Source: Sinomonas notoginsengisoli
Lineage (GTDB): Bacteria > Actinomycetota > Actinomycetes > Actinomycetales > Micrococcaceae
Direction: 5' to 3'
Length of the DNA stretch: 64,000 bases
Assembly: GCF_021554725.1 (NCBI RefSeq)
Contig: NZ_JAIZDP010000006.1
Span: 1 to 64,000, forward strand
Shown: positions 1 to 64,000 of the stretch, one piece after another
Layout of the letters: each line of letters starts with the position of its first letter
Position numbering within the stretch: the stretch's first letter is position 1
The notes under the pieces: model-generated
What the model was told of the DNA's origin: nothing
Databases searched by the model: none
Seen by the model: only the letters and a program-made list of their open reading frames with translations
Translations under genes and position numbers: made by a program

Positions 1-312
1 ATCGAGATCAAGGAAGGCAAAGAGCTCCGGAAGGACATCAAGGACGGCAAGGCTGAAGTCGAGGGGAAAATTCAGGACATAGGCCAGAAGCTGTCCGAGG
101 TCGTCCTGGGCGGCGGCGTCGTCCCGGGCGCCTCGGACACGGAGGCGAGGCTCGCCGCACTGGAGAGCACCGTGCAGGAGTTGGGCCACTTCATCGCCCA
201 ATCGCTGCGGCCCGATCTCGGCGCAGGCGCGCTAGCGTACGACGACGTGCAGGCGCAGCAGGCGCGTTCAAAGGATGAGAAGGACCTCAAGGACGCCGAG
301 CGCCTCGGCTAG
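1..312 (+). CDS. C-terminal part of a charged, coiled-coil-like protein (5' truncated)
   Basis: Open from the first base in frame 1 to TAG at 310-312, giving 103 residues with no start in the window. The visible part is rich in Lys, Glu and Asp, with a heptad-like start, a short Gly/Val-rich hinge and a second helix (residues about 46-70). The tail alternates Lys with Asp/Glu (RSKDEKDLKDAERLG). I do not recognise the family. The stop lies 7 bases before the ATG of the next gene, so it is probably co-transcribed with the ATP-grasp pair and may be their substrate or scaffold. That role is inference. Confidence 0.6.
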   Translation: MEIKEGKELRKDIKDGKAEVEGKIQDIGQKLSEVVLGGGVVPGASDTEARLAALESTVQELGHFIAQSLRPDLGAGALAYDDVQAQQARSKDEKDLKDAERLG

Positions 313-319
313 GGGCCCC

Positions 320-1093
320 ATGATCCTCGTCCTATGCGGTGACGGCGACCCCTCCGCTGTCTGGGCGGCCCGAGGCCTCCGGCTGCTCGGGGCGGAGGCG
401 GTCGTCGTCACGGCCGCCGAGCTCGTCTGCGCACTGAGGGTAGTCCACACCGTGGACGACGGCGGGACCCGGCTCCAGCTCGACCTGCCTCTGGGGCGCT
501 CGTGGACTGGACGGGACGGACCTCGACCAGTCAGAGGGATCCTGAACCGGCTCGCCGACATTCCCGTCCCCACGATGCCGGGCCTGCCTGCGGAAGACCG
601 TGCCTATGCGCGCGAAGAGCTGCGGGCGCTCACCACATCGTGGCTGTCGTCCCTGGCCGCCGAGGGCGTGGCGTTCATCGGCAAGCCTCATCCTGCCGGG
701 TTTGCGGGAGAGTGGCGGTACCCGACCGAGTGGGCCGCGCTCGCGTCGGCTGCGGGCCTCGGCACCCGTCCGTTCGCTCTGACTCCGGACCGTCCGTCGC
801 CCGCAGTGGAGTCCGACGACCTCGGCGCGGGGGCGGGCAGCGGGGGAAGCGCCGTCGTGCTCTGCGGACAGGTGTTCGGGACGGCGCCGCCGGAACGGGC
901 GCGGCAGCTCGCGCTCCTCGCGTCCCTCGCGGATGCCGACACCCTCGGTGTCCAGTTCGACGTCCTGGGCCGGATCAGCCAGATCGGGCTGCTGCCCGAT
1001 CTGCGGGTCGCCGGTGCCGCAGGGCTCACCGTGCTCACGGGGGCGCTGTCCGGCTTGCCGGTCGGCTCCCGCTCGGGACGGGCGGCGCCGTGA
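320..1093 (+). CDS. Partner protein of an ATP-grasp ligase (pre-ATP-grasp-like fold)
   Basis: 257 residues from ATG 320; an upstream in-frame ATG at 275 would overlap the previous gene and is less likely. It begins with a hydrophobic beta strand (MILVLCG) followed by a Rossmann-like alpha/beta pattern, like the N-terminal pre-ATP-grasp domain of peptide-modifying ligases such as MvdD. A GILNRL motif and a GKPHPAGFAGEW segment also recall the first half of such ligases, but I see no ATP-grasp lysines or Mg-binding Glu/Asn. It overlaps the next gene by four bases (GTGA), implying translational coupling. It is probably a non-catalytic or substrate-binding partner; the precise function is unknown. 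Confidence 0.6.
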   Translation: MILVLCGDGDPSAVWAARGLRLLGAEAVVVTAAELVCALRVVHTVDDGGTRLQLDLPLGRSWTGRDGPRPVRGILNRLADIPVPTMPGLPAEDRAYAREELRALTTSWLSSLAAEGVAFIGKPHPAGFAGEWRYPTEWAALASAAGLGTRPFALTPDRPSPAVESDDLGAGAGSGGSAVVLCGQVFGTAPPERARQLALLASLADADTLGVQFDVLGRISQIGLLPDLRVAGAAGLTVLTGALSGLPVGSRSGRAAP

Positions 1094-2007
1094 TCCTCTT
1101 GTTCGGCATCCCCTCGGAGCCCCCGCTGCGGCTCGTTCTCGAGCGGCTCGAGGCTCGCCGCGCGAAATTCCTGATGGTCGACCAGCGGGACTGGGCCGGC
1201 TGCGACCTCCGAGTCGAGGTCGGCGGCAGGCGGCTGACCGGGCACCTCGACACCCCGGCGGCCACGGTCGCGCTTGAGGCCGTCCACGGAGCCTATGTGA
1301 GGCTGATGGACGACTCGAGACTGCCGGACTTGGCCGGTCTCCCTGCGGACGCGCCAGACCGTGTGCGCTGCCGGGGCTTCCACACCGTGCTCGGCGAATG
1401 GCTCGAGGCGACGCCGGCCCGCGTGCTCAACCGCGCACGCCCGCAGGCATCGAACGCGTCCAAGCCGTACCAGGCCCAGCGGATCTCGGCGGCGGGGTTC
1501 TCGGTCCCGGCGACGCTCGTGACGAACGATCCGGCCGAGGTCCTCCGCTTCCGTGCGCGCTACGGCAGGATCGTCTACAAGTCGGCGAGCGGGATCCGGT
1601 CGATCGTGCGCGAGTTCACGGACGCCGATGAGGCGAGGCTCGACCTCGTCAGATGGTGTCCCGTCCAATTCCAGGAGTACGTTCCGGGCGTGGACGTCCG
1701 GGTTCATGCGGTAGGGCACGAGGTGTTCGCGACAGCCATCGAGAGTGACAGCACGGACTACCGGTATGCGAGTCGGGACGGGGGAACCTCCGACCTTCGT
1801 GCCACACGGCTGAGCCCGGACATCGAGGAGCGCTGCGTCTCATTGGCCGAGGCGCTGGGCCTGCCTCTGGCGGGAATCGACCTTCGCGTGGCCCCAGGCG
1901 GGCGCATCGTGTGCTTCGAGGTGAATCCGTCACCGGCGTTCAGCTTCTACGAGCAGCACACGGGCCAGCCGATCTCGGCGGCGATCGCAGACTGGCTCGC
2001 CGCCTGA
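1090..2007 (+). CDS. RimK-like ATP-grasp ligase
   Basis: 305 residues from GTG 1090, which overlaps the preceding stop. ATP-grasp enzymes join a carboxylate to an amine or alcohol through an acyl-phosphate. The N-terminal third is an alpha/beta pre-ATP-grasp domain with a VLNRARPQASNASKPYQ segment. The middle carries the ATP-binding strand IVYKSASG and FQEYVPGVDVRVH. The C-terminus has the metal-binding CFEVNPSPAF motif (Glu and Asn). The layout matches RimK/graspetide-type ligases rather than D-Ala-D-Ala ligases. The close linkage to the partner protein and to a Lys/Asp-rich upstream protein suggests a peptide- or protein-modifying role, which is inference. Confidence 0.75.
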   Translation: MILLFGIPSEPPLRLVLERLEARRAKFLMVDQRDWAGCDLRVEVGGRRLTGHLDTPAATVALEAVHGAYVRLMDDSRLPDLAGLPADAPDRVRCRGFHTVLGEWLEATPARVLNRARPQASNASKPYQAQRISAAGFSVPATLVTNDPAEVLRFRARYGRIVYKSASGIRSIVREFTDADEARLDLVRWCPVQFQEYVPGVDVRVHAVGHEVFATAIESDSTDYRYASRDGGTSDLRATRLSPDIEERCVSLAEALGLPLAGIDLRVAPGGRIVCFEVNPSPAFSFYEQHTGQPISAAIADWLAA

Positions 2008-2029
2008 CGCACGCGGGTACGCTTGTTCC

Positions 2030-2425
2030 ATGCCCACCCAGCGTCAGATCACCGTTCGCCGCGCCCCCAAGTACGTCCCATTCCTCGTGGCCGGCGGCCT
2101 CCTCGGCGTGATCATCGCGGCGGCCACCTCCTTCTCGGTCCCGGCCCCGAAGGACTACACGCAAGGATCGGTGTTCGGCTACTTCCTGGTCCTCTTCGCG
2201 GCCGGCGGAGTGCTCGTGGGCGCCGTGGTTGCCCTCATCCTGGACCGCGTCTCGCTGCGCCGCGCCGAGCGGGCCACAGTCGAGGAAGTCGAGGAGCCCG
2301 CCAGCGCCGCTCCCGGCGCCCCCGCGCAGGGCGAGGAGACGCACGACGCCGGCCCCGCGCCGTCGTCCGCCGATCCCACCGACGCGTCGGCGGACCACCG
2401 TACAGAAGGCGGCGCATCCGCCTGA
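2030..2425 (+). CDS. Small two-helix membrane protein
   Basis: 131 residues. A short basic N-terminus (QRQITVRRAPKY) is followed by two hydrophobic segments (about residues 17-35 and 47-68) and a long acidic Ala/Pro/Asp-rich cytoplasmic tail. It has no enzymatic motif. Similar small membrane proteins sit upstream of purF in related actinobacteria as far as I recall. Start ATG at 2030; 60 bases separate it from purF on the same strand. Function unknown. Confidence 0.75.
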   Translation: MPTQRQITVRRAPKYVPFLVAGGLLGVIIAAATSFSVPAPKDYTQGSVFGYFLVLFAAGGVLVGAVVALILDRVSLRRAERATVEEVEEPASAAPGAPAQGEETHDAGPAPSSADPTDASADHRTEGGASA

Positions 2426-2485
2426 GAAGATGTGGCCCACGCGATACCTGCCCGGCTATCGCCTGCGCCGTGAGACAATCAACCA

Positions 2486-4105
2486 GTGGTACGCGGTGAC
2501 GGACTCCTCTCCCTTGATTTAGACCCCCTCGACAAAGGCCCCCAAGACGCCTGTGGCGTCTTCGGCGTGTGGGCGCCCGGCGAAGAAGTCGCCAAGCTCA
2601 CCTACTACGGCCTCTATGCGCTCCAACACCGCGGACAGGAGTCCGCGGGAATCGCCACGAGCGACGGCACACGCATCAACGTGTACAAGGACATGGGCCT
2701 CGTGTCCCAGGTGTTCGACGAGTCGACCCTCAACACGCTGACCGGCCACCTCGCCGTCGGGCACTGCCGGTACTCGACGACCGGCTCAAGCCATTGGGCG
2801 AACGCCCAGCCGACGCTCGGAGCCACCGCCAACGGCACCGTGGCCCTAGCGCACAACGGAAACCTGACCAACACGGCAGAGCTCCACAAGGCCATCGACA
2901 AGCTCACCGGTGGCGAGCTGACCGGCGAGATGAAGCAGGGCAACACGTCGGACACGGCCCTCGTCACCGCACTCCTGCATGGCCAGGAGGGTCATACGCT
3001 CGAGGAGACCGCCATGGAGCTCCTCCCGAAGATCCGCGGCGGCTTCTGCTTCGTCTTCATGGACGAGACCACCGTCTACGCAGCCCGCGACACCTACGGC
3101 ATCCGCCCGCTGTGCCTCGGGCGCCTCGAGCGAGGCTGGGTTGTCGCATCGGAGCAGTCAGCCCTCGCAACCGTCGGGGCGAGCTTCATCCGCGAGATCG
3201 AGCCGGGCGAGTTCATCGCGATCGACGAGCACGGCGTCCGCTCCCAGCGCTTCGGCGAGCCCACGCCGGCGGGGTGTGTCTTCGAGTACGTGTACCTTGC
3301 CCGCCCGGACGCGGCAATCGCCGGGCGCTCGGTGTACGAGTCACGCGTCGAGATGGGTCGTCAGCTGGCCCGCGAGAACCAGCACGACGCCGACATCGTG
3401 ATCCCGGTGCCCGAGTCCGGAACTCCCGCCGCAGTCGGCTACGCCGAGCAGTCAGGCATCCCGTTCGCGCACGGGTTCGTCAAGAACTCCTACGTGGGCC
3501 GCACGTTCATCCAACCGTCCCAGACGCTGCGCCAGCTCGGCATCCGCCTCAAGCTCAACGCACTCGAGTCCGTGATCCGCGGCAAGCGTGTGGTGGTGGT
3601 AGACGACTCGATCGTGCGCGGGAACACGCAGCGCGCGATCGTGCGCATGCTCCGCGAGGCCGGGGCCAAGGAGGTCCACGTCAAGATCTCATCGCCGCCC
3701 GTGAAGTGGCCGTGCTTCTACGGCATCGACTTCGCCTCGCGGGCCGAGCTCATCGCGAACGGCGCCACGATCCACGAAATCTCCCAGGCCATCGGCGCCG
3801 ACTCGCTCGGGTACATCTCCGAAGAGGGCATGATCTCCGCCACCCAGCAGCCGCGAGAGCGCCTGTGCACCGCGTGCTTCACCGGCCAGTACCCGATCGA
3901 GTTGCCGAGCGCGGACAAGCTCGGCAAGCACCTCCTCGAGCGCCGGAATGCGGCTGGGGGCAGCGCTGCACCGGCGGAGATCCCGGTCGACGCTGTCCCA
4001 GACGCAGAGGACGGTGGCCACCCCGGCTCGACCGGCTGCGATCCCGGCCCGGACGCCGAATTCGAACCCCTGCTGAGCGACGCGGACCGGAGAGAGACCG
4101 TATGA
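2486..4105 (+). CDS. purF: Amidophosphoribosyltransferase
   Basis: 539 residues. It catalyses the first committed step of purine synthesis, PRPP plus glutamine to phosphoribosylamine. The N-terminal glutaminase domain has the nucleophile Cys23 in DACGVFG after a short propeptide, plus ALQHRGQESAGIA. The phosphoribosyltransferase domain has the PRPP loop VVVVDDSIVRGNT. C-terminal cysteines (WPCFYG, CTACF) fit the Bacillus-type [4Fe-4S] enzyme. The only in-frame start before the conserved block is GTG 2486. The last roughly 45 residues are an acidic, low-complexity extension. The stop overlaps purM's ATG by four bases, so the two are coupled. Confidence 0.97.
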   Translation: MVRGDGLLSLDLDPLDKGPQDACGVFGVWAPGEEVAKLTYYGLYALQHRGQESAGIATSDGTRINVYKDMGLVSQVFDESTLNTLTGHLAVGHCRYSTTGSSHWANAQPTLGATANGTVALAHNGNLTNTAELHKAIDKLTGGELTGEMKQGNTSDTALVTALLHGQEGHTLEETAMELLPKIRGGFCFVFMDETTVYAARDTYGIRPLCLGRLERGWVVASEQSALATVGASFIREIEPGEFIAIDEHGVRSQRFGEPTPAGCVFEYVYLARPDAAIAGRSVYESRVEMGRQLARENQHDADIVIPVPESGTPAAVGYAEQSGIPFAHGFVKNSYVGRTFIQPSQTLRQLGIRLKLNALESVIRGKRVVVVDDSIVRGNTQRAIVRMLREAGAKEVHVKISSPPVKWPCFYGIDFASRAELIANGATIHEISQAIGADSLGYISEEGMISATQQPRERLCTACFTGQYPIELPSADKLGKHLLERRNAAGGSAAPAEIPVDAVPDAEDGGHPGSTGCDPGPDAEFEPLLSDADRRETV

Positions 4106-5292
4106 GCGCCCGCACCCCCGAGCAGTCTCGCGCCGGCACGGGAATGGCCTCCCCAGCGATCACCTACGCCGCGGCCGGCGTCGACGTCGAAGCCGGGGAC
4201 CGCGCCGTCGAGCTCATGAAGGACGCCGTCAAGGCTACCCACAACTCTTCGGTGCTGGGCGGCGTCGGCGGCTTTGCGGGATTGTTCGACGTCTCGCGCC
4301 TCACGGGCTTCAGGCGCCCGCTGCTCGCCACCTCGACCGACGGTGTCGGAACGAAGGTCGCGATCGCGCAGGCGATGGACGTGCACGACACGATCGGCTT
4401 CGACCTCGTCGGCATGGTAGTGGACGACATCGTCGTTGTCGGCGCGGAGCCGCTGTACATGACGGACTACATCGCGTGCGGCAAGGTCGTCCCGGAGCGA
4501 ATCGCTGACATCGTCCGCGGCATCGCGGCCGCGTGCTCCGTGGCGGGAACCGCACTCGTGGGCGGCGAGACCGCCGAGCATCCGGGCCTGCTCGGCGAGA
4601 GCGAGTACGACGTCGCGGGCGCGGCCACCGGTGTCGTCGAGGCGGACGCCCTTCTCGGACCCGACCGCGTGCGCGCAGGCGACGTCGTGATCGGCATGGC
4701 TTCCTCGGGCATCCACTCGAACGGCTACTCTCTGGTGCGACGGGTCATCAACCACGCCGGCTGGGCGCTGGATCGCCAGGTTTCCGAGCTCGGGCGCACC
4801 CTCGGCGAGGAACTGCTCGAGCCGACCCGCGTGTACGCCGCGGACTGCCTCGACCTCGTGCGGGCGCTCAACGGCACTGCCGGCGGAGACGAGCTGTCGC
4901 TGCGCGGGTTCTCGCATGTCACCGGCGGAGGCCTTGCCGCGAACCTCGCGCGCGTGCTGCCCAAGGGCCTCGTTGCGACCGTGGACCGCTCCACATGGGA
5001 GCTCCCGGCCATCTTCAAGGTCGTCGCCGAGGCGGGCAACGTGCCCCAGGCCGACCTCGAGCGCACGCTGAACCTCGGTGTGGGCATGGTCGCGATCGTC
5101 GCCCCCGACGCCGCGGACGCCGCCCTCGCCCGCCTCGCGGAGCGTGGACTGCCGTCGTGGGTCATGGGACAGGTCGGCGCGGATGACCTCGCCGGTCCTG
5201 CTGCTCGCGCAGCGGCCGCTGGGCCCGACTACGTCCAGGGCGCTAAGGGCGTGGACGGCGGCGCGGTCCGCTTAGTCAACACCTACGCCTGA
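4102..5292 (+). CDS. purM: Phosphoribosylformylglycinamidine cyclo-ligase
   Basis: 396 residues. It closes the imidazole ring of AIR in purine synthesis using ATP. Family hallmarks are present: YAAAGVDVEAGD near residue 26, the ATP/substrate loop STDGVGTK, the MVVDDIVVVGAEPLYMTDY strand, GGETAEHPG, and SSGIHSNGYSLVR. Length is slightly above the usual 340-360 because of an N-terminal extension. ATG 4102 overlaps the purF stop (ATGA), so purF and purM form one unit. Confidence 0.97.
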   Translation: MSARTPEQSRAGTGMASPAITYAAAGVDVEAGDRAVELMKDAVKATHNSSVLGGVGGFAGLFDVSRLTGFRRPLLATSTDGVGTKVAIAQAMDVHDTIGFDLVGMVVDDIVVVGAEPLYMTDYIACGKVVPERIADIVRGIAAACSVAGTALVGGETAEHPGLLGESEYDVAGAATGVVEADALLGPDRVRAGDVVIGMASSGIHSNGYSLVRRVINHAGWALDRQVSELGRTLGEELLEPTRVYAADCLDLVRALNGTAGGDELSLRGFSHVTGGGLAANLARVLPKGLVATVDRSTWELPAIFKVVAEAGNVPQADLERTLNLGVGMVAIVAPDAADAALARLAERGLPSWVMGQVGADDLAGPAARAAAAGPDYVQGAKGVDGGAVRLVNTYA

Positions 5293-5454
5293 TCCACCCG
5301 CGTGCGGCCAGTTCGCGCCGTCCCGTATCGTCTGGCGCGACCGCGCGTCAGCCAGCGGTCACCGAGGCGTACGCCAAGGCGCTCGCACCGTCCTGATCCG
5401 AATTCCGGTGGACCGGCACTTCCCCGTGTCAGGAGCGTCTGGCAGCGTGGAGCC

Positions 5455-6675
5455 ATGGTGGAGAAGCCGCAGGAGACCGCGCACGATGCCGTCCCAGCCT
5501 TCGACTGGGACCCCCGCACTGCAGAAGTCCAGGCGGACCAGATCGCGGCGTACGACGCCATGCGGGCGAGATGCCCCGTGGCACTCGGCGCGCAGGGCAA
5601 CTGGGCCGTGTTCAACCACGCGGACAACCGCGAAATCCTCGCGGACCCTCGGACCTTCTCCAACGCCGTCTCGGCGCACCTGACTGTCCCCAACGGCATG
5701 GACCCGCCCGAGCACGCCCCGTACCGGGCGATCGTGGACAAGTACTACACCCCGTGGCGCATGCACGCCTTTGAGCCCACCTGCCGCGGGATCGCGCACA
5801 GGCTCATCGCGGCGCTTCCCCGGCACACCGAGGTGGAGGTCATGGCAGCCCTCGCCGAACCGTTCGCGAACGAGGTGCAATGTGCGTTCATGGGCTGGCC
5901 GAAGACGCTCCACGGTCCCCTGCGCGAATGGACCAAGAAGAACCACGCCGCGACGCTGAGACTCGACCGTGCGGCGATGTCCGCGATCGCCCTCGAGTTC
6001 GACGGGTACATCCGGGAGCAGCTCGATCTCCGGCGTGGCCCGTCGGCTGCCGCTGGGGGCGCGGCGACGGGCGCGGCGACGGGCACGGCCCCCGACGCGA
6101 CCGCCGAGCTGCTGGGCGAGGAGATCAACGGCCGGTTGCTCACCGACGAGGAGATCGTCTCGATTGTGCGCAACTGGACGGTAGGCGAGCTCGGCACGAT
6201 CGCTGCCAGCGTCGGGATCATTGCCCGGTTCCTCGCCGCGAACCCCGATGTGCAGACCGACCTGCGGGGCCGGAGGCACGACGGCGCGCTGCTCGCCCTC
6301 GCGAGCGACGAGATCCTCCGGCTCGACGCGCCGCTGATCGCGAACCGGCGCCGGACCACCCGAGAGGTGGACCTCGGGGGCCGGAGGATCCCCTCCGGGG
6401 AGCGCGTTGTGGTGCTCTGGGCCTCCGCGAACCGGGACGAACGCGTCTTTGGCGATCCCGACGAGTTCAGGCTCGACCGCAATCCGGCCGACAACCTGCT
6501 GTACGGGGAGGGCATCCACGCGTGTCCGGGGGCGCCCCTGGCCCGGCTAGAGCTGAGCGTGCTCATGCAGGAGTTGCTCGGCGCGACACAGACCCTCGAG
6601 CTTGCCGGCCCACCGCCGGCACGGGCCGCCTATCCCGCAGGGGGCTGGGGAAGCGTCACACTGCGCCTTGGGTGA
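5455..6675 (+). CDS. Cytochrome P450 with atypical I-helix
   Basis: 406 residues from ATG 5455. The thiolate motif YGEGIHACPGAPLARLEL (ligand Cys near 357) and the K-helix EILR followed by the meander region are clear. The I-helix reads NWTVGELGTIAAS, in place of the usual acid-Thr pair (A/G-G-x-D/E-T-T): the acid is displaced and only one Thr remains. That suggests altered oxygen activation or peroxide use, which is inference. No ferredoxin or reductase gene is adjacent. A Gly/Ala-rich insert lies around residues 195-215. Its 3' end overlaps the convergent sirtuin gene by 20 bases. Substrate unknown. Confidence 0.9.
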   Translation: MVEKPQETAHDAVPAFDWDPRTAEVQADQIAAYDAMRARCPVALGAQGNWAVFNHADNREILADPRTFSNAVSAHLTVPNGMDPPEHAPYRAIVDKYYTPWRMHAFEPTCRGIAHRLIAALPRHTEVEVMAALAEPFANEVQCAFMGWPKTLHGPLREWTKKNHAATLRLDRAAMSAIALEFDGYIREQLDLRRGPSAAAGGAATGAATGTAPDATAELLGEEINGRLLTDEEIVSIVRNWTVGELGTIAASVGIIARFLAANPDVQTDLRGRRHDGALLALASDEILRLDAPLIANRRRTTREVDLGGRRIPSGERVVVLWASANRDERVFGDPDEFRLDRNPADNLLYGEGIHACPGAPLARLELSVLMQELLGATQTLELAGPPPARAAYPAGGWGSVTLRLG

Positions 6676-7639
6676 GGCCCTCCTCGAGCTCCCCGAGGGC
6701 CTCGCCCACGTCCGCGCGCCAACGCCATGCGGCCCGGGAATCCCCCCGGCTCGGCCCTTGGTTGACGATCCCGACGGGCTTGCCCTCCCGGACAGCGTCC
6801 AGCACGAACCGGAAGCCGCTCATGACCGCCAGGGACGACCCGAGCACGAGGAGGCTGCGCGCGGAGGCGAGCATCGCCGTCGCCCGCTCCTTCCGCTCGA
6901 GCGGGACGCTCTCTCCGAAGTAGACGACGTCGGGCTTGAGCATGTCGGATCCGCAGACGAGGCACGGGACCATGACGAACCGCTCGACCCAGTGGGCGTC
7001 AAGCTCGATGTCGCCGTCCGGGTTGACCGTGGCGGGATCATGGGCGACCGCCTCCGCGTAGCCTGGGTTGGCCTGCGCGAGACGCTCGTCGAGGTTGATG
7101 CGACCCTCTACATTGCCGCAGTTGAGGCACACGACCTTGTCCAGGTCACCGTGGAGGGTTACCAGACGGCGTGTTCCGGCCGCCGCGTGCAGGCCGTCCA
7201 CGTTCTGGGTCACTACTCCGGCCACGTACCCGCGCCTTTCGAGGTCGGCGAGGATCCGGTGGGCCCGGTTCGGCTCGGCACGATTGAGGTGCCGCCAGCC
7301 GACGTAGCTGCGCGCCCAGTATCGATGGCGTGCCGCCGGGTCGTGGCGGAACTCCTGGTAGGTCATGGGCCGGTGCTTGCGCCACGAACCCTGAGGTCCG
7401 CGATAGTCAGGAATCCCCGATGCCGTGGACACCCCCGCGCCGGTCAGCACGAGCACGCCGCGGGCCTGAAGCATCGCGAGAATACCGGCGCAGGCGACGG
7501 CGGGAGGCTGGGGTTCAGTGGTCTCCGTCACCTCACGCGCGATCGAGCGCAGTGCTGCAGCGTGCGCTCCGGCGACGGCGGGGTGCTCGAACGGATTCAG
7601 GGGCTCAACCGATCCGGCGAGAGCCCTCGTCGTCGTCAT
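6656..7639 (-). CDS. SIR2-family NAD-dependent protein deacetylase (sirtuin)
   Basis: 327 residues. It uses NAD+ to remove acyl groups from lysine. Motifs in order: NAD loop LTGAGVSTASGIPDYRG, TQNVDGLH, catalytic His in TLHGDL, zinc cysteines CLNC and CLVC, then KPDVVYFGE and LGSSLAVMSGF. An insert (about residues 195-225) separates the two zinc pairs. Start chosen at ATG 7639, which lies inside the 3' end of the DUF3073 gene; the overlap is 35 bases in a different frame. A later start would remove only the unconserved N-terminus. Confidence 0.92.
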   Translation of the reverse strand: MTTTRALAGSVEPLNPFEHPAVAGAHAAALRSIAREVTETTEPQPPAVACAGILAMLQARGVLVLTGAGVSTASGIPDYRGPQGSWRKHRPMTYQEFRHDPAARHRYWARSYVGWRHLNRAEPNRAHRILADLERRGYVAGVVTQNVDGLHAAAGTRRLVTLHGDLDKVVCLNCGNVEGRINLDERLAQANPGYAEAVAHDPATVNPDGDIELDAHWVERFVMVPCLVCGSDMLKPDVVYFGESVPLERKERATAMLASARSLLVLGSSLAVMSGFRFVLDAVREGKPVGIVNQGPSRGDSRAAWRWRADVGEALGELEEGLTQGAV

Positions 7640-7835
7640 CGTCGGCAAACTGATCCGCGTACTTGTCCTCGTACTCCGAGTAGTCCGGCTCGGAATCATC
7701 GGTGTACCGGTGAGAAGAGTGGCTGGCCTGCGAGCCCAGCTCGCGCTCGAGAGCCGCATAGTCAGTGCTCGGGCTGTAGTACTTGATGTCCCGGGCCTGC
7801 TTGGTTGCCTTAGCCTTTTGACGGCCGCGCCCCAT
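7605..7835 (-). CDS. DUF3073 family small acidic protein
   Basis: 76 residues, matching the actinobacterial DUF3073 family: a basic N-terminus (MGRGRQKAKATKQARDIKYY), the conserved YSPSTDYAALERELG block, then a highly acidic Asp/Tyr-rich tail. Function is unknown; small size and charge split suggest a nucleic-acid- or protein-binding role. It is upstream of, and overlaps, the sirtuin gene, so the two are likely co-transcribed. Confidence 0.9.
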   Translation of the reverse strand: MGRGRQKAKATKQARDIKYYSPSTDYAALERELGSQASHSSHRYTDDSEPDYSEYEDKYADQFADDDDDEGSRRIG

Positions 7836-8009
7836 GGCGTGACCCCCTCTTTGCGTCGTTCCGGAGGTTGTCGCGAAGGCACGCTCGCGAGGCCCCAGAG
7901 TGTCTGATCAATTTGTCGTAGGTCTAGACTACATGTAATTGTGCCGTAGCGCGTATTCGAGCGGCGCTGGCCACTGGCCGTGTGAGCTACAAGGAAGCGA
8001 GCCCAGTGC

Positions 8010-8732
8010 ATGAGCACGTCCAAGCTCCCCGACGCGCCGCGCCGGGGCAATTTTCCGCCCCCACCGCCGAAGCCCGAGCACCAGCCCGGCGGTGCTGATC
8101 GGCAGCATCCGCCCACTGCGGGCACGGAACCTCGACCGCCCTGGAAGAGGCTCTCGGCGGGCAGCCTGTCCGGGAACGAGCCTTCGGCGAAGGGCCGCTC
8201 CGCGACCGGTAAGGCGACCGGGAGCGGCACGAAAAAAAGGACCGGTGCGACGGGGACCGGCCTGACGAGACGTGAGCTGCGGAGGCGGCGCCAGCGCCGT
8301 GGAGCGGTATATATGCTTGCGGCGCTGGTGGCCGTCGGACTCATTGTCTGGGGGATCTCCGCCCTCATGGCGGGCGGGTCCCCCAAGTCCTCGGTGCAGG
8401 TCACTGCCTACGCCAAGGGCGACTGCTTCGCCGATTTCGACGCCGCCGCCAACTCGGGGGACAAAGTGGACTGCACGGCGGCCCACTCAGCGCAGCTCGT
8501 CGGCGTCGAGAAGGCCAGCGACAGCGAGGCGTACCCGGGCCGGGAGGCCCTCGCGCAGCGGTCGGGGCAGCTGTGCAAGGACCCGGGCGTCACGCTCCCG
8601 CAGGACACGAGCCACCTCAAGCAGCGCTCCGCCTATCCCAGCCAGGACGGGTGGAAGGGCGGAGACCGCCGCATGGACTGCTACATCGTGAGCACCGACG
8701 GGAACACGCTCACCGCGTCCGTTCTCCGCTGA
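8010..8732 (+). CDS. Septum-formation family membrane protein
   Basis: 240 residues. The first roughly 90 are Pro/Gly/Thr/Lys-rich and probably disordered, followed by a basic stretch (RRELRRRRQRR) and one transmembrane helix (about 99-120). The outside domain has a GDCFADFD start, paired cysteines and a VDCTAAHSAQ motif typical of the Septum_form (PF13845-like) domain. It lies divergent from DUF3073. Family assignment comes from the Cys/His pattern; the exact role in division is not established by the sequence. Confidence 0.75.
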   Translation: MSTSKLPDAPRRGNFPPPPPKPEHQPGGADRQHPPTAGTEPRPPWKRLSAGSLSGNEPSAKGRSATGKATGSGTKKRTGATGTGLTRRELRRRRQRRGAVYMLAALVAVGLIVWGISALMAGGSPKSSVQVTAYAKGDCFADFDAAANSGDKVDCTAAHSAQLVGVEKASDSEAYPGREALAQRSGQLCKDPGVTLPQDTSHLKQRSAYPSQDGWKGGDRRMDCYIVSTDGNTLTASVLR

Positions 8733-8738
8733 CCCCCT

Positions 8739-8789
8739 GCCGCTGTACCCCGAAGGCCGCTGTACCCCGAATGCCCTGCACCCCGTGGC
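8739..8789. repeat. 17-bp tandem repeat, three copies
   Basis: Two almost identical 17-base units (GCCGCTGTACCCCGAAG at 8739-8755 and 8756-8772) and one degenerate unit (8773-8789) fill the gap between the convergent stops of the septum-formation gene and clpB. No hairpin is evident. Confidence 0.7.
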
Positions 8790-8815
8790 AGTGACGTCCG
8801 GGCCGCGGATCGCCC

Positions 8816-11449
8816 TTACTGGACCGCGGGCACCTTCCGCTTGACGCTCAGGCCGCTCGTGGCACCGGTGAGGTCCTTGAGGTCCACCTCGACATCGGCG
8901 ACGTCCACCACCACGGTGTCCCCGTCGACGACCTCCCCGGCGAGGATCTCCCGGGCAAGCCGGTCGCCTATCTCGCGCTGCACGAGCCGGCGGAGCGGGC
9001 GGGCGCCGTAGGCGGGGTCGTAACCGGTCATGGCCAGCCATGCGCGGGCGCCGTCACTGACCTCGAGGGTGAGCCGACGCTCGGTCAGGCGGGCCTGGAG
9101 CGAGGCGACCTGCAGTTCGACGATCTGGGACAGCTCGTCCACCGAGAGCGCGTCGAACATGATCACGTCATCCAGGCGGTTGAGGAACTCGGGCTTGAAC
9201 GAGGCGTTGACAACGCTCATCACAGCATCCCGCTTTGACGCGTCGCTCAGTTCGGGCTCCACGAGGAACTGGCTGCCGAGGTTGGAGGTCAGCACCAGGA
9301 TCACGTTGCGGAAGTCCACGGTGCGCCCTTGGCCATCAGTGAGGCGACCGTCGTCGAGCACCTGCAGGAGGATGTCGAACACCTCGGGGTGGGCCTTCTC
9401 AACCTCGTCGAGCAGGATCACCGAGTACGGCCTGCGCCGCACGGCCTCGGTCAGCTGGCCGCCTTCCTCGTATCCGACGTAGCCCGGAGGGGCACCGACG
9501 AGACGCGCGACCGCATGCTTCTCGGAGTACTCGCTCATGTCGATGCGCACCATGGCGCGCTCATCATCGAACAGGAAGTCCGCGAGGGCCTTGGCGAGCT
9601 CCGTCTTGCCCACGCCGGTCGGGCCGAGGAACAGGAACGAGCCTGTGGGCCGGTTCGGGTCGCTGATGCCCGCGCGGGCGCGCCGGACGGCATCGGATAC
9701 AGCCGCGACCGCCTTCGTCTGTCCGATCAGCCGCTTGCCGAGCTCCTCCTCCATGTGCAGGAGCTTCTGGCTCTCGCCCTGGAGCATGCGCCCCGCAGGG
9801 ATCCCGGTCCAGGCTGAGATGACCTCAGCGATGTCGTCCGCAGTCACCTCCTCGGCAACCATAGTGGCCTTTCCGGAGACCTGTTCCTCCGCTGCCGATG
9901 CCTCCTTGAGCTCTCGCTCGAGAGTCGGGATCTCGCCGTACAGGATCCGGGACGCCTCACCGAGATCGCCCTCGCGCTGGGCCTTGTCCGCCAGGGAGCG
10001 CAGCTCGTCGAGCTTGGCCTTGAGCTCGCCGACCCGGTTGAGCCCGGCCTTCTCGGCCTCCCAGCGTGCGTTGAGCGCCGCGAGCTCCTCCTTCTTGTCC
10101 GCCATGTCCTCGCGGAGGGCCGCGAGCCGCTCGAGGCTCGCCGCGTCCGTCTCGCCCTCGAGGGCGAGCTCCTCCATGGTGAGGCGGTCGACGGCGCGAC
10201 GGAGCTGGTCGATCTCCTCTGGCGCCGAATCGATCTCCATCCGCAGCCGTGACGCGGCCTCGTCGACGAGGTCGATGGCCTTGTCCGGCAGTTGGCGGCC
10301 GGAGATGTACCGGTTCGAGAGGGTCGCAGCCGCCACGAGCGCCGAGTCGGCGATGGCAACCTTGTGGTGCGCCTCGTAGCGCTCCTTGAGGCCGCGCAGA
10401 ATCGCGATCGTGTCATCCACGCTCGGCTCGCCCACGAACACCTGCTGGAAACGGCGCTCGAGTGCGGCGTCCTTCTCGATGTTCTCGCGGTACTCGTCGA
10501 GGGTGGTGGCGCCGATGAGCCGCAGCTCGCCGCGGGCCAGCATGGGCTTGAGCATGTTGCCGGCGTCCATCGAGGAGTCCCCGGTCGCTCCTGCGCCGAC
10601 CACGGTGTGGATCTCGTCGATGAACGTGACGATCTGCCCCTCGGAGGCCTTGATCTCCTCGAGGACGGCCTTGAGCCGCTCTTCGAATTCGCCGCGGTAC
10701 TTCGCGCCTGCGACCATCGATCCGAGGTCGAGGGAGATGAGTGTCTTGCCGCGGAGGCTCTCGGGGACGTCGCCGGCCACCATGCGCTGGGCAAGGCCCT
10801 CGACCACCGCCGTCTTGCCCACACCCGGCTCCCCGATGAGCACAGGGTTGTTCTTGGTGCGGCGCGAGAGGACCTGGATGACGCGACGGATCTCGGCGTC
10901 GCGTCCAATCACCGGGTCGAGCTTGCCGGACCGGGCGATGGCGGTAAGGTCCGTCCCGTACTTCTCGAGCGCCTGAAAAGTCCCCTCAGGGTCCGGGGAG
11001 TCCACCTTGCGGTCGCCACGCACCCCGGGAAGCGCAGCTTTGAGCGACTCGAGCGCTGCGCCGTTGTCACGCAGCGCCTTGCCCACCGCGCCGCCGTCGG
11101 CCGCGAGCCCGAGCAGGAGGTGCTCGGTGGAGACGAATGAGTCCCCCATCTGCTCGGCCTGCTGCTGCGCGGCGCTGATGACCTGCAGCCCTTGGCGGCT
11201 GAGCTGCGCCTGGGCCACGGTGCTGCCCGAGCTGGCCGGGAGGGCCTTGATGGCCGTGCTGGCCGCGACGCTCACCGAATCCGGGTCCGCGCCTGTGGCT
11301 CGCAGGAGGGCGACGGCGACGCCGTCGCGCTGGTCCATGAGCGCCTTGAGGAGGTGCGCAGGCTCAATCTGGGGGTTGCCCGCCGTCGAGGCGTTCATGG
11401 CAGCCGCGGAGAGCGCCTCCTGGCTCTTCGTGGTGAATTTGACGTCCAA
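8816..11449 (-). CDS. clpB: ATP-dependent disaggregase ClpB (Hsp104 family)
   Basis: 877 residues. This AAA+ hexamer resolubilises protein aggregates with DnaK/DnaJ/GrpE, which are encoded about 20 kb away. Order: Clp N-terminal repeats (1-145), NBD1 with Walker A GEPGVGKT (near 205) and Walker B FIDEIH, the middle coiled-coil M-domain (about 405-530), and NBD2 with GPTGVGKT (near 610), [11 protein letters not shown] and sensor 2 GARPLRR. The M-domain distinguishes it from ClpC. A HAIR operator in the promoter predicts HspR repression. Confidence 0.97.
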
Positions 11450-11518
11450 AACGAGTTCCCTTCCACACAGCTTCCAGCTCCATCCAACCGCGATGCCCTT
11501 ATCAAGGTCAACGCATCT

Positions 11519-11543
11519 AAGTTGAGTGTAGGCGACTCAACTT
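11519..11543 (-). promoter_or_regulatory. HAIR operator of clpB (HspR site)
   Basis: AAGTTGAGT-N7-ACTCAACTT is a perfect 9+9 inverted repeat, matching the HspR-associated inverted repeat consensus CTTGAGT-N7-ACTCAAG with symmetric changes. A candidate clpB promoter on the minus strand, TTGCCG (11553-11548) and TACACT (11530-11525) with 17-bp spacing, is overlapped by it, so a bound HspR would block RNA polymerase. Confidence 0.85.
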
Positions 11544-11614
11544 ATCGCGGCAAATTGATCACTCGAATCGAGGGGACCAAGTCCCGGGTCTCACGGGGTG
11601 GGATGCTTGTCCCC

Positions 11615-12526
11615 ATGGCGATCCTCATCGACTCACCGGTCTGGCCCGCGCACGGGACAGTGTTCGCGCACCTCGTCTCCGACCTGTCCCTCGCGGAACT
11701 GCACGCATTCGCCGCCGCGGCAGGCATCCCCGAGCGTGCCTTCGACGAGGACCACTACGACGTCCCGGAACGCCGCCACGCCGAGCTCGTGGCCCGGGGC
11801 GCCATGGAGGTCAGCGGGCGGGATCTCGCCCGCGCGCTCATCGCCTCGGGCCTGCGCGTGCCCGCCCGCGAGCGGGCCAAGGCGCTCGAACTCCCGCTCA
11901 TCCAGCGGTGGCAGGCCCTCCTGCCGGGCCGTCAGGACCTGGGCCGGGAACTCCTGACACGGTGGGCCGAGCCGCACCGGCGCTACCACACACGAGCGCA
12001 CCTCTTCGCCGTCCTGACCTCCCTCGAGAGGATTGCCGCCCGCAAGGAGTCCCCCCGGGACGTACCGCGCGCCGTCGTGCTCGCCGGATGGTTCCACGAC
12101 GCGGTGTACAGCGCCACGGCGGCGGCCCCGGGTGCCGATGAGGAGGATTCCGCGCGCCTCGCGGAGCACCGCCTCGCCGAGGCGGGGCTCCCCGACGCGG
12201 AGATCGGCGAGGTGGGCCGACTCGTGCGGCTCACCTCCCAGCACTCCCCCGAGGCGCACGACGCCGCCGGGCAGCTCCTGTGCGACGCGGACCTTGCGGT
12301 GCTGGGCCGGGACGCCCACGGCTACCGACGGTACGCGGCGCAGGTCCGCGAGGAGTTCGGCCATGTGCCCGACGAGGAGTTCCGGGCGGGCCGGGCCGCC
12401 GTGCTCGAGCACCTTCTGGGCCTCGATCCCCTGTTCCACACGGAGCCGGCGCGCGCGCTGTGGAGCGGCCGGGCGCACGAGAACCTCCGCGCCGAGCTCC
12501 GCAACGGGTCCTGGCTGGAAGGCTGA
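11615..12526 (+). CDS. DUF4031 / HD-domain metal-dependent protein
   Basis: 303 residues. The N-terminal 80 residues (MAILIDSPVWPAHGTVFAHLVSD) are a DUF4031 domain. The C-terminal part resembles HD-type hydrolases, with RRYHTRAHLFAVL, AGWFHDAVY and later acidic residues that could bind metal. ATG 11615 matches the usual DUF4031 start; ATG 11603 is an alternative. It is divergent from clpB, so its promoter shares the HspR-bound region. Substrate unknown. Confidence 0.85.
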   Translation: MAILIDSPVWPAHGTVFAHLVSDLSLAELHAFAAAAGIPERAFDEDHYDVPERRHAELVARGAMEVSGRDLARALIASGLRVPARERAKALELPLIQRWQALLPGRQDLGRELLTRWAEPHRRYHTRAHLFAVLTSLERIAARKESPRDVPRAVVLAGWFHDAVYSATAAAPGADEEDSARLAEHRLAEAGLPDAEIGEVGRLVRLTSQHSPEAHDAAGQLLCDADLAVLGRDAHGYRRYAAQVREEFGHVPDEEFRAGRAAVLEHLLGLDPLFHTEPARALWSGRAHENLRAELRNGSWLEG

Positions 12527-12561
12527 GGCCCCCGGATCTCGCGGGACGGGCGGCTGAGCGC

Positions 12562-14703
12562 CTACCGGAAAATGTCCCCCCGCACGCCCATGATGAAGCG
12601 GTCGCCGGGAACCGCCTTCTGGAGCCAGTCCACCATGTACCAATCGGGAATAGCGACGCATCCTGCAGTGGGGACGGGGTTCTCGTGCAGGAAGATCGCG
12701 AAGCCCGCGTCCTGGACGATGTCACTGTCCGGCGGCCGGTTGTAGTTGATCACCGCACCCTGGCGGTAGTCGTGCTGGGGGCGGGTGGCGAAGTACCACA
12801 TGTTCTCGTCGTACCCCACCCAGCTCGAGGACTCGAAGTACGTGTTGTACGTCGGCGTCCATGGATTGCCGCCCCAGCGGCTGTTGGGATTGAGGTTGAT
12901 GTAGTTCAGCGCCGTTCCCGGATTCCCGAGCCCGAACGCATCAGTCATCGAGTAGCTGCCACTGGGCGAGTAGAGGTCGCGGGTAGGACCGGAAGGAACG
13001 CCGGGCGCCTTGAATCCGCTGGCACCGACAGTGCCCGGCGTAGCCCAGTCGTTCACGTAGATACCTGCAATGTTCATGCAGCGGATGATCCATGCGCTGG
13101 AGCTCCCGTAGGCCTCGGCGACCGCGAACGTCACTGATCGCGCACCCTGGCTGGAGTACACCGAGCGCGAATCGTTGAGGTAGTCGCACTCGTTGTAGCC
13201 GTAGGTGCGGGCGGTCCCGTTGCGCCACGAGATGGCGCCGCCCTGGAACCTCTGGATGCAGTCCGACCCGGAGCAGATCTCATCGGTAGTCGGGTAGCGG
13301 AGCCAGCCGTTCTCATAGCCCTGCCCGGCCCACGCGTCGCGGATTCCCCCCACCGAGATATGCGCCCCCGTACCCGCCGACCAGACAATGGCTCCGCCCT
13401 CGTACATCTGGTAGCAGCCTCCGTCACGGAGGCCGCAGACCTCGTCGGTGGTGGGGTAGCCCATCCGGCCGTTCTCATAGCCGTACGCGGCCCACGTGCC
13501 GCGGATTCCCCCGACCGAGATATGCGCCCCCGTACCAGGCGACCAGACGATCGCCCCCGCCTCATAGGACTGGTAGCACCCACCCGACCGCAGGCCGCAC
13601 ACCTCGTCGGTGGTGGGGTAGCCCATCCGGCCGTTCTCATAGCCGTACGCGGCCCACGTGTCGCGGATTCCCCCCACCGAGATATGCGCCCCCGTACCAG
13701 GCGACCAGACGATGGCTCCGCCCTCGTACATCTGGTAGCACCCGCCCGACCGCAGGCCGCAGACCTCGTCGGTGATGGGGTAGCCCATTCGGCCGTTCTC
13801 ATAGCCGTACGCGGCCCACGCGCGGCGGATCGCCCCGACCGAGATCCGGGCCCCCGTGCTGGAGGACCAGACGATCGCGCCGTTCTCGTACATCTGGTAG
13901 CAGCCGCCCGAGCGCAATCCGCACGTTTCGGGGCCCGTCGGCATGCCCATACGACCCGCGGGCCCGCCCAGCGCCTGATATTTCGCGCCGATAGAGCCGA
14001 GCGCGAACCAGGATCCTGTGGCATCGCCCGCATAGAGTGCCGCGCGCTGGAACGCCTGCCACTCCGCCGAGGCGCTCAGGGTCTCCGTGTCCGCGATGGG
14101 ATACCCCGCCACCCCGGCGCCCGGCTCACCTGCAGCGAGGTACGCGGTGAGTACTCTGCCTGTCACCGACCATGCCCCGGTTGCCTGGCTCCAGTAGATC
14201 CGGCCGCCTGAGAAGATCTGGTAGCAGCCACCGTCAGCCGTGCAGACCGGATCTCCGCTGGCCGCCCCCAACCGGCCGCTGGGACCTCCCAGCTCGGCGT
14301 ACTTGGTGGCGATCGCCGCCACCCCGGGAGACACCGGGACGGGAGTGGCCGCGGCCGCACTCGGAGCGGCGGCCTGAACGGACGGCGTCGTGGGGCTGGC
14401 CTGGGAGGGCCCGCCCGTCGAGACGCCGCTCGGGGCGGGGCTCGGCGTCGTCGGTCCGGCCGCCGTTGTAGGGGGCACCGCCGCGACCGAGGATGTGGGC
14501 GTCGAGGGAGCGGGCGCTGACGCCGTGGCTCCCGGGTCGCTCACGACATTGGGGCTGGGTTGGGTGGGCGCGGGGGCCGTGGCCGACGCCTCGCTCACCA
14601 CGGCCTGCTGGGGGCTCGGCGTAGCGCCATCGGCGTACACGGGCGTGCCTGATCCCGCCATCAGGGCCACGGCGGCGAGGAGGCTGATGAGGGCACGTCT
14701 CAC
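12562..14703 (-). CDS. Secreted LGFP-repeat protein with L,D-transpeptidase-like C-terminus
   Basis: 713 residues from GTG 14703. A Sec signal peptide (cleavage near YADG) is followed by a Pro/Ser/Thr/Ala-rich linker (about 26-125), then about seven LGFP-type repeats of roughly 54 residues with GCYQMYEGGAIVWS and YGYENGRMGYPTTDEVCG signatures. The last 220 residues resemble YkuD-like L,D-transpeptidase folds; AIFLHENPVPTAGCVAIP provides the His and nucleophile-type Cys. LGFP repeats are thought to anchor proteins to the cell wall, so a wall-remodelling role is likely. It overlaps the upstream lipoprotein gene by four bases (GTGA). Confidence 0.85.
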   Translation of the reverse strand: MRRALISLLAAVALMAGSGTPVYADGATPSPQQAVVSEASATAPAPTQPSPNVVSDPGATASAPAPSTPTSSVAAVPPTTAAGPTTPSPAPSGVSTGGPSQASPTTPSVQAAAPSAAAATPVPVSPGVAAIATKYAELGGPSGRLGAASGDPVCTADGGCYQIFSGGRIYWSQATGAWSVTGRVLTAYLAAGEPGAGVAGYPIADTETLSASAEWQAFQRAALYAGDATGSWFALGSIGAKYQALGGPAGRMGMPTGPETCGLRSGGCYQMYENGAIVWSSSTGARISVGAIRRAWAAYGYENGRMGYPITDEVCGLRSGGCYQMYEGGAIVWSPGTGAHISVGGIRDTWAAYGYENGRMGYPTTDEVCGLRSGGCYQSYEAGAIVWSPGTGAHISVGGIRGTWAAYGYENGRMGYPTTDEVCGLRDGGCYQMYEGGAIVWSAGTGAHISVGGIRDAWAGQGYENGWLRYPTTDEICSGSDCIQRFQGGAISWRNGTARTYGYNECDYLNDSRSVYSSQGARSVTFAVAEAYGSSSAWIIRCMNIAGIYVNDWATPGTVGASGFKAPGVPSGPTRDLYSPSGSYSMTDAFGLGNPGTALNYINLNPNSRWGGNPWTPTYNTYFESSSWVGYDENMWYFATRPQHDYRQGAVINYNRPPDSDIVQDAGFAIFLHENPVPTAGCVAIPDWYMVDWLQKAVPGDRFIMGVRGDIFR
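13260..13960. repeat. 162-bp tandem repeats within the LGFP gene
   Basis: The phrase GTTCTCATAGCC recurs at 13309, 13471, 13633 and 13795, exactly 162 bases (54 codons) apart. Flanking DNA is nearly identical between the middle copies, including synonymous sites. This marks recent duplication or gene conversion of the LGFP module. Confidence 0.85.
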
Positions 14704-15173
14704 GGCATTACCTCCTGGGATGCGACAAAGCTGCAGTCTGCCGAGGTCGCGGCGCCGGCAGAGAGCGGGAGGGAAACGTCACGCTGTTCCCCGGGGGCGA
14801 GCGTCTCAGAGTAGGAACTGTGCCCCACCACAAGGGCCCCGGCGTTCGAGGTCAGCGCCACGGCGACGGTGATCGTCATGCGGCTTCCGCTCGCGTTGTG
14901 CAGCCTGCCCGTGAAGAGCCAGGAGCCACCGCCCTGGTCCACGCACTGGGCCTTTTGAAGAGTGCCCGCGGAGACAGCATCGCTTGCAGGGCTCGTCGGC
15001 GTGGCGGACGACGCCGACGGCGAGCCGGATGCGCTCGGCGATCGCGTCGTCGTGCTCGTCCCGGAGGGGACGGCGCTGGAGGGCGAAGCTCCGTCCGTCC
15101 CGCCGCCGGGCGTGCAGGCGCTCAGTCCGAACGCTGCAGTGGCTGCGAGAATGGCGCATACCGCTCGCTTCAC
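14700..15173 (-). CDS. Secreted lipoprotein
   Basis: 157 residues from GTG 15173. A basic start and hydrophobic helix lead to the lipobox LSAC (Cys at about residue 20), so it should be lipid-anchored outside. A Ser/Thr/Pro-rich linker (about 25-70) precedes a beta-rich domain with two cysteines (AQCVDQ, SADCSF) like an extracellular immunoglobulin-like fold. It is translationally coupled to the LGFP/transpeptidase-like gene, so it may help locate or regulate that protein. Family not recognised. Confidence 0.75.
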   Translation of the reverse strand: MKRAVCAILAATAAFGLSACTPGGGTDGASPSSAVPSGTSTTTRSPSASGSPSASSATPTSPASDAVSAGTLQKAQCVDQGGGSWLFTGRLHNASGSRMTITVAVALTSNAGALVVGHSSYSETLAPGEQRDVSLPLSAGAATSADCSFVASQEVMP

Positions 15174-15262
15174 CCGGCCCCCCTCAGGTCAGGGAGCCCC
15201 CCTGCAGCGCTCCTGAGCAGAGACTAAATGCAAAGGCAGCCGCATACCACCATTGACTGGAA

Positions 15263-15787
15263 TTATTTCCTGGAAACCGTCCCCTCGACGTCTCCCGCCC
15301 GCCAGGCGGCGACGGGCAGGCGCCATTCCGCGTCTCCGGCTGGCGCCATATGGACAAGGGAGACGGACTCGAGGAGGACCTCCTGGCCTTCATGCACGCG
15401 GCGCCCCCCTTGGACCGATATGTGAGGGCGGAATCCGCGCCCCGTGTGCTGAGGACTGTGGATTCGCCCTCCGGCAGCCTCGACAGCCTGCCGGATGCGA
15501 TCATGCAGCGCCTGCAGCGCGGCGTCCTCCTCGACAAGGGAGACCCGCACCCGGCCGCGGTAGCCGAAATCCGCATCCTTTCCTACCCGGACACGGAGCG
15601 GCTCGACTGCTTGCGGAGACGAAAAAGCCCCGGCAACCGCCAGAACGGCGGCCTCCGGGGCCATGTCAAAGCGCAGCAATGTCACGTGGAGCGGCCAATG
15701 CCGCTTGCCGAAGCGCTGTCCCACCCCTGCGGGCTCGACGAAAGCGACGACAACGAAGGGCTGCAGACCCCCGTGGTCGCCGCTCAC
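15263..15787 (-). CDS. 2'-5' RNA ligase-like 2H phosphoesterase
   Basis: 174 residues from GTG 15787. The two HxT/S motifs that define the 2H superfamily are present: H34-V-T in HWPLHVTLL and H122-I-S in FRPHISVQ. Such proteins hydrolyse or form 2',3'-cyclic or 2'-5' phosphodiester bonds in RNA or nucleotides. It stands 19 bases downstream of the yceI-like gene on the same strand. Substrate unknown. Confidence 0.85.
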   Translation of the reverse strand: MSGDHGGLQPFVVVAFVEPAGVGQRFGKRHWPLHVTLLRFDMAPEAAVLAVAGAFSSPQAVEPLRVRVGKDADFGYRGRVRVSLVEEDAALQALHDRIRQAVEAAGGRIHSPQHTGRGFRPHISVQGGRRVHEGQEVLLESVSLVHMAPAGDAEWRLPVAAWRAGDVEGTVSRK

Positions 15788-15805
15788 GACATCGCCCTTC
15801 AGGGG

Positions 15806-16402
15806 TCAGCTGCGCTCGGCCTGATCGGACGCGGCCTGCTCGCCAGCCTCGGCCACCGTCTTGATGGCCGAGACCTCGAACTCGAGCAGGATCCGGTCGG
15901 AGACCTGGACACCGCCCGAATCGAGCGCGGCATTCCAGTTGACGCCGAAGTCCTTGCGGTCGATCCGGCGGGAGCCTTCGAAGCCAGCACGCATATTGCC
16001 GAAGGGGTCCGTCTCGATGCCAACGAACTCGATCGGAACGGCGATCTCCTTCGTCACACCGCGAATCGTCAGGTCGCCGTTGACGATGAAGCTGTTGTCC
16101 TCGACCTGGTCGATGCGCTTCGAACGGAACGTGATCTCCGGGTAGTGCGGGGCATCGAAGAAGTCGTTCGTGCGCAGGTGCTCGTCACGCTGCGCATTGC
16201 GGGTGTCGATGCTCGCCACCTTGATGGTGACGTTGACGGACGAGTTTGTCGGCTCGTCGACGTCGACGTTGATGACGCCTTCGACGTCATTGAACGCGCC
16301 GCGGACCTTGGTGACCATCGCATGCCGCGTCGAGAAGCCGACCCTCGTGTGGGCAGGATCCAACTTCCACTCGCCGGCAAGTGAACTATCGAGTTCGGGC
16401 AT
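15806..16402 (-). CDS. YceI family protein
   Basis: 198 residues. A lipocalin-like beta barrel of the YceI family, which binds isoprenoid or amide lipids. Seen: GEWKLDPAHTRVGFSTRHAMV near the start, the VKVASIDTRNAQRDEHLRTNDFFD core and FEGSRRIDRKDFGVNW. There is no signal peptide, so this copy is probably cytoplasmic. A strong AAGGAGG ribosome binding site supports ATG 16402. Physiological ligand unknown. Confidence 0.92.
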   Translation of the reverse strand: MPELDSSLAGEWKLDPAHTRVGFSTRHAMVTKVRGAFNDVEGVINVDVDEPTNSSVNVTIKVASIDTRNAQRDEHLRTNDFFDAPHYPEITFRSKRIDQVEDNSFIVNGDLTIRGVTKEIAVPIEFVGIETDPFGNMRAGFEGSRRIDRKDFGVNWNAALDSGGVQVSDRILLEFEVSAIKTVAEAGEQAASDQAERS

Positions 16403-16482
16403 TCGTGCCTCCTTATCAGGTCAAACCTATAGTGCGCTATCCGCGTAGTCCAAGAGCGGGGCAACTACCTCGACGCGCCGCC

Positions 16483-16884
16483 TCAGTAGCCGTAGCTTGC
16501 CAGCAGCCGTTTTGAGGGCACGATCTCCTTGCCCAGGGGCATGAGCGAGACCGGGATGAGCTTGAGGTTCGCGATGGCCAGCGGAATGCCGACGATCGTT
16601 GACGCCATGGCAATCGCGGTCGCGACGTGGCCGATCGCGATCCAGATTCCTGCCACGAGCAGCCAGATGATGTTGCCGACCGTGGACGCGGCCCCGACAC
16701 GGCCGCCCCTGTCCACGATGGTGCGCCCGAACGGCCAGAGGGCATACGAGGCGATGCGGAAGGAGGCGATGCCCCACGGGATGGTGATGATCAGCGCACA
16801 GCAGACCACACCGGCGAGGAAGTATCCGAGGGCCAGGACGAAGCCGCCGAAGATGAACCAGATGAGATTCAGAAGGGTCTTCAT
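16483..16884 (-). CDS. YccF domain membrane protein
   Basis: 133 residues. Two copies of the YccF pattern are visible: LNLIWFIFGGFVLALGY then IPWGIASFRIASYALWPFG, repeated as VGNIIWLLVAGIWIAIGH and IVGIPLAIANLKLIPVSLMPLG. It has about four membrane segments. ATG 16884 is preferred over GTG 16890, which would add only two residues. Function unknown. Confidence 0.9.
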   Translation of the reverse strand: MKTLLNLIWFIFGGFVLALGYFLAGVVCCALIITIPWGIASFRIASYALWPFGRTIVDRGGRVGAASTVGNIIWLLVAGIWIAIGHVATAIAMASTIVGIPLAIANLKLIPVSLMPLGKEIVPSKRLLASYGY

Positions 16885-17000
16885 AGTCACCAGTCTGCCG
16901 CTAATACGGCCGCCGGCAGTAGTCCTCCCGGTCTTCGGTCCCCGCCCTCCGCTGGAAGGGCGACCGGTTGCTAGCCTAGGGGAAGAGGCGTTCAGGCCTC

Positions 17001-17042
17001 CCGGACGAGGGAACCCAGTACCCGGAAAGCGACAAGACTGGC
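17001..17042 (+). promoter_or_regulatory. Guanidine-III (ykkC-III) riboswitch
   Basis: The segment contains CCGGACGAGG, GTACCCGG and GACAAGAC in order and spacing, as in the guanidine-III aptamer. P1 pairs CCGG 17001-17004 with 17022-17025. The pseudoknot helix pairs CCAGT 17015-17019 with ACTGG 17037-17041, a compensated change from the known T. fusca element. It lies directly upstream of the ribosome binding site AGGAAAGG (17043-17050) of the SMR pair. GAGGGAACCC (17007-17016) can alternatively pair with GGGTTCCTC (17049-17057) just before the ATG, suggesting translational control. Confidence 0.9.
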
Positions 17043-17057
17043 AGGAAAGGGTTCCTC

Positions 17058-17372
17058 ATGTCCTGGCTCGTCCTTCTCGGTTCCGGCGCCCTCGAGGCCG
17101 TGTGGGCCGCAGCCCTCGAACGCTCACGCGGCCTCCGCGCGCCGCTGCCCACGCTCGTCTTCGCGTGCGCGTTGGCGGCGAGCATGGGCGGGCTGGCATG
17201 GGCGCTGATCGAGATCCCCGTCGGCACTGGCTATGCAGTCTGGGTCGGGGTGGGAGTGGTGCTCACCGCTGTCTACGCGATGGTCCGGCGCCTCGAGCGG
17301 ACGACGGCGGCACGCATCCTCGCGCTCCTGGGCATCGCCGCGTGCGTCGCCGGGCTCAAGGCGGTGGGCTAG
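17058..17372 (+). CDS. SMR-family exporter subunit, probable guanidinium exporter
   Basis: 104 residues with four membrane helices. The proton- and substrate-binding Glu13 sits in ALEAVWA, and GTGYAVWVGVG is the helix-3 signature. The guanidine-III riboswitch upstream points to export of guanidinium, as in Gdx/SugE and YkkCD proteins. It lacks the Lys/Pro typical of SugE homodimers after Glu13, so it probably pairs with the SMR protein encoded two bases downstream. Confidence 0.9.
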   Translation: MSWLVLLGSGALEAVWAAALERSRGLRAPLPTLVFACALAASMGGLAWALIEIPVGTGYAVWVGVGVVLTAVYAMVRRLERTTAARILALLGIAACVAGLKAVG

Positions 17373-17374
17373 CA

Positions 17375-17767
17375 ATGGCGTGGCTCGTTCTCCTGTGCTC
17401 TGCAGTGCTCGAGGCGGTGTGGGCCACGGCGCTCTCGGCCTCCGAGGGCTTCACGCGGCTCGGGCCCTCGATCCTGTTTGCCGTGGCCACGGCCGCGAGC
17501 ATGGCTGGCCTCGCCTATGCGATGCGGCGCATTCCACTCGCGACGGCCTACGCCGTATGGGTAGGCGTGGGCGCATCTCTCACCGTTGGGTGGGCCATGC
17601 TGACAGGAGCCGAGGCGTTCAGCTGGCCGAAGCTCGCGCTCATCGCCGGTATTGTCGCGTGCTCGGCCTGGCTCAAGGCCCTGGGGGCGCGGGACGCCGC
17701 CGCGGTCCCGGGGGACGCGGCGGCGACGCCGGGCGCTACTCCGCCGAGGCCCGGGGACCTCCAGTGA
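17375..17767 (+). CDS. SMR-family exporter subunit, SugE/Gdx-like
   Basis: 130 residues: about 105 form the SMR four-helix core and the last 25 are a Pro/Gly/Ala tail. Glu13 (VLEAVWA) is conserved, and SEGFTRLGPSI with TAYAVWVGVGA closely matches SugE/Gdx. The 2-base gap after the first SMR gene implies a heterodimeric exporter under the same guanidine riboswitch. The 3' end overlaps the convergent PNPOx-like gene by 32 bases. Confidence 0.9.
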   Translation: MAWLVLLCSAVLEAVWATALSASEGFTRLGPSILFAVATAASMAGLAYAMRRIPLATAYAVWVGVGASLTVGWAMLTGAEAFSWPKLALIAGIVACSAWLKALGARDAAAVPGDAAATPGATPPRPGDLQ

Positions 17768-18224
17768 ACTGCGAGACCCAGCGGGAAGGGTCGGCCACAC
17801 GGAACTGCCGGCCCGTGACCTCCGCCGGGACGATCCGCACGAAGAATGCCTTCTCCCCAGACTGCCAGGGGAACAGCGGCAGCGCGACGGCCTCGACGAT
17901 CTCGGAGGTGTCCAGCACGGGCTCAAGCACTCCGTGGACTACAACGGACCACGCCTCGTTGGCCTCCGCCTCATAGCCGTCCACCTCGAACACCACGGGG
18001 AGGTGCTCCATGGAGGCCGCGAGCTTGGTGCCCGGCGCGGTGCGGAAGAGCACGGTTCCGCGGTCCACCAGGTAGTTGATGGGGAAGAGTTCGATCCGAT
18101 CGCCGCCGCTGAAGGCCAGCCGGCCGACGACCATGGTGCGGGTGCGGTCCCACGCGTCCTCTGGAGAGAGGTTGCGGACGCCTTCGGACTGGGTCGGGTT
18201 CGTGCGGCTCTCGTGCGTGCTCAT
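17736..18224 (-). CDS. Pyridoxamine 5'-phosphate oxidase-like flavin-binding protein
   Basis: 162 residues. It has the split-barrel pattern of PNPOx-like proteins: VGRLAFSGGDRIELFPINYLVDRGTV, FRTAPGTKLAASME and VVFEVDGYE. These small proteins bind FMN, F420 or heme, and the exact substrate cannot be read here. It lies just beyond the helicase terminator and is probably transcribed alone. Confidence 0.85.
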   Translation of the reverse strand: MSTHESRTNPTQSEGVRNLSPEDAWDRTRTMVVGRLAFSGGDRIELFPINYLVDRGTVLFRTAPGTKLAASMEHLPVVFEVDGYEAEANEAWSVVVHGVLEPVLDTSEIVEAVALPLFPWQSGEKAFFVRIVPAEVTGRQFRVADPSRWVSQFTGGPRASAE

Positions 18225-18281
18225 GCAGCCAGTCTATGACTCGTCCACTCAGGGACTTAGGGCCCTACGGCCTGCCCCTCT

Positions 18282-18319
18282 GGGCCGCGTAGGGGCGCGA
18301 CGTCGCCTCTACGCGGCCC
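18282..18319 (-). terminator. Strong hairpin after the DEAD-box helicase gene
   Basis: GGGCCGCGTAG (18282-18292) pairs perfectly with CTACGCGGCCC (18309-18319), and pairing continues inward for five more pairs including one G-U, leaving a 6-base loop. It starts six bases past the helicase stop codon. No U-tract is evident. Confidence 0.8.
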
Positions 18320-18324
18320 CGGGG

Positions 18325-19986
18325 TCAGCGGTTGTTGGAGGCCGGGGCGTTCGCCCGGCGCGTGCCGCGGCGTCCCCGGTCTTGGCCCTGGCCGGCGCCC
18401 CGCCCCGAGCTGCCGAAGCTGCCACCGGAGGTGCCCCCGGTGCTCGACGTCCATACGGCTTGGCCCGCAGCGCCGCTTCTCGAACCGGCGCCCTGCTGCC
18501 GGCGCTGCTTCGGCGCCGCCCCCGCCCGAGCGGCCTGCTCACGGGAGCCCGACTTCTCGTTCCTCGACACGGCCACGTCGTTGCGGTGGGCGGAAGCCGA
18601 GGTGCCACGGCCACCCCGGCGGGCAACGTCCTCCTGCGTCGGACGACCCGAGGCGCCCTGGCCCGAGCCTGAACCGCGCCGGGAACGCTTCCGCTGGGCG
18701 TTGGCGCCACCGGACTTGCCGCCTCCCTGCTGCGGCATCTTCGCGGCGACGGCAGCGGCGCGCTCGGCAGGGTCGACGTACTCAGCGCGCTCCCCCACGA
18801 GCGCGAGCACCTCCGGCGAGGCCGACGTGACGGGAGTGACCTCGACCTTCACACCGGCGTCTCGGAGGAGCTTACGGACGTCCTGCTTCTGCTCCGGGAG
18901 CACGATCGTCACGACGGTGCCCTCCGAACCCGCTCGGGCCGTACGGCCCGAGCGGTGCAGGTAGGCCTTGTGTTCGGCCGGCGGATCGACGTGGACCACG
19001 AGCTCGACGTCGTCCACATGGACGCCCCGCGCTGCGACATCGGTCGCGACGAGCACACTGACCGCACCCGAGGCGAAGTCGGCGAGGTTGCGGTCGCGGG
19101 CGTTCTGGGAAAGGTTGCCGTGGAGGTCGACCGCGGGGATGCCGGCCTTGGTGAGCTGCTGCGCGAGCCTCTTGGCGTGGTGCTTGGTGCGCATGAACAG
19201 CATGCGCCGGCCCTTGCCTGCGGCGAGCACCTCGATCAGATTCTTCTTGCTCGCTGCGTCCTGCGTGAGCAGGACGTGGTGCTCCATGGTGCTCACGGCT
19301 GCCTGCGGCGCGTCGACGGAGTGGGTGAGCGGATTGTGGAGGTAGCGCTTGACGATCTTGTCCACGCCGTTGTCCAGAGTCGCGGAGAAGAGGAGGCGCT
19401 GGCCGCCCTCGGGCGTCTGGTCGAGGAGGCGCTTCACCACGGGCAGGAAGCCGAGGTCCGCCATGTGGTCCGCCTCGTCGAGGACGGTCACCTGGACGTC
19501 CGAGAGCGAGACAATGCCCTGCCGGCCGAGGTCCTCGAGGCGCCCCGGGCACGCGATGACGATGTCCACACCGGCCGCGAGCGCCCGCTCTTGGCGGGCC
19601 TGGGAGACGCCGCCGTAGATCACCGTGGTCTTGAGGCCGAGGGCCGCCGCCAGAGGCGCTACGGTCGTATCGATCTGGGTGGCGAGCTCCCGTGTCGGGG
19701 CGAGGACGAGGCCCACAGGGCGGCCGGTCGCACGACGGCGCCCGCCGACGTGCGCTGCCCCGCTCGCGGCTGCGTGGCTCGCCTCGGCAAGGCGGGCCAC
19801 GAGCGGGAGGGCGAACGCAATGGTCTTGCCCGAACCCGTGCGGCCGCGGCCGAGGACGTCGCGGCCGGCAAGCGTGTCCGGAAGGGTCTTGGTCTGGATG
19901 GGGAACGGCGTCTCAATGCCCTGCCCCGTGAGGATGGAAGCGAGGGCGGCGGGCACGCCGAGGGAAACGAAGGTGTTTTCAGCCAT
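18325..19986 (-). CDS. DEAD-box ATP-dependent RNA helicase
   Basis: 553 residues. It unwinds or remodels RNA using ATP. Motifs in order: Q-motif PFPIQTKTLP, I GRTGSGKT, Ia APTRELA, II DEAD, III SAT, V ATDVAARGVHV, VI HRSGRTARAG. After about residue 370 comes a long basic Gly/Arg/Ser/Gln-rich tail that likely binds RNA, as in RhlE/CsdA-type helicases. ATG 19986 begins the family-typical N-terminus (FVSLGVPAAL). Confidence 0.95.
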   Translation of the reverse strand: MAENTFVSLGVPAALASILTGQGIETPFPIQTKTLPDTLAGRDVLGRGRTGSGKTIAFALPLVARLAEASHAAASGAAHVGGRRRATGRPVGLVLAPTRELATQIDTTVAPLAAALGLKTTVIYGGVSQARQERALAAGVDIVIACPGRLEDLGRQGIVSLSDVQVTVLDEADHMADLGFLPVVKRLLDQTPEGGQRLLFSATLDNGVDKIVKRYLHNPLTHSVDAPQAAVSTMEHHVLLTQDAASKKNLIEVLAAGKGRRMLFMRTKHHAKRLAQQLTKAGIPAVDLHGNLSQNARDRNLADFASGAVSVLVATDVAARGVHVDDVELVVHVDPPAEHKAYLHRSGRTARAGSEGTVVTIVLPEQKQDVRKLLRDAGVKVEVTPVTSASPEVLALVGERAEYVDPAERAAAVAAKMPQQGGGKSGGANAQRKRSRRGSGSGQGASGRPTQEDVARRGGRGTSASAHRNDVAVSRNEKSGSREQAARAGAAPKQRRQQGAGSRSGAAGQAVWTSSTGGTSGGSFGSSGRGAGQGQDRGRRGTRRANAPASNNR

Positions 19987-20102
19987 AGCTGTAGTGCAAC
20001 TCCAGCGTCGGATCGGCCCCACGAACCAAACCGGCGCGCGGGGGTCGCCGAGGAAAGGGAGCCTGGCCTCACCGCCGTACCCGGACGGCACCCTGACGGG
20101 CA

Positions 20103-20130
20103 ATCGTATGCGGGCAGCGGGGCCTGTCAA
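20103..20130 (-). promoter_or_regulatory. Predicted housekeeping promoter of the DEAD-box helicase
   Basis: On the minus strand TTGACA (20130-20125) and TACGAT (20108-20103) are 16 bases apart, about 117 bases before the helicase ATG. The 5' leader of about 110 bases is longer than most here and could hold post-transcriptional control, as in cold-shock helicases; no known RNA family was recognised in it. Confidence 0.55.
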
Positions 20131-20195
20131 CGCGTTCATCGACGCAGACGTACGTAAGTACGCCACTTGTCCATTCTACACGGTGCCCAGAGTCG

Positions 20196-21260
20196 CTAGT
20201 CCACGCTCGCTGGCAGCGCCCCGCGGCCAAGGTCCACTCGGCCCGTCGCCCGGCTGTCCGGACCGATGAGCACGCCCATCCGTTTAGTCATGCGCAGGAT
20301 CACCAGGCTCTCGAGGAGCTCGATTCCCGGAACCTTCTCCTGCAGCGCGAGCTCGGCATTCATGACGTCGGCCACCGAGCGCAGCCACATCGTCACGATG
20401 AAGTTCGCCTGCCCCGTGATTGATGCCGCGAGACGGACCGTCCGCAGGGACCGCACGGCCGCTGCTGCGGCCGCGTGCTGCCCGGGAGGGACACGTGCGT
20501 ACCACGTGCACGTCACGGGGAAGCCGACGGCCCGCTGAGCCACGTCGCAGCGGAAGGACACGAGTCCCGACCCGAGGACCCGTGCCAGCTGCCGCTGCAC
20601 GGTGGAGGGAGTCCGGCCGAGTTCCTTGGCCATCTGCGCGGGCGTCACCCGGCCGTCGCGGGCCAGGAGAGGCAGCAGGTCCCGGCAGGCGGAGGTAATG
20701 GGGCCCTCCGTGCGGTGCTGTGCGTTGAGGGCGGCGAACGCGGATGCCTTCCTCGGATCCAGCGCCGAGATGCGCCAGGCGTGTCCGGCCTGGTGCAGTC
20801 TCGTCCCGAGGGAGGTCTGGATCCTCTCGACACCGGGCAGGGCGAGGATCGCGGGCGCAATCCGGCCGGCGTAGTCGACCGCGGTCGCCGAGAATACCGT
20901 GAGGACACAGTCGTGGTGCCCTGAGGGCAGCTCAACCGTCTGGACCTCTGGAATCGCGTTGAGCTCCTCTGCCACTGACATGACCTGGCCCGGGGCACAG
21001 TCCACGTCGACGAAGGCGAGGTTCATCTCCGTGGGATCGCCGAGCTCGTAGGCGACGATCCAGGCGAGCCCCTCGGAGCGGATCCGCTCCCAGCGCGCGG
21101 CGAGCGTCGCAGGCCGCGTGCCGAGGATCTCCCCCGCGTCCTGCCACGTGACCCGCGGCGCTATCTGGAGGGCGTTGATGAGCTCGAGGTCTGCCTCCGA
21201 GAGCAGCCCAGGGTTCACGCCTGATGCACGCCTTCGCGGGTCTTCGGTCTTGAAATGCAT
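20196..21260 (-). CDS. Double-length Lrp/AsnC family regulator
   Basis: 354 residues, twice the usual Lrp size. Two helix-turn-helix plus ligand-domain halves are visible: the first starts LSEADLELINALQIAPRVTW, the second ITSACRDLLPLLARDGRVTPAQMAKELG. Such tandem Lrp proteins act as DNA-binding dimers sensing amino acids or related compounds. ATG 21260 leaves 90 bases to the divergent M20 hydrolase gene, whose operon it probably controls. Confidence 0.88.
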   Translation of the reverse strand: MHFKTEDPRRRASGVNPGLLSEADLELINALQIAPRVTWQDAGEILGTRPATLAARWERIRSEGLAWIVAYELGDPTEMNLAFVDVDCAPGQVMSVAEELNAIPEVQTVELPSGHHDCVLTVFSATAVDYAGRIAPAILALPGVERIQTSLGTRLHQAGHAWRISALDPRKASAFAALNAQHRTEGPITSACRDLLPLLARDGRVTPAQMAKELGRTPSTVQRQLARVLGSGLVSFRCDVAQRAVGFPVTCTWYARVPPGQHAAAAAAVRSLRTVRLAASITGQANFIVTMWLRSVADVMNAELALQEKVPGIELLESLVILRMTKRMGVLIGPDSRATGRVDLGRGALPASVD

Positions 21261-21350
21261 GATATTGCCAACTTTACGGCGGGTATGGCGGCTTTGCCAC
21301 ACACTGGCAGGCAGTGCAGAACACGTGGCACACATCACAGAAGGGGAATC

Positions 21351-22637
21351 ATGGAGCTCATCACCGAAGCCCGGGGCCTGCAGGGCACGCTCGCCCAATG
21401 GCGTCACGCCCTCCACCAGGAGCCAGAGATCGGACTCGACCTCCCCCGCACCCAGGAGAAGGTGCTCGCCGCACTCGACGGGCTGGGCCTCGAGATCTCC
21501 ACCGGTACCGAGACGACATCCGTCACCGCGGTGCTGCGCGGCACCGCCGGCAACGCGGACGACGCCGGCAACGCGCCGTCGTCGTCCGCCTCGCCTGCCG
21601 CCTCATCCCCGACGCGCCCCGCCGTGCTGCTGCGGGCCGATATGGATGCGCTTCCCGTCCAGGAGCGCACCGGCGCGGACTTCTCCTCAAGGATCGACGG
21701 GGCGATGCACGCCTGCGGCCACGACCTCCACACGTCGATGCTGCTCGGCGCGGCGACGCTCCTCGCGGACAACCGCCACCGGCTCGCCGGCGATGTCGTG
21801 TTCATGTTCCAGCCGGGCGAAGAGGGCTTCGACGGTGCGTCCGTCATGGTCCGCGAAGGCGTGCTGGACGCAGCGGGACGCCGCGTCGACGCGGCGTTCG
21901 GGATGCACGTCTTCTCCTCGATGGCCCCGCACGGGCAGTTTGTGACACGGCCTGGCGTCATGATGAGCGCCTCTGACGGGCTGTTCGTCCGCGTGCTCGG
22001 CGCTGGCGGCCACGGCTCCGCGCCCCACATGGCGAAGGACCCGGTCACGGTCGCGGCCGAGATGGTGGTCGCGCTCCAGACCATGGTCACGCGCCAATTC
22101 GACATGTTCGACCCGGCCGTCATCACCGTGGGCCGTCTGGCTGCCGGCTCCAAGCGCAACGTCATCCCGGAGACCGCCGAGTTCGACGCCACCATCCGCA
22201 CCTTCTCGGACGGGCACCGCCAGCGCATGCAGACCGCGATCCCGCGGCTCCTCCGGGGCATCGCGCAGGCCCACGGCGTCGACGTCGAGGTGCGGTACGA
22301 GGCGGAGTATCCCCTCACCATCACCGACGTGGCCCAGACCGAGTTCGCCGAGCAGGCGATCGCGGAGCTGTTCGGCGAGACGCCCGGCTCCGGGGCCGGC
22401 GGGCGGCATGCACGCCTGGCCAACCCGCTCTCCGGCTCCGAGGACTTCTCGCGGGTCCTCGCCGAGGTGCCCGGCAGCTTCATCGGGCTCAGCGCCGTGC
22501 CCGCCGGCGTCGACCCCGCAACGACCGCCTTCAACCACTCCCCGTTCGCCGCGTTCGACGATGCCGTCCTCGCGGACGGGACCGCCCTATACGCCCACCT
22601 CGCCCTGTCCAAGCTCGCAGCCCTCACCGGCGCCTGA
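21351..22637 (+). CDS. M20-family amidohydrolase (aminoacylase/hippurate hydrolase type)
   Basis: 428 residues. A di-metal peptidase-like enzyme that hydrolyses N-acyl amino acids. Metal ligands: D in RADMDALP, HACGHD, the catalytic Glu pair in QPGEEG, His in GMHVFS, and His in SGSEDFS context further on. GAGGHGSAPH marks the dimerisation domain. A low-complexity Ala/Ser insert lies near residues 63-82. ATG 21351 follows AAGGGGAATC. Neighbours (Lrp regulator and MHS transporter) suggest uptake and hydrolysis of an acylated amino acid. Confidence 0.92.
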   Translation: MELITEARGLQGTLAQWRHALHQEPEIGLDLPRTQEKVLAALDGLGLEISTGTETTSVTAVLRGTAGNADDAGNAPSSSASPAASSPTRPAVLLRADMDALPVQERTGADFSSRIDGAMHACGHDLHTSMLLGAATLLADNRHRLAGDVVFMFQPGEEGFDGASVMVREGVLDAAGRRVDAAFGMHVFSSMAPHGQFVTRPGVMMSASDGLFVRVLGAGGHGSAPHMAKDPVTVAAEMVVALQTMVTRQFDMFDPAVITVGRLAAGSKRNVIPETAEFDATIRTFSDGHRQRMQTAIPRLLRGIAQAHGVDVEVRYEAEYPLTITDVAQTEFAEQAIAELFGETPGSGAGGRHARLANPLSGSEDFSRVLAEVPGSFIGLSAVPAGVDPATTAFNHSPFAAFDDAVLADGTALYAHLALSKLAALTGA

Positions 22638-22661
22638 GCCCCAACACCTCGAAAGGCAGAC

Positions 22662-23969
22662 ATGTCCACCAACACCGACGTTGCCGGGCGTCTCCGCAAG
22701 GCGCCCTCCGCACGCCAGACCATCTTCAGCACCGGCGTCGGGAACGCCGTCGAGTGGTACGACTGGAATGTCTACGCGACGTTCGCGCCGTTCTTCTCGA
22801 AGCAGCTGTTCAACGGCGCCGACCCCACCTCCGCGATCCTGTCCACGCTCGCCGTGTTCGCGGTCGGTTTCCTCGCCCGCCCCTTCGGCGGCCTGATCTT
22901 CGGCTGGATCGGTGACCGGATCGGCCGCCGCACGTCGATGACGTTCGCAGTAGCCCTCGCCGCCTTCGGCAGCCTGATCATCGCAATCGCCCCCACGTAC
23001 ACCGCAGTTGGCGCGTTCGCCTCCGTCACACTCCTCGTGGCCCGGCTCATCCAGGGCCTTGCGCACGGCGGAGAGCTGCCCTCCTCGCAGACCTACCTCT
23101 CCGAGGTCGCCCCCCGGGAGAAGCGCGGGCTCTGGTCCTCGCTCATCTACGTCTCCGGTACGGTCGGCGTCCTCTTCGGCACGTTCCTCGGCGTGATCCT
23201 CACGAGCGTCCTCACCAAGGCCCAGATGGATGACTTCGGGTGGCGCATCCCGTTCTTCCTCGGAGCGGCGCTGGGCCTGTACGGCCTGGTCATGCGGTTC
23301 CGCATGCCGGAGACGGAGGCGTTCGAGGGCCTCACCGGGGAGGGCGGCGCCAAGCGGCCCAAGCACCCGATCTGGCGCTCGATCGTTCAGCACAAGAAGC
23401 AGGCGATCCAGGTCATCGGGATGACGGTGGGCCTGACCATCATCTACTACGTGTGGGGCGTGGTGGCCCCGGCATTCGCCATCTCGAGCCTTCACGTCAA
23501 CCCCGCCGAGGCGCTGTGGGCCGGCGTGGGAGCGAACGTGGTCTTCCTCATCGCCCTGCCGCTCTGGGGGAGGCTGAGCGACCGGATCGGGCGCAAGAAG
23601 GTCATGATCATCGGCGGCGTGGCCATCGCAGTGCTGCACTTCCCGATGACCTGGCTGCTGCGGGACTCGGCGTGGCAGCTGTTCGTCTCGATGTCCGTCA
23701 TGCTCATCTTCATCGCGTGCTCCGCCGCGATCGTGCCGGCCGCGTACGCCGAGATGTTCCCGGCCCATATTCGGACAGTGGGCGTGGGCGTGCCCTACTC
23801 GATCTGCGTGGCCCTGTTCGGAGGCACCGCGCCGTACCTCCAGCAGCTCTTCGCCGACGTGCTCCACGCCTCCTGGGCGTTCAACGTGTACGCCGTGGTC
23901 ATGGTGGTCGTCTCGATCCTGACCGTACTCGGCCTGCCGGAGACGAAGGGCAAGGACCTGCGCCACTGA
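22662..23969 (+). CDS. MHS-family (MFS) metabolite:H+ symporter
   Basis: 435 residues with 12 predicted helices. Family hallmarks are GNAVEWYDWNVYATFAPFF in helix 1, RPFGGLIFGWIGDRIGRR between helices 2 and 3, and GRLSDRIGRKKVM in the middle loop. Members carry organic acids, betaines and similar small solutes. It lies 24 bases after the M20 hydrolase and probably imports its substrate. Confidence 0.93.
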   Translation: MSTNTDVAGRLRKAPSARQTIFSTGVGNAVEWYDWNVYATFAPFFSKQLFNGADPTSAILSTLAVFAVGFLARPFGGLIFGWIGDRIGRRTSMTFAVALAAFGSLIIAIAPTYTAVGAFASVTLLVARLIQGLAHGGELPSSQTYLSEVAPREKRGLWSSLIYVSGTVGVLFGTFLGVILTSVLTKAQMDDFGWRIPFFLGAALGLYGLVMRFRMPETEAFEGLTGEGGAKRPKHPIWRSIVQHKKQAIQVIGMTVGLTIIYYVWGVVAPAFAISSLHVNPAEALWAGVGANVVFLIALPLWGRLSDRIGRKKVMIIGGVAIAVLHFPMTWLLRDSAWQLFVSMSVMLIFIACSAAIVPAAYAEMFPAHIRTVGVGVPYSICVALFGGTAPYLQQLFADVLHASWAFNVYAVVMVVVSILTVLGLPETKGKDLRH

Positions 23970-23986
23970 GGTTCCCACCGCATGGC

Positions 23987-24019
23987 GGCGCCCCCTCGCA
24001 CGAGAGGCGAGGGGGCGCC
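23987..24019 (+). terminator. Terminator after the MHS transporter
   Basis: A perfect 13-bp inverted repeat (GGCGCCCCCTCGC / GCGAGGGGGCGCC) with a 7-base loop. It is followed by GTCGTGCGT, a motif also found after two other terminator stems in this window. Confidence 0.85.
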
Positions 24020-24046
24020 GTCGTGCGTCCCGTAGCCTTGAACGCG

Positions 24047-24886
24047 ATGAGCGAGCACCCCAACCCCGTGACCCCCAGCTCCCAGGCCTCCTTCGGCACC
24101 TACCGGCGGCAGCCGGTGAGCTTCGTACGCCGCGGGACTCGGCTGCAGGGGCGGCGGCAGGCGGCATGGGATGAGCACGCTGACGCCTATGTGGTGGACG
24201 TCCCCCGGCAGGTCGCGGACACCTCCGTGCACCCGGACTACGTCTTCGACGCTGCGGAGGAGTTCGGGCGCACGGCCCCCCTTGTCGTAGAGATCGGCTC
24301 CGGCCTCGGCGAGGCGATCGTCGCCGCCGCGGAGGCGGACCCGGGCCGGAACTACCTCGCGGTGGAGGTTTACAAGCCCGGCCTCGCGAACACGCTCCTG
24401 CGCATCGCCCAGCGAGGCCTCACGAATGTCCGGGTGGTCCAGGCCAACGCGCCCGAGGTGCTCGGCAGCATGCTGCCCGCTGGCTCCGTGGCTGAACTGT
24501 GGGTCTTCTTTCCCGACCCGTGGCACAAGACCAAGCACCACAAGCGGCGGCTCGTGCGGGAGTCCTTCGCCGACCTCGCGGCGCGGGTGCTCGCCCCCGG
24601 CGGGGTGTGGCGGCTCGCGACCGACTGGTCAGGCTATGCGCAGCAGATGCGTGAGGTGATCGCCCACTCCCCGGCGTTCCGCAACGCGCACGATGGCGCG
24701 CTGGCCGGCACTGCCAGCCCTCTCACCGCGGCGTGGGCTTCCGGTGTGGACTGCGAGGCCACCGGTGAGACGGACGAGGTGGGCGGCTGGGCGCCGCGGT
24801 TCGAAGGCCGAGTGCTGACGAGCTTCGAGAACAAGGCCCATCAGGCCGGGCGGGTCATCTTCGACCTCACCGCCGTGCGCCTCTAG
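24047..24886 (+). CDS. trmB: tRNA (guanine-N7-)-methyltransferase
   Basis: 279 residues. It methylates G46 of tRNA with SAM. Motifs: VVEIGSGLGEAIVAAA (SAM-binding), LAVEVYKPGL, and the family hallmark ELWVFFPDPWHKTKHHKRRL, plus a TDWSGYA segment near the C-terminus. ATG 24047 lies 28 bases past the terminator stem, with a weak ribosome binding site. Confidence 0.95.
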   Translation: MSEHPNPVTPSSQASFGTYRRQPVSFVRRGTRLQGRRQAAWDEHADAYVVDVPRQVADTSVHPDYVFDAAEEFGRTAPLVVEIGSGLGEAIVAAAEADPGRNYLAVEVYKPGLANTLLRIAQRGLTNVRVVQANAPEVLGSMLPAGSVAELWVFFPDPWHKTKHHKRRLVRESFADLAARVLAPGGVWRLATDWSGYAQQMREVIAHSPAFRNAHDGALAGTASPLTAAWASGVDCEATGETDEVGGWAPRFEGRVLTSFENKAHQAGRVIFDLTAVRL

Positions 24887-24893
24887 CGCAGGC

Positions 24894-25613
24894 TCAGCTC
24901 ACCGACGTGGTCGCGACGGTCTGCTGCGCGGCGTCGCGGATCTCGATCGTGCGGATCGAGGTGAGCTGGAACGAGGTCGCCCCGGTCAGGACCGCCCGTG
25001 AAGCATAGCCGGCCGAGCTCCAGCTCGCAGCCTGCTGCGCCGTGCCGTCCGCTGTCACGACCCACACCGTGAACACCCCGTCGCCCGGCATGCCGCGGCA
25101 CGTCAGATTCAGCTCGGTGCCCCACGCCTTGTGCACGAGCGCGAGGTCAACATGCGCACCGTCGGCTGAGGTCATCGTGAGGGTCTGCGCCGGTGAGGAG
25201 ATGCTTGTGCCGGGTGAGGGCTGGACGAGGGGCCCCAGGGCGGGGCGCATCGCGGGCCCCAGCGCGATACCGGCGGCGAAGAACGCCGCCGCAGCGGCCG
25301 CGAGTGAACCGGCCCACACAGCGGTCCGCGCACGACGCCGCCGGCTTACCCGGGCGAGCAGTTCGCGCGGCGCGGTGGCCACCCCGGGCGAGTGCGCGGC
25401 GTCGTGCGCTATCGCCTCCGCGCGGTAGCCAGGCACCGCATCGAGAAGGGCAGGGAGCGTCTCGATCGAGGCCAGCTCCGCGCGACATTGACCACACGTG
25501 GCGAGATGGGCCTCGATGGCGCGCGTCTCCTCGGGGCTGAGCGCACCGAGCACGTAGGCGCCGAGGTCGAGGCGGAGCTGATCGTGGCCTTGGCCGGACA
25601 GTGGCGTGCTCAC
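24894..25613 (-). CDS. Anti-sigma factor (RskA/zf-HC2 type)
   Basis: 239 residues from GTG 25613. The N-terminal anti-sigma domain has the zinc-finger-like motif HLATCGQC (His-x3-Cys-x2-Cys), one transmembrane helix at about 96-117, and an extracellular RskA C-terminal domain. It should hold the adjacent ECF sigma factor at the membrane until released. GTG 25613 overlaps the sigma stop by four bases. Confidence 0.92.
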   Translation of the reverse strand: MSTPLSGQGHDQLRLDLGAYVLGALSPEETRAIEAHLATCGQCRAELASIETLPALLDAVPGYRAEAIAHDAAHSPGVATAPRELLARVSRRRRARTAVWAGSLAAAAAAFFAAGIALGPAMRPALGPLVQPSPGTSISSPAQTLTMTSADGAHVDLALVHKAWGTELNLTCRGMPGDGVFTVWVVTADGTAQQAASWSSAGYASRAVLTGATSFQLTSIRTIEIRDAAQQTVATTSVS

Positions 25614-26119
25614 CGGTCCACCCCCATCTCGTCGAGTGCGGAGCGCAGGGCCTTGAGCGCGTAGAAGCAGCGGGACTTGACCGTGCCGGCGGGGACGCCC
25701 AATTCGCGCGCGGCCTCCGTGACCGTGAGACGCCGGTAGTGGACTGCCACGAGAGCCTCGCGGTGCTCCGGAGTCAGGCGCATGAGGGCTTCCTCCATGA
25801 CCACTCGGTCCAAGAGCTCGTCGATCCGCTCGGCGTCCACGGCCACGGCGAAGCCGTCTGGGCTCTCGTCAACGGACGCGACAGTGCGTGGGCGCCTCGC
25901 TGCGACTCGGTGCTGGTCCACGATCAGGTTCCTCACGGTCCGGTAGAGGTAGGCCCGGAGGCCCTGTGTCTCGAGGGGGGCCTGGCGCCACACGCGGATG
26001 ATGGCCTCCTGGACGATGTCCTCCGCCTTCTCGCTTCCCACGGCACCGCGGGCGAACCGGCGCAGGGCGGCCGCATGGTCGCGGTACAGCGCGGCGACGG
26101 CGTCCTCGTCCATGGGCAT
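25610..26119 (-). CDS. ECF-family RNA polymerase sigma factor (SigK-like group)
   Basis: 169 residues. Region 2 spans DHAAALRRFARGAVGSEKAEDIVQEAIIRVW, and region 4 has LTPEHREALVAVHYRRLTVTEAARELGVPAGTVKSR, the DNA-recognition helix. It is coupled to an RskA-type anti-sigma factor. ATG 26119 is supported by a GGAGG ribosome binding site. A minus-strand promoter TGAACCG-N15-CGTATG lies just upstream and matches the one of the divergent lipoprotein, so the sigma factor probably drives its own operon. Confidence 0.93.
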   Translation of the reverse strand: MPMDEDAVAALYRDHAAALRRFARGAVGSEKAEDIVQEAIIRVWRQAPLETQGLRAYLYRTVRNLIVDQHRVAARRPRTVASVDESPDGFAVAVDAERIDELLDRVVMEEALMRLTPEHREALVAVHYRRLTVTEAARELGVPAGTVKSRCFYALKALRSALDEMGVDR

Positions 26120-26138
26120 GGCTGCCTCCTCGCCCTTC

Positions 26139-26166
26139 CATACGCGCTCCGGACCGATTCGGTTCA
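26139..26166 (-). promoter_or_regulatory. Predicted ECF promoter of the sigma/anti-sigma operon
   Basis: On the minus strand TGAACCG (26166-26160), a 15-base spacer, then CGTATG (26144-26139). It is matched in element and spacing by the plus-strand copy at 26206-26233. GAACC/CGT elements are typical ECF promoter elements. Confidence 0.7.
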
Positions 26167-26205
26167 CCGGAGGAGCCGCGGATCCCACCGAAACCATTAT
26201 CCGGC

Positions 26206-26233
26206 TGAACCGTTTGGCGATCAGAGGCGTGTG
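26206..26233 (+). promoter_or_regulatory. Predicted ECF promoter of the secreted-repeat lipoprotein
   Basis: TGAACCG (26206-26212), 15 bases, then CGTGTG (26228-26233), 46 bases before the lipoprotein ATG. It is the divergent twin of the promoter in front of the sigma factor. Confidence 0.7.
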
Positions 26234-26278
26234 AGTGGGCAGCGGTGGGCCACTGCCGCACAAGAGGAAGGCAAACCC

Positions 26279-26848
26279 ATGAACAAGCGAGCAGCGCTCT
26301 GGATGGCCGCGGCCTGGGCAGTCCCTGCCCTTGCCCTCGCAGGATGCGGTGGCAGCACGGGCAGCGGGAGTTCCTCGTCCGGGGGCAGCACGTCGTCCAC
26401 CACCAGCGCGGCGGCGTCGGACAATATGGGCTACGGCGCCGGGGCCGGCTCTGGCTCGTCATCGGCCAGTGCAAGCAAATCTTCACAGGGTGAGACACTC
26501 AAGACGGCCACGATCGGCGGCCAGACCATCGTCGTGGACGGCGAGGGCAAGGTTGTCTACTACTACACGCGGGACAACGCCGGGGCGACCTCGAGCGCGT
26601 GCACGGGCGGGTGTGCCACGCTGTGGCCGGCGGTCGTGTCCCCGGGCGCGCCGACGCTGCAGGGCGTCACCGCGAAGGTTGGGAGCATCAAGACCTCTGA
26701 CGGCAAGGATCAGGTCACGCTCAACGGCATGCCGATCTACTACTACCAGAAGGACTCCGCGCCGGGGCAGGCGACGGGACAGGGCGTGGCGAGCGTCTGG
26801 TACGTGATCGGCGCCGACGGCAAGATGATCACGGCCTCCCTCAAGTAG
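26279..26848 (+). CDS. Lipoprotein with secreted repeat (PF03640-like)
   Basis: 189 residues. Signal peptide with lipobox ALAGC (Cys near 23), a Ser/Gly-rich linker to about 70, then two copies of the beta-rich secreted repeat: GGQTIVVDGEGKVVYYYTRD with ACTGGCATLWPAV, and GKDQVTLNGMPIYYYQKD with ASVWYVIG. These proteins may bind redox or heme-like ligands, but function is not settled. It sits divergent from the ECF sigma factor with a matching promoter, so it is a likely target. Strong AAGAGGAAGG site. Confidence 0.9.
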   Translation: MNKRAALWMAAAWAVPALALAGCGGSTGSGSSSSGGSTSSTTSAAASDNMGYGAGAGSGSSSASASKSSQGETLKTATIGGQTIVVDGEGKVVYYYTRDNAGATSSACTGGCATLWPAVVSPGAPTLQGVTAKVGSIKTSDGKDQVTLNGMPIYYYQKDSAPGQATGQGVASVWYVIGADGKMITASLK

Positions 26849-26929
26849 CGCACCTCCTCGAGGGCGCGCTCTCCCACAACTCGCAGGTGCGGGCGTAGGG
26901 TGGAAAAACCCCGCGGTGGAGGAGGAACC

Positions 26930-27097
26930 ATGTCAGACTTCCGCACGTACACGGAAGAAGAGAAGCACAGCTTCGTCGCCCCGGCCTGCGAGCTGTGCGG
27001 CCAGCACCGGCACATCGTGTGGCAGCAGGACGGGGACAAGTGGATTCCCCGGGACAAGGGCTGCTCGAACGAGGCCTGCCCGCAGTATCGCGGCTGA
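26930..27097 (+). CDS. Small zinc-ribbon-like protein
   Basis: 55 residues from ATG 26930 after a clear GGAGGAGG ribosome binding site. Four cysteines in CELCG and CSNEACPQ could bind one zinc. Otherwise hydrophilic. Function unknown; it is tail-to-tail with the esterase gene. Confidence 0.75.
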   Translation: MSDFRTYTEEEKHSFVAPACELCGQHRHIVWQQDGDKWIPRDKGCSNEACPQYRG

Positions 27098-27125
27098 TCG
27101 GCACCCACCGCGGTCGCGCCTCGGT

Positions 27126-28421
27126 TCACCGGCCTATCCGGGGCGGGCTGAGCTCGAGGGCTGGGTAGAGGATGTCGAACACCGGACGGATACCGCCCTC
27201 GAGTGCGCCCTTGACGTGGCCGGCGCCCGGAACCACCCGGTAGGCGACGTGCATCCCGGCCGCCTCGGCCGCCTTCGCCGCCCGCTCGACGCCGGGAGCG
27301 AATGTCGGGTCCTGGTCGCCCGAGGTGAAGACTGCGGTGACGTGGCCGTAGGATCCGGGGTGGAGGGCGAGGATGCTCGCGGGCTTCGCGGCGTCGAACG
27401 CCTTCTGGTCCCCCCGGAACACGTCGCGGAGCGCGGGCCCCGGGCTCTCGGCGCCGGGGAACTCCTCGGGCGAAACGGCGGCGAGGCCGCTGAACAGGTC
27501 TGGACGCGTGGCCACGAACTTGAACGCGCACGCCCCGCCGTTCGAGTACCCGCCGATGGCAGTGTGGGCACTGTCACCGAACACGTTGAGCGCATGCCTG
27601 GCCCATGGCACTACGTCGTTGAGGATGTAGGACTCCGCGGGGCCATGTGCGATCGAGTCGGCACACGTCGGATCGCCCTTGGTCCCCACTTGATCCGCGA
27701 CCACCACGATCGGCGCGAGTCCGTGATGCTGGCGAGCGAACTCGTCGAGGAAGTCGGCCATTGCCGTCACGTCCGGCGTTCCCGGATAGCCCATCATGAA
27801 CACCAGGAGTGGCAGCCGGGGAGGCTCGGGCACGAGTGCCGCAGGCGGGAGGTACAACGCTGCCTTGCGTGCGGCGAACCCGCTCGATGGGATCTCCACA
27901 CTGCCCCGGCGCCCGCCTGCCGGCATCCCTGCGGGCGGGGTCCACTCGTAGAGCTTCTTCTCGCGGTCCGGTTCCTCCCCCTTGGCGACGGACCCGACAT
28001 CGATCGTCTGGCCGGTTGTCACGCCGAAGAGGGCCCCGACGGTCCGGTCCAGGCCGAAGTACGAGTTGACCTGGATGCCGCCGGCGAGGGCGACCACGGG
28101 GATCGCAACCGCCGCAAGCACCTTGCGCCACAGGGGCGGATCCCAGAAGCAGGCAATCACGGCACCGAGAGCCGCTCCCGTCCCCATGAGGCGTCGGACG
28201 ATCCCTGCTGGCAGGTAGAGGTCAAAGGCGCCGACGGCGTTCCAGACGACGGTGAACGCGAACGCGACGAGCGCACCGCCGGACGCCGCGATGAGGAGCC
28301 TCAGGAGGCGCCACCGCGTCGTCCGGGCGGCAAGCAGCACTGCGACGAACACGCAGGCGATCACGAGCGTGCCCAGGACGAGCGGCCCATCCACGATCTC
28401 GAGGCCGAGCAGGAAGTCCAT
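27126..28421 (-). CDS. Membrane-anchored alpha/beta-hydrolase (putative esterase)
   Basis: 431 residues. The N-terminal 115 residues contain about four membrane helices. The rest is an esterase domain of the mycolyltransferase/EstD type: LLVFMMGYPGTP, nucleophile GGYSNGG (Ser of G-x-S-x-G), TSGDQDPTF, and catalytic-type His in PGAGHVKGA. The membrane part places the active site outside. The substrate cannot be read; wall lipids or polyols are plausible by analogy. Confidence 0.85.
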   Translation of the reverse strand: MDFLLGLEIVDGPLVLGTLVIACVFVAVLLAARTTRWRLLRLLIAASGGALVAFAFTVVWNAVGAFDLYLPAGIVRRLMGTGAALGAVIACFWDPPLWRKVLAAVAIPVVALAGGIQVNSYFGLDRTVGALFGVTTGQTIDVGSVAKGEEPDREKKLYEWTPPAGMPAGGRRGSVEIPSSGFAARKAALYLPPAALVPEPPRLPLLVFMMGYPGTPDVTAMADFLDEFARQHHGLAPIVVVADQVGTKGDPTCADSIAHGPAESYILNDVVPWARHALNVFGDSAHTAIGGYSNGGACAFKFVATRPDLFSGLAAVSPEEFPGAESPGPALRDVFRGDQKAFDAAKPASILALHPGSYGHVTAVFTSGDQDPTFAPGVERAAKAAEAAGMHVAYRVVPGAGHVKGALEGGIRPVFDILYPALELSPPRIGR

Positions 28422-28455
28422 GTGTCAGGGCGCGCGCCACTCGCGCGAGGGTGGC

Positions 28456-29355
28456 TCAGCGGGCAGGCTGGGCCTCGTGATTGCTCTGGGGATCGGCGTC
28501 GTCCTCATCGATATCATCATCGGCGTTCCAGTCGTCCTCGTCGAGTTCCTCGAACTCGGCGATTGCGATGACAGAGCCGTCACGGGGGTCGATCATCAAG
28601 GCCTCGTCGTCGTCCTCGACCATGAGGTACTCGCCCTGATCCGTGGTGAAGCGCCAGGCGAGCGTCTTGACGCCGCCGTGCATGTAGTTCGGATCGCCCA
28701 TGATGATGGCTGTCAACTCGTGGCCGGCCACGTCGCACAGCTCGCGGATCACGAGCTCGAACTCGGGCAGGTCCGCGAGGTTCTCCTCCTGGGCCGCCGC
28801 GCGGCGCGCGGCGAGATCGTCGATCAGGCCCACGCGACGGGCGATCTCATCCTCGATCCCGTCCTCGTCGAGGGCCAAGAGGCCCTCCTGACGCTTCAGC
28901 CAAGCGGCGTTGAGGGCCACGAGATCCTGCTCGTCCTGGAGCTTCTCGAAGTGCTCGTCGAGCTCCTCGAGAGCGGCCACATCGGCGGAGTCGCCGTCGC
29001 CGTCGAGGTAGGCCTCGGCGTCCTCCTCGGTGAGCGCCTCGAACGCGGCGGTCAGCTCGTCGAACAGGGTGAGGTGCTCGGTTGCCCCCATCCCGCGCAG
29101 GCCATCGCGGACCAGTCCGTCAACGCCCTGGCGATCGCCGGACGTGAAGATGTACTGGGCAAAGCCGCCGTCGAGCATCTGCGTCAGGTAGAAGTCCACA
29201 TAGTAGCTGCGAAGCGCGTTCGGCGCGATCTCACGCTCGTCGAGCAGTTCCTCGTACATCGCGTTGACGACGTCGACGTTGGCGTCCACCACCGCCTCGC
29301 TGCCCGCGGTCAGGGCCTCGGCAGGGAGGACGACGGGGTGAAAGCTGGTGCTCAT
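28456..29355 (-). CDS. DUF4375 (DMP19-like) protein
   Basis: 299 residues from ATG 29355, preceded by GAGGAG. The block NALRSYYVDFYLTQMLDGGFAQYIF matches the DUF4375 core. The remainder is very acidic, with a helical Glu/Leu-rich middle and a C-terminus of Asp/Glu runs that could mimic DNA. Function unknown; it is transcribed toward the esterase gene. Confidence 0.8.
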   Translation of the reverse strand: MSTSFHPVVLPAEALTAGSEAVVDANVDVVNAMYEELLDEREIAPNALRSYYVDFYLTQMLDGGFAQYIFTSGDRQGVDGLVRDGLRGMGATEHLTLFDELTAAFEALTEEDAEAYLDGDGDSADVAALEELDEHFEKLQDEQDLVALNAAWLKRQEGLLALDEDGIEDEIARRVGLIDDLAARRAAAQEENLADLPEFELVIRELCDVAGHELTAIIMGDPNYMHGGVKTLAWRFTTDQGEYLMVEDDDEALMIDPRDGSVIAIAEFEELDEDDWNADDDIDEDDADPQSNHEAQPAR

Positions 29356-29471
29356 GAGGGGCTCCTCGCTCGTGCGGTCACTCACCCTTTGAACGTACGA
29401 CGGCGCGCGGCCCCAAAGCCACGAATAGGCTCCTGCGCCGGGTGAACCTTGAGCAAACCTTGGGCGAGGTT

Positions 29472-29894
29472 CTAGTGCTGGGGGCGCCAGATGACGAGCG
29501 CCTGCGAGGCACGCGACTCGGGCCGCTGCCCGCGGGCCAGACTCACGACGTCGCCCGCGATTCCGGCAGCGAAGACGCGCCGCCGATCGGAGGCGCGCTG
29601 GGTGTTTGCGAGCTCGGCCTGCAGCTCGGTGAGGCGCGCGCGAAGCGCGGCCACCTGGTTCTCGAGGTCGAGGATCCTCTTGATGCCCTCGAGGGACACC
29701 CCGTCTTTCGAGAGCCGCTGGACCTCGCGCAGCATCTCGACGTCGCGTTGCGAGTAGCGCCGCTGCCGGCCGCCCTGACGGGACGGTGAGACGATCCCCA
29801 GACGGTCATACTGGCGGAGGGTCTGGGGGTGCATCTCGGCCAGCTCCGCCGCCACAGAGATCACGAAGATCGGCGCGTACGGATCGATGGGCAT
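29472..29894 (-). CDS. hspR: Heat-shock repressor HspR (MerR family)
   Basis: 140 residues. The MerR helix-turn-helix is FVISVAAELAEMHPQTLRQYDRLGIVSPSR followed by RRYSQRDVEMLREVQRL, then a helical region with leucine heptads. In actinobacteria HspR binds HAIR sites with DnaK as co-repressor, turning off dnaK and clpB. Three HAIR sites lie in this window, including two at its own operon's promoter, giving a feedback loop. It begins two bases after dnaJ. Confidence 0.95.
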   Translation of the reverse strand: MPIDPYAPIFVISVAAELAEMHPQTLRQYDRLGIVSPSRQGGRQRRYSQRDVEMLREVQRLSKDGVSLEGIKRILDLENQVAALRARLTELQAELANTQRASDRRRVFAAGIAGDVVSLARGQRPESRASQALVIWRPQH

Positions 29895-29896
29895 GG

Positions 29897-30880
29897 CTAG
29901 AGCCTCGCTTTCTCCGCGAGGTGGGCGCGTGGATCCGACTGGCCGTTCTTCGACGTCGCCTCAGCGAACGCCTTCACGGCGTCCTCGGCCTCCTTGGAGA
30001 GGTTCTGGGGCACGACAACCTCGACCGTCACCAGCAGGTCCCCGGTAGCCTTGGCGGTCTTGACGCCGCGGCCCTTGACCCGGAGGGTTCGTCCGGAGCT
30101 CGTCCCAGCGGGGATCTTCATCTTCACCGTGGAGCCGTCCACGGTCGGCACCTCGATCTGGGCGCCGAGAGCAGCCTCGTCGAAGGTGACGGGCACATGG
30201 ATGCGCAGGTTGTCGCCGTCGCGCGTGAAGAAGCTGTGGGGACGGACCTGGACAGTGACCATGAGGTCGCCCGGGCCAGCCGAGCCGGGGCCGCCCTTGC
30301 CGCGGACGCGGACCTTCTGGCCGTCGCGGATGCCCGCCGGGATGCGGACCTCGATGACCTCGCCGTCCTGCTCGCGCAGGCCCACCGTGGTGCCTCTGAT
30401 CGAGCCCGCGAACGAAATGGTGGTCGTGGCCTGGCGGTCGGTACCCTTCTGGGGCGGCGGCTGGAACCCGGCACCCCCGAACCCGCCGGACCCGCCGAAC
30501 AGGTCGGCGAACTCGGGCGGGAGGTTGCCGGTGCTGAAGCCGCGCGAGTGCCGCCCGGCCCCACCCCCGAAGAGGCCGCCGAAGAGGTCCTCGAACCCGG
30601 CCGCCCCGGCCCCCGCACCAGGGCCACCCGCGGAGAAGCGGGCCCCGCCCATCGCACGGATCGCGTCGTACTGCTGGCGCTCCTCCGGATCGGACAGGAC
30701 CGAGTTGGCCTCAGTGATGTCCTTGAACTTCTTCTCTGCCTCGGCGTCCCCGGGGTTCTGGTCGGGATGGTACTTGCGGGCCAGCTTGCGGTAGGCCTTC
30801 TTGATGTCTGCCTCGGAGGCGTCCTTGGACACGCCGAGAATGGCGTAGAAGTCCTTCTCCACCCAGTCCTGACTTGCCAC
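29897..30880 (-). CDS. dnaJ: J-domain co-chaperone lacking the zinc finger (DnaJ/CbpA type)
   Basis: 327 residues from GTG 30880. J-domain at 8-75 with the HPD tripeptide in KYHPDQNPG, then a Gly/Phe-rich region (about 80-150) and two beta-sandwich substrate domains. The four CxxCxGxG zinc modules of classical DnaJ are absent, as in CbpA. It stimulates DnaK ATPase. AGGAGCG before the GTG supports the start. A 14-bp inverted repeat lies between it and grpE. Confidence 0.93.
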
Positions 30881-30922
30881 GAACGCTCCTTACAGTGAGA
30901 TGTACGTCAAGTTTCCTACGGA

Positions 30923-30970
30923 TTCGGGTACGCATCCCGGCGTTGACTCGCCGTCAGATGCGTACCCGAA
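30923..30970 (-). terminator. Large inverted repeat between grpE and dnaJ
   Basis: TTCGGGTACGCATC (30923-30936) is perfectly repeated inverted at 30957-30970, with CGGCG/CGCCG nested in the 20-base loop. In RNA this makes a 14-bp stem topped by a second hairpin. It probably attenuates or processes the dnaK operon mRNA; classification as a terminator is tentative. Confidence 0.6.
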
Positions 30971-30981
30971 ACCGGGATGGT

Positions 30982-31629
30982 TCAGCCCTGGGGCGTCGCC
31001 ACGATGACCTGGGCGGCCCGCAGGAGGCGCCCTTCGGTCTTGTAACCCGCGCGCAGGACCTGCTGGACAGTGTCCACCTCGATGCCGTCGCCGGGCTGCT
31101 GGATCAGGGCCTCGTGGATGTTCGGATCGAACGGGACTCCGGTCTCAGCGATCCGCTGGAGCCCTTGGCTCGCGAGGATCGAATCGAGCTTCCCAGCGAT
31201 CGAGGCGAAGGGGCCGTCTGTGAGGTCGCCGTGGGCCCGAGCCGCATCGAGGTCGTCGAGGACCGGGAGCAGCGAGCTCAGGACTCCGAATACGGCGACC
31301 TCGCCTGCCACTGACCGGTCGCGGTCCACGCGCCTGCGGTAGTTGACGTACTCGGCCTGGAGGCGGAGAAGGTCGTTGCGCAGCTCGTCCTCGACCGTAC
31401 TCTGCCCCTGCTCCGCAGCAGCCTCCTTGAGGATCTGCTCGGCCTGGGCGAGTGCGTCGTCGGCGTCGTGCGGCTCGTCGACGGGGCGCATGTCCTCGTG
31501 CCCGTCCTGAGCGGCCGACTCCGGGTGCCGCGCCTGGCCCGTGACCGGGTCAACCTTGCGGTTGTCCCGGATCACCGGGTCGGGGCGCTCACCCTCGTGC
31601 TCGTTCTCGTTTCCGTGATGGGAAGCCAT
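30982..31629 (-). CDS. grpE: Nucleotide exchange factor GrpE
   Basis: 215 residues. It releases ADP from DnaK. A long acidic N-terminus (about 1-75) precedes the coiled coil (ELRNDLLRLQAEYVNYRRRVDRD) and the beta-wing domain with FDPNIHEALIQQPGDG and TVQQVLRAGYKTEGRLLRAAQVIV, the GrpE signature. It starts two bases after dnaK. Confidence 0.96.
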   Translation of the reverse strand: MASHHGNENEHEGERPDPVIRDNRKVDPVTGQARHPESAAQDGHEDMRPVDEPHDADDALAQAEQILKEAAAEQGQSTVEDELRNDLLRLQAEYVNYRRRVDRDRSVAGEVAVFGVLSSLLPVLDDLDAARAHGDLTDGPFASIAGKLDSILASQGLQRIAETGVPFDPNIHEALIQQPGDGIEVDTVQQVLRAGYKTEGRLLRAAQVIVATPQG

Positions 31630-31631
31630 GG

Positions 31632-33548
<1,917 letters not shown>

Positions 33549-33590
33549 TCATGAATCGCCGGACTGAGCCAGCCACTGTCGGGCTGCCAA

Positions 33591-33611
33591 GTTGAGCGGT
33601 CTGCACTCAAC
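33591..33611 (-). promoter_or_regulatory. HAIR operator 1 of the dnaK operon
   Basis: GTTGAGC-N7-ACTCAAC, one mismatch from a perfect 7+7 repeat. It overlaps the predicted -10 hexamer TAGAGT (33615-33610 on the minus strand), so HspR should directly block transcription start. Confidence 0.8.
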
Positions 33612-33637
33612 TCTACGCATCACCTCCCGGATGTCAA
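33610..33637 (-). promoter_or_regulatory. Predicted dnaK operon promoter
   Basis: On the minus strand TTGACA (33637-33632) and TAGAGT (33615-33610) are separated by 16 bases. HAIR 1 overlaps the -10 element and HAIR 2 lies six bases upstream of the -35 element. Confidence 0.75.
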
Positions 33638-33642
33638 ATGAA

Positions 33643-33663
33643 CTTGAGTCGGTGACGCTCAAG
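33643..33663 (-). promoter_or_regulatory. HAIR operator 2 of the dnaK operon
   Basis: CTTGAGT-N7-GCTCAAG, one base from the canonical HAIR consensus CTTGAGT-N7-ACTCAAG. It lies immediately upstream of the predicted -35 element, so HspR could clamp both sides of the promoter. Confidence 0.85.
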
Positions 33664-33705
33664 TTATCGCATTCGGACCGAATTCCCGTGCGATTGCCGC
33701 CCGAG

Positions 33706-35112
33706 CTACCGCCGCCCTATGGCCTCGGTCCCGGCGTGCCTGGGGAGCAGGGAACTGTCCACCACGGAGAGCAGCATGAGCACCGCAATTGCCGCGAAAG
33801 CGACCCGGTACCCCGCCGCAGGATCCGTCGCCGCCGCCCAACCGGCGTCGTGCACCAAGGCGCTCGCGAGACGGATCAGGAGCGCGCCCACAGCGACCCC
33901 GAGCGCGTGCGCGAGCTGGACGAGCGTGTTCGCGATGGCGTTGGCGCTCGGGAGCTGGACCGCGCTGACGTCCGAGTACTGGACCGTCATGTAGGCCGAG
34001 AACCCGATCGAACGGAACATGCCCGAGAGGACGAGGACGCCGAACAGCACAGGGTCCGGCCAATCACGTGTCGCAAGCCCGCACAGCGCGAACGTCACCG
34101 CGGACGCCGCGGCGGCACCGACCAGCACTGGCTTGAAGCCGAGCCGACGGATGAGCGGGGTCGTGGCCGGCTTGATGCCGATGTTCCCCACGAAGACGGC
34201 CGCAACCATGAAGCCCGAATGCACCGGATCCCACCCGAACCCATCCTGGAGCATGAGGGGGAGCATGAACGGAACCGAGGAGATCGTCAGACGGTAGACA
34301 AACCCTCCCGTCTGGGTCGCGCGGAACGTGCGCACGCCCAGGACACGGAAGTCGAAGAGCGGGGAGCGAGCGCGCCGCATCCAGGCGACGGCACCGGCAA
34401 GGGCCGCGATCCCGGCCGCAAGGAGGCCCGCGCCCCAGCCCGAGTCACCGCTGTGCCCGAGCAACTCAAGGCCTATGACGACGGCGGCGACGCCGAGCGA
34501 CGTGAGCGCCAGGCCCGGCCAGTCGAGGTGCCTGCCCGGATCTGCCCCACCGCCAGGCACGAGCCGCAGCGCGGCCACGAGGGCGGCTGCTCCCAGCGGC
34601 AGGTTGACGAGGAAGATCCAGTGCCACGACACGTACTGGGTGAGGGCACCGCCCACGAGCGGGGCGAGGACCGGGGCGAGCAGGCCGGGCCAGACAAGGA
34701 AGGCAGTGGCCTTGAGGAGCTCGTCCTTCGGGGTCCCGCGCAGCACCACGAGGGTTCCTACGGGGACCATCATGGCCCCGCCGAACCCCTGGACGGCGCG
34801 GAACGCGGTCAGCGCCGAGAGACCGGGGCTCAGGGCGCACGTGAGGGACGCGAGGGTGAAGAGCGAGATGGCGGCCGTGAACACGGGCCGGGGCCCGAAC
34901 CGCTCGGCCATCCACGAGCTGAAGGGGATGCCCATGGCCACGGTGGCCAGATAGGCGGTCATGGCCACGTTGACGTCCGCGGGAGCCACTGAGAAGTCGG
35001 CCCCAATGGCGGGCAGCGCCGTGGCGAGAGCCGTGCCGTCGAGGAACTCCATGAAGAACGTCGCGGCGACGAGGAGCGCGAGTCGCGGATTCCAGGCGGC
35101 GGGCGAAGTCAC
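33706..35112 (-). CDS. MFS drug exporter (DHA2, 14-helix type)
   Basis: 468 residues from GTG 35112; an ATG at 35151 is also possible and adds 13 residues. The first helix FMEFLDGTALATALPAI has the DHA2 signature, followed by ERFGPRPVFTAAISLF and the motif-C-like GLLAPVLAPLVGGALTQ. These proton-driven pumps export drugs or dyes. It points toward the dnaK promoter but is not coupled to it. Substrate unknown. Confidence 0.9.
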   Translation of the reverse strand: MTSPAAWNPRLALLVAATFFMEFLDGTALATALPAIGADFSVAPADVNVAMTAYLATVAMGIPFSSWMAERFGPRPVFTAAISLFTLASLTCALSPGLSALTAFRAVQGFGGAMMVPVGTLVVLRGTPKDELLKATAFLVWPGLLAPVLAPLVGGALTQYVSWHWIFLVNLPLGAAALVAALRLVPGGGADPGRHLDWPGLALTSLGVAAVVIGLELLGHSGDSGWGAGLLAAGIAALAGAVAWMRRARSPLFDFRVLGVRTFRATQTGGFVYRLTISSVPFMLPLMLQDGFGWDPVHSGFMVAAVFVGNIGIKPATTPLIRRLGFKPVLVGAAAASAVTFALCGLATRDWPDPVLFGVLVLSGMFRSIGFSAYMTVQYSDVSAVQLPSANAIANTLVQLAHALGVAVGALLIRLASALVHDAGWAAATDPAAGYRVAFAAIAVLMLLSVVDSSLLPRHAGTEAIGRR

Positions 35113-35174
35113 CGGACCAGCGTAGCTAGGCCCCCTGGCCCACGGCTTCACCTGTGCCGGAAACCGACACAGGT

Positions 35175-35206
35175 GACGCCGCAGCGCGGGGGGCGCAGGC
35201 GGCGTC
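35175..35206 (-). terminator. Hairpin after the small membrane protein gene
   Basis: GACGCCGC (35175-35182) pairs perfectly with GCGGCGTC (35199-35206), with GCGC/GCGC pairing inside. It follows, in minus orientation, the stop at 35222. GTCGTGCGT (35204-35212) overlaps and extends from its base, as at 24019 and 53456. Confidence 0.65.
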
Positions 35207-35221
35207 GTGCGTCAGGACCTG

Positions 35222-35629
35222 TCAGTATGCCGGGTAGGAGAGTGCCTGGTTGAGGATCTCAGGACTGTTGGTCGCGGTGGCGAGCCACACGACAGCCACC
35301 GTGAAGACGATGCTGATGAGGAGCCACACGGCGCTGAACTTCGCAAGGGTGCGGATCTCGGCGCGGCTCACCTCGGCGGTGTCGTTGCGGACGGCCACCA
35401 GCTGGGCCCCCAGACGGGACATGGGCGAGGGCGCCGTTGCAAGGACTGAGTTGGAGGCGCAGTCGATGCTGCCGTCGCGCAGGGTGGCGACCATGCGGTC
35501 CGCGCGGCGGTCGAGCCGCATGCTCGCGATGTTGCCACCGTGGCGGGCCAGGAGGATGTCCTCGCCGAGGCGCATCCGGCCGTGACGACGGAATCCGCGG
35601 CTGGAGTGGGCGTTCTGGGTCAGGGACAT
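35222..35629 (-). CDS. Membrane protein with a basic N-terminal region
   Basis: 135 residues from ATG 35629, preceded by GAGGAG. A basic, Arg-rich N-terminal half (about 1-90) is followed by one clear transmembrane helix (FSAVWLLISIVFTVAVVWLA). No family recognised. The soluble part has no catalytic motif I can name. Confidence 0.7.
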   Translation of the reverse strand: MSLTQNAHSSRGFRRHGRMRLGEDILLARHGGNIASMRLDRRADRMVATLRDGSIDCASNSVLATAPSPMSRLGAQLVAVRNDTAEVSRAEIRTLAKFSAVWLLISIVFTVAVVWLATATNSPEILNQALSYPAY

Positions 35630-35782
35630 CGGGGCTCCTCTCGGATGAGGGGCGCCGTTGCCCTCCAAGTCGTATATGATTCGCCTTCAAGTTTACGGAA
35701 CGGTCCGCCCCTGCGCCTGCGTTTTGGCCGCTTTCGTAGCCAACTTCACATCGGTGTGTGATTCCTTCGGTAACGTGGAGCC

Positions 35783-36613
35783 ATGGAAGCCCCGGACAAC
35801 TCCTCGCAGAGCCCCGACGACGTCTACACCCACGGTCACCACGAGAGCGTGGTGCAGGCCCACGCCGCCCGGACCGCGCAGAACTCCGCGGCGTTCCTCG
35901 TGCCCCATCTCGCACCCGGGCTGGCCGTGCTCGACGTCGGGTGCGGGCCGGGCAGCATCACGTGCGACTTCGCCCAGCTCGTGGACCCCGGCACTGTGCT
36001 CGGGCTCGACCGATCCGAGGACATCGTCGCCCAGGCCCGGGCGCTCGCCGAGGAACGCCGGGTCACGAACGCCTCCTTCGTCGCGGGGAACGTCTACGAC
36101 CTCGAGCTCGACGACGAGACCTTCGACGTTGTCCACGCCCACCAGGTCCTGCAGCACCTCACCGACCCGGTGGCGGCGCTGCGGGAAATGCGCCGCGTGG
36201 CCAGGCCGGGTGGCATCGTGGCCGTGCGGGACGCCGACTTCCACGGCATGAGCTGGTACCCGGAGCTCCCCGAACTCGACGCGTGGATGGACCTGTACCA
36301 GCGCATCGCCCGCAAGAACGGCGCGGAGCCCGACGCCGGCCGGCGGCTCGTGGGATGGATGCAGGAGGCCGGCTTCACTGACGTGGCGCCCACGAGCAAC
36401 AACTGGCTCTACGCGACCCCGCAGCAGCGCGCATGGCAGGCGCGGGTGTGGAGTGAGCGCGTGCTGCACTCGGCATTCGCCGAGCAGGCACTCGAGTACG
36501 GCTTTGCCGACCAGGCGGACCTCGACCGCATCGCGGCCGGGTGGCACCGATGGGGCTCCTCCTCGGACGGCTGGTTCCTCATCCCCAATGGGGAGGTCAT
36601 CGCGCGGGCTTAG
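35783..36613 (+). CDS. SAM-dependent methyltransferase (UbiE-like class I)
   Basis: 276 residues. SAM-binding motif I VLDVGCGPGSITCDFA, then VLGLDRSEDIV, and FDVVHAHQVLQHLTDPVAALREMRRVARPGG typical of UbiE/COQ5-like enzymes. A C-terminal extension of about 120 residues probably forms the substrate cap. Substrate unknown. It stands alone on its strand before the LysE-type exporter. Confidence 0.9.
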   Translation: MEAPDNSSQSPDDVYTHGHHESVVQAHAARTAQNSAAFLVPHLAPGLAVLDVGCGPGSITCDFAQLVDPGTVLGLDRSEDIVAQARALAEERRVTNASFVAGNVYDLELDDETFDVVHAHQVLQHLTDPVAALREMRRVARPGGIVAVRDADFHGMSWYPELPELDAWMDLYQRIARKNGAEPDAGRRLVGWMQEAGFTDVAPTSNNWLYATPQQRAWQARVWSERVLHSAFAEQALEYGFADQADLDRIAAGWHRWGSSSDGWFLIPNGEVIARA

Positions 36614-36657
36614 GCCCCGCACCGAGCCCCGGCGAGGACCGCCGCCGGCAGCGGCAC

Positions 36658-36688
36658 TTCTCCCGTGCGGCAGTTCTCCCGTGCGGCA
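36658..36688. repeat. Two tandem copies of a 16-bp unit
   Basis: TTCTCCCGTGCGGCA occurs at 36658-36672 and 36674-36688 in the leader of the LysE-type gene, period 16. It ends 15 bases before the GTG start. No function evident. Confidence 0.6.
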
Positions 36689-36702
36689 CTTAATCTTGTC
36701 TG

Positions 36703-37323
36703 GTGCCACTTTCCATCTGGAGCGCCCTCGTGGGCGCCTGCCTGCTCATCAGCTTCACGCCCGGGGCCGGTGCCATCAACACGATGAGCAACTCGCTCAC
36801 CTCCGGGTTTCGCCGTGCCCTCTGGGGGGTCCTGGGCCAGCAGGCGGCACTCGTGGTGCACTTGGCGATCGTGGCAGCCGGGCTCGGCGTGCTGGTGGCG
36901 AGCTCCCCCGTCGCGTTCAACGTGATCCGGTACCTCGGGGCGGCGTACCTCGTGTACCTCGGCATCCGCCAGTTCCTCAGCAAGCCTGACACCTCCCACG
37001 AGGCCGTGGCTGCGCTGGCCAACGAGCCCGCGTGGTCGATGTTCCGGCGCGGCCTCTGGGTGAACCTGCTGAACCCGAAGGCCATCGTCTTCTTCCTCGC
37101 GTTCATCCCGGGGTTTGTGCGCCCCGACCTGCCGCTGTGGAGCCAGTACCTCGTGATCGGCGCGACGATCGTGTGCGTGGACATCCTGGTCATGTGGTTC
37201 TTCTTTGCCCTCGCCGCGAAGAGCTTCCAGCGGTTCACCCGGAGCGAGCACGGCCAGCGCGTGGTGAACCGGGTCTTCGGCGTGCTGTTCGTCGCCATGG
37301 GCGCGGTCCTCGCGGTCGTATGA
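36703..37323 (+). CDS. LysE-family amino-acid exporter
   Basis: 206 residues from GTG 36703 with about six membrane helices. LysE family features are FTPGAGAINTMSNSLTSGFRRALWGVLGQQ near the start and GLWVNLLNPKAIVFFLAFIPGF in the middle. These RhtB/LysE proteins export amino acids or homoserine lactones. Substrate unknown. Confidence 0.92.
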   Translation: MPLSIWSALVGACLLISFTPGAGAINTMSNSLTSGFRRALWGVLGQQAALVVHLAIVAAGLGVLVASSPVAFNVIRYLGAAYLVYLGIRQFLSKPDTSHEAVAALANEPAWSMFRRGLWVNLLNPKAIVFFLAFIPGFVRPDLPLWSQYLVIGATIVCVDILVMWFFFALAAKSFQRFTRSEHGQRVVNRVFGVLFVAMGAVLAVV

Positions 37324-37366
37324 CGCGATGCGGAGCGGAGCCCCGCCGGACCCTATGCTTGGTCCC

Positions 37367-37897
37367 ATGAACTCGACGGCGAGCCCCTACCGGATCATCA
37401 CGGTCTGCACCGGGAACATCTGCCGCTCCCCCATGGCCGAGTTCATGCTCCTCGAAGCCCTGCACGCTGCGGGCCTCGGCGAGCGTGTCCAGGTCGATTC
37501 GGCGGGCACCACGGGCTACGAGGTCGGCCGGCCCATCGATCCCCGTGCCGCCCGCGTCCTCGACAGCCACGGACTGCGCACCCATACGCACCTCGCACGG
37601 CAGTTCGACCCGGCGTGGTACGTCGATCGGGACCTCATCCTTGCCCTCGACGTCGACCACTATGGCCACCTCCAGCAGAACGCCCCGGCCGGGACCGGGC
37701 ACAAGGTTCGGATGCTGCGGGAATTCGACCCCCTCGTCGCACGCCTCGACCACCTCGACCAGGGCATCGAGGACCCGTGGTTCGGCGACCACACTGACTT
37801 CGAGACCACCTGGCGGCTCATCGCGGCATCGGTGCCGGGCGTCGTGGCCCACGTGCGTCGAGAACTCGCCGCGCACGGCCTGACCGCCGACGTGTGA
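37367..37897 (+). CDS. Low-molecular-weight protein-tyrosine phosphatase
   Basis: 176 residues from ATG 37367. The P-loop CTGNICRS gives nucleophile Cys14 and Arg20 (C-x5-R), and the general-acid Asp is in IEDPWFGD. It dephosphorylates phosphotyrosine, or phosphoarginine in some relatives. Its stop overlaps the GTG of the next gene (GTGA), coupling it to the kinase-PabB fusion. Confidence 0.93.
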   Translation: MNSTASPYRIITVCTGNICRSPMAEFMLLEALHAAGLGERVQVDSAGTTGYEVGRPIDPRAARVLDSHGLRTHTHLARQFDPAWYVDRDLILALDVDHYGHLQQNAPAGTGHKVRMLREFDPLVARLDHLDQGIEDPWFGDHTDFETTWRLIAASVPGVVAHVRRELAAHGLTADV

Positions 37898-40047
37898 GCA
37901 GTGTGGCTGCTCCTAGGGGTGCAGCGGATCGCCCCCTCGTCATCGCCATCGACGGCCGCTCGGGCGCGGGCAAGACCTCCCTCGCCGTTGAGCTTGCCGC
38001 GGCGCTGCGGGCCCACCGGACCGTGGCCCTCGTCCACCTCGAGGACCTCTATCCGGGGTGGGATGGCCTCGACGAGGGGATCCGCTTGTGCGCGACCAGG
38101 ATCCTCGAGCCCCTCGCGCGGGGCGAGACCGCCCGCTGGCACCCATGGGACTGGGCGGCCGGCATCGAGGGCGCCGAACGCGTGACGCAGCCCGCTGACA
38201 TCGTGCTCGTCGAGGGAGTCGGCGCGGGCGCGGCCCCGCTTCGGAGGCTCATCGACGCGCTCGTGTGGGTCGAGGCCCCGGCCGAGGAGCGCAAGCGCCG
38301 GGCACTCGCCCGCGACGGGGAGACTTACGCGCCCCACTGGGACCGCTGGGCAGCCCAGGAAAATGCCTGGCTCGCGCACGACGACGCCCCCACCGCCGCC
38401 CCCGTCACGGTCGCCTCTGGCCCGGGTCAGGACCGGCCTGACGGTCTCGCCGCGCGGGTCATCGGTGCACTCGCCGAGCTCCCGTCGCTCCGCGACCTCC
38501 TCGCGCCCGAACGATCCGCGCGCGAGTCTGCAGGCGTCGTCGTGCGCAGGCTCCACGCTGCGCCGGACCCCGAGCGGCTGTTCTCCGAGTTCTTCGGGGG
38601 CTCCGGGCAGGCGGTGTGGCTCGACTCCTCCGACGCCACGATCGGGTACCCCGGCGGCGAGGTCGGGCCACGCAGCAGGTTCAGCATCATGGCGGACAGT
38701 TCTGGGCTCCTCGGGCGCCAGATGTCGCATCGGCGGGGACTGACCGAGCTGGTGATCGGGCCGGAGACGGCCACGCCGGTCTCAGCCCGCTTCGGCATGC
38801 CGTTCTTCCGGTGGCTCGATGCGGAATGGGGGCATGCGCACGCCCCGATGACGACCGGACTTGCCAGCGGGTTCGCGCTCGGCTGGCTCGGATACCTCGG
38901 ATACGAGCTCAAGCGGGAGTGCGGTGGCTCGGACGTGGACCCCGGGCTCCCAGACGCCCAGCTGCTGTTCGCCGCGCGGGCCCTCGTCCTCGACCATCTC
39001 CTCGGCGAGGCTTGGCTTCTCGCGCTGCACTCCCCCGACGCCGATGCATGGCTCGACACCGCGGCCTCGGCAGTGGACCGGAGCGCTGCCCACGGGCCGA
39101 CGCCTGCGTCAGCGATGTCTGCGTCTGCGGAGCCGGGCCCGATCACGGCGGATCCGCCGGTATTCGCTGCCCGCGACCCTGCGGCCTCCTATATGGACAA
39201 GGTCCGCCGGGCGCAGGCGGAGATCGCCGAGGGCAACACCTACGAGGTCTGCCTCACCACCACGCTCGAGGCACCGGCCTCCGGCGACGGCGCAGGCGTC
39301 GTCCACATCGACCCTCTCCGCGCCTACTTCGCGCTCCGCCGCCGCAGCCCTGCGCCCTTCGCGGCGTTCGCGCGGTTCGGCGGCCTGAGCATTGCGAGCA
39401 CGTCACCGGAGCGCTTCCTCTCCCTCACTGCCGACGGCGCGCTGCGCGCCGAGCCGATCAAGGGCACCCGCAGTCGCTCCGCCCGCGCGACCCGCGCCGA
39501 GGATGCCGCGGCCTCGGCCGAGCTGTCCGCGAACCCCAAGGACCGCGCGGAGAACCTCATGATCGTGGACCTGCTCCGCAACGACCTGAGCCACCATGCC
39601 GCCCCCGGATCGGTGGCCGTCTCGCGGCTCTTCGCTGTCGAGACGTACGCGACCGTCCACCAGCTCGTGAGCACGATCGACGCCCGGCTCCGTCCAGGAG
39701 CCTCACGCGCCGAGGCTGTCGCGGCAGCGTTCCCGCCCGGATCGATGACGGGCGCGCCGAAGATCAGCACCATGGCCATCCTCGACGAGCTCGAGGCGGG
39801 TCCCCGGGGGGTCTACTCGGGCGTGATCGGCTACTTCTCACGGACGGGCGCCGCGGACCTGTCCGTGGTGATCCGCACCCTGATCGTCGAGCAGCTCGAC
39901 GGGACGCACGACGGCGCCGCCCGCCTCACGCTCGGGGTGGGCGGCGCCGTCGTGGCCGACTCGGACCCGGCAGCCGAGTACGACGAGATCCGCGCCAAGG
40001 CCTTCGCCGTCCTGAGCGCTCTGGGCTCGGAGTTCCCGGACCCCTGA
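37894..40047 (+). CDS. pabB: Fusion: P-loop nucleoside kinase-like domain plus aminodeoxychorismate synthase component I
   Basis: 717 residues from GTG 37894. Residues 1-200 form a P-loop kinase-like domain (GRSGAGKT at 21-28, HLEDLYPGWDGL resembling uridine kinase). The rest is a chorismate-binding enzyme; EPIKGTRSR carries the lysine that marks PabB rather than anthranilate synthase, and NPKDRAENLMIVDLLRNDLS, PPGSMTGAPK and YSGVIGYFS are conserved. PabB makes 4-amino-4-deoxychorismate for folate. No PabA glutaminase domain is present. The kinase fusion is unusual; its role is unknown. A PabC-type gene lies 1.5 kb downstream. Confidence 0.9.
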   Translation: MSSVAAPRGAADRPLVIAIDGRSGAGKTSLAVELAAALRAHRTVALVHLEDLYPGWDGLDEGIRLCATRILEPLARGETARWHPWDWAAGIEGAERVTQPADIVLVEGVGAGAAPLRRLIDALVWVEAPAEERKRRALARDGETYAPHWDRWAAQENAWLAHDDAPTAAPVTVASGPGQDRPDGLAARVIGALAELPSLRDLLAPERSARESAGVVVRRLHAAPDPERLFSEFFGGSGQAVWLDSSDATIGYPGGEVGPRSRFSIMADSSGLLGRQMSHRRGLTELVIGPETATPVSARFGMPFFRWLDAEWGHAHAPMTTGLASGFALGWLGYLGYELKRECGGSDVDPGLPDAQLLFAARALVLDHLLGEAWLLALHSPDADAWLDTAASAVDRSAAHGPTPASAMSASAEPGPITADPPVFAARDPAASYMDKVRRAQAEIAEGNTYEVCLTTTLEAPASGDGAGVVHIDPLRAYFALRRRSPAPFAAFARFGGLSIASTSPERFLSLTADGALRAEPIKGTRSRSARATRAEDAAASAELSANPKDRAENLMIVDLLRNDLSHHAAPGSVAVSRLFAVETYATVHQLVSTIDARLRPGASRAEAVAAAFPPGSMTGAPKISTMAILDELEAGPRGVYSGVIGYFSRTGAADLSVVIRTLIVEQLDGTHDGAARLTLGVGGAVVADSDPAAEYDEIRAKAFAVLSALGSEFPDP

Positions 40048-40073
40048 TGGACAGCCCGCCGGCTACCGGCTGG

Positions 40074-41531
40074 CTACTGGAGTGTGGCTGTGAGCCGCGC
40101 GACGTTGTCCACATAGCGGCTCAAGAGCGGCCGGGTCCGCCACTCGCGCAGGTCGAGCCGCTTGCTCACCTCGCGGTACATGTCCTCGACCTTGCGCATC
40201 TGCTCCACGATGTGCTGGCCAGGCAGCATGAGCGAGACCTCCATGTTGAGCGAGAACGAGCGCATGTCCATGTTCGAGGAGCCGAGGACGGCCACGTCGT
40301 CGTCCACCGTGAAGTGCTTCGCGTGCAGCACGAACGGCTTCGGATACCGGTAGATCGCCACACCGGCGGTCAGCAGCGCCTCGTAGTAGGACTGCTGCGC
40401 GTGGTGCACGAGGAACTGGTCGCCCTGCTCGGAGACGAAGAGCTCGACCGCGACGCCGCGCTGCGCCGCCGTCGTCACCGCATACAGCAGCGAATCGTCG
40501 GGGACGAAGTAGGGGCTGCAGATCGAGAGCCGGTGCTGGGCCGAGTAGATGAGGGTGTTGAAGAGACGCAGGTTGTTCTCGTTCGCGAAGGCCGGGCCGC
40601 TCGGGACCACCTGGGCAGGCGTCTCGCCCGCGGGCTCGGGGGCGACGAGCTGGCTCTCGAGCATCTCGTCCGTCTCGGAGAGCCAGTCAGTGGCGAAGAC
40701 GACATTGAGCGTCGTGACCGCGGGACCCTCGATGCGCGCCATGAGCTCGACCCACTTCCGCTTGGCCCTGCGGTGGTAGGCGCGCTCGATCAGGTTCAGC
40801 GAGCCGGTGAACGCGGTCTCACCGTCCACCACGAGGATCTTGCGGTGGTTGCGCAGGTCAACACGGCGCCACTGGCCGTGCACCGGCAGGAGGGGCAGCA
40901 TGGGGCGCCAGCGGACTTTCGAGTCCTTGAGGCGCCGCTTGAACGAGCGGTATCCGGGGATGCGCAGGCTACCGATGTGGTCATAGAGGAACCGGACCTC
41001 GACTCCCCTCTCTGCCGCCTCGGTCAACGCCGTGAAGAAGTCCTCAGTCACCTCGTCCCAGCTGACGATGTAGAACTCGGCGTTGACAAAGCGCTTGGCC
41101 TTGCGCACCGCGTCGGCCATTTCGGCGATCGCGTCCTCGTACCCCGGGATGAGCCGCACCGCATTGCCGTTGACCATGGGCAGCGAACCAAGCCCACGGT
41201 TCAGCTCGGCGGCGGAGTGCAGCCAGTCGGGGCCGTCGAATGTCGTGTCGACCTCGTCGGAGTCGGCCAGCGCCGCCCGCACGCGCGCGTTGACCTCCTG
41301 CTGCTGATCACGGCGCTTCCCGGAGAAGCGGAAGTTGCCGAACATGAGGAACAGGACCAGCCCGAGTGTGGGGACGAAGAAGATCGCGAGGAGCCATGCC
41401 ATCGCGGTGGTGGGGCGGCGGTTCCCGGGGATGATGCCGAGAACGGCGATGCGGATCACGAAGTCGACAACGCCGAGCGCGAACGTGAGCCAATCCGGCA
41501 GGAGCCCGATGAGCGGCAGCTGGAGCAGCAT
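40074..41531 (-). CDS. cls: Cardiolipin synthase (phospholipase D family)
   Basis: 485 residues from ATG 41531 (GTG 41537 adds two). Two N-terminal membrane helices precede two phosphatidyltransferase HKD domains: RNHRKILVVDGETAFTGSLN (about 235) and HAKHFTVDDDVAVLGSSNMD (about 410). It condenses phosphatidylglycerol to cardiolipin at the membrane. It lies on the opposite strand between pabB and pabC. Confidence 0.95.
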   Translation of the reverse strand: MLLQLPLIGLLPDWLTFALGVVDFVIRIAVLGIIPGNRRPTTAMAWLLAIFFVPTLGLVLFLMFGNFRFSGKRRDQQQEVNARVRAALADSDEVDTTFDGPDWLHSAAELNRGLGSLPMVNGNAVRLIPGYEDAIAEMADAVRKAKRFVNAEFYIVSWDEVTEDFFTALTEAAERGVEVRFLYDHIGSLRIPGYRSFKRRLKDSKVRWRPMLPLLPVHGQWRRVDLRNHRKILVVDGETAFTGSLNLIERAYHRRAKRKWVELMARIEGPAVTTLNVVFATDWLSETDEMLESQLVAPEPAGETPAQVVPSGPAFANENNLRLFNTLIYSAQHRLSICSPYFVPDDSLLYAVTTAAQRGVAVELFVSEQGDQFLVHHAQQSYYEALLTAGVAIYRYPKPFVLHAKHFTVDDDVAVLGSSNMDMRSFSLNMEVSLMLPGQHIVEQMRKVEDMYREVSKRLDLREWRTRPLLSRYVDNVARLTATLQ

Positions 41532-41553
41532 GGGCACAGCCTAAGCTGTCCAC

Positions 41554-42468
41554 ATGACTCAGACCGTTCTCGTGTTCCTCGACCGCGCGTTGCCCGACGG
41601 CCGAATCGAGGACGCCGCCAAGCCGCAGCTGTTCGCGACCGACCTCGGCGCCACGCGCGGCGACGGAGTGTTCGAGACGCTGCTGGTCCTCGACGGGCAT
41701 GTGCGCAAACTGCCTGCACACCTGTCCCGCATGCAGCATTCCGCGCAGGTGCTCGAGCTGGAGGTGCCCGGGCACGAGGCATGGGAGCGCGCCATCGTCA
41801 CGGCCCTCGACGAGTACCAGCGCGTGGTCGGGCCCCTCACCGAGGTGGTCGTGAAGCTGGTCGCGACGCGCGGCGTCGAGGGCGTCCACGAGGCCACCTG
41901 CTGGGTCGCGGCGTCGGCCCCTGCACCCGCGGCGAAGCGGCAGCGGGAGGAGGGCATCGACGTCCTGCTCCTGGACCGCGGCTACGATTCCGACGTCGCC
42001 GAGCGCGCGCCCTGGCTCCTGCTCGGTGCCAAGACGCTCTCCTATGCCGTGAACATGGCGGCCCTGCGGCACGCACACGCCCACGGCGCCGATGACGTCA
42101 TCTTCACCTCCTCCGATGGGCAGGTCCTCGAGGGGCCCACCTCGACCGTCCTGCTCGCCCACGCTGATACGGACGACGCCGGCCACGTCACCCTGAAGAG
42201 GCTCGTCACCCCGCGCTTGGATTCCGGCATCCTGCCCGGCACGTCGCAGGGCGCGCTCTTCGCCGCCGCGAAGGAGGCCGGGTGGGAGCTCGGGTACGGG
42301 CCCCTCGAGCCAGAGGACCTCTTCGACGCCGAGGCCGTGTGGCTCATCTCCTCCGTGCGGCTGCTCACGCCCGTGAACCGCATCGATGGGAAGGCCGTCG
42401 GCACTGATCCGGCGCTGGCCAGGGCCCTGACCGAGGAGCTCTCGGCCCTGTTCGACAAGATCGCCTGA
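41554..42468 (+). CDS. pabC: Aminotransferase class IV, probable 4-amino-4-deoxychorismate lyase
   Basis: 304 residues. A PLP-dependent fold-type IV enzyme: GDGVFETLLVLDGHVRKLPAHLSR, the internal-aldimine lysine in LGAKTLSYAVNMAALR, and DGQVLEGPTSTVLLA near the phosphate site. PabC converts aminodeoxychorismate to 4-aminobenzoate and pyruvate. Assignment as PabC over a branched-chain or D-amino-acid aminotransferase rests on PabB being nearby. It is divergent from cls with a 22-base gap. Confidence 0.85.
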   Translation: MTQTVLVFLDRALPDGRIEDAAKPQLFATDLGATRGDGVFETLLVLDGHVRKLPAHLSRMQHSAQVLELEVPGHEAWERAIVTALDEYQRVVGPLTEVVVKLVATRGVEGVHEATCWVAASAPAPAAKRQREEGIDVLLLDRGYDSDVAERAPWLLLGAKTLSYAVNMAALRHAHAHGADDVIFTSSDGQVLEGPTSTVLLAHADTDDAGHVTLKRLVTPRLDSGILPGTSQGALFAAAKEAGWELGYGPLEPEDLFDAEAVWLISSVRLLTPVNRIDGKAVGTDPALARALTEELSALFDKIA

Positions 42469-42475
42469 CCGGGCC

Positions 42476-42496
42476 GGGGGCTGACCTCGCGCCCCC
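42476..42496 (+). terminator. Short hairpin after pabC
   Basis: GGGGGC (42476-42481) and GCCCCC (42491-42496) form a 6-bp GC stem with a 9-base loop right after the pabC stop. Weak without a U-tract. Confidence 0.5.
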
Positions 42497-42535
42497 ACGC
42501 GGCGACCTCGCGGCCCCACGGGGTGACCTCGGCGG
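42483..42535. repeat. 21-bp tandem repeat upstream of mmsA
   Basis: Units 42483-42503 and 42504-42524 differ at three or four positions, with a partial third unit to 42535, each starting GACCTCG. It lies between the pabC stop and the mmsA promoter region. Function unknown. Confidence 0.65.
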
Positions 42536-42559
42536 ATCGGAGGGAGGAGGCTCTGGAAA

Positions 42560-42579
42560 ATAGTTGGAAGTCCGAGTAT
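42560..42579 (+). promoter_or_regulatory. Operator-like motif A upstream of mmsA
   Basis: The 20-mer ATAGTTGGAAGTCCGAGTAT is 16/20 identical to motif B at 49426-49445 between the acyl-CoA ligase and acyl-CoA dehydrogenase genes. Both fit the inverted repeat AT-N3-TNGGA-N2-TCCNA-N3-AT. It lies about 54 bases before the mmsA ATG and is a likely binding site of a shared regulator. Confidence 0.6.
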
Positions 42580-42632
42580 CTTCGATCTCAGATGACTTGG
42601 ATCACATCCATCCCCAAGCGAAGGAGCTTGTC

Positions 42633-44135
42633 ATGGTTCGCGAACTCACCCACTACATCGGCGGCGCTCGCGTCGACGGGACATCCGGGCGCTTCAGCGA
42701 CGTCTACAACCCCTCCACCGGCGAGGTCCAGGCCCGCCTCCCTCTCGCCAGCAAGGACGAGGTCAGCGAGGCGATCGCCAACGCGGAGAAGGGCCAGGCC
42801 GAGTGGGCCGCGATGAACCCGCAGCGCCGCGGCCGGATCCTGCTGAAGTTCGTGGACCTCGCCAACCGGCACATGGACGAGCTCGCCGAGATGCTCTCCT
42901 CCGAGCACGGCAAGACCTTCGCGGACTCGAAGGGCGATGTCCAACGCGGCCTCGAGGTCGTCGAGTTCTCCGCCGGCGCCGCGCCGCACCTGCTCAAGGG
43001 CGAGTTCTCGGACAGCGTCGGCACGGGCATCGACGTGCACTCGCTGCGCAAGCCGCTCGGAGTGGTCGCGGGCATCAGCCCGTTCAACTTCCCCGCAATG
43101 ATCCCGCTGTGGCAGGCGGGGCCGGCCCTCGCGGCGGGCAACGCCTTCATCTGCAAGCCGAGCGAGCGTGACCCCTCGGTTCCGCTGCGCCTCGCCGAGC
43201 TCCTCACCGAGGCCGGACTCCCGGATGGGGTGTTCAACGTGGTCAACGGGGACAAGGAGGCCGTGGACGCCCTTCTCGAGGACCCGCGCGTCAAGGCCAT
43301 CGGCTTCGTGGGCTCCACCCCCATCGCCCAGTACATCTACGCGACCGCCGCCGAGCACGGCAAGCGCGCCCAGTGCTTCGGCGGTGCGAAGAACCATATG
43401 GTCATCCTCCCGGACGCGGACATGGACATGGCCGCCGATGCCCTCATCGGCGCAGGCTACGGCTCTGCCGGCGAGCGCTGCATGGCCATCTCGGTCGCCG
43501 TTCCTGTGGGCGAGAAGACCGCGGACGCCCTCGTGGCGAAGCTCCAGGAGCGCATCAAGGACCTCCGGGTAGGCGCGGGCATGGACCCCGAGGTGGACTT
43601 CGGGCCGGTCGTCACCGGGGCGGCCAAGGAGCGCATCGAGGGCTACATCGCCGCCGGCGCCGAGGAGGGCGCGGATCTGGTCGTAGACGGCCGCGGGCAC
43701 ACGGTAGAGGGGCACGAGAACGGCTTCTGGGTCGGCCCCACCCTGTTCGACCGCGTCACGAAGGACATGTCGATCTATAAGGACGAGATCTTCGGCCCGG
43801 TCCTGAGCGTGGTCCGCGCCACTGACTACGACGAGGCTCTCCGCCTGTGCAGCGAGCACGAGTTCGGCAACGGCGTGGCGATCTTCACTCGCGACGGCGA
43901 CGCCGCCCGCGACTTCGCGAGCCGCGTCGAGGTGGGCATGGTCGGCGTGAACGTGCCGATCCCCGTCCCCATCGCCTACTACACGTTCGGCGGCTGGAAG
44001 GCCTCCGGCTTCGCCGACCTCAACCAGCATGGCCCCGACGCCTTCCGGTTCTTCACCAAGACCAAGACGGTCACCACGCGCTGGCCTTCCGGCGTACGCC
44101 AGGGCGCGAGCTTCATCATGCCGGCGGGCAGCTGA
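42633..44135 (+). CDS. mmsA: Methylmalonate-semialdehyde dehydrogenase (CoA-acylating)
   Basis: 500 residues from ATG 42633, after AAGGAG. An ALDH-superfamily enzyme, it oxidises methylmalonate semialdehyde to propionyl-CoA in valine breakdown. Seen: GVVAGISPFNFPAMIPLW, GFVGSTPIAQYIY, and catalytic Cys in GSAGERCMAIS with no glutamate general base, as expected for this CoA-acylating branch. FVGSTP and GAKNHM fit MmsA/IolA. Its stop overlaps the next ATG by one base. Confidence 0.95.
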   Translation: MVRELTHYIGGARVDGTSGRFSDVYNPSTGEVQARLPLASKDEVSEAIANAEKGQAEWAAMNPQRRGRILLKFVDLANRHMDELAEMLSSEHGKTFADSKGDVQRGLEVVEFSAGAAPHLLKGEFSDSVGTGIDVHSLRKPLGVVAGISPFNFPAMIPLWQAGPALAAGNAFICKPSERDPSVPLRLAELLTEAGLPDGVFNVVNGDKEAVDALLEDPRVKAIGFVGSTPIAQYIYATAAEHGKRAQCFGGAKNHMVILPDADMDMAADALIGAGYGSAGERCMAISVAVPVGEKTADALVAKLQERIKDLRVGAGMDPEVDFGPVVTGAAKERIEGYIAAGAEEGADLVVDGRGHTVEGHENGFWVGPTLFDRVTKDMSIYKDEIFGPVLSVVRATDYDEALRLCSEHEFGNGVAIFTRDGDAARDFASRVEVGMVGVNVPIPVPIAYYTFGGWKASGFADLNQHGPDAFRFFTKTKTVTTRWPSGVRQGASFIMPAGS

Positions 44136-45226
44136 TGGCGCCCGCTGAAATGGACACAGCGCAGGAACACGAGGTGCTCTTCGAGCGGAAGGGTGGGCTC
44201 GGCGTCGTCGTGCTCAACCGCCCGCGCGCGGTGAACGCACTCACCATGGGAATGGCAGAAGCCATGCTCGCCCAGCTCACAGCCTGGGCCGAGGACGACA
44301 CCGTGCAGACCGTCCTCGTGCGCGGTGCAGGCGATCGCGGACTGTGCGCGGGCGGGGACATCGTGGCGATCTACCACGACATGCTCGACGGCGGCGACGC
44401 CACCGCACGCTTCTGGGCCACCGAGTACCGGCTCAACTCGCTCATCAGCCGGTACCCGAAGCCGTACGTCGCGTTCATGGACGGGCTCGTGCTCGGGGGC
44501 GGGGTGGGCGTCTCGGCGCACGGCTCGCACCGGATCGTCACCGAGCGGACGCGCACGGGCATGCCGGAGACCACCATCGGGTTCGCGCCGGACGTGGGGG
44601 GCACGCTCCTGCTCGCCTCGGCACCGGGCGAGGCAGGCACGCACGCCGCCCTCACCGGCGCCCACCTCGACGCCGCTGACGCGATCCATCTGGGCCTCGC
44701 GGACTTCTTCATCCCGAGCAGCCGCCTGGATGCCGTCGCCGCCGCCCTCGAGCGGGACAGGGCAGACGACGTCGTCGGCCGCCTTGCGTCCGAGCCTCCC
44801 TTGTCGCCGCTGGCTGCCCAGCGGGGCTGGATCGATGCGGCGTACGCATCAGACGACGCCGAGGAGATCGTGACCAGGCTTCGCGCCCACGAGGATCCGG
44901 CGGCGCGAGCTGCCGCCGAGACCATCGAGGCCAAGTCCCCCACGTCCATCAAGGTCACGCTCGAGGCGCTGCGCCGCGCCCGCGCCCGCGGCCCGATCCC
45001 GCTGGCCCTCGAAGAGGCCCTCGAAGAGGAATACCGGGTCGGCCTGCACCTGCTGGCCGGCCACGACTTCCAGGAAGGCGTCCGCGCGCAGGTCATCGAC
45101 AAGGACCGCAACCCTCGATGGGAGCCGTCCACACTGGCGGACGTGACCCGTGGTGAGGTCGAGGCCTGCTTCGCGCCGCTCGGCGACCGCGAGCTCCGAC
45201 TGGCCGAGACAGTGGCGACCCCGTGA
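44135..45226 (+). CDS. 3-hydroxyisobutyryl-CoA hydrolase (crotonase superfamily)
   Basis: 363 residues from ATG 44135. Crotonase fold with oxyanion segments GLCAGGDIVAIY and GLVLGGGVGVSAHGSHRI. MPETTIGFAPDVGGT contains the Glu and Asp specific to 3-hydroxyisobutyryl-CoA hydrolase, setting it apart from ordinary enoyl-CoA hydratases. It frees 3-hydroxyisobutyrate from CoA in valine catabolism, directly before mmsB's step. Confidence 0.92.
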   Translation: MAPAEMDTAQEHEVLFERKGGLGVVVLNRPRAVNALTMGMAEAMLAQLTAWAEDDTVQTVLVRGAGDRGLCAGGDIVAIYHDMLDGGDATARFWATEYRLNSLISRYPKPYVAFMDGLVLGGGVGVSAHGSHRIVTERTRTGMPETTIGFAPDVGGTLLLASAPGEAGTHAALTGAHLDAADAIHLGLADFFIPSSRLDAVAAALERDRADDVVGRLASEPPLSPLAAQRGWIDAAYASDDAEEIVTRLRAHEDPAARAAAETIEAKSPTSIKVTLEALRRARARGPIPLALEEALEEEYRVGLHLLAGHDFQEGVRAQVIDKDRNPRWEPSTLADVTRGEVEACFAPLGDRELRLAETVATP

Positions 45227-45279
45227 GACTCCCGGCCACCCGCTAGAACGATGCCCACAACGATGCCCGAGGAGAGACC

Positions 45280-46221
45280 ATGACAGAGCAGTCCGCGGCC
45301 GGCGACGCCGCGCAGTCAGCAGGCACTATCGCGTTCCTCGGCCTCGGCCACATGGGCGGCCCGATGGCGGTGAACCTGATCAAGGCCGGCTACACGGTGG
45401 TGGGCTACGATCCGGTCCCCGCGGCCATCGAGGCCGCCCGGGACCACGGCGTCCCGGTGACGGGCTCAGCCGTGGAGGCTGCGACAGGCGCCTCCGTGAT
45501 CCTCACGATGCTCCCCAGCGGCCGCCACGTCCTCGAGGCGTACCGCGGCAGCGGCGGGCAGCCCGGGCTGCTCGAGGCTGCCGCCCCCGGCACCCTGTTC
45601 CTGGACTGCTCCACGATCAACGTCACCGAGGCGCAGGAGGCCGCCGCGGCGGCAATCGCAGCGGGCCACCGCTCAGTGGACGCGCCCGTTTCCGGCGGGG
45701 TGGTCGGCGCGGAGGCGGGCACGCTCACCTTCATGGTCGGCGGCGAGGACGATGACGTCGCAACGGTGCGCCCCATCCTCGAGACGATGGGCAAGCGCGT
45801 GGTGCACTGTGGCGCCCACGGCCTCGGCCAGGCCGCCAAGGTCTGCAACAACATGATCCTCGGCGTGTCGATGATCGCTGTGAGCGAGGCGTTTGTCCTG
45901 GGCGAGAAGCTGGGCCTCACTCACGAGGCGCTGTTCGACGTCGCGGCACACGCATCGGGCCAGTGCTGGGCGCTGACCACCAACTGCCCCGTCCCCGGTC
46001 CGGTCCCCACAAGCCCCGCCAACCGCGACTACCAGCCGGGATTCGCCGGAGCACTCATGGCCAAGGACCTCGGCCTGGCGGTCAACGCGCTCGAGCACAC
46101 TGGTGTCGCCGCGGACATGGGGCAGCTCGCGGCGAGGATCTACAACTCGTTTGTCGAGCACGGCGGCGGGGGCACCGACTTCTCGGGCATCATCAACTCG
46201 ATCCGCGAGCAGTCCGAGTAG
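45280..46221 (+). CDS. mmsB: 3-hydroxyisobutyrate dehydrogenase
   Basis: 313 residues. NAD-binding GLGHMGGPMAVNLIKAGY, substrate motif DAPVSGGVVGAEAGTLTFMVGG, and catalytic Lys in GLGQAAKVCNNM fit the beta-hydroxyacid dehydrogenase family. It oxidises 3-hydroxyisobutyrate to methylmalonate semialdehyde, the substrate of MmsA. It lies 53 bases after the hydrolase gene, with a clear GAGGAGAG site, closing a three-enzyme valine operon. Confidence 0.95.
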   Translation: MTEQSAAGDAAQSAGTIAFLGLGHMGGPMAVNLIKAGYTVVGYDPVPAAIEAARDHGVPVTGSAVEAATGASVILTMLPSGRHVLEAYRGSGGQPGLLEAAAPGTLFLDCSTINVTEAQEAAAAAIAAGHRSVDAPVSGGVVGAEAGTLTFMVGGEDDDVATVRPILETMGKRVVHCGAHGLGQAAKVCNNMILGVSMIAVSEAFVLGEKLGLTHEALFDVAAHASGQCWALTTNCPVPGPVPTSPANRDYQPGFAGALMAKDLGLAVNALEHTGVAADMGQLAARIYNSFVEHGGGGTDFSGIINSIREQSE

Positions 46222-46238
46222 CGACCCCAGAACCGCGG

Positions 46239-46964
46239 CTAGAGGGTCGCTGGGATCTCGCGCCCGGGGAACAGGGTCGCGTACTGCTTGCGGTACAGGC
46301 GGCGTCCAACGAGCCGGTAGGCGAAGCGGATCGGGGCGGGTATGTCCTTGAAGAACTCCTCCCGCTCCCCCGGCGGGTTCGTTGCGAGCACGAGGCCGAG
46401 GTAGGCGAGCATCACCTTGGTCTCGAATTCGTCCGTCCCGTGCTTGGCGAGGGCGGCGAGGTCCTGCTCCGTGAGCACCTTGTCCGCCACCGGCATCATC
46501 TCGGTGACCTCGCGGCGCAAGTGCACCTTGAGGAGCTCCGAGAGGTCCGCATAGCGTGTGGCGAGCTCGTCGCGCGCCGTGGGATCCGCCGTCGCCATCC
46601 ACTGCTTCCGTAGCGGCTCGATGACCGCAAGGCGGTCGGCGACCTGACGGTGGTGCTCGAGCATCTGCGCGACGTGCAGGGCGCACGCCGGCGCCTGCTC
46701 CTCGAGCTTCGGGTACATGAGGCGGTCCTCAGCCTCATGGTGGACGTGCAAGAGCTTGTCGAAGTTCCCGAGGACCTCGCCCACGTAGGAGGCACGGCCC
46801 GTATCGCCGGGACCTGCGGTGCGGACAAGCCCGGGCGCCTCGTCGTAGGCCCACAGGAAGACTCGGTGGATTCGCCGCATGGCGGCTGTAGCCGAGCACA
46901 GCATGGGGCCGGGCGGCACTTCTGCGGCGGTCTCCCCCGGGAGCATCGTGAAGAAGTCAGGCAT
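46239..46964 (-). CDS. Hemerythrin-like domain protein
   Basis: 241 residues from ATG 46964, which follows AGGAGA. Iron-ligand-type histidines and a carboxylate are spread in helices: AMRRIHRVFLWAYD, LLHVHHEAEDRLMYP, MLEHHRQVADRL, and HLRREVTEMMP. Hemerythrins bind a di-iron site and sense or carry oxygen, NO or iron. The C-terminal 60 residues are basic and unassigned. It may respond to redox state near the catabolic genes; that is inference. Confidence 0.88.
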   Translation of the reverse strand: MPDFFTMLPGETAAEVPPGPMLCSATAAMRRIHRVFLWAYDEAPGLVRTAGPGDTGRASYVGEVLGNFDKLLHVHHEAEDRLMYPKLEEQAPACALHVAQMLEHHRQVADRLAVIEPLRKQWMATADPTARDELATRYADLSELLKVHLRREVTEMMPVADKVLTEQDLAALAKHGTDEFETKVMLAYLGLVLATNPPGEREEFFKDIPAPIRFAYRLVGRRLYRKQYATLFPGREIPATL

Positions 46965-47066
46965 GGCGGATCTCCTGTTGTAGATCCCCCCGGGGAACCG
47001 ACCCGACAAGGATGGTACGGCGGCCTCCGCGCGCATCACAATGGTCCGCGCGGTTATCCAGTCGCT

Positions 47067-47570
47067 CTACGCGAAGTCACCGGCCTGGCGGCGGAAGTCG
47101 CTGAGGATCCTCAGGAGGTCCTCGACGTCGACGCTCGTGAAGCCGGAGCGCCCGAACACCTCGGCGTTGAGCGCCGCGGTGGCCTTCTCCGTGAGCGCGC
47201 GGCCGTCGGCTGTGAGCTCGATGAGCGTGGTCCGGCCATCGGTGGGGTGGCGGGTCCGTTCCACGTAGCCAGCCGTCTCGAGCCGGTCCACGGCGTTGGT
47301 GACCGACGTCGGGTGGACTTGGAGGAGGGCGCTGGCCTTGCTCATGGGCAGGGCCCCGGTGCGGGCGAAGCTCAGGAGCGCGAGCATCTCATACCGTGAG
47401 AACGTGAGCCCGAGCGGCTTGAGCACGTCCTCGATCCGGGCCATGAGGATCTGCTGGGTCCTCATGATCGCGGTGATGGCGGCCATGGGAGCCGCGACCT
47501 CTCCCCACCCGTGCAGTTCCCAGTTGCGCCGGGCGTCGGCGATCGGGTCGCGGGGAAGCGGGGCGCCCAT
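47067..47570 (-). CDS. MarR-family transcriptional regulator
   Basis: 167 residues from ATG 47570, after GGAGG. The winged-helix core is FSRYEMLALLSFARTGALPMSKASALLQVHPTSVTNAVDRLETAGYVERTRHPTDGRTTLIELT. MarR proteins are usually repressors released by small acids or acyl-CoA. It lies 19 bases after the acyl-CoA ligase, so the two are one operon. It is the best local candidate to bind motifs A and B. Confidence 0.9.
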   Translation of the reverse strand: MGAPLPRDPIADARRNWELHGWGEVAAPMAAITAIMRTQQILMARIEDVLKPLGLTFSRYEMLALLSFARTGALPMSKASALLQVHPTSVTNAVDRLETAGYVERTRHPTDGRTTLIELTADGRALTEKATAALNAEVFGRSGFTSVDVEDLLRILSDFRRQAGDFA

Positions 47571-47589
47571 GGTCCTCCTCTCGTTCGGC

Positions 47590-49362
47590 CTAGTCTCTGA
47601 GGGACGGAAAGTCTGCCTCAGAGTATTCGACCCCGAACCCGCTGGGGCCTCCCGGCTCCGAGCTCCGGGGCCCGGTGCTGTGACGGGCCTCTTCGCTGCG
47701 CCGCAGTTCGACGCGGCGAATCTTGCCCGAAATGGTCTTGGGGAGCTCGGTGAACTCGATGCGCCGGATGCGCTTGAACGGGGCGAGCTGGAGCCGGCAG
47801 AAGCGCAGGATCTCCTCGGCCACGGCGGGACCCGGCTCGTACCCGGCGGTGAGCACCACGAACGCCTTCGGAACGGAGAGCTTGACCTCGTCCGGAGACG
47901 GCACCACGGCTGCCTCCGCGACGGCAGGGTGCTCGATGAGCACGCTCTCGAGCTCGAACGGCGAGAGCCGGTAGTCGGAGGACTTGAAGACATCGTCCCC
48001 GCGGCCCACGTAGGTGATGAGCCCGGAGGCGTCCCGGGTGGCCATGTCCCCCGTGTGGTAATAGCCGTCCCGGAACGCGTCGGCGGTCTTCTCGGGGTCG
48101 CGGTAGTAGCCCTTCATGAGGCCCACCGGCCGCGGGTCGAGGGCCAGGCACAGCTCGCCGTCGTCTCCTTCCTCACCGGTGGCTGGGTCCACGAGCACGA
48201 CGTCGTAGCCCGGCAGCGGCCTTCCCATCGCACCGGCGGTGACGGGCTGGCCCGGCGTGTTGGCCACCTGCACGGTGGTCTCGGTCTGGCCGAAGCCGTC
48301 GCGGATCGTCACGCCCCACGCCTTCTCCACCTGCCCGATGACCTCGGCGTTGAGCGGCTCGCCGGCGGAGACCACCTTGCTGGGCGGGTTCTCCAGCTGG
48401 GTCAGGTCGGACTGGATGAGCATGCGCCATACGGTGGGCGGGGCGCAGAAGCTTGTCACGCCTTCCCGCCCCATTTGCTCCATGAGGGCGGAAGCGTCGA
48501 AGCGCTCGTAGTTGTAGATGAACACGGTGGCCTCGGCGATCCACGGCGTGAACACGTTGGACCAGGCGTGCTTGGCCCATCCGGGCGAGGCGACATTGAG
48601 GTGGACGTCGCCTGGCTCGACCCCGATCCAGTACATCGTGGAAAGGTGGCCCACGGGGTAGGAGACGTGGGTGTGCTCCACGAGCTTGGCCCGGCTCGTG
48701 GTGCCGGAGGTGAAGTAGAGCAGGAGGGTCTCGTCCGCGCGGGTCGGCGTATCCGCGGTGAAATCGGTGCTCGCCGTGGCGGCTTCGCCGTAGTCGAGCG
48801 TGCCGTGCGAGAGGTGGGGGGCCGGCGTCGTGCCCCCCGGTGCGGCGCCCGCCGCGCCCGGGACCACGATGACGCGGTAGTCGCCGGCGACGTCGTCGAA
48901 CTTGGGCGCATTCGCCGCGCCCACGGCCACCCAGTGCGCGCCGCCGCGCTCCACGCGGTCCTCGAGGTCGCGGCGGCCCATGAGCGTGGTGGTGGGGATC
49001 ATGACGATGCCCAGCTTGATCCCGGCGAGCATGAGCTCCCACAGCTCCACCTGGTTGCCGAGCATGACGATCATGTGCTCCCCGCGCGCCACGCCCTGGG
49101 CGCGAAGCCAGTTCGCGACCTGGGAGGAGCGTGCCGAGAGCTCGGCGAACGTGCGGCGGGTCGAGCTGCCGTCCTGCTCCACGATGACGAGGGCGGCCTG
49201 GTCCTTACGCACCGGGTCTGCGGCGATCGCGTCGAACCAGTCGAGGCCGAAGTTGAACTCCTCGAAGCGGGGCCACTCGAAGTCGGCGTGGGCCCGCGTG
49301 TAGTCCAGGCGGAGCGTGAGGAGCCTGTCCCGGGCGGCCCGGAATTCGTCGGTGACAGTCAT
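47590..49362 (-). CDS. AMP-forming acyl-CoA synthetase
   Basis: 590 residues. ANL-family motifs: LLYFTSGTTSRAKLVEH (A3, with SRAK instead of the common GxPK), DGFGQTETT (A5), YHTGDMATRD, and the catalytic-type Lys in LPKTISGKIRRVEL. It activates an acyl chain, probably medium-chain or aromatic, to acyl-CoA. It shares its promoter region, including motif B, with the divergent acyl-CoA dehydrogenase gene, and it precedes the MarR regulator. Confidence 0.92.
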   Translation of the reverse strand: MTVTDEFRAARDRLLTLRLDYTRAHADFEWPRFEEFNFGLDWFDAIAADPVRKDQAALVIVEQDGSSTRRTFAELSARSSQVANWLRAQGVARGEHMIVMLGNQVELWELMLAGIKLGIVMIPTTTLMGRRDLEDRVERGGAHWVAVGAANAPKFDDVAGDYRVIVVPGAAGAAPGGTTPAPHLSHGTLDYGEAATASTDFTADTPTRADETLLLYFTSGTTSRAKLVEHTHVSYPVGHLSTMYWIGVEPGDVHLNVASPGWAKHAWSNVFTPWIAEATVFIYNYERFDASALMEQMGREGVTSFCAPPTVWRMLIQSDLTQLENPPSKVVSAGEPLNAEVIGQVEKAWGVTIRDGFGQTETTVQVANTPGQPVTAGAMGRPLPGYDVVLVDPATGEEGDDGELCLALDPRPVGLMKGYYRDPEKTADAFRDGYYHTGDMATRDASGLITYVGRGDDVFKSSDYRLSPFELESVLIEHPAVAEAAVVPSPDEVKLSVPKAFVVLTAGYEPGPAVAEEILRFCRLQLAPFKRIRRIEFTELPKTISGKIRRVELRRSEEARHSTGPRSSEPGGPSGFGVEYSEADFPSLRD

Positions 49363-49425
49363 GGTCTGCCTTTCGTATCCGTTCCCAGGACTGCATCGTC
49401 CTAGTGATCCGTGTCACGATGAAAT

Positions 49426-49445
49426 ATAGTTGGACTTCCTAGGAT
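49426..49445 (+). promoter_or_regulatory. Operator-like motif B between acyl-CoA ligase and dehydrogenase genes
   Basis: ATAGTTGGACTTCCTAGGAT, the partner of motif A (16/20 identical). It lies 50 bases before the acyl-CoA dehydrogenase ATG and 64 before the acyl-CoA ligase ATG, so one bound dimer could control both directions. Confidence 0.6.
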
Positions 49446-49494
49446 TTGACCAGCTCCCCTCCCGTCCAAAAGAACTCTGTCCAGAAGAGGCCCC

Positions 49495-50700
49495 ATGCTC
49501 CAGGCACCCGAGTCCCTCCGTCCCGACGTCGCGCTCGGGTCACTGCCCTTCCCCGATGCCGACCTCATGCACGTTCTCGACCTGCTCTCGCCCGCCGAGA
49601 GGGATCGGTTCACCGAGCTGCGCGCGGTGCTCCAACAGGAGATCCGGCCGCTGACCCCTCAGTACTGGAACCGCGAGGAGTTCCCGTTCGGGCTCCTACC
49701 CCGCCTGGCCTCACTCGGTCTCGGGCGCCTCCAGACGGACGGATCGTCGCGCCTGTTCACGGGGCTCGCCTACATGGAGGTGGCACGCGCCGATGTGTCC
49801 CTGTCCGCGCTCGTGGGAATCCATAACGAGCTCGTGGTCGGAATGATCCACGACCTCGGCTCCCCCGAGCAGAAGGCCCGCTGGCTCCCGGGCCTCGAGT
49901 CCTTCACCTCGTTGGGCGCCTTCGCCCTCACCGAGCCGGAGCACGGTTCGGACATCGCAGGGGGCCTCGCCACCACCGCCACGCACGACGGCGACGGCTG
50001 GGTTCTGCGCGGATCGAAGCGTTGGATCGGGGCCGCGACCATCGCTGACTTCGCCCTGGTCTGGGCGCGGGACACCGCGGACGGAGCGATCAAGGCGTTC
50101 ATCGTCGAGACCGACACGCCAGGGTTCTCGGCCACGAAGATCGGCAACAAGATCGGGCTGCGGATCATGCAGAACGCGGACATCGTGCTCGATTCAGTGC
50201 GCGTGCCGGAGGCGAACCTGCTGCCGGGCGCCACGGCCTTCGAGAAGGCCAACGAGCTCCTGCGCGACTCCCGCGCGTGGGTGGGGTGGCAGGCCGCCGG
50301 GATCCAGCTCGGGGCGTTCGACATCGCCCGTGCGTACGCGCTCGAGCGCATTCAGTTCGGACGGGAGCTCGCCCGATTCCAGCTCGTGCAACAGCAGCTC
50401 TCCGAGATCCTCGGAAATGCCCACGCCTCCCTCTCGCTCATGGTCGAGCTCGCACGGATCCAGGAGTCGGGCCAGCTGGAGATGGTGCAGTCTGCCATGG
50501 CGAAGGCCACGACAACCCGGCTCGCGCGCTCGTCGGTGGCGCTGGGCCGGTCCCTCCTCGGCGGCAACGGCATCACGACCGACTACGAGATGGCCAAGCT
50601 CTTCGGCGACGCCGAGGTGCTGTACACGTACGAGGGCACGTACGAGATCAACTCCCTCATCGTTGCCCGGGCCGTCACGGGCAAGTCCGCTTTCGTCTGA
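49495..50700 (+). CDS. Acyl-CoA dehydrogenase, glutaryl-CoA dehydrogenase-like
   Basis: 401 residues. FAD-binding flavoenzyme with LGAFALTEPEHGSDIAG and GSKRWIGAATIADF. Catalytic Glu380 sits in YTYEGTYEINSLI, the glutaryl-CoA dehydrogenase position. It passes electrons to ETF. In a valine-degrading setting it could serve isobutyryl-CoA, but the family resemblance favours glutaryl-CoA or a related substrate. Divergent from the acyl-CoA ligase. Confidence 0.93.
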   Translation: MLQAPESLRPDVALGSLPFPDADLMHVLDLLSPAERDRFTELRAVLQQEIRPLTPQYWNREEFPFGLLPRLASLGLGRLQTDGSSRLFTGLAYMEVARADVSLSALVGIHNELVVGMIHDLGSPEQKARWLPGLESFTSLGAFALTEPEHGSDIAGGLATTATHDGDGWVLRGSKRWIGAATIADFALVWARDTADGAIKAFIVETDTPGFSATKIGNKIGLRIMQNADIVLDSVRVPEANLLPGATAFEKANELLRDSRAWVGWQAAGIQLGAFDIARAYALERIQFGRELARFQLVQQQLSEILGNAHASLSLMVELARIQESGQLEMVQSAMAKATTTRLARSSVALGRSLLGGNGITTDYEMAKLFGDAEVLYTYEGTYEINSLIVARAVTGKSAFV

Positions 50701-50760
50701 GGCGGCCCGCAGGCTGGACGGCTCTGGCGCGGAACGGCATCGTATGCCTACGGTTCAGGG

Positions 50761-51066
50761 ATGGAAGACAAGGATCGCGTGCCGGCCCCACCCGGCCTCC
50801 CGGCATTCGACGAAGACGCGCCGCTCGACGACGGCTACAGCCAGAGCGAGAACTACGGCCACAATCAGGAGTCACTCCAGCTGCACGATCCGCACCGGTA
50901 CGCGGACACGCCGCCCGGAGAGCCTCGCACCGAGCGCGAAGTCCCCGCGCCCAAGCCGGTGAAGCGGCGGCCCCACGCCGTGGGGCTCGGCACAGCGGGC
51001 TCCGGGGGCATCCCGGATTCGAAGGGCGAGAGCCACACCGGATTTGGCGACCCGGACCGCGACTGA
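50761..51066 (+). CDS. Small hydrophilic protein of unknown function
   Basis: 101 residues, rich in Pro, Asp and Glu, with no hydrophobic core (for example RVPAPPGLPAFDEDAPLDDGY and NQESLQLHDPHRYADTPPGEP). It is probably disordered. No family recognised. It starts 61 bases after the acyl-CoA dehydrogenase gene, perhaps on the same message. Confidence 0.6.
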   Translation: MEDKDRVPAPPGLPAFDEDAPLDDGYSQSENYGHNQESLQLHDPHRYADTPPGEPRTEREVPAPKPVKRRPHAVGLGTAGSGGIPDSKGESHTGFGDPDRD

Positions 51067-51162
51067 GCCGCCGCCCCGCCGAGGGCCGGCTTCGGCGTCA
51101 TACGGGGTGATGTCGGCGCACGGGCCTCGCGTACCCGGGCGCCTGTGGGCAAGACTGGCCCC

Positions 51163-52386
51163 ATGCCGAACGCACTGCACAACACTGACTTCATCCAGGT
51201 CTCCCACGCAGGGTCCCTGCCCCGCACGCCAGAGCTCCTCGCGGCCAATGCGGTCCAGGCGGAGAATCCCGGCGATCCCGAGCAGTTCGAGCGTCTCCTA
51301 GCGGACTCGGTCGTCGGCATCGTCGCGCGGCAGCTGGACGCGGGGCTCACGATCGTCAACGACGGCGAGTACGGACACACGATGTCCAACGCCGTGGACT
51401 ACGGCGCGTGGTGGAACTACTCGTACTCACGGCTCGGCGGGCTCACGCAGGGCGGTGTGGACCGCTGGCAGATGACCGAGCAGATCCGCTCCGAGCCGGG
51501 CAGGATCCGCCTGACCACGATGCCGGACCGCCGCGACCGCGCGCGCTTCAATGAGGCGTACAACGACCCGAACTCGTTCATCCTCACGGGCCGCAAGCCG
51601 GTTCCGCAGCCCACCATCACAGGCCCGCTCACCTACGTGGGCCAGCATCAGGTCCAGCGCGATGTGACCAACCTCGTGGCGGCCCTGCAGGCGGAGGACG
51701 CGACGTCGGGCTTCCTCCCTGCCCTCTCCCCCGGCTCGGCCTCCCGACTGGCCAACGAGTACTACAAGACCGACGAAGAGCTCGTGTACGCATGCGCGGA
51801 TGCGATGCGCGAGGAGTACAAGGCCATCGTCGACGCCGGGCTCACGGTCCAGATCGACGACCCGTCCATCGCCGAGAACTGGGACATGATCAACCCGGAG
51901 CCCACCGTCGAGGACTACCTCGCCTTCACGAAGCTGCGGGTCGAGGCCCTCAACTGGGCGATCCGCGACCTCCCCCAGGAGCAGATCCGCTTCCACCTGT
52001 GCTGGGGCTCGTGGCACGGCCCCCACACCACGGACATCCCGTTCAAGGACCTCGCCGAGACGATGCTCTCGATCAACGCCGGATCCTATTCGTTCGAGGC
52101 GGCCAACGTGCGGCATGAGCACGAGTGGAAGGTCTGGCGGGACCTCGACCTGCCCGAGGACAAGGTGATCGTCCCGGGTATCGTCTCGCACGCCACCAAT
52201 GTGGTCGAGCATCCCGAGCTCGTCGCGGAGCGGATCGAGCGCTTCGCGCAGATCGTCGGCAAGGAGCGGGTGATCGCCTCGACGGACTGCGGCCTCGGTG
52301 GGCGTGTCCACCCGCAGATCGCGTGGGCCAAGCTCGAGGCGCTGTCCGAGGGTGCGCAGATCGCCAGCCGCCGGCTCTGGGGCTGA
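51163..52386 (+). CDS. MetE C-terminal-domain protein (cobalamin-independent methionine synthase II-like)
   Basis: 407 residues from ATG 51163 (GTG 51145 adds six). It has only the catalytic barrel of MetE: SHAGSLPRTPEL at the start, HLCWGSWHG with His and Cys zinc ligands, and STDCGLGGRVHPQIAWAKLEAL with the second Cys. Full-length MetE is about 750 residues, so this is a stand-alone methyl or alkyl transferase rather than methionine synthase. Next to a thioesterase, it may act on a thiol or acyl substrate; that is inference. Confidence 0.85.
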   Translation: MPNALHNTDFIQVSHAGSLPRTPELLAANAVQAENPGDPEQFERLLADSVVGIVARQLDAGLTIVNDGEYGHTMSNAVDYGAWWNYSYSRLGGLTQGGVDRWQMTEQIRSEPGRIRLTTMPDRRDRARFNEAYNDPNSFILTGRKPVPQPTITGPLTYVGQHQVQRDVTNLVAALQAEDATSGFLPALSPGSASRLANEYYKTDEELVYACADAMREEYKAIVDAGLTVQIDDPSIAENWDMINPEPTVEDYLAFTKLRVEALNWAIRDLPQEQIRFHLCWGSWHGPHTTDIPFKDLAETMLSINAGSYSFEAANVRHEHEWKVWRDLDLPEDKVIVPGIVSHATNVVEHPELVAERIERFAQIVGKERVIASTDCGLGGRVHPQIAWAKLEALSEGAQIASRRLWG

Positions 52387-52389
52387 GCC

Positions 52390-53400
52390 GTGACGCACGA
52401 CGCCGCGCCGGAACCTCCCAGCCCCGTCCCGCCATCGGCTCCACCCCTCAGCAACGAGGTGACGCTCCGCTTCCTCGCGGCCCCCACGGACAAGGGCCAC
52501 TCGGGCTCGGTAGACGCCGGCACGGTGCTCGAATGGGTGGACAAGGCTGCGTACGCGGCCGCCGTTGGCTGGGCCAAGGCGTACTGCGTGACGGCGTACG
52601 TGGGCAACATCCACTTCGCGGACCCGGTCAATGTGGGCGACATGGTCGAGGTCACCGCGACGATCGTCTACACAGGCCGCACCTCGATGCACATCCGCAC
52701 GGTGGTCTCCTCGGGCGATCCCAAGGGCGGCACTCCGACGATGCGCAGCCAGTGCCTCGTGATCTTCGTGGCGGTCGGCCAGGATGGCCGCCCGGTCGAG
52801 GTCCCGAGGTGGGTCCCCCGGACCGAGGATGAGCGCGAGGCGCAGGCCCACGCCGTCGCCCGTATAGCGGTCCGGGACGAGATCGTCGCGTCGATGAAGC
52901 GCCAACAGTACACGGACGCCGGGACCGCGGAACGTGTGGTGCTGAGGTTCCTCGCGGCTCCCACGGATGTGAACTGGGGCGGCAAGGTCCACGGCGGTGT
53001 AGTCATGAAGTGGATCGACGAGGCCGCGTACGTGTGCGCCTCGCGGTACTGCGGGCGGGACGCAGTGGCCGTGTTCTCGGGCGGCGTGCGGTTCTACCGG
53101 CCGCTGCTCATCGGGGACGTCGTGGAGGTCGAGGCCCGGCTCGTGTACACGGGCACGAAGGGCATGCACATCGCGGTGCACGTCCGCTCGGGCTCTCCCA
53201 AGGGCCACGAGCTGAACCTGACCACGTACTGCCTCACGGTCATGGTGGCCCGCGACGAGGCCGGCACCGCCGTCCCTGTTCCGCACTGGGAGCCCGTCTC
53301 CGACGAGGACCGGCGCCTCTGGGAGCACGCCCGCGAGCTGCTCCAGATCCGCGGCAAGGCCCCCGGCGGACGCCTGCCGAACCACCTGCTCGGGAGCTGA
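52390..53400 (+). CDS. Acyl-CoA thioesterase, double hotdog (YciA/BFIT type)
   Basis: 336 residues from GTG 52390, only three bases after the MetE-like gene. Two repeated hotdog domains start with EVTLRFLAAPTDKGHSGSVDAG and RVVLRFLAAPTDVNWGGKVHGGV. The second keeps the Asp of WIDEAAY and the first has WVDKAAY. Double-hotdog thioesterases hydrolyse acyl-CoA or related thioesters. The close packing with the MetE-like gene implies one operon. Confidence 0.92.
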   Translation: MTHDAAPEPPSPVPPSAPPLSNEVTLRFLAAPTDKGHSGSVDAGTVLEWVDKAAYAAAVGWAKAYCVTAYVGNIHFADPVNVGDMVEVTATIVYTGRTSMHIRTVVSSGDPKGGTPTMRSQCLVIFVAVGQDGRPVEVPRWVPRTEDEREAQAHAVARIAVRDEIVASMKRQQYTDAGTAERVVLRFLAAPTDVNWGGKVHGGVVMKWIDEAAYVCASRYCGRDAVAVFSGGVRFYRPLLIGDVVEVEARLVYTGTKGMHIAVHVRSGSPKGHELNLTTYCLTVMVARDEAGTAVPVPHWEPVSDEDRRLWEHARELLQIRGKAPGGRLPNHLLGS

Positions 53401-53416
53401 GCCCCTGCTCTGAACC

Positions 53417-53461
53417 ACGACGTCGGTGGGCCGCCCTCGCCGGACGGCCCACCGGCGTCGT
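53417..53461 (+). terminator. Terminator after the thioesterase gene
   Basis: A 17-bp stem (53417-53433 with 53445-53461) with one G-U pair and an 11-base loop. GTCGTGCGT follows at the 3' base. Confidence 0.85.
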
Positions 53462-53507
53462 GCGTGATGCGCCCACCCCTTGCCCTTCCCACCGTCGGAC
53501 GCTAACA

Positions 53508-53525
53508 TACAACCAAATGGTTGTA
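53508..53525 (+). promoter_or_regulatory. Palindromic operator overlapping the ArsR start codon
   Basis: TACAACCA-AA-TGGTTGTA is a perfect 8+2+8 palindrome containing the ATG at 53517. Autorepressing ArsR-family dimers bind such symmetric sites. Its position over the start suggests a leaderless or very short leader transcript. Confidence 0.7.
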
Positions 53526-53897
53526 GATCAGGTACCCCGAGAACTGTCCGACGACGAGATCGACCGGATCTTCGGTGCCCTCGCGGACGCCACCCGCAGG
53601 GACATCCTCCGGCAGTCGCTGCTGCGCGAGCAGTCCGTCTCGGAGCTCGGGAGGAACTACGCCATGAGCTTCGCGGCCGTGCAGAAGCACGTCGCGGTGC
53701 TCGAACGGGCACTGCTCGTCACGAAGGAACGCCGCGGGAGGGAGCAGATCGTGCACTCGAATCCCGCGGCAATCCGCAGGGCGGCGCGCCTCCTCGACGC
53801 GTACGAGGAGCTCTGGCGCGACCGCATCGCCCGGATCGGAGACATCCTGTCCGAGGCCACGCACCCAGGGAACGACCAGAAGGACACCGCACCATGA
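53517..53897 (+). CDS. ArsR-family transcriptional regulator
   Basis: 126 residues from ATG 53517. Winged-helix with DEIDRIFGALADATRRDILRQSLLREQSVSELGRNYAMSFAAVQKHVAVLERALLV. No metal-binding cysteine pair is present, so it fits the subfamily that partners SRPBCC/AHSA1 proteins rather than metal sensors. A perfect palindrome overlaps its start. It overlaps the next gene by four bases (ATGA). Confidence 0.9.
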   Translation: MVVDQVPRELSDDEIDRIFGALADATRRDILRQSLLREQSVSELGRNYAMSFAAVQKHVAVLERALLVTKERRGREQIVHSNPAAIRRAARLLDAYEELWRDRIARIGDILSEATHPGNDQKDTAP

Positions 53898-54400
53898 CGT
53901 TCGTCTCCAGCACCAAGGACACCGAGAACCTCACCTTCACGCTCATCACCGAGTTCGCGGCCAGCCGCGAGCGCGTGTGGCAGGTGTGGGAAGACCCGCG
54001 CCAGCTCGAGCGCTGGTGGGGGCCGCCCACGTGGCCCGCCACGTTCGCCAATCACCACTTCGCCCCGGGCGGGAGGTGCCACTACTACATGACGGGGCCG
54101 GACGGCACCCAGGCTCACGGCTGGTGGGAGATCAAGGCCGTGGACGCGCCGGCCCGGCTCGTGATTGAGGACGGATTCGCGAACGAGGACGGCTCCCCCA
54201 CCGACCCAGAGGACACGACGACGATGGTCGCGGTCCTCGAGGACGCCAGCGGCGGCACGCGTATGACTGTCACCACCACGTTCCGCAGTCTCGAGCAGCT
54301 CGAGCGCATGGCAGCAATGGGCATGGAGGAGGGCATGAAGCAGGCGTCGGAGCAGATCGACGCGATCCTCACCGGCTCGAGGGAGGGATCGGTCCGCTAA
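53894..54400 (+). CDS. SRPBCC (AHSA1-like) ligand-binding protein
   Basis: 168 residues. START-like fold with FAASRERVWQVWEDPRQLERWWGPP, GWWEIKAVDAPARLV and the C-terminal helix EEGMKQASEQIDAIL. AHSA1-type proteins coupled to ArsR regulators bind small hydrophobic ligands. ATG 53894 overlaps the ArsR stop. Ligand unknown. Confidence 0.92.
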   Translation: MTFVSSTKDTENLTFTLITEFAASRERVWQVWEDPRQLERWWGPPTWPATFANHHFAPGGRCHYYMTGPDGTQAHGWWEIKAVDAPARLVIEDGFANEDGSPTDPEDTTTMVAVLEDASGGTRMTVTTTFRSLEQLERMAAMGMEEGMKQASEQIDAILTGSREGSVR

Positions 54401-54421
54401 CCCCGGCAGTCCGACGCACCG

Positions 54422-54454
54422 CGGCGCCGGGTCACCTCGCGTGGCCCGGCGCCG
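54422..54454. terminator. Bidirectional terminator between SRPBCC and NDH-2 genes
   Basis: CGGCGCCGGG (54422-54431) and CCCGGCGCCG (54445-54454) form a perfect 10-bp stem with a 13-base loop between two convergent genes. GTCGTGC follows. Confidence 0.75.
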
Positions 54455-54513
54455 GTCGTGCCCCGTCGGCTGCGCGACGCATTATCGGCAGCCGCGCCTC
54501 GACCTCCGTCTCC

Positions 54514-55797
54514 CTACGACTCGTGGAATTGCGACCCGTCCGGTCGGCTCAGCACCACGAACGAGCGGCGGTGGGTGATGTAGTCGCTCGGCCACGTCGC
54601 GACGGCCCGGATCTTCTGCAGGGCGCCGGAGAGGAGCACCACGTGGACCCCCAGCCAGGCGAGGAAGGCGAGCGGGCCGTTGAGGAGCACGCGCTTCGGA
54701 CCGGGCCCGACCTCGGCGACGGCGGATCCTCGCCCCACCATGGCCATGTAGCCCTTGTCCACGTACCCGAACGGTGCCCGGTGCCGCCCCCCGCCCTCGA
54801 TGTCCGCCAGGATGTTCTTCGCAGCCCACGTCCCGGCCTGGAGGGCGCACGAGCCGAGCTGGGGAAGCTTGTTGCCCTTCGCATCGGTCATGTTGGCCGC
54901 GTCGCCGAGGACGTACACGTCGTCGAATCCCGGCGCCGTCAAATCGGGATTGACGTCGATGCGCCCGCCGCGGCCCTGTGGCAGCCCGGAACCGGCCACG
55001 ACGGCCCCGGCCTTGAGCCCTCCGGCCCACACCACGAGGGTCGCGGGAATCTCCGTGCCGTCCTTGAGCAGGACCTTGTCCTCGGTGATCTCGGCGACCG
55101 GCGTGCCCAGGTGCAGCTGGACGCCCATGGCGGCCAGCCGGCGTCCGGCGTATTCCTTGGACTTGTCCGAGAACACGTTGAGCACGTTCGGCACCATGTC
55201 CACCAGGTGCACGCGGCAGCGGTTGGCGAGCCACGGGGAGAAGTAGTCGGGCAGGACGTACTTGACGGTCTCGGCGAGCGCGCCGGCGGTCTCGACGCCG
55301 GTGGGCCCGGCGCCGATCACCACGAAGTCGAGCTGCTTGCCGTCGTCTGCCCTGTCGGCGTCCTCGAGCACGTTCGAGAGGGTGCCGCCAACCTTCACGG
55401 CGTCGCCCACGGAGTAGAGCGGGTAGGTGTGCTCGGCGCCGGGCGTGTTGAAGAAGTTGGCTTCGGCACCGGAGGCGAGGATGAGGAAGCGGCCCTCGTA
55501 GGACTTCCCGTCCGATGTTGTGACGCGCTTGCGCTCTGCATCGACGCCCGTGACCTCTGCGGCGACGAGACGGATGTTCGGCTGGCCGCGGAAGATGTCG
55601 CGCAGCGAGCGGGCCACCTCGGAGACGCCCAGCTGCAGCGTCGCCACCTGATAGAGGAGCGGCTGGAACTGATGGTAGGGATTCTTGTCGATCAGGAGGA
55701 CCCGCACGCCCTTGCGCCCGAGTGTGCGGGCCGCTGCGACACCCGCAAACCCTCCGCCGACAACGATGACTTCGTAGTTCTCGTCCACGTGGCGCAC
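54514..55797 (-). CDS. Type II NADH dehydrogenase-like FAD oxidoreductase
   Basis: 427 residues from GTG 55797; GTG 55788 is an alternative. Two nucleotide-binding folds: VIVVGGGFAGVAAARTLGRKG (FAD) and FVVIGAGPTGVETAGALAE (NADH). YHQFQPLLYQVAT and DDVYVLGDAANM are NDH-2 hallmarks, and a hydrophobic C-terminal helix (FLAWLGVHVVLLSG) attaches it to the membrane. It feeds electrons from NADH to quinone without pumping protons. Confidence 0.92.
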   Translation of the reverse strand: MRHVDENYEVIVVGGGFAGVAAARTLGRKGVRVLLIDKNPYHQFQPLLYQVATLQLGVSEVARSLRDIFRGQPNIRLVAAEVTGVDAERKRVTTSDGKSYEGRFLILASGAEANFFNTPGAEHTYPLYSVGDAVKVGGTLSNVLEDADRADDGKQLDFVVIGAGPTGVETAGALAETVKYVLPDYFSPWLANRCRVHLVDMVPNVLNVFSDKSKEYAGRRLAAMGVQLHLGTPVAEITEDKVLLKDGTEIPATLVVWAGGLKAGAVVAGSGLPQGRGGRIDVNPDLTAPGFDDVYVLGDAANMTDAKGNKLPQLGSCALQAGTWAAKNILADIEGGGRHRAPFGYVDKGYMAMVGRGSAVAEVGPGPKRVLLNGPLAFLAWLGVHVVLLSGALQKIRAVATWPSDYITHRRSFVVLSRPDGSQFHES

Positions 55798-55929
55798 ATT
55801 ACCCACTCGGAGCCCTGTGGGGAAACACCCCGCCACGCCCAGTGGGGGCTCCGCCGCGACCGCGCATATTGCCAATCGTTACCACCGGCCCATAGTCCGC
55901 CCCTGAACCCCGTGCTACGTTCAATCGAA

Positions 55930-56008
55930 GAGTAATGAGCGCCAGCGCCAAGCCCTGACTTGCTGGCCGGCAACCCTCCAAGTGGCGGGGTGCCTCAGGT
56001 GAGTACTC
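55930..56008 (+). promoter_or_regulatory. SAM-IV riboswitch
   Basis: The core shares the SAM-IV pattern: GCGCCAGCGCCAAGCC, CTTGCTGGCCGGCAACCC, then GGCGGGGTGCCTCAGGTGA. The outer helix GAGTA 55930-55934 with TACTC 56004-56008 closes it. SAM-IV occurs in actinomycetes and represses sulfur/methionine genes when SAM is high. It precedes the DUF1737-rhodanese-metZ operon by 43 bases. Confidence 0.9.
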
Positions 56009-56051
56009 GGCATTCGTTTCCTCGATACGCAAGCTACGAAGGAGTCCCGCC

Positions 56052-56372
56052 ATGCCCGATACCGCCACGGAGCAGGCCGAGCCGGCCCCTGCTGCAACGC
56101 CACTCAACGATCCGGCCGCACCCGGCGGGCCCTCCGAGGACAAGCTGGCGTACCGGCTCCTGACGGGGCCCGACACGCGGGAATTCTGTGCACGAATCTC
56201 CCAGGCCCTTGCGGACGGGTACGTGCTGCACGGCAGCCCGGCGGCCACGTTCAACGGCACCGATGTGATTGTGGCGCAGGCCGTGATCCTACCGCACGCG
56301 GTGGCCCGCGCCGATGCCGCGGTCGCCTCCGCCGTGGATTCGCTCGAGTATGAGGGCGAGGGCCACGCGTGA
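56052..56372 (+). CDS. DUF1737-domain protein in the SAM-IV operon
   Basis: 106 residues. The DUF1737-like core is DKLAYRLLTGPDTREFCARISQALADGYVLHGSPAATFNGTDVIVAQAVILP, after a Pro/Ala-rich start. Function unknown, but its place in a SAM-controlled methionine operon suggests a sulfur-transfer role. It overlaps the rhodanese gene by four bases (GTGA). Confidence 0.8.
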   Translation: MPDTATEQAEPAPAATPLNDPAAPGGPSEDKLAYRLLTGPDTREFCARISQALADGYVLHGSPAATFNGTDVIVAQAVILPHAVARADAAVASAVDSLEYEGEGHA

Positions 56373-56782
56373 GCTACGCGGGGGATCTCACCCCGCAGGA
56401 GGCGTGGGAGAAGCTCGTGAACGGCGACGCCGTGCTCGTGGACGTGCGCACCGAGGAAGAATGGGCGCACATTGGCATTCCCGACACCAAGGGGACAGAC
56501 AATGATCCGCTGTTCATCCCCTGGGTGTTCGCGGGCGGCATCCCGAATCCCGACTTCGTCATGGAACTCGAACTCCAGGGCCCCGAGGACAGGAGCACGG
56601 AGCTGATCTTCCTCTGCCGCTCCGGCGCGCGATCCGCCGCGGCCGCCGCCGTGGCCTCGAATCTGGGCTTCACCGCCTTCAACGTGCTCGAGGGCTTCGA
56701 GGGTGTGCCCGGGCCTGACGGCGCAAGGACCGTCAACGGCTGGAAGAACCGCGGGCTGCCGACCAATCTGGGACAGGACTAA
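56369..56782 (+). CDS. Rhodanese-domain sulfurtransferase
   Basis: 137 residues from GTG 56369. Single rhodanese domain: AVLVDVRTEEEWAHIGIP, and the active-site persulfide Cys in IFLCRSGARSAAAA with the RSGxRS loop, then FNVLEGFEGVPG. It moves sulfane sulfur. Between DUF1737 and metZ under the SAM riboswitch, it could deliver sulfide to MetZ for homocysteine synthesis; that is inference. Confidence 0.93.
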   Translation: MSYAGDLTPQEAWEKLVNGDAVLVDVRTEEEWAHIGIPDTKGTDNDPLFIPWVFAGGIPNPDFVMELELQGPEDRSTELIFLCRSGARSAAAAAVASNLGFTAFNVLEGFEGVPGPDGARTVNGWKNRGLPTNLGQD

Positions 56783-56790
56783 GTACTTAC

Positions 56791-57993
56791 GTGAGCTTTG
56801 GCAACAATCATGAGATATCGAGCAGCTGGGCCGAGGACACCCAGGCTGTGCGCGGCGGGCTCCTCCGCACCGAATTCCAGGAGACTTCGGAGGCGGTGTT
56901 CCTTAACTCAGGGTTCGTCTACGAGTCCGCCGAGGCGGCCGAGCGGGCGTTCACCGGTGAGGACGAGCGGTTCGTGTACTCGCGCTACGGCAACCCCTCC
57001 GTGGCAACCTTCCAGGAACGGCTCCGCCTGCTCGAGGGCACTGAGGCCTGCTTCGCAACGGCGTCCGGAATGTCGGCCGTGTTCACCGCCCTGGCGGCGC
57101 TGCTCGGGGCCGGGGACCGGGTCGTGGCGGCGCGGAGCCTCTTCGGCTCGTGCTTCGTGATCCTCAACGAGATCCTCCCCCGGTGGGGGGTTGAGACGGT
57201 GTTCGTTGACGGACCGGACCTGAACCAGTGGCGCGAGGCGCTGTCGGTGCCAACCACTGCCGTGTTCTTCGAGTCTCCGTCCAACCCTATGCAGGAGCTC
57301 GTGGACATCCAGGCCGTCGCGGACCTCGCCCACGCGGCGGGGGCCACCGTCGTCGTCGACAACGTCTTCGCCACTCCCCTGCTGCAGCGCAGCCTCGACT
57401 TCGGCGCGGACGTGGTGGTGTATTCAGGCACGAAGCACATCGACGGGCAGGGCCGTGTGCTCGGCGGCGCAGTGTTGGGGACCAAGGACTTCATCGATGG
57501 CCCCGTGAGGAACCTGATGCGCCACACCGGGCCTGCGCTCTCGGCGTTCAACGCCTGGGTGCTGACCAAGGGGCTCGAGACGATGGGGCTGCGTGTGCGG
57601 CACTCGTCCGCGAGCGCCCTCGCTATTGCCGAGTGGCTCCAGGAGCAACCGCAGGTGAGCTGGGTGAAGTACCCGCACCTGCGCTCCCACCCCCAGTACG
57701 AGCTCGCCCGCAAGCAGATGAGCGCCGGCGGGACGGTACTCACGTTCGAGGTCGAGGGCGGCAAGGAGGGCGCGTTCCGCCTGCTCAATGGCCTCGAGGT
57801 CATCGATATCTCCAACAACCTCGGCGACTCGAAGTCCCTCATCACGCACCCCGCGACCACTACCCACCGGGCCATGGGGCCCGAGGGTCGGGCTGCGATC
57901 GGCTTGGGCGACGGCGTGGTCCGGCTCTCCGTGGGCCTCGAGGACGTCGGTGACCTCATCGGCGACCTCGCTCGGGGGCTCGGCGCCGGCTGA
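56791..57993 (+). CDS. metZ: O-succinylhomoserine sulfhydrylase
   Basis: 400 residues from GTG 56791. A PLP-dependent gamma-family enzyme. It carries the Schiff-base Lys in VYSGTKHIDGQGRVLGG, phosphate-site FVYSRYGNP and ATASGMSAVFTAL, and SDSKSLITHPATTTHRA-type C-terminal motif (GDSKSLITHP). It makes homocysteine directly from O-succinylhomoserine and sulfide. SAM-IV control fits this step of methionine supply. Distinction from cystathionine gamma-synthase rests on the rhodanese partner and motif resemblance. Confidence 0.92.
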   Translation: MSFGNNHEISSSWAEDTQAVRGGLLRTEFQETSEAVFLNSGFVYESAEAAERAFTGEDERFVYSRYGNPSVATFQERLRLLEGTEACFATASGMSAVFTALAALLGAGDRVVAARSLFGSCFVILNEILPRWGVETVFVDGPDLNQWREALSVPTTAVFFESPSNPMQELVDIQAVADLAHAAGATVVVDNVFATPLLQRSLDFGADVVVYSGTKHIDGQGRVLGGAVLGTKDFIDGPVRNLMRHTGPALSAFNAWVLTKGLETMGLRVRHSSASALAIAEWLQEQPQVSWVKYPHLRSHPQYELARKQMSAGGTVLTFEVEGGKEGAFRLLNGLEVIDISNNLGDSKSLITHPATTTHRAMGPEGRAAIGLGDGVVRLSVGLEDVGDLIGDLARGLGAG

Positions 57994-58058
57994 CCGGGCC
58001 GCTGAGTGAAGTGGACCGCCGCCGCAGCGGAGCGGATTCGGACCCAGGAGGCAATGCC

Positions 58059-58499
58059 ATGAAGCAGTTCAGCATCGTCCTCAGATCGCCGCTTCCCCCG
58101 GAGCAGGCCTGGGCGCGCGTCCTGGACCTGCGCGCCCACGACCGCCTCATCCCGTTCACCCGCATCACCAGCGGCCTCGCCGGTGCGCACGAGCTCCGCC
58201 CCGGCCACAGCTTCACAGCGTGCACGATGCTCGGGCGCGTCGGCTTCGATGACGTCATGACCGTCGAGTCGATCACTCCGCCCAACGGCCGCTCGCCCGG
58301 CACGGCGCGTATCGTCAAGAGCGGGCGCCTCGTCCTCGGGTCCATAGACCTGAACGTGGCGGCGCATGACGGCGGCTCGACCATCCGCTGGTCACAGGAC
58401 TTCGCTCTGGGTCGCCTCTGGCGTCCCCTCCGGTGGGCCGCGGGACTCGTGGCGCCCGTGTTCTACCGGACCGTGCTCCGGCGCCTCCTGCGCGGGTGA
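58059..58499 (+). CDS. SRPBCC-family protein
   Basis: 146 residues from ATG 58059, after AGGAGG. Polyketide-cyclase/START-like start FSIVLRSPLPPEQAWARVLDLRAHDRLIPFTRI and a hydrophobic C-terminal helix (LRWAAGLVAPVFYRTVLRRLL). Ligand unknown. It may be read from the metZ message, 65 bases upstream. Confidence 0.85.
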   Translation: MKQFSIVLRSPLPPEQAWARVLDLRAHDRLIPFTRITSGLAGAHELRPGHSFTACTMLGRVGFDDVMTVESITPPNGRSPGTARIVKSGRLVLGSIDLNVAAHDGGSTIRWSQDFALGRLWRPLRWAAGLVAPVFYRTVLRRLLRG

Positions 58500-58520
58500 C
58501 GCGCGGCTCGCGTTGAGTTC

Positions 58521-59222
58521 CTACTTCTGCAGGACGTAGGCGCGCAAGTCGTCCAGGGTCTGCTGCATGTGCGCGTCCATGGCTGCCCTGGAGGCCTCGG
58601 GATCCCGGCGATGCAGCGCCTCGCTCACCAGGGCGTGCATGGAGATGGCGTGCTCCTGGATCGCGGGGACCACTGACGTCTCCGAACGCCGTTCGGCGAG
58701 AATGCGGCTGAGCGGCTCGAAGAGCACCGCGATGAACGCGTTCTCGGAGGCGTGCAGGATCACGTCGTGGAAGGCGAGATCGGCCTCGACGAACGTCTGG
58801 AGATCGCCGGCGTGGTGCGCCCTCCGCATCTGTTCCAGGAAGGCGTCCAGTGCCGCGAGGTCCTCGTCGGAGATGCGCTGCGCGGCGAGCTCACACGCAC
58901 CCGTCTCGAGCATGCGGCGGAGCTCGATGAGCTGCACGGCCGAATCGCTCGCGTCGGTGCCCTCGCTCGTGGCCCGCAGCACCGCGTGCAGCGAGCTCCA
59001 GCGGTTGACCGGGTTCACATACGTGCCCCGCCCGCGCTCCACGCGCAGGATGTTCTGTGCCGTGAGGGTCTTGACGGCCTCCCGGATGGTCATGCGGCTC
59101 ACGTCGTAGCGGGAGCTCAGCTCGAGCTCGCCTGGGACGGCTGCGCCTGTGGGGAGTTCGCCGGCCACGATCCGGTCCAGCAGCGCATCGGCCACCTCGC
59201 CCACGAGGGACTTCCGTGCCAA
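58521..59222 (-). CDS. FadR-subfamily GntR transcriptional regulator
   Basis: 233 residues from TTG 59222. Winged-helix N-terminus (VPGELELSSRYDVSRMTIREAVKTLTAQNILRVERGRGTYV) and all-helical FCD ligand domain with acid/His residues (DLAFHDVILHASENAF) that may bind a metal and organic acid. It is divergent from the acid-sugar operon, with the AGATGTC-T-GACATCT operator in the shared region, so it is its likely repressor. Confidence 0.93.
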   Translation of the reverse strand: MARKSLVGEVADALLDRIVAGELPTGAAVPGELELSSRYDVSRMTIREAVKTLTAQNILRVERGRGTYVNPVNRWSSLHAVLRATSEGTDASDSAVQLIELRRMLETGACELAAQRISDEDLAALDAFLEQMRRAHHAGDLQTFVEADLAFHDVILHASENAFIAVLFEPLSRILAERRSETSVVPAIQEHAISMHALVSEALHRRDPEASRAAMDAHMQQTLDDLRAYVLQK

Positions 59223-59318
59223 AGAGGCCCCTTTCTGCGCCCGATTCCGGGGCCAGTCTAGGGATCAGGCCGACCCTTGCGCTCAAGTGGCGTCCTATGT
59301 GACCCTGTATCCGACATT

Positions 59319-59333
59319 AGATGTCTGACATCT
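59319..59333 (+). promoter_or_regulatory. Predicted GntR operator of the acid-sugar operon
   Basis: AGATGTC-T-GACATCT is a perfect 7+1+7 palindrome, typical of FadR-type sites, 34 bases before the DUF1537 kinase ATG and in the region shared with the divergent GntR gene. Confidence 0.75.
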
Positions 59334-59366
59334 TACTAGTCAGCCCCCGCACAAGGAAGTGTTGCC

Positions 59367-60872
59367 ATGCTCCTCGAAGCCGAAGCCCTCGCCGCCTACC
59401 CTGCAGAGACCCAGGTCTCCGCGCGGGAGGTGGCGGATGCGGTGGAACGCTCGGGCCGCGTCCTCGTGGTCCTCGACGATGACCCGACCGGCACGCAGTC
59501 GGTGTCCGGCCTGCCCGTCCTGACGCGCTGGGACGTGGAGGATTTCCGCTGGGCGTTCGCGTCTCGGAGTGGCGGCAGGCGCGCAGCCGCCGTCTACGTC
59601 CTCACGAACACACGCAGCCTCGGGCCAGATGAGGCAGCCGAGCGCAACCGCGAGGTGGTCGCCGCCGCCAGCGAAGCCGCTCAGGAGGCCGGAGTGTCCC
59701 TCGCCTTCGTGAGTCGCAGCGACTCGACCCTCCGAGGTCACTTCCCCCTTGAGACGGACACGCTCGCCGAGGCGATCTCCGCTCACGGCGGCCCCTCGGT
59801 GGACGGCGTCGTGATGGTCCCAGCCTTCCCCGAGGCAGGGCGCGTGACCATTGGAGGGGAACATTACGTGCGCACGACGGCGACCGCTCCCCCGGCCGCG
59901 GACAGCTCGCCGCAGCCCGCGCTCACTCCGGTGAGTGAGACGGAGTTCGCTAGGGATGCGACTTTCGGATTCTCGACCTCATACCTCCCTGCCTATGTCG
60001 AGGAGAAGACCAACGGTCGCGTACGCGCCGAGGACGTGATCGTGCTGGACCTCGGCACCGTTCGCTCTGGCGCCCCCGCCATCGCGGACGCGATCACCCC
60101 CGCGCACGGCTCTACCCCGATCGTCGCGGACGTCACCGGGGAGAACGACCTTCGTGCCCTTGCCCTCGGGCTCGAGGAGGCCGAGCGCCGCGGCAAACAG
60201 CTCCTGTACCGAGTGGGTCCGCCGTTCGTCCGTGGACGGATCGGCCAGGAAGTGCACGCGCCGCTCATGGCCGAAGAGGTCTACGGGACCTCCGCAGCCT
60301 CGGCGACCGGCGGTGCACGCGAAGACCTCAGGGCGGGCGGCCTCATTGTGGTGGGCTCCCACGTGGGCCTCACGACCCGACAGCTCGCCGCGCTCAAGGC
60401 ACAGCACTCCTCGGCGGAGAGCATCGAGATCGACGTCAACCAGCTCCTCGATCCGGCTGCCGCCGATGCCCACATTGAAGCCACCGTCGGCGCCGTCGTT
60501 CGCCACCTCCCCAAGGGCGACGTGATCCTCCATACATCCCGCACCCTCGTCAAGGCCGATGACCCCGAACAAAGCCTCGAGATCGCCCGCATGGTGAGTG
60601 CCGCCGTCGTGAGCGTGGTCCGCACCGTTCTGAAGACCGCCCCGCCGCGGTTCGTTATCGCCAAGGGCGGCATCACCTCCTCCGATGTAGCCGCGCACGG
60701 CCTTGAGATCCGCCGCGCGATCGTGCGCGGCCCTATGTTGCCGGGGATCGTCTCGCTGTGGGAGCCCGTCGATGGGCCCGCGCGGGGTATCCCTTACGTC
60801 GTTTTCGCAGGCAACGTCGGCAATGACGAGTCGCTCGCGAAGGTCACGAAGACCCTCAGCGTGACGTTCTGA
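59367..60872 (+). CDS. Four-carbon acid sugar kinase family protein (DUF1537)
   Basis: 501 residues from ATG 59367, after AAGGAAG. N-terminal domain LVVLDDDPTGTQSVSGLPVLTRW and C-terminal nucleotide domain KGGITSSDVAAHGLEI with PGIVSLWEP and FAGNVGNDESL mark the DUF1537 family. Such kinases phosphorylate threonate, erythronate or 3-oxo-acid sugars at the end carbon. First gene of a five-gene run; its partners are one or two dehydrogenases and a TIM-barrel protein. Exact substrate unknown. Confidence 0.92.
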   Translation: MLLEAEALAAYPAETQVSAREVADAVERSGRVLVVLDDDPTGTQSVSGLPVLTRWDVEDFRWAFASRSGGRRAAAVYVLTNTRSLGPDEAAERNREVVAAASEAAQEAGVSLAFVSRSDSTLRGHFPLETDTLAEAISAHGGPSVDGVVMVPAFPEAGRVTIGGEHYVRTTATAPPAADSSPQPALTPVSETEFARDATFGFSTSYLPAYVEEKTNGRVRAEDVIVLDLGTVRSGAPAIADAITPAHGSTPIVADVTGENDLRALALGLEEAERRGKQLLYRVGPPFVRGRIGQEVHAPLMAEEVYGTSAASATGGAREDLRAGGLIVVGSHVGLTTRQLAALKAQHSSAESIEIDVNQLLDPAAADAHIEATVGAVVRHLPKGDVILHTSRTLVKADDPEQSLEIARMVSAAVVSVVRTVLKTAPPRFVIAKGGITSSDVAAHGLEIRRAIVRGPMLPGIVSLWEPVDGPARGIPYVVFAGNVGNDESLAKVTKTLSVTF

Positions 60873-60939
60873 TCCTTTCTGACTCGCACTGACTCGCATC
60901 TTTCACGGCATGTTTCGTCCCGTTCACAGGAGAACCCCC

Positions 60940-61896
60940 ATGACCGACACTTCTGCCCATCCGGTCACCGCCCAGACCGAGACCGTCGCGGTCCTCGGCT
61001 TGGGTGCCATGGGGCTGCCCATGGCCACCCGCCTCGCCACCCGGCTCACCGTCCGCGGCTTCGACATCGCCCAGCCACGGCTCGACCTCGCCTCTGCCGC
61101 AGGCATCGTGACGTTCAGTTCCGCCAAGGAGGCAGTCGAGGGGGCCGATGCGCTCCTCCTCGCCGTCCGCAACGGCCAGCAGCTCGACGAGGTCCTGTTC
61201 GGCGAGAACGGCGTGGCCCCCTCGCTCCGGCGGGGCGCCGTCGTGATCCTGACGAGCACCGTGGGCACGGAGGCCATCCCGGCCACCGCGGCCAAGCTCG
61301 CAGAGATGGGGATCGGCCTCGTCGACGCGCCCCTCTCCGGCGGGCCGGTGCGCGCGGGCAACGGCGAACTGCTCATCGTGGTCGGCGCCGCGCCAGAGGA
61401 TCTCGAGAAGGCCCGGCCGGTGGTCGAGCTGCTCGCCTCAACCCTCACGGTGGTGGGCGACAAGCCCGGGGACGGCCAGGCGCTCAAGACCGTGAACCAG
61501 CTCCTCTGCGGCGTGCACATCGTCGCCGCGGCCGAGGCCCTCGCCCTCGCAGACGCCCTCGGCCTCGACACGGCCAAGACCCTCGAGGCGCTCGAGGCCG
61601 GCGCTGCAGGCTCGTTCATGCTCTCCAACCGTGGCCCTCGCATGCTCGAGGCCTACGGCGAGGAAGGGGCCGAGGTCCTCTCCCGTCTGGACATCTTCGT
61701 CAAGGACATGGGGATCGTCGGCAAGGCCGCCCGGTCCGCGGGCCTCGCCATCCCCGTCGCAGCCGCTGCCGAGCAGCTGTACCTCCTCGGCCAGGCCCAT
61801 GGCCTGGCCACCGCAGACGACTCCGCCGTCATCAGGGTCATCGCACCCTCCCGCCGGCCCGGCCAGCCTGATCGTGCTCCGGGGCGCCATTCCTGA
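60940..61896 (+). CDS. NAD(P)-dependent oxidoreductase, L-threonate dehydrogenase-like
   Basis: 318 residues from ATG 60940, after AGGAGAA. The beta-hydroxyacid dehydrogenase family: GLGAMGLPMATRLATR, VDAPLSGGPVRAGNGELLIVVG, and catalytic Lys in GDGQALKTVNQLL. It resembles LtnD, which acts before DUF1537 kinases in acid-sugar pathways, more than 3-hydroxyisobutyrate dehydrogenase. Linked by strand and spacing to the kinase. Confidence 0.9.
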   Translation: MTDTSAHPVTAQTETVAVLGLGAMGLPMATRLATRLTVRGFDIAQPRLDLASAAGIVTFSSAKEAVEGADALLLAVRNGQQLDEVLFGENGVAPSLRRGAVVILTSTVGTEAIPATAAKLAEMGIGLVDAPLSGGPVRAGNGELLIVVGAAPEDLEKARPVVELLASTLTVVGDKPGDGQALKTVNQLLCGVHIVAAAEALALADALGLDTAKTLEALEAGAAGSFMLSNRGPRMLEAYGEEGAEVLSRLDIFVKDMGIVGKAARSAGLAIPVAAAAEQLYLLGQAHGLATADDSAVIRVIAPSRRPGQPDRAPGRHS

Positions 61897-61900
61897 AGCG

Positions 61901-61930
61901 TTGACAGCACCCGTATTTCCTATAGGATAT
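61901..61930 (+). promoter_or_regulatory. Internal promoter and palindrome before the TIM-barrel gene
   Basis: TTGACA (61901-61906) and TAGGAT (61923-61928) are 16 bases apart. TCCTATAGGA (61918-61927), a perfect palindrome extended by AT...AT, overlaps the -10 element, so this second start may be repressed separately from the first promoter. Confidence 0.7.
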
Positions 61931-61982
61931 TGGGTAAGCCAGCTCACACGGCTTCCCTCTTCTCGATCTGCAACGGAGCACC

Positions 61983-62918
61983 ATGTCGACCGAACCAGCG
62001 TTCACCGCGGAGTCGTGGCCCATCGCCACATGCCTCCACGGGTTCCAAACCGTGGACCGCAAGGGAGTGGCGATGCACGATGCCGCCCCCGAAGTCTGGG
62101 ACGGCATGTTCGCCCAGATCGCTGACGTCGGCTTCACCCTCGCAGAACTCGCAGACAGCCACGTCCGCCCGGCCGACCTAAAGCCCTCGCGCCGCGACGA
62201 ATTCCTCTCGATCGCCGCATCCCACGGCGTGGGAGTCCCCTCCGTCCACCTCCAGCGCCAGAGCGTGATCATGCCCGGCCACGAGGAGCGCAACCTCGAG
62301 TACGCCCACCGCACCATCGACGCGGCCGCCGAGTGGGGCATGCAGGTCTTCTCGACCGGCCTCCACCAGCCCTTCAGCGAGGCCCAGCGCAAGGCCCTCT
62401 GGTTCTGGACGGCGGAGGGGCCGAAGGACCCCGCCGACCGCGAGGTGTGGGACGCCGCGGTCGGCCGCATTCGCGAACTCGGCAAACACGCCGCGGATTT
62501 GGGGCTGCGGATGTCCCTCGAGATGTACGAGGACACCTACGTCGGCACGGCGGACAGCGCTGTGCGCTTCATCGAAGAAGTCGGCCTGGACAACGTGGGC
62601 CTCAACCCCGACGTCGCCAACCTCATCCGCCTGCACCGGCCGGTCGAGGACTGGCGCTACCTCTTCGAGAAGACGCTCCCGTACGCCAACTACTGGCACG
62701 TGAAGAACTACACGCGCGACGAGGCCGCGGACGGCAGCTGGGCCACCTCGGTGCCCTCGACCATGGAGATGGGCCTGATCAACTACCGCCAAGTGTTCCG
62801 AGACGCGGTCGCTGCCGGCTTCGACGGGATCATCCTCACCGAGCAGTACGGCGGCGACAGCCTCGGCGTCTGCGCCACAAACCAGAAGTACATCCGCACT
62901 CTGCTCCCGAAGGGCTAG
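61983..62918 (+). CDS. TIM-barrel sugar isomerase/epimerase-like protein
   Basis: 311 residues. AP-endonuclease-2 fold with likely metal ligands in SLEMYEDT, GLNPDVANL, YWHVKNY and ILTEQYGGDS. Members isomerise, epimerise or decarboxylate sugars and keto-acid sugars (for example hydroxypyruvate isomerase, 3-oxo-isoapionate decarboxylase). It has its own predicted promoter. The step in this pathway is unknown. Confidence 0.85.
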   Translation: MSTEPAFTAESWPIATCLHGFQTVDRKGVAMHDAAPEVWDGMFAQIADVGFTLAELADSHVRPADLKPSRRDEFLSIAASHGVGVPSVHLQRQSVIMPGHEERNLEYAHRTIDAAAEWGMQVFSTGLHQPFSEAQRKALWFWTAEGPKDPADREVWDAAVGRIRELGKHAADLGLRMSLEMYEDTYVGTADSAVRFIEEVGLDNVGLNPDVANLIRLHRPVEDWRYLFEKTLPYANYWHVKNYTRDEAADGSWATSVPSTMEMGLINYRQVFRDAVAAGFDGIILTEQYGGDSLGVCATNQKYIRTLLPKG

Positions 62919-62927
62919 GAGAACCAC

Positions 62928-63905
62928 ATGTCTGACCTCACCGTCGCCGTTGTCGGCTCCGGGTACATGGGTGGCGGGATTGCCCAGGTCCTCGCCCTTG
63001 CCGGTGCCACCGTGAAGATCGCCGATGTCTCCGAGGAGATCGCCACAAAGAACTACGGGCGCCTCATCGCGGAGGCCCGGCAGTTCGTGGCGGACGGGCT
63101 CTTCCCGGACGACGCCGTCGAGCGCCTCGAGGCGCACCTCTCGCCGGCCACCTCGATCGAGGAGGCCGTAGCGGACGCCGACTTCATCGAGGAGGCCGTG
63201 CCCGAGAAGATTGAGATCAAGCACGAGACGCTCCGCCGCATCAGCGCCGCGGCGCGCCCGGACGCCGTCATCGGCTCGAACACCTCGACCATTCTCATTG
63301 CCTCGCTCGCGGAGGCCGTCTCCCACCCGGAGCGGTTCCTCGGGGTGCACTTCTCCAACCCCGCCCCGTTCATCCCCGGCGTCGAGCTCATCCCGCACCC
63401 CGGGACAGACGAGGCCGTCATCCCGCTCGTCGAGGAGCTCGTTTCCTCTACGGGCAAGGAGACGGCGCGGGTCAAGGATTCCACCGGGTTCGTGCTCAAC
63501 CGGCTCCAGTACGCGCTGTTCCACGAGGCGACGCAGATCGTCGAGGAGGGCATCGCCACTCCCGAGGACCTCGACACCATCGTGAGGACGACCTTCGGGT
63601 TCCGCCTGCCGGTCTTCGGGCCGTTCGCGATCGCGGACATGGCCGGCCTGGACGTGTACGCGTTCTGCTATGCGTCGCTGCAGACCCGCTGGCCCGAGCG
63701 CTTCGCAACCCCTGAGTCCCTCAAGGAGCTCGTTGACGCCGGCAAATTCGGCACCAAGTCAGGGGCGGGCTACCTCGATGTCCCCGCTGAGCGCATCCCG
63801 GAGCTCGTCGCCTACCGCAACAAGGCCTACGTCGCCATGAAGAAGCTCATGGACGAGCTCGGCCCCGCCCCCATCCAGCCCGCGCACGCCGCGGCTGCCC
63901 ACTGA
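62928..63905 (+). CDS. 3-hydroxyacyl-CoA dehydrogenase family protein
   Basis: 325 residues. Rossmann motif AVVGSGYMGGGIAQVLALAGATVKIADV, catalytic-type EAVPEKIEIKHETL, the NTSTI and GVHFSNPAPFIPGVELIP segments, and helical C-terminal domain. In an acid-sugar operon it may act as an L-gulonate or similar hydroxyacid dehydrogenase rather than on CoA esters. It lies nine bases after the TIM-barrel gene. Confidence 0.88.
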   Translation: MSDLTVAVVGSGYMGGGIAQVLALAGATVKIADVSEEIATKNYGRLIAEARQFVADGLFPDDAVERLEAHLSPATSIEEAVADADFIEEAVPEKIEIKHETLRRISAAARPDAVIGSNTSTILIASLAEAVSHPERFLGVHFSNPAPFIPGVELIPHPGTDEAVIPLVEELVSSTGKETARVKDSTGFVLNRLQYALFHEATQIVEEGIATPEDLDTIVRTTFGFRLPVFGPFAIADMAGLDVYAFCYASLQTRWPERFATPESLKELVDAGKFGTKSGAGYLDVPAERIPELVAYRNKAYVAMKKLMDELGPAPIQPAHAAAAH

Positions 63906-63921
63906 GGACCAGGAGAACCGC

Positions 63922-64000
63922 ATGACTGACTTCCCCGCATCCCGCACGGTCGTCCTGACCGGCGCGGCCTCACCACGCGGCATCGGCCGCGCCTCCGCCC
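63922..64000 (+). CDS. Short-chain dehydrogenase/reductase (3' truncated)
   Basis: Only the first 26 residues are in the window. The nucleotide-binding turn VVLTGAASPRGIGRASA (TG-x-GIG pattern) identifies an SDR. It begins after AGGAGAA, 16 bases past the preceding stop, so it continues the operon beyond the edge. Confidence 0.85.
   Translation, partial: MTDFPASRTVVLTGAASPRGIGRASA

Follow-up and report, generated by a model that had tools for sequence, protein, structure and literature searches.

Pairs of SMR genes under guanidine control are familiar from B. subtilis, where ykkCD is governed by a guanidine-I (ykkC) riboswitch; the pair that we describe here lies behind an aptamer of class III. 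For this aptamer the described counterpart is the guanidine-III (ykkC-III, RF01763) aptamer of Thermobifida fusca (PMC5696562, in the sections available to us), with which it has in common the conserved blocks, the pseudoknot of helices P1 and P2 and a position before an emrE/sugE-type gene. The same sections expect translational control for guanidine-III and term the mechanism less well established, and a translational ON switch is expected both in T. fusca and in our locus. A 2025 review (PMC12186494, in its accessible part) describes translational control by guanidine-III, plus protection from RNase E. With regard to the transporters, the accessible text of PMC9574504 gives the features of Gdx proteins as a central Glu, Trp16, Ser42, Tyr59, Trp62 and a GXG fulcrum, identifies structure 6WK9 as Gdx-Clo, and puts the share of Gdx that come from paired genes at ~20%. 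The paired SMR transporters of that text are adjacent genes with opposite Arg/Lys biases near -4 and +4, as in the pair analysed here.

We analysed a stretch of 64,000 nucleotides from Sinomonas notoginsengisoli (contig NZ_JAIZDP010000006.1, positions 1 to 64,000; hereafter the window, to which all positions refer unless a locus is named), in which a first-pass annotation had read a guanidine-III riboswitch before a pair of SMR exporter genes and had suggested a search with the Rfam covariance model as a check. That model, RF01763, matched the plus strand at 16982-17045 over its whole length (model positions 1-67) with 43.1 bits, above the gathering score of 36, and this was the single guanidine-III match found in the whole genome. 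Inspection of the sequence located all of the conserved blocks, CCGGACGAG, GUACCCGG and GACAAGAC, that the annotation had reported in the aptamer. Its coordinates began at the aptamer core and omitted a 5' hairpin (GAGGC/GCCUC, 16985-17000), which belongs to the Rfam model, lies upstream of the ligand-binding core and is present in both the Rfam alignment and the minimum-free-energy (MFE) fold. The core itself (17001-17045) is, by class comparison, a putative H-type pseudoknot, an assignment supported by the match to RF01763 and by covariation of P2 across 207 leaders. Taking the published pseudoknot (PMC5696562, as far as accessible) as an analogue, we read P1 as CCGG 17001-17004 paired with CCGG 17022-17025, and P2 as CCAGU 17015-17019 paired with ACUGG 17037-17041. 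The compensated change that had been noticed in the pseudoknot helix is real: it is the P2 pair A17017-U17039, at a position where most leaders have C-G. It is not peculiar to this locus, the equivalent pair being C-G in 161, A-U in 44 and U-G in 2 of the 207 leaders, and the leaders with A-U are spread over several genera and families.

Two conserved strands of the core are of particular concern here. Core 1, GGACGAG (17003-17009), is complementary to CUCGUCC at 17067-17073 (codons 4-6), and its GGAC is complementary also to GUCC at 17060-17063; core 2, GACAAGAC (17031-17038), is the proposed partner of GUC-AUG-UC in relatives. A Shine-Dalgarno-like GAAAGG (17045-17050) is located 7 nt before the start codon. 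The ATG is separated from the aptamer end by 12 nt, whereas in T. fusca the aptamer is 16 nt from the ribosome binding site (PMC5696562, sections available to us). Terminator-based control was rejected after a simple scan of 16850-17900, which returned no terminator-like site. Judged from its sequence, the window riboswitch is an ordinary guanidine-III switch, and the short linker, the Shine-Dalgarno-like element, the result of the terminator scan and the literature proposal for the class all fit a translational ON switch.

The two exporter genes lie on the plus strand, and gene B starts 2 nt past the stop of gene A. Subunit A (17058-17372, 104 aa) and subunit B (17375-17767, 130 aa, with a Pro/Ala-rich C-terminal tail) matched Pfam PF00893 with 58.4 and 69.6 bits, respectively, the cut-off being 23.7 bits. 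Their Arg/Lys biases, calculated by the formula of PMC9574504 (from its accessible text) with loop borders set by hand on the alignment, are -5 for A, which is outward-biased, and +4 for B, which is inward-biased, and such values are those of a fixed-orientation heterodimer. The earlier reading of a paired SMR exporter was thus borne out by the Pfam matches, the adjacency of the genes and their opposite charge bias, and so was its observation of Glu13 in both products. In the alignment the set E13, W16, S42, Y59, W62, G64 and G66 is complete in both subunits (the fulcrum of A reads GVG, and the binding-site residues of B are as in A), and it is also found in 30 of 30 B subunits of the pairs that we gathered. 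Gdx-Clo (6wk9, 6wk5) and E. coli SugE have E13, W16, S42, Y59, W62 and the GXG in common with both window subunits; they are each encoded by one dual-topology gene, whereas the window has two genes of opposite charge bias. The top solved-structure match of each subunit was 6wk5 (53.1 bits for A, 57.1 bits for B), with 6wk9 in the same row. Among NCBIfam models SugE scored highest for both subunits (72.7 and 71.2 bits), below its equivalog cut-off of 126 bits, so that the curated name would not apply, and none of the NCBIfam SMR models listed reached its cut-off for either subunit. Because the SugE scores stay below that cut-off, guanidinium is a substrate that we infer. The two genes probably form a two-part guanidine pump, as we predict from these features, in which A and B would insert with fixed orientations opposite to one another, contributing one Glu13 apiece to a shared site.

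To place the pair among its relatives, we compared loci that carry the aptamer. An SMR gene was present within 1.5 kb downstream of it in 84 of 90 first-round loci, and 14 of these had a pair; at the other six (L002, L007, L013, L014, L025 and L084) we found a guanidine-III aptamer and no SMR gene within that distance. Subunit A was outward-biased and first, and B inward-biased and second, in 30 of 30 pairs; 143 of 157 single SMR genes scored a charge bias of 0. For a tree we used 30 A and 30 B sequences together with the 81 single genes that were left of the 157 after thinning at 80% identity; it has few columns, 82 of 138 inner branches open and a root that was not inferred. In it 28 of the 30 B fall in one group (support 95), all 30 A fall with two B in another (support 96), and 3 changes account for the labels A, B and single. 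Since A and B are grouped across pairs on this tree, the Sinomonas pair most likely derives from an old duplication whose products occur today in several families of Micrococcales, which they reached through descent or transfer. Two other origins were rejected, namely two unrelated single genes rather than a pair (by charge bias and tree) and a recent duplication specific to Sinomonas (by the grouping of A and B across families). The Gdx pairs behind guanidine-III at L327 and L330 (family f79) have their A and B clustered together on long branches, apart from the other 28 pairs, which suggests that they were duplicated independently. All pairs were gathered through the aptamer, except that at locus L101, and the tree is therefore uninformative on pairs elsewhere.

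The operon of the window is bordered upstream by a divergent yccF gene (16483-16890, minus strand) and downstream by a convergent pyridoxamine-oxidase-like gene (17736-18224, minus strand), which overlaps gene B at its tail. Of the 15 listed genomes of the genus (G000, G401, G455, G478, G498 and others), 4 gave a guanidine-III match, a patchy distribution in Sinomonas. At L101, in Sinomonas genome G515, positions 1301-1900 show the same yccF-side neighbourhood as the window and an SMR pair of like kind; there was no guanidine-III match anywhere in that genome, none was seen in the short intergenic region, and the aptamer has probably been lost there. The two Sinomonas pairs form a natural comparison: in the sister genome both genes are kept at the same site and the aptamer is missing. 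Elsewhere in the window, a SAM-IV riboswitch was found at 55931-56041 (plus strand, 77.4 bits); the following plus-strand ORF of at least 150 aa (400 aa) begins at 56791, after a long gap, and looks like a Cys/Met-metabolism PLP enzyme, to which family we presume it to belong.

In our view it is quite probable that the guanidine-III riboswitch activates translation of an operon whose two genes encode a heterodimeric Gdx-type guanidinium/proton antiporter. Without guanidine, aptamer strands would base-pair to the initiation region and impede the ribosome; the ligand would stabilise the pseudoknot, withdraw those strands and so free the initiation region. For the off-state the first-pass annotation had proposed a competing helix between 17007-17016 and 17049-17057, next to the start codon. 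We computed ensembles with folding programs that ignore the pseudoknot, and the values that follow refer to pseudoknot-free folds. When the RNA ended at the AUG, the pairs 17012-17016:17049-17053 had probabilities of 0.84-1.0; when the 5' hairpin and the sequence to 17090 were included, these inner pairs dropped to 0.45 and the outer pairs 17007-17010:17054-17057 stood at 0.01-0.02. The outer pairs are lost because GGAC 17003-17006 pairs with GUCC 17060-17063 (0.42-0.43). In an RNA ending at 17075, GGACGAG 17003-17009 paired with CUCGUCC 17067-17073 at 0.62-0.71, and in longer RNAs at 0.01-0.03. The off-state that we predict for the window leader is the helix of GGAC with GUCC, next to part of the helix proposed earlier; the pairing of GGACGAG with CUCGUCC would be an alternative only in the RNA ending at 17075. 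Pairing of aptamer strands with the initiation region would be the common thread of these models, and the exact partner in the window leader is uncertain.

In relatives of the window leader the nucleotides at the start codon suggest a further partner. The trinucleotide GTC ended at position -1 in 96 of 207 unique guanidine-III leaders before SMR genes, which are not independent events (on a tree of poor resolution the GTC label has to change 59 times, no fewer than 11 of these changes being on starred branches); it ended at -2 in 1 of 207. Before other genes it was present at 3 of 165 starts from 40 regions of riboswitch-carrying genomes, all of which contribute, these starts having been picked by a strict home-made gene caller that chooses by Shine-Dalgarno score. 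A first background, for which two Rhodococcus plasmid regions without annotated genes were set aside, consisted of Arthrobacter plasmid genes and had it in 5 of 96. Among SMR starts without the aptamer, a pattern-defined set that includes second genes of pairs, distant SMR relatives and a few doubtful start picks, it was found at 1 of 38, that one being the second gene of a pair, and among second genes of pairs at 1 of 26. The first set of leaders (124, from loci L001-L186) had GTC in 50, made up of 9 of 14 in the phylum sample, 15 of 51 in the own family and 26 of 59 in the named genomes. In held-out leaders from the order search, which were read after the hypothesis was fixed, the search itself having been run shortly before, GTC ended at -1 in 46 of 83, some of these leaders being related to the first set, from which only identical leaders were removed. 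The 83 came from 105 loci used, of which 12 gave no leader and 10 repeated the first set or each other; 19 order-search matches outside the family, mostly the weakest, had been left out.

The sequence GUC-AUG-UC is the complement of the aptamer strand GACA-A-GAC (GACAAGAC) with one A.A mismatch, and in many relatives the off-state would be a helix that spans the start codon, formed by GACA-A-GAC and GUC-A-UGUC, with this mismatch at the A of AUG. Of the 207 riboswitch genes, 96 have UC as the first two bases of codon 2; aptamer-free SMR starts have it in 2 of 38 cases and second genes of pairs in 0 of 26. All 96 serines at codon 2 are UCN and none is AGY, whereas AGY is used for 379 of 1317 serines further along these genes and, in background genes, for 18 of the 34 serines at codon 2. 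We folded the 79 held-out leaders in which the linker does not exceed 30 nt and GACAAGAC is exact, together with swapped chimeras whose last six linker bases were taken from background genes. The mean probability of pairing between GUC and the second GAC of core 2 was 0.44 in native leaders and 0.07 in chimeras, the native leader scoring higher in 44 of 79 cases; for UGUC with GACA the values were 0.46 and 0.24, with the native leader ahead in 50 of 79. Pairing of GUC with core 1 was rejected as the main off-helix, its ensemble probability being 0.013 where the second GAC of core 2 reaches 0.44, and pairing of GUC with the P2 3' strand beyond GAC was rejected too, there being no covariation at -4. 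Between codons 4-7 and GGACGAG the longest complementary run was 5.38 in the 207 genes and 4.90 in synonymous draws. These observations point to an off-state that actinobacterial guanidine-III leaders may share, in which GACA-A-GAC clamps the initiation codon and codons 4-6 are open to pairing with GGACGAG; the start codon would then have the sensing core itself as its repressor, and the constraint would enter the coding sequence (codon-2 Ser always UCN). We advance this proposal tentatively, at a confidence slightly short of even. The off-state so described lies outside the 67-position Rfam model.

Several results bear on whether other explanations would account better for these leaders. That the local helix 17007-17016:17049-17057 is itself the switch, covering the Shine-Dalgarno spacer for as long as guanidine has not folded the aptamer, seems doubtful to us. 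The helix can form, for its inner part is present in the MFE of 5 of 5 stretches folded and reaches the high probabilities given above if the RNA ends at the AUG, and nearly the same strands are present at L079, in a sister genome. However, in the window leader it was not above chance, whether compared with 200 shuffled linkers (p = 0.075) or with the linkers of other loci (p = 0.11), and its outer part is gone once codons 2-3 are present; among the four aptamer-bearing leaders of Sinomonas, L079 uses other pairs in its own MFE, L081 has the helix partially and L083 not at all. The window leader did not fold better than its own shuffles (z 0.53 and -0.37). Across 83 leaders the class had no surplus of competing helices (p <=0.05 in 5 of 83, median z -0.03), and as a class-wide platform this helix was ruled out, not being above shuffle or swap. 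The translational switch that had been modelled on it fits the leader layout, and the particular helix is not statistically established. As to the clamp on the start codon, the window has CUC, not GUC, and therefore lacks its common form, with only the UC at +4,+5 remaining; UGUC:GACA of core 2 has an ensemble probability of 0 there, and the four Sinomonas aptamer leaders read CUC, CUC, CCC and CCC before the start. For the relatives, it may be argued that YGUC before the start and UCN at codon 2 reflect initiation context or codon preference only, and not an RNA helix. GUC and UC vary independently (Fisher p 0.52), so one continuous helix is not proven, and alanine codons at codon 2 are unusual too (GCA in 32 of 84, compared with 181 of 2994 later in the same 207 riboswitch genes), which means that other start-site pressures act. 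Nor was covariation decisive in the 204 leaders used for it (3 of the 207 were left out): the base adjoining GUC showed no clear covariation (70% paired, shuffled 66%), and the next base beyond was paired in 75%, against 65% when shuffled, with 0 of 1000 shuffles as high and all 12 U-A cells from one genus. We consider the support from covariation for the clamp to be weak. Reversed core strings, which were meant as controls, were also enriched in complement, more weakly (runs of at least 5: reversed core 2, 25 of 139 against a background of 8 of 165; core 2 itself, 45 of 139 against 10 of 165), and pyrimidine composition therefore explains part of the signal. The Shine-Dalgarno element is not predicted to be hidden, being unpaired in held-out leaders at 0.52 in native RNAs and 0.49 in chimeras (p 0.22); the start codon showed a slight drop in accessibility, 0.375 against 0.429. 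In the first set there was no clear difference (Shine-Dalgarno 0.524 against 0.523; AUG 0.424 against 0.452, p 0.06). Against initiation context as the sole cause stand the rarity of GUC at SMR starts without the aptamer, second genes and other genes, its anchoring exactly at -1, and the fact that its complement is a conserved aptamer strand, and we regard that explanation as rather unlikely.

It is also conceivable that the riboswitch acts mainly on mRNA stability, the folded pseudoknot blocking RNase E scanning, and not on initiation. The accessible part of the review PMC12186494 attributes an RNase E effect to guanidine-III, citing Richards and Belasco 2021; because it describes both effects, such protection would be an addition more than an alternative, and as the principal mode of action, which would leave the shared nucleotides around the start codon unexplained, it appears to us improbable. 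That the pair exports a substance other than guanidinium, for example quaternary ammonium compounds, could be argued from the failure of every listed SMR model to reach its NCBIfam cut-off; the top score of SugE for both subunits, the complete Gdx binding site and the guanidine aptamer in front make it very improbable. Our preferred reading continues to be translational activation, by guanidine, of a heterodimeric Gdx-type antiporter.

The locus itself is the expected combination of known parts, and adjacent heterodimeric Gdx genes were already known. We found no description of GUC before the start codon in the open literature, as far as it was accessible, a scope that did not include the class validation by Sherlock and Breaker 2017. 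The presence of GUC at -1 in so large a part of the guanidine-III leaders provides a specific and cheap test of guanidine-III translation control. The clamp, if true, would mean that a regulatory RNA constraint reaches into synonymous codon choice.
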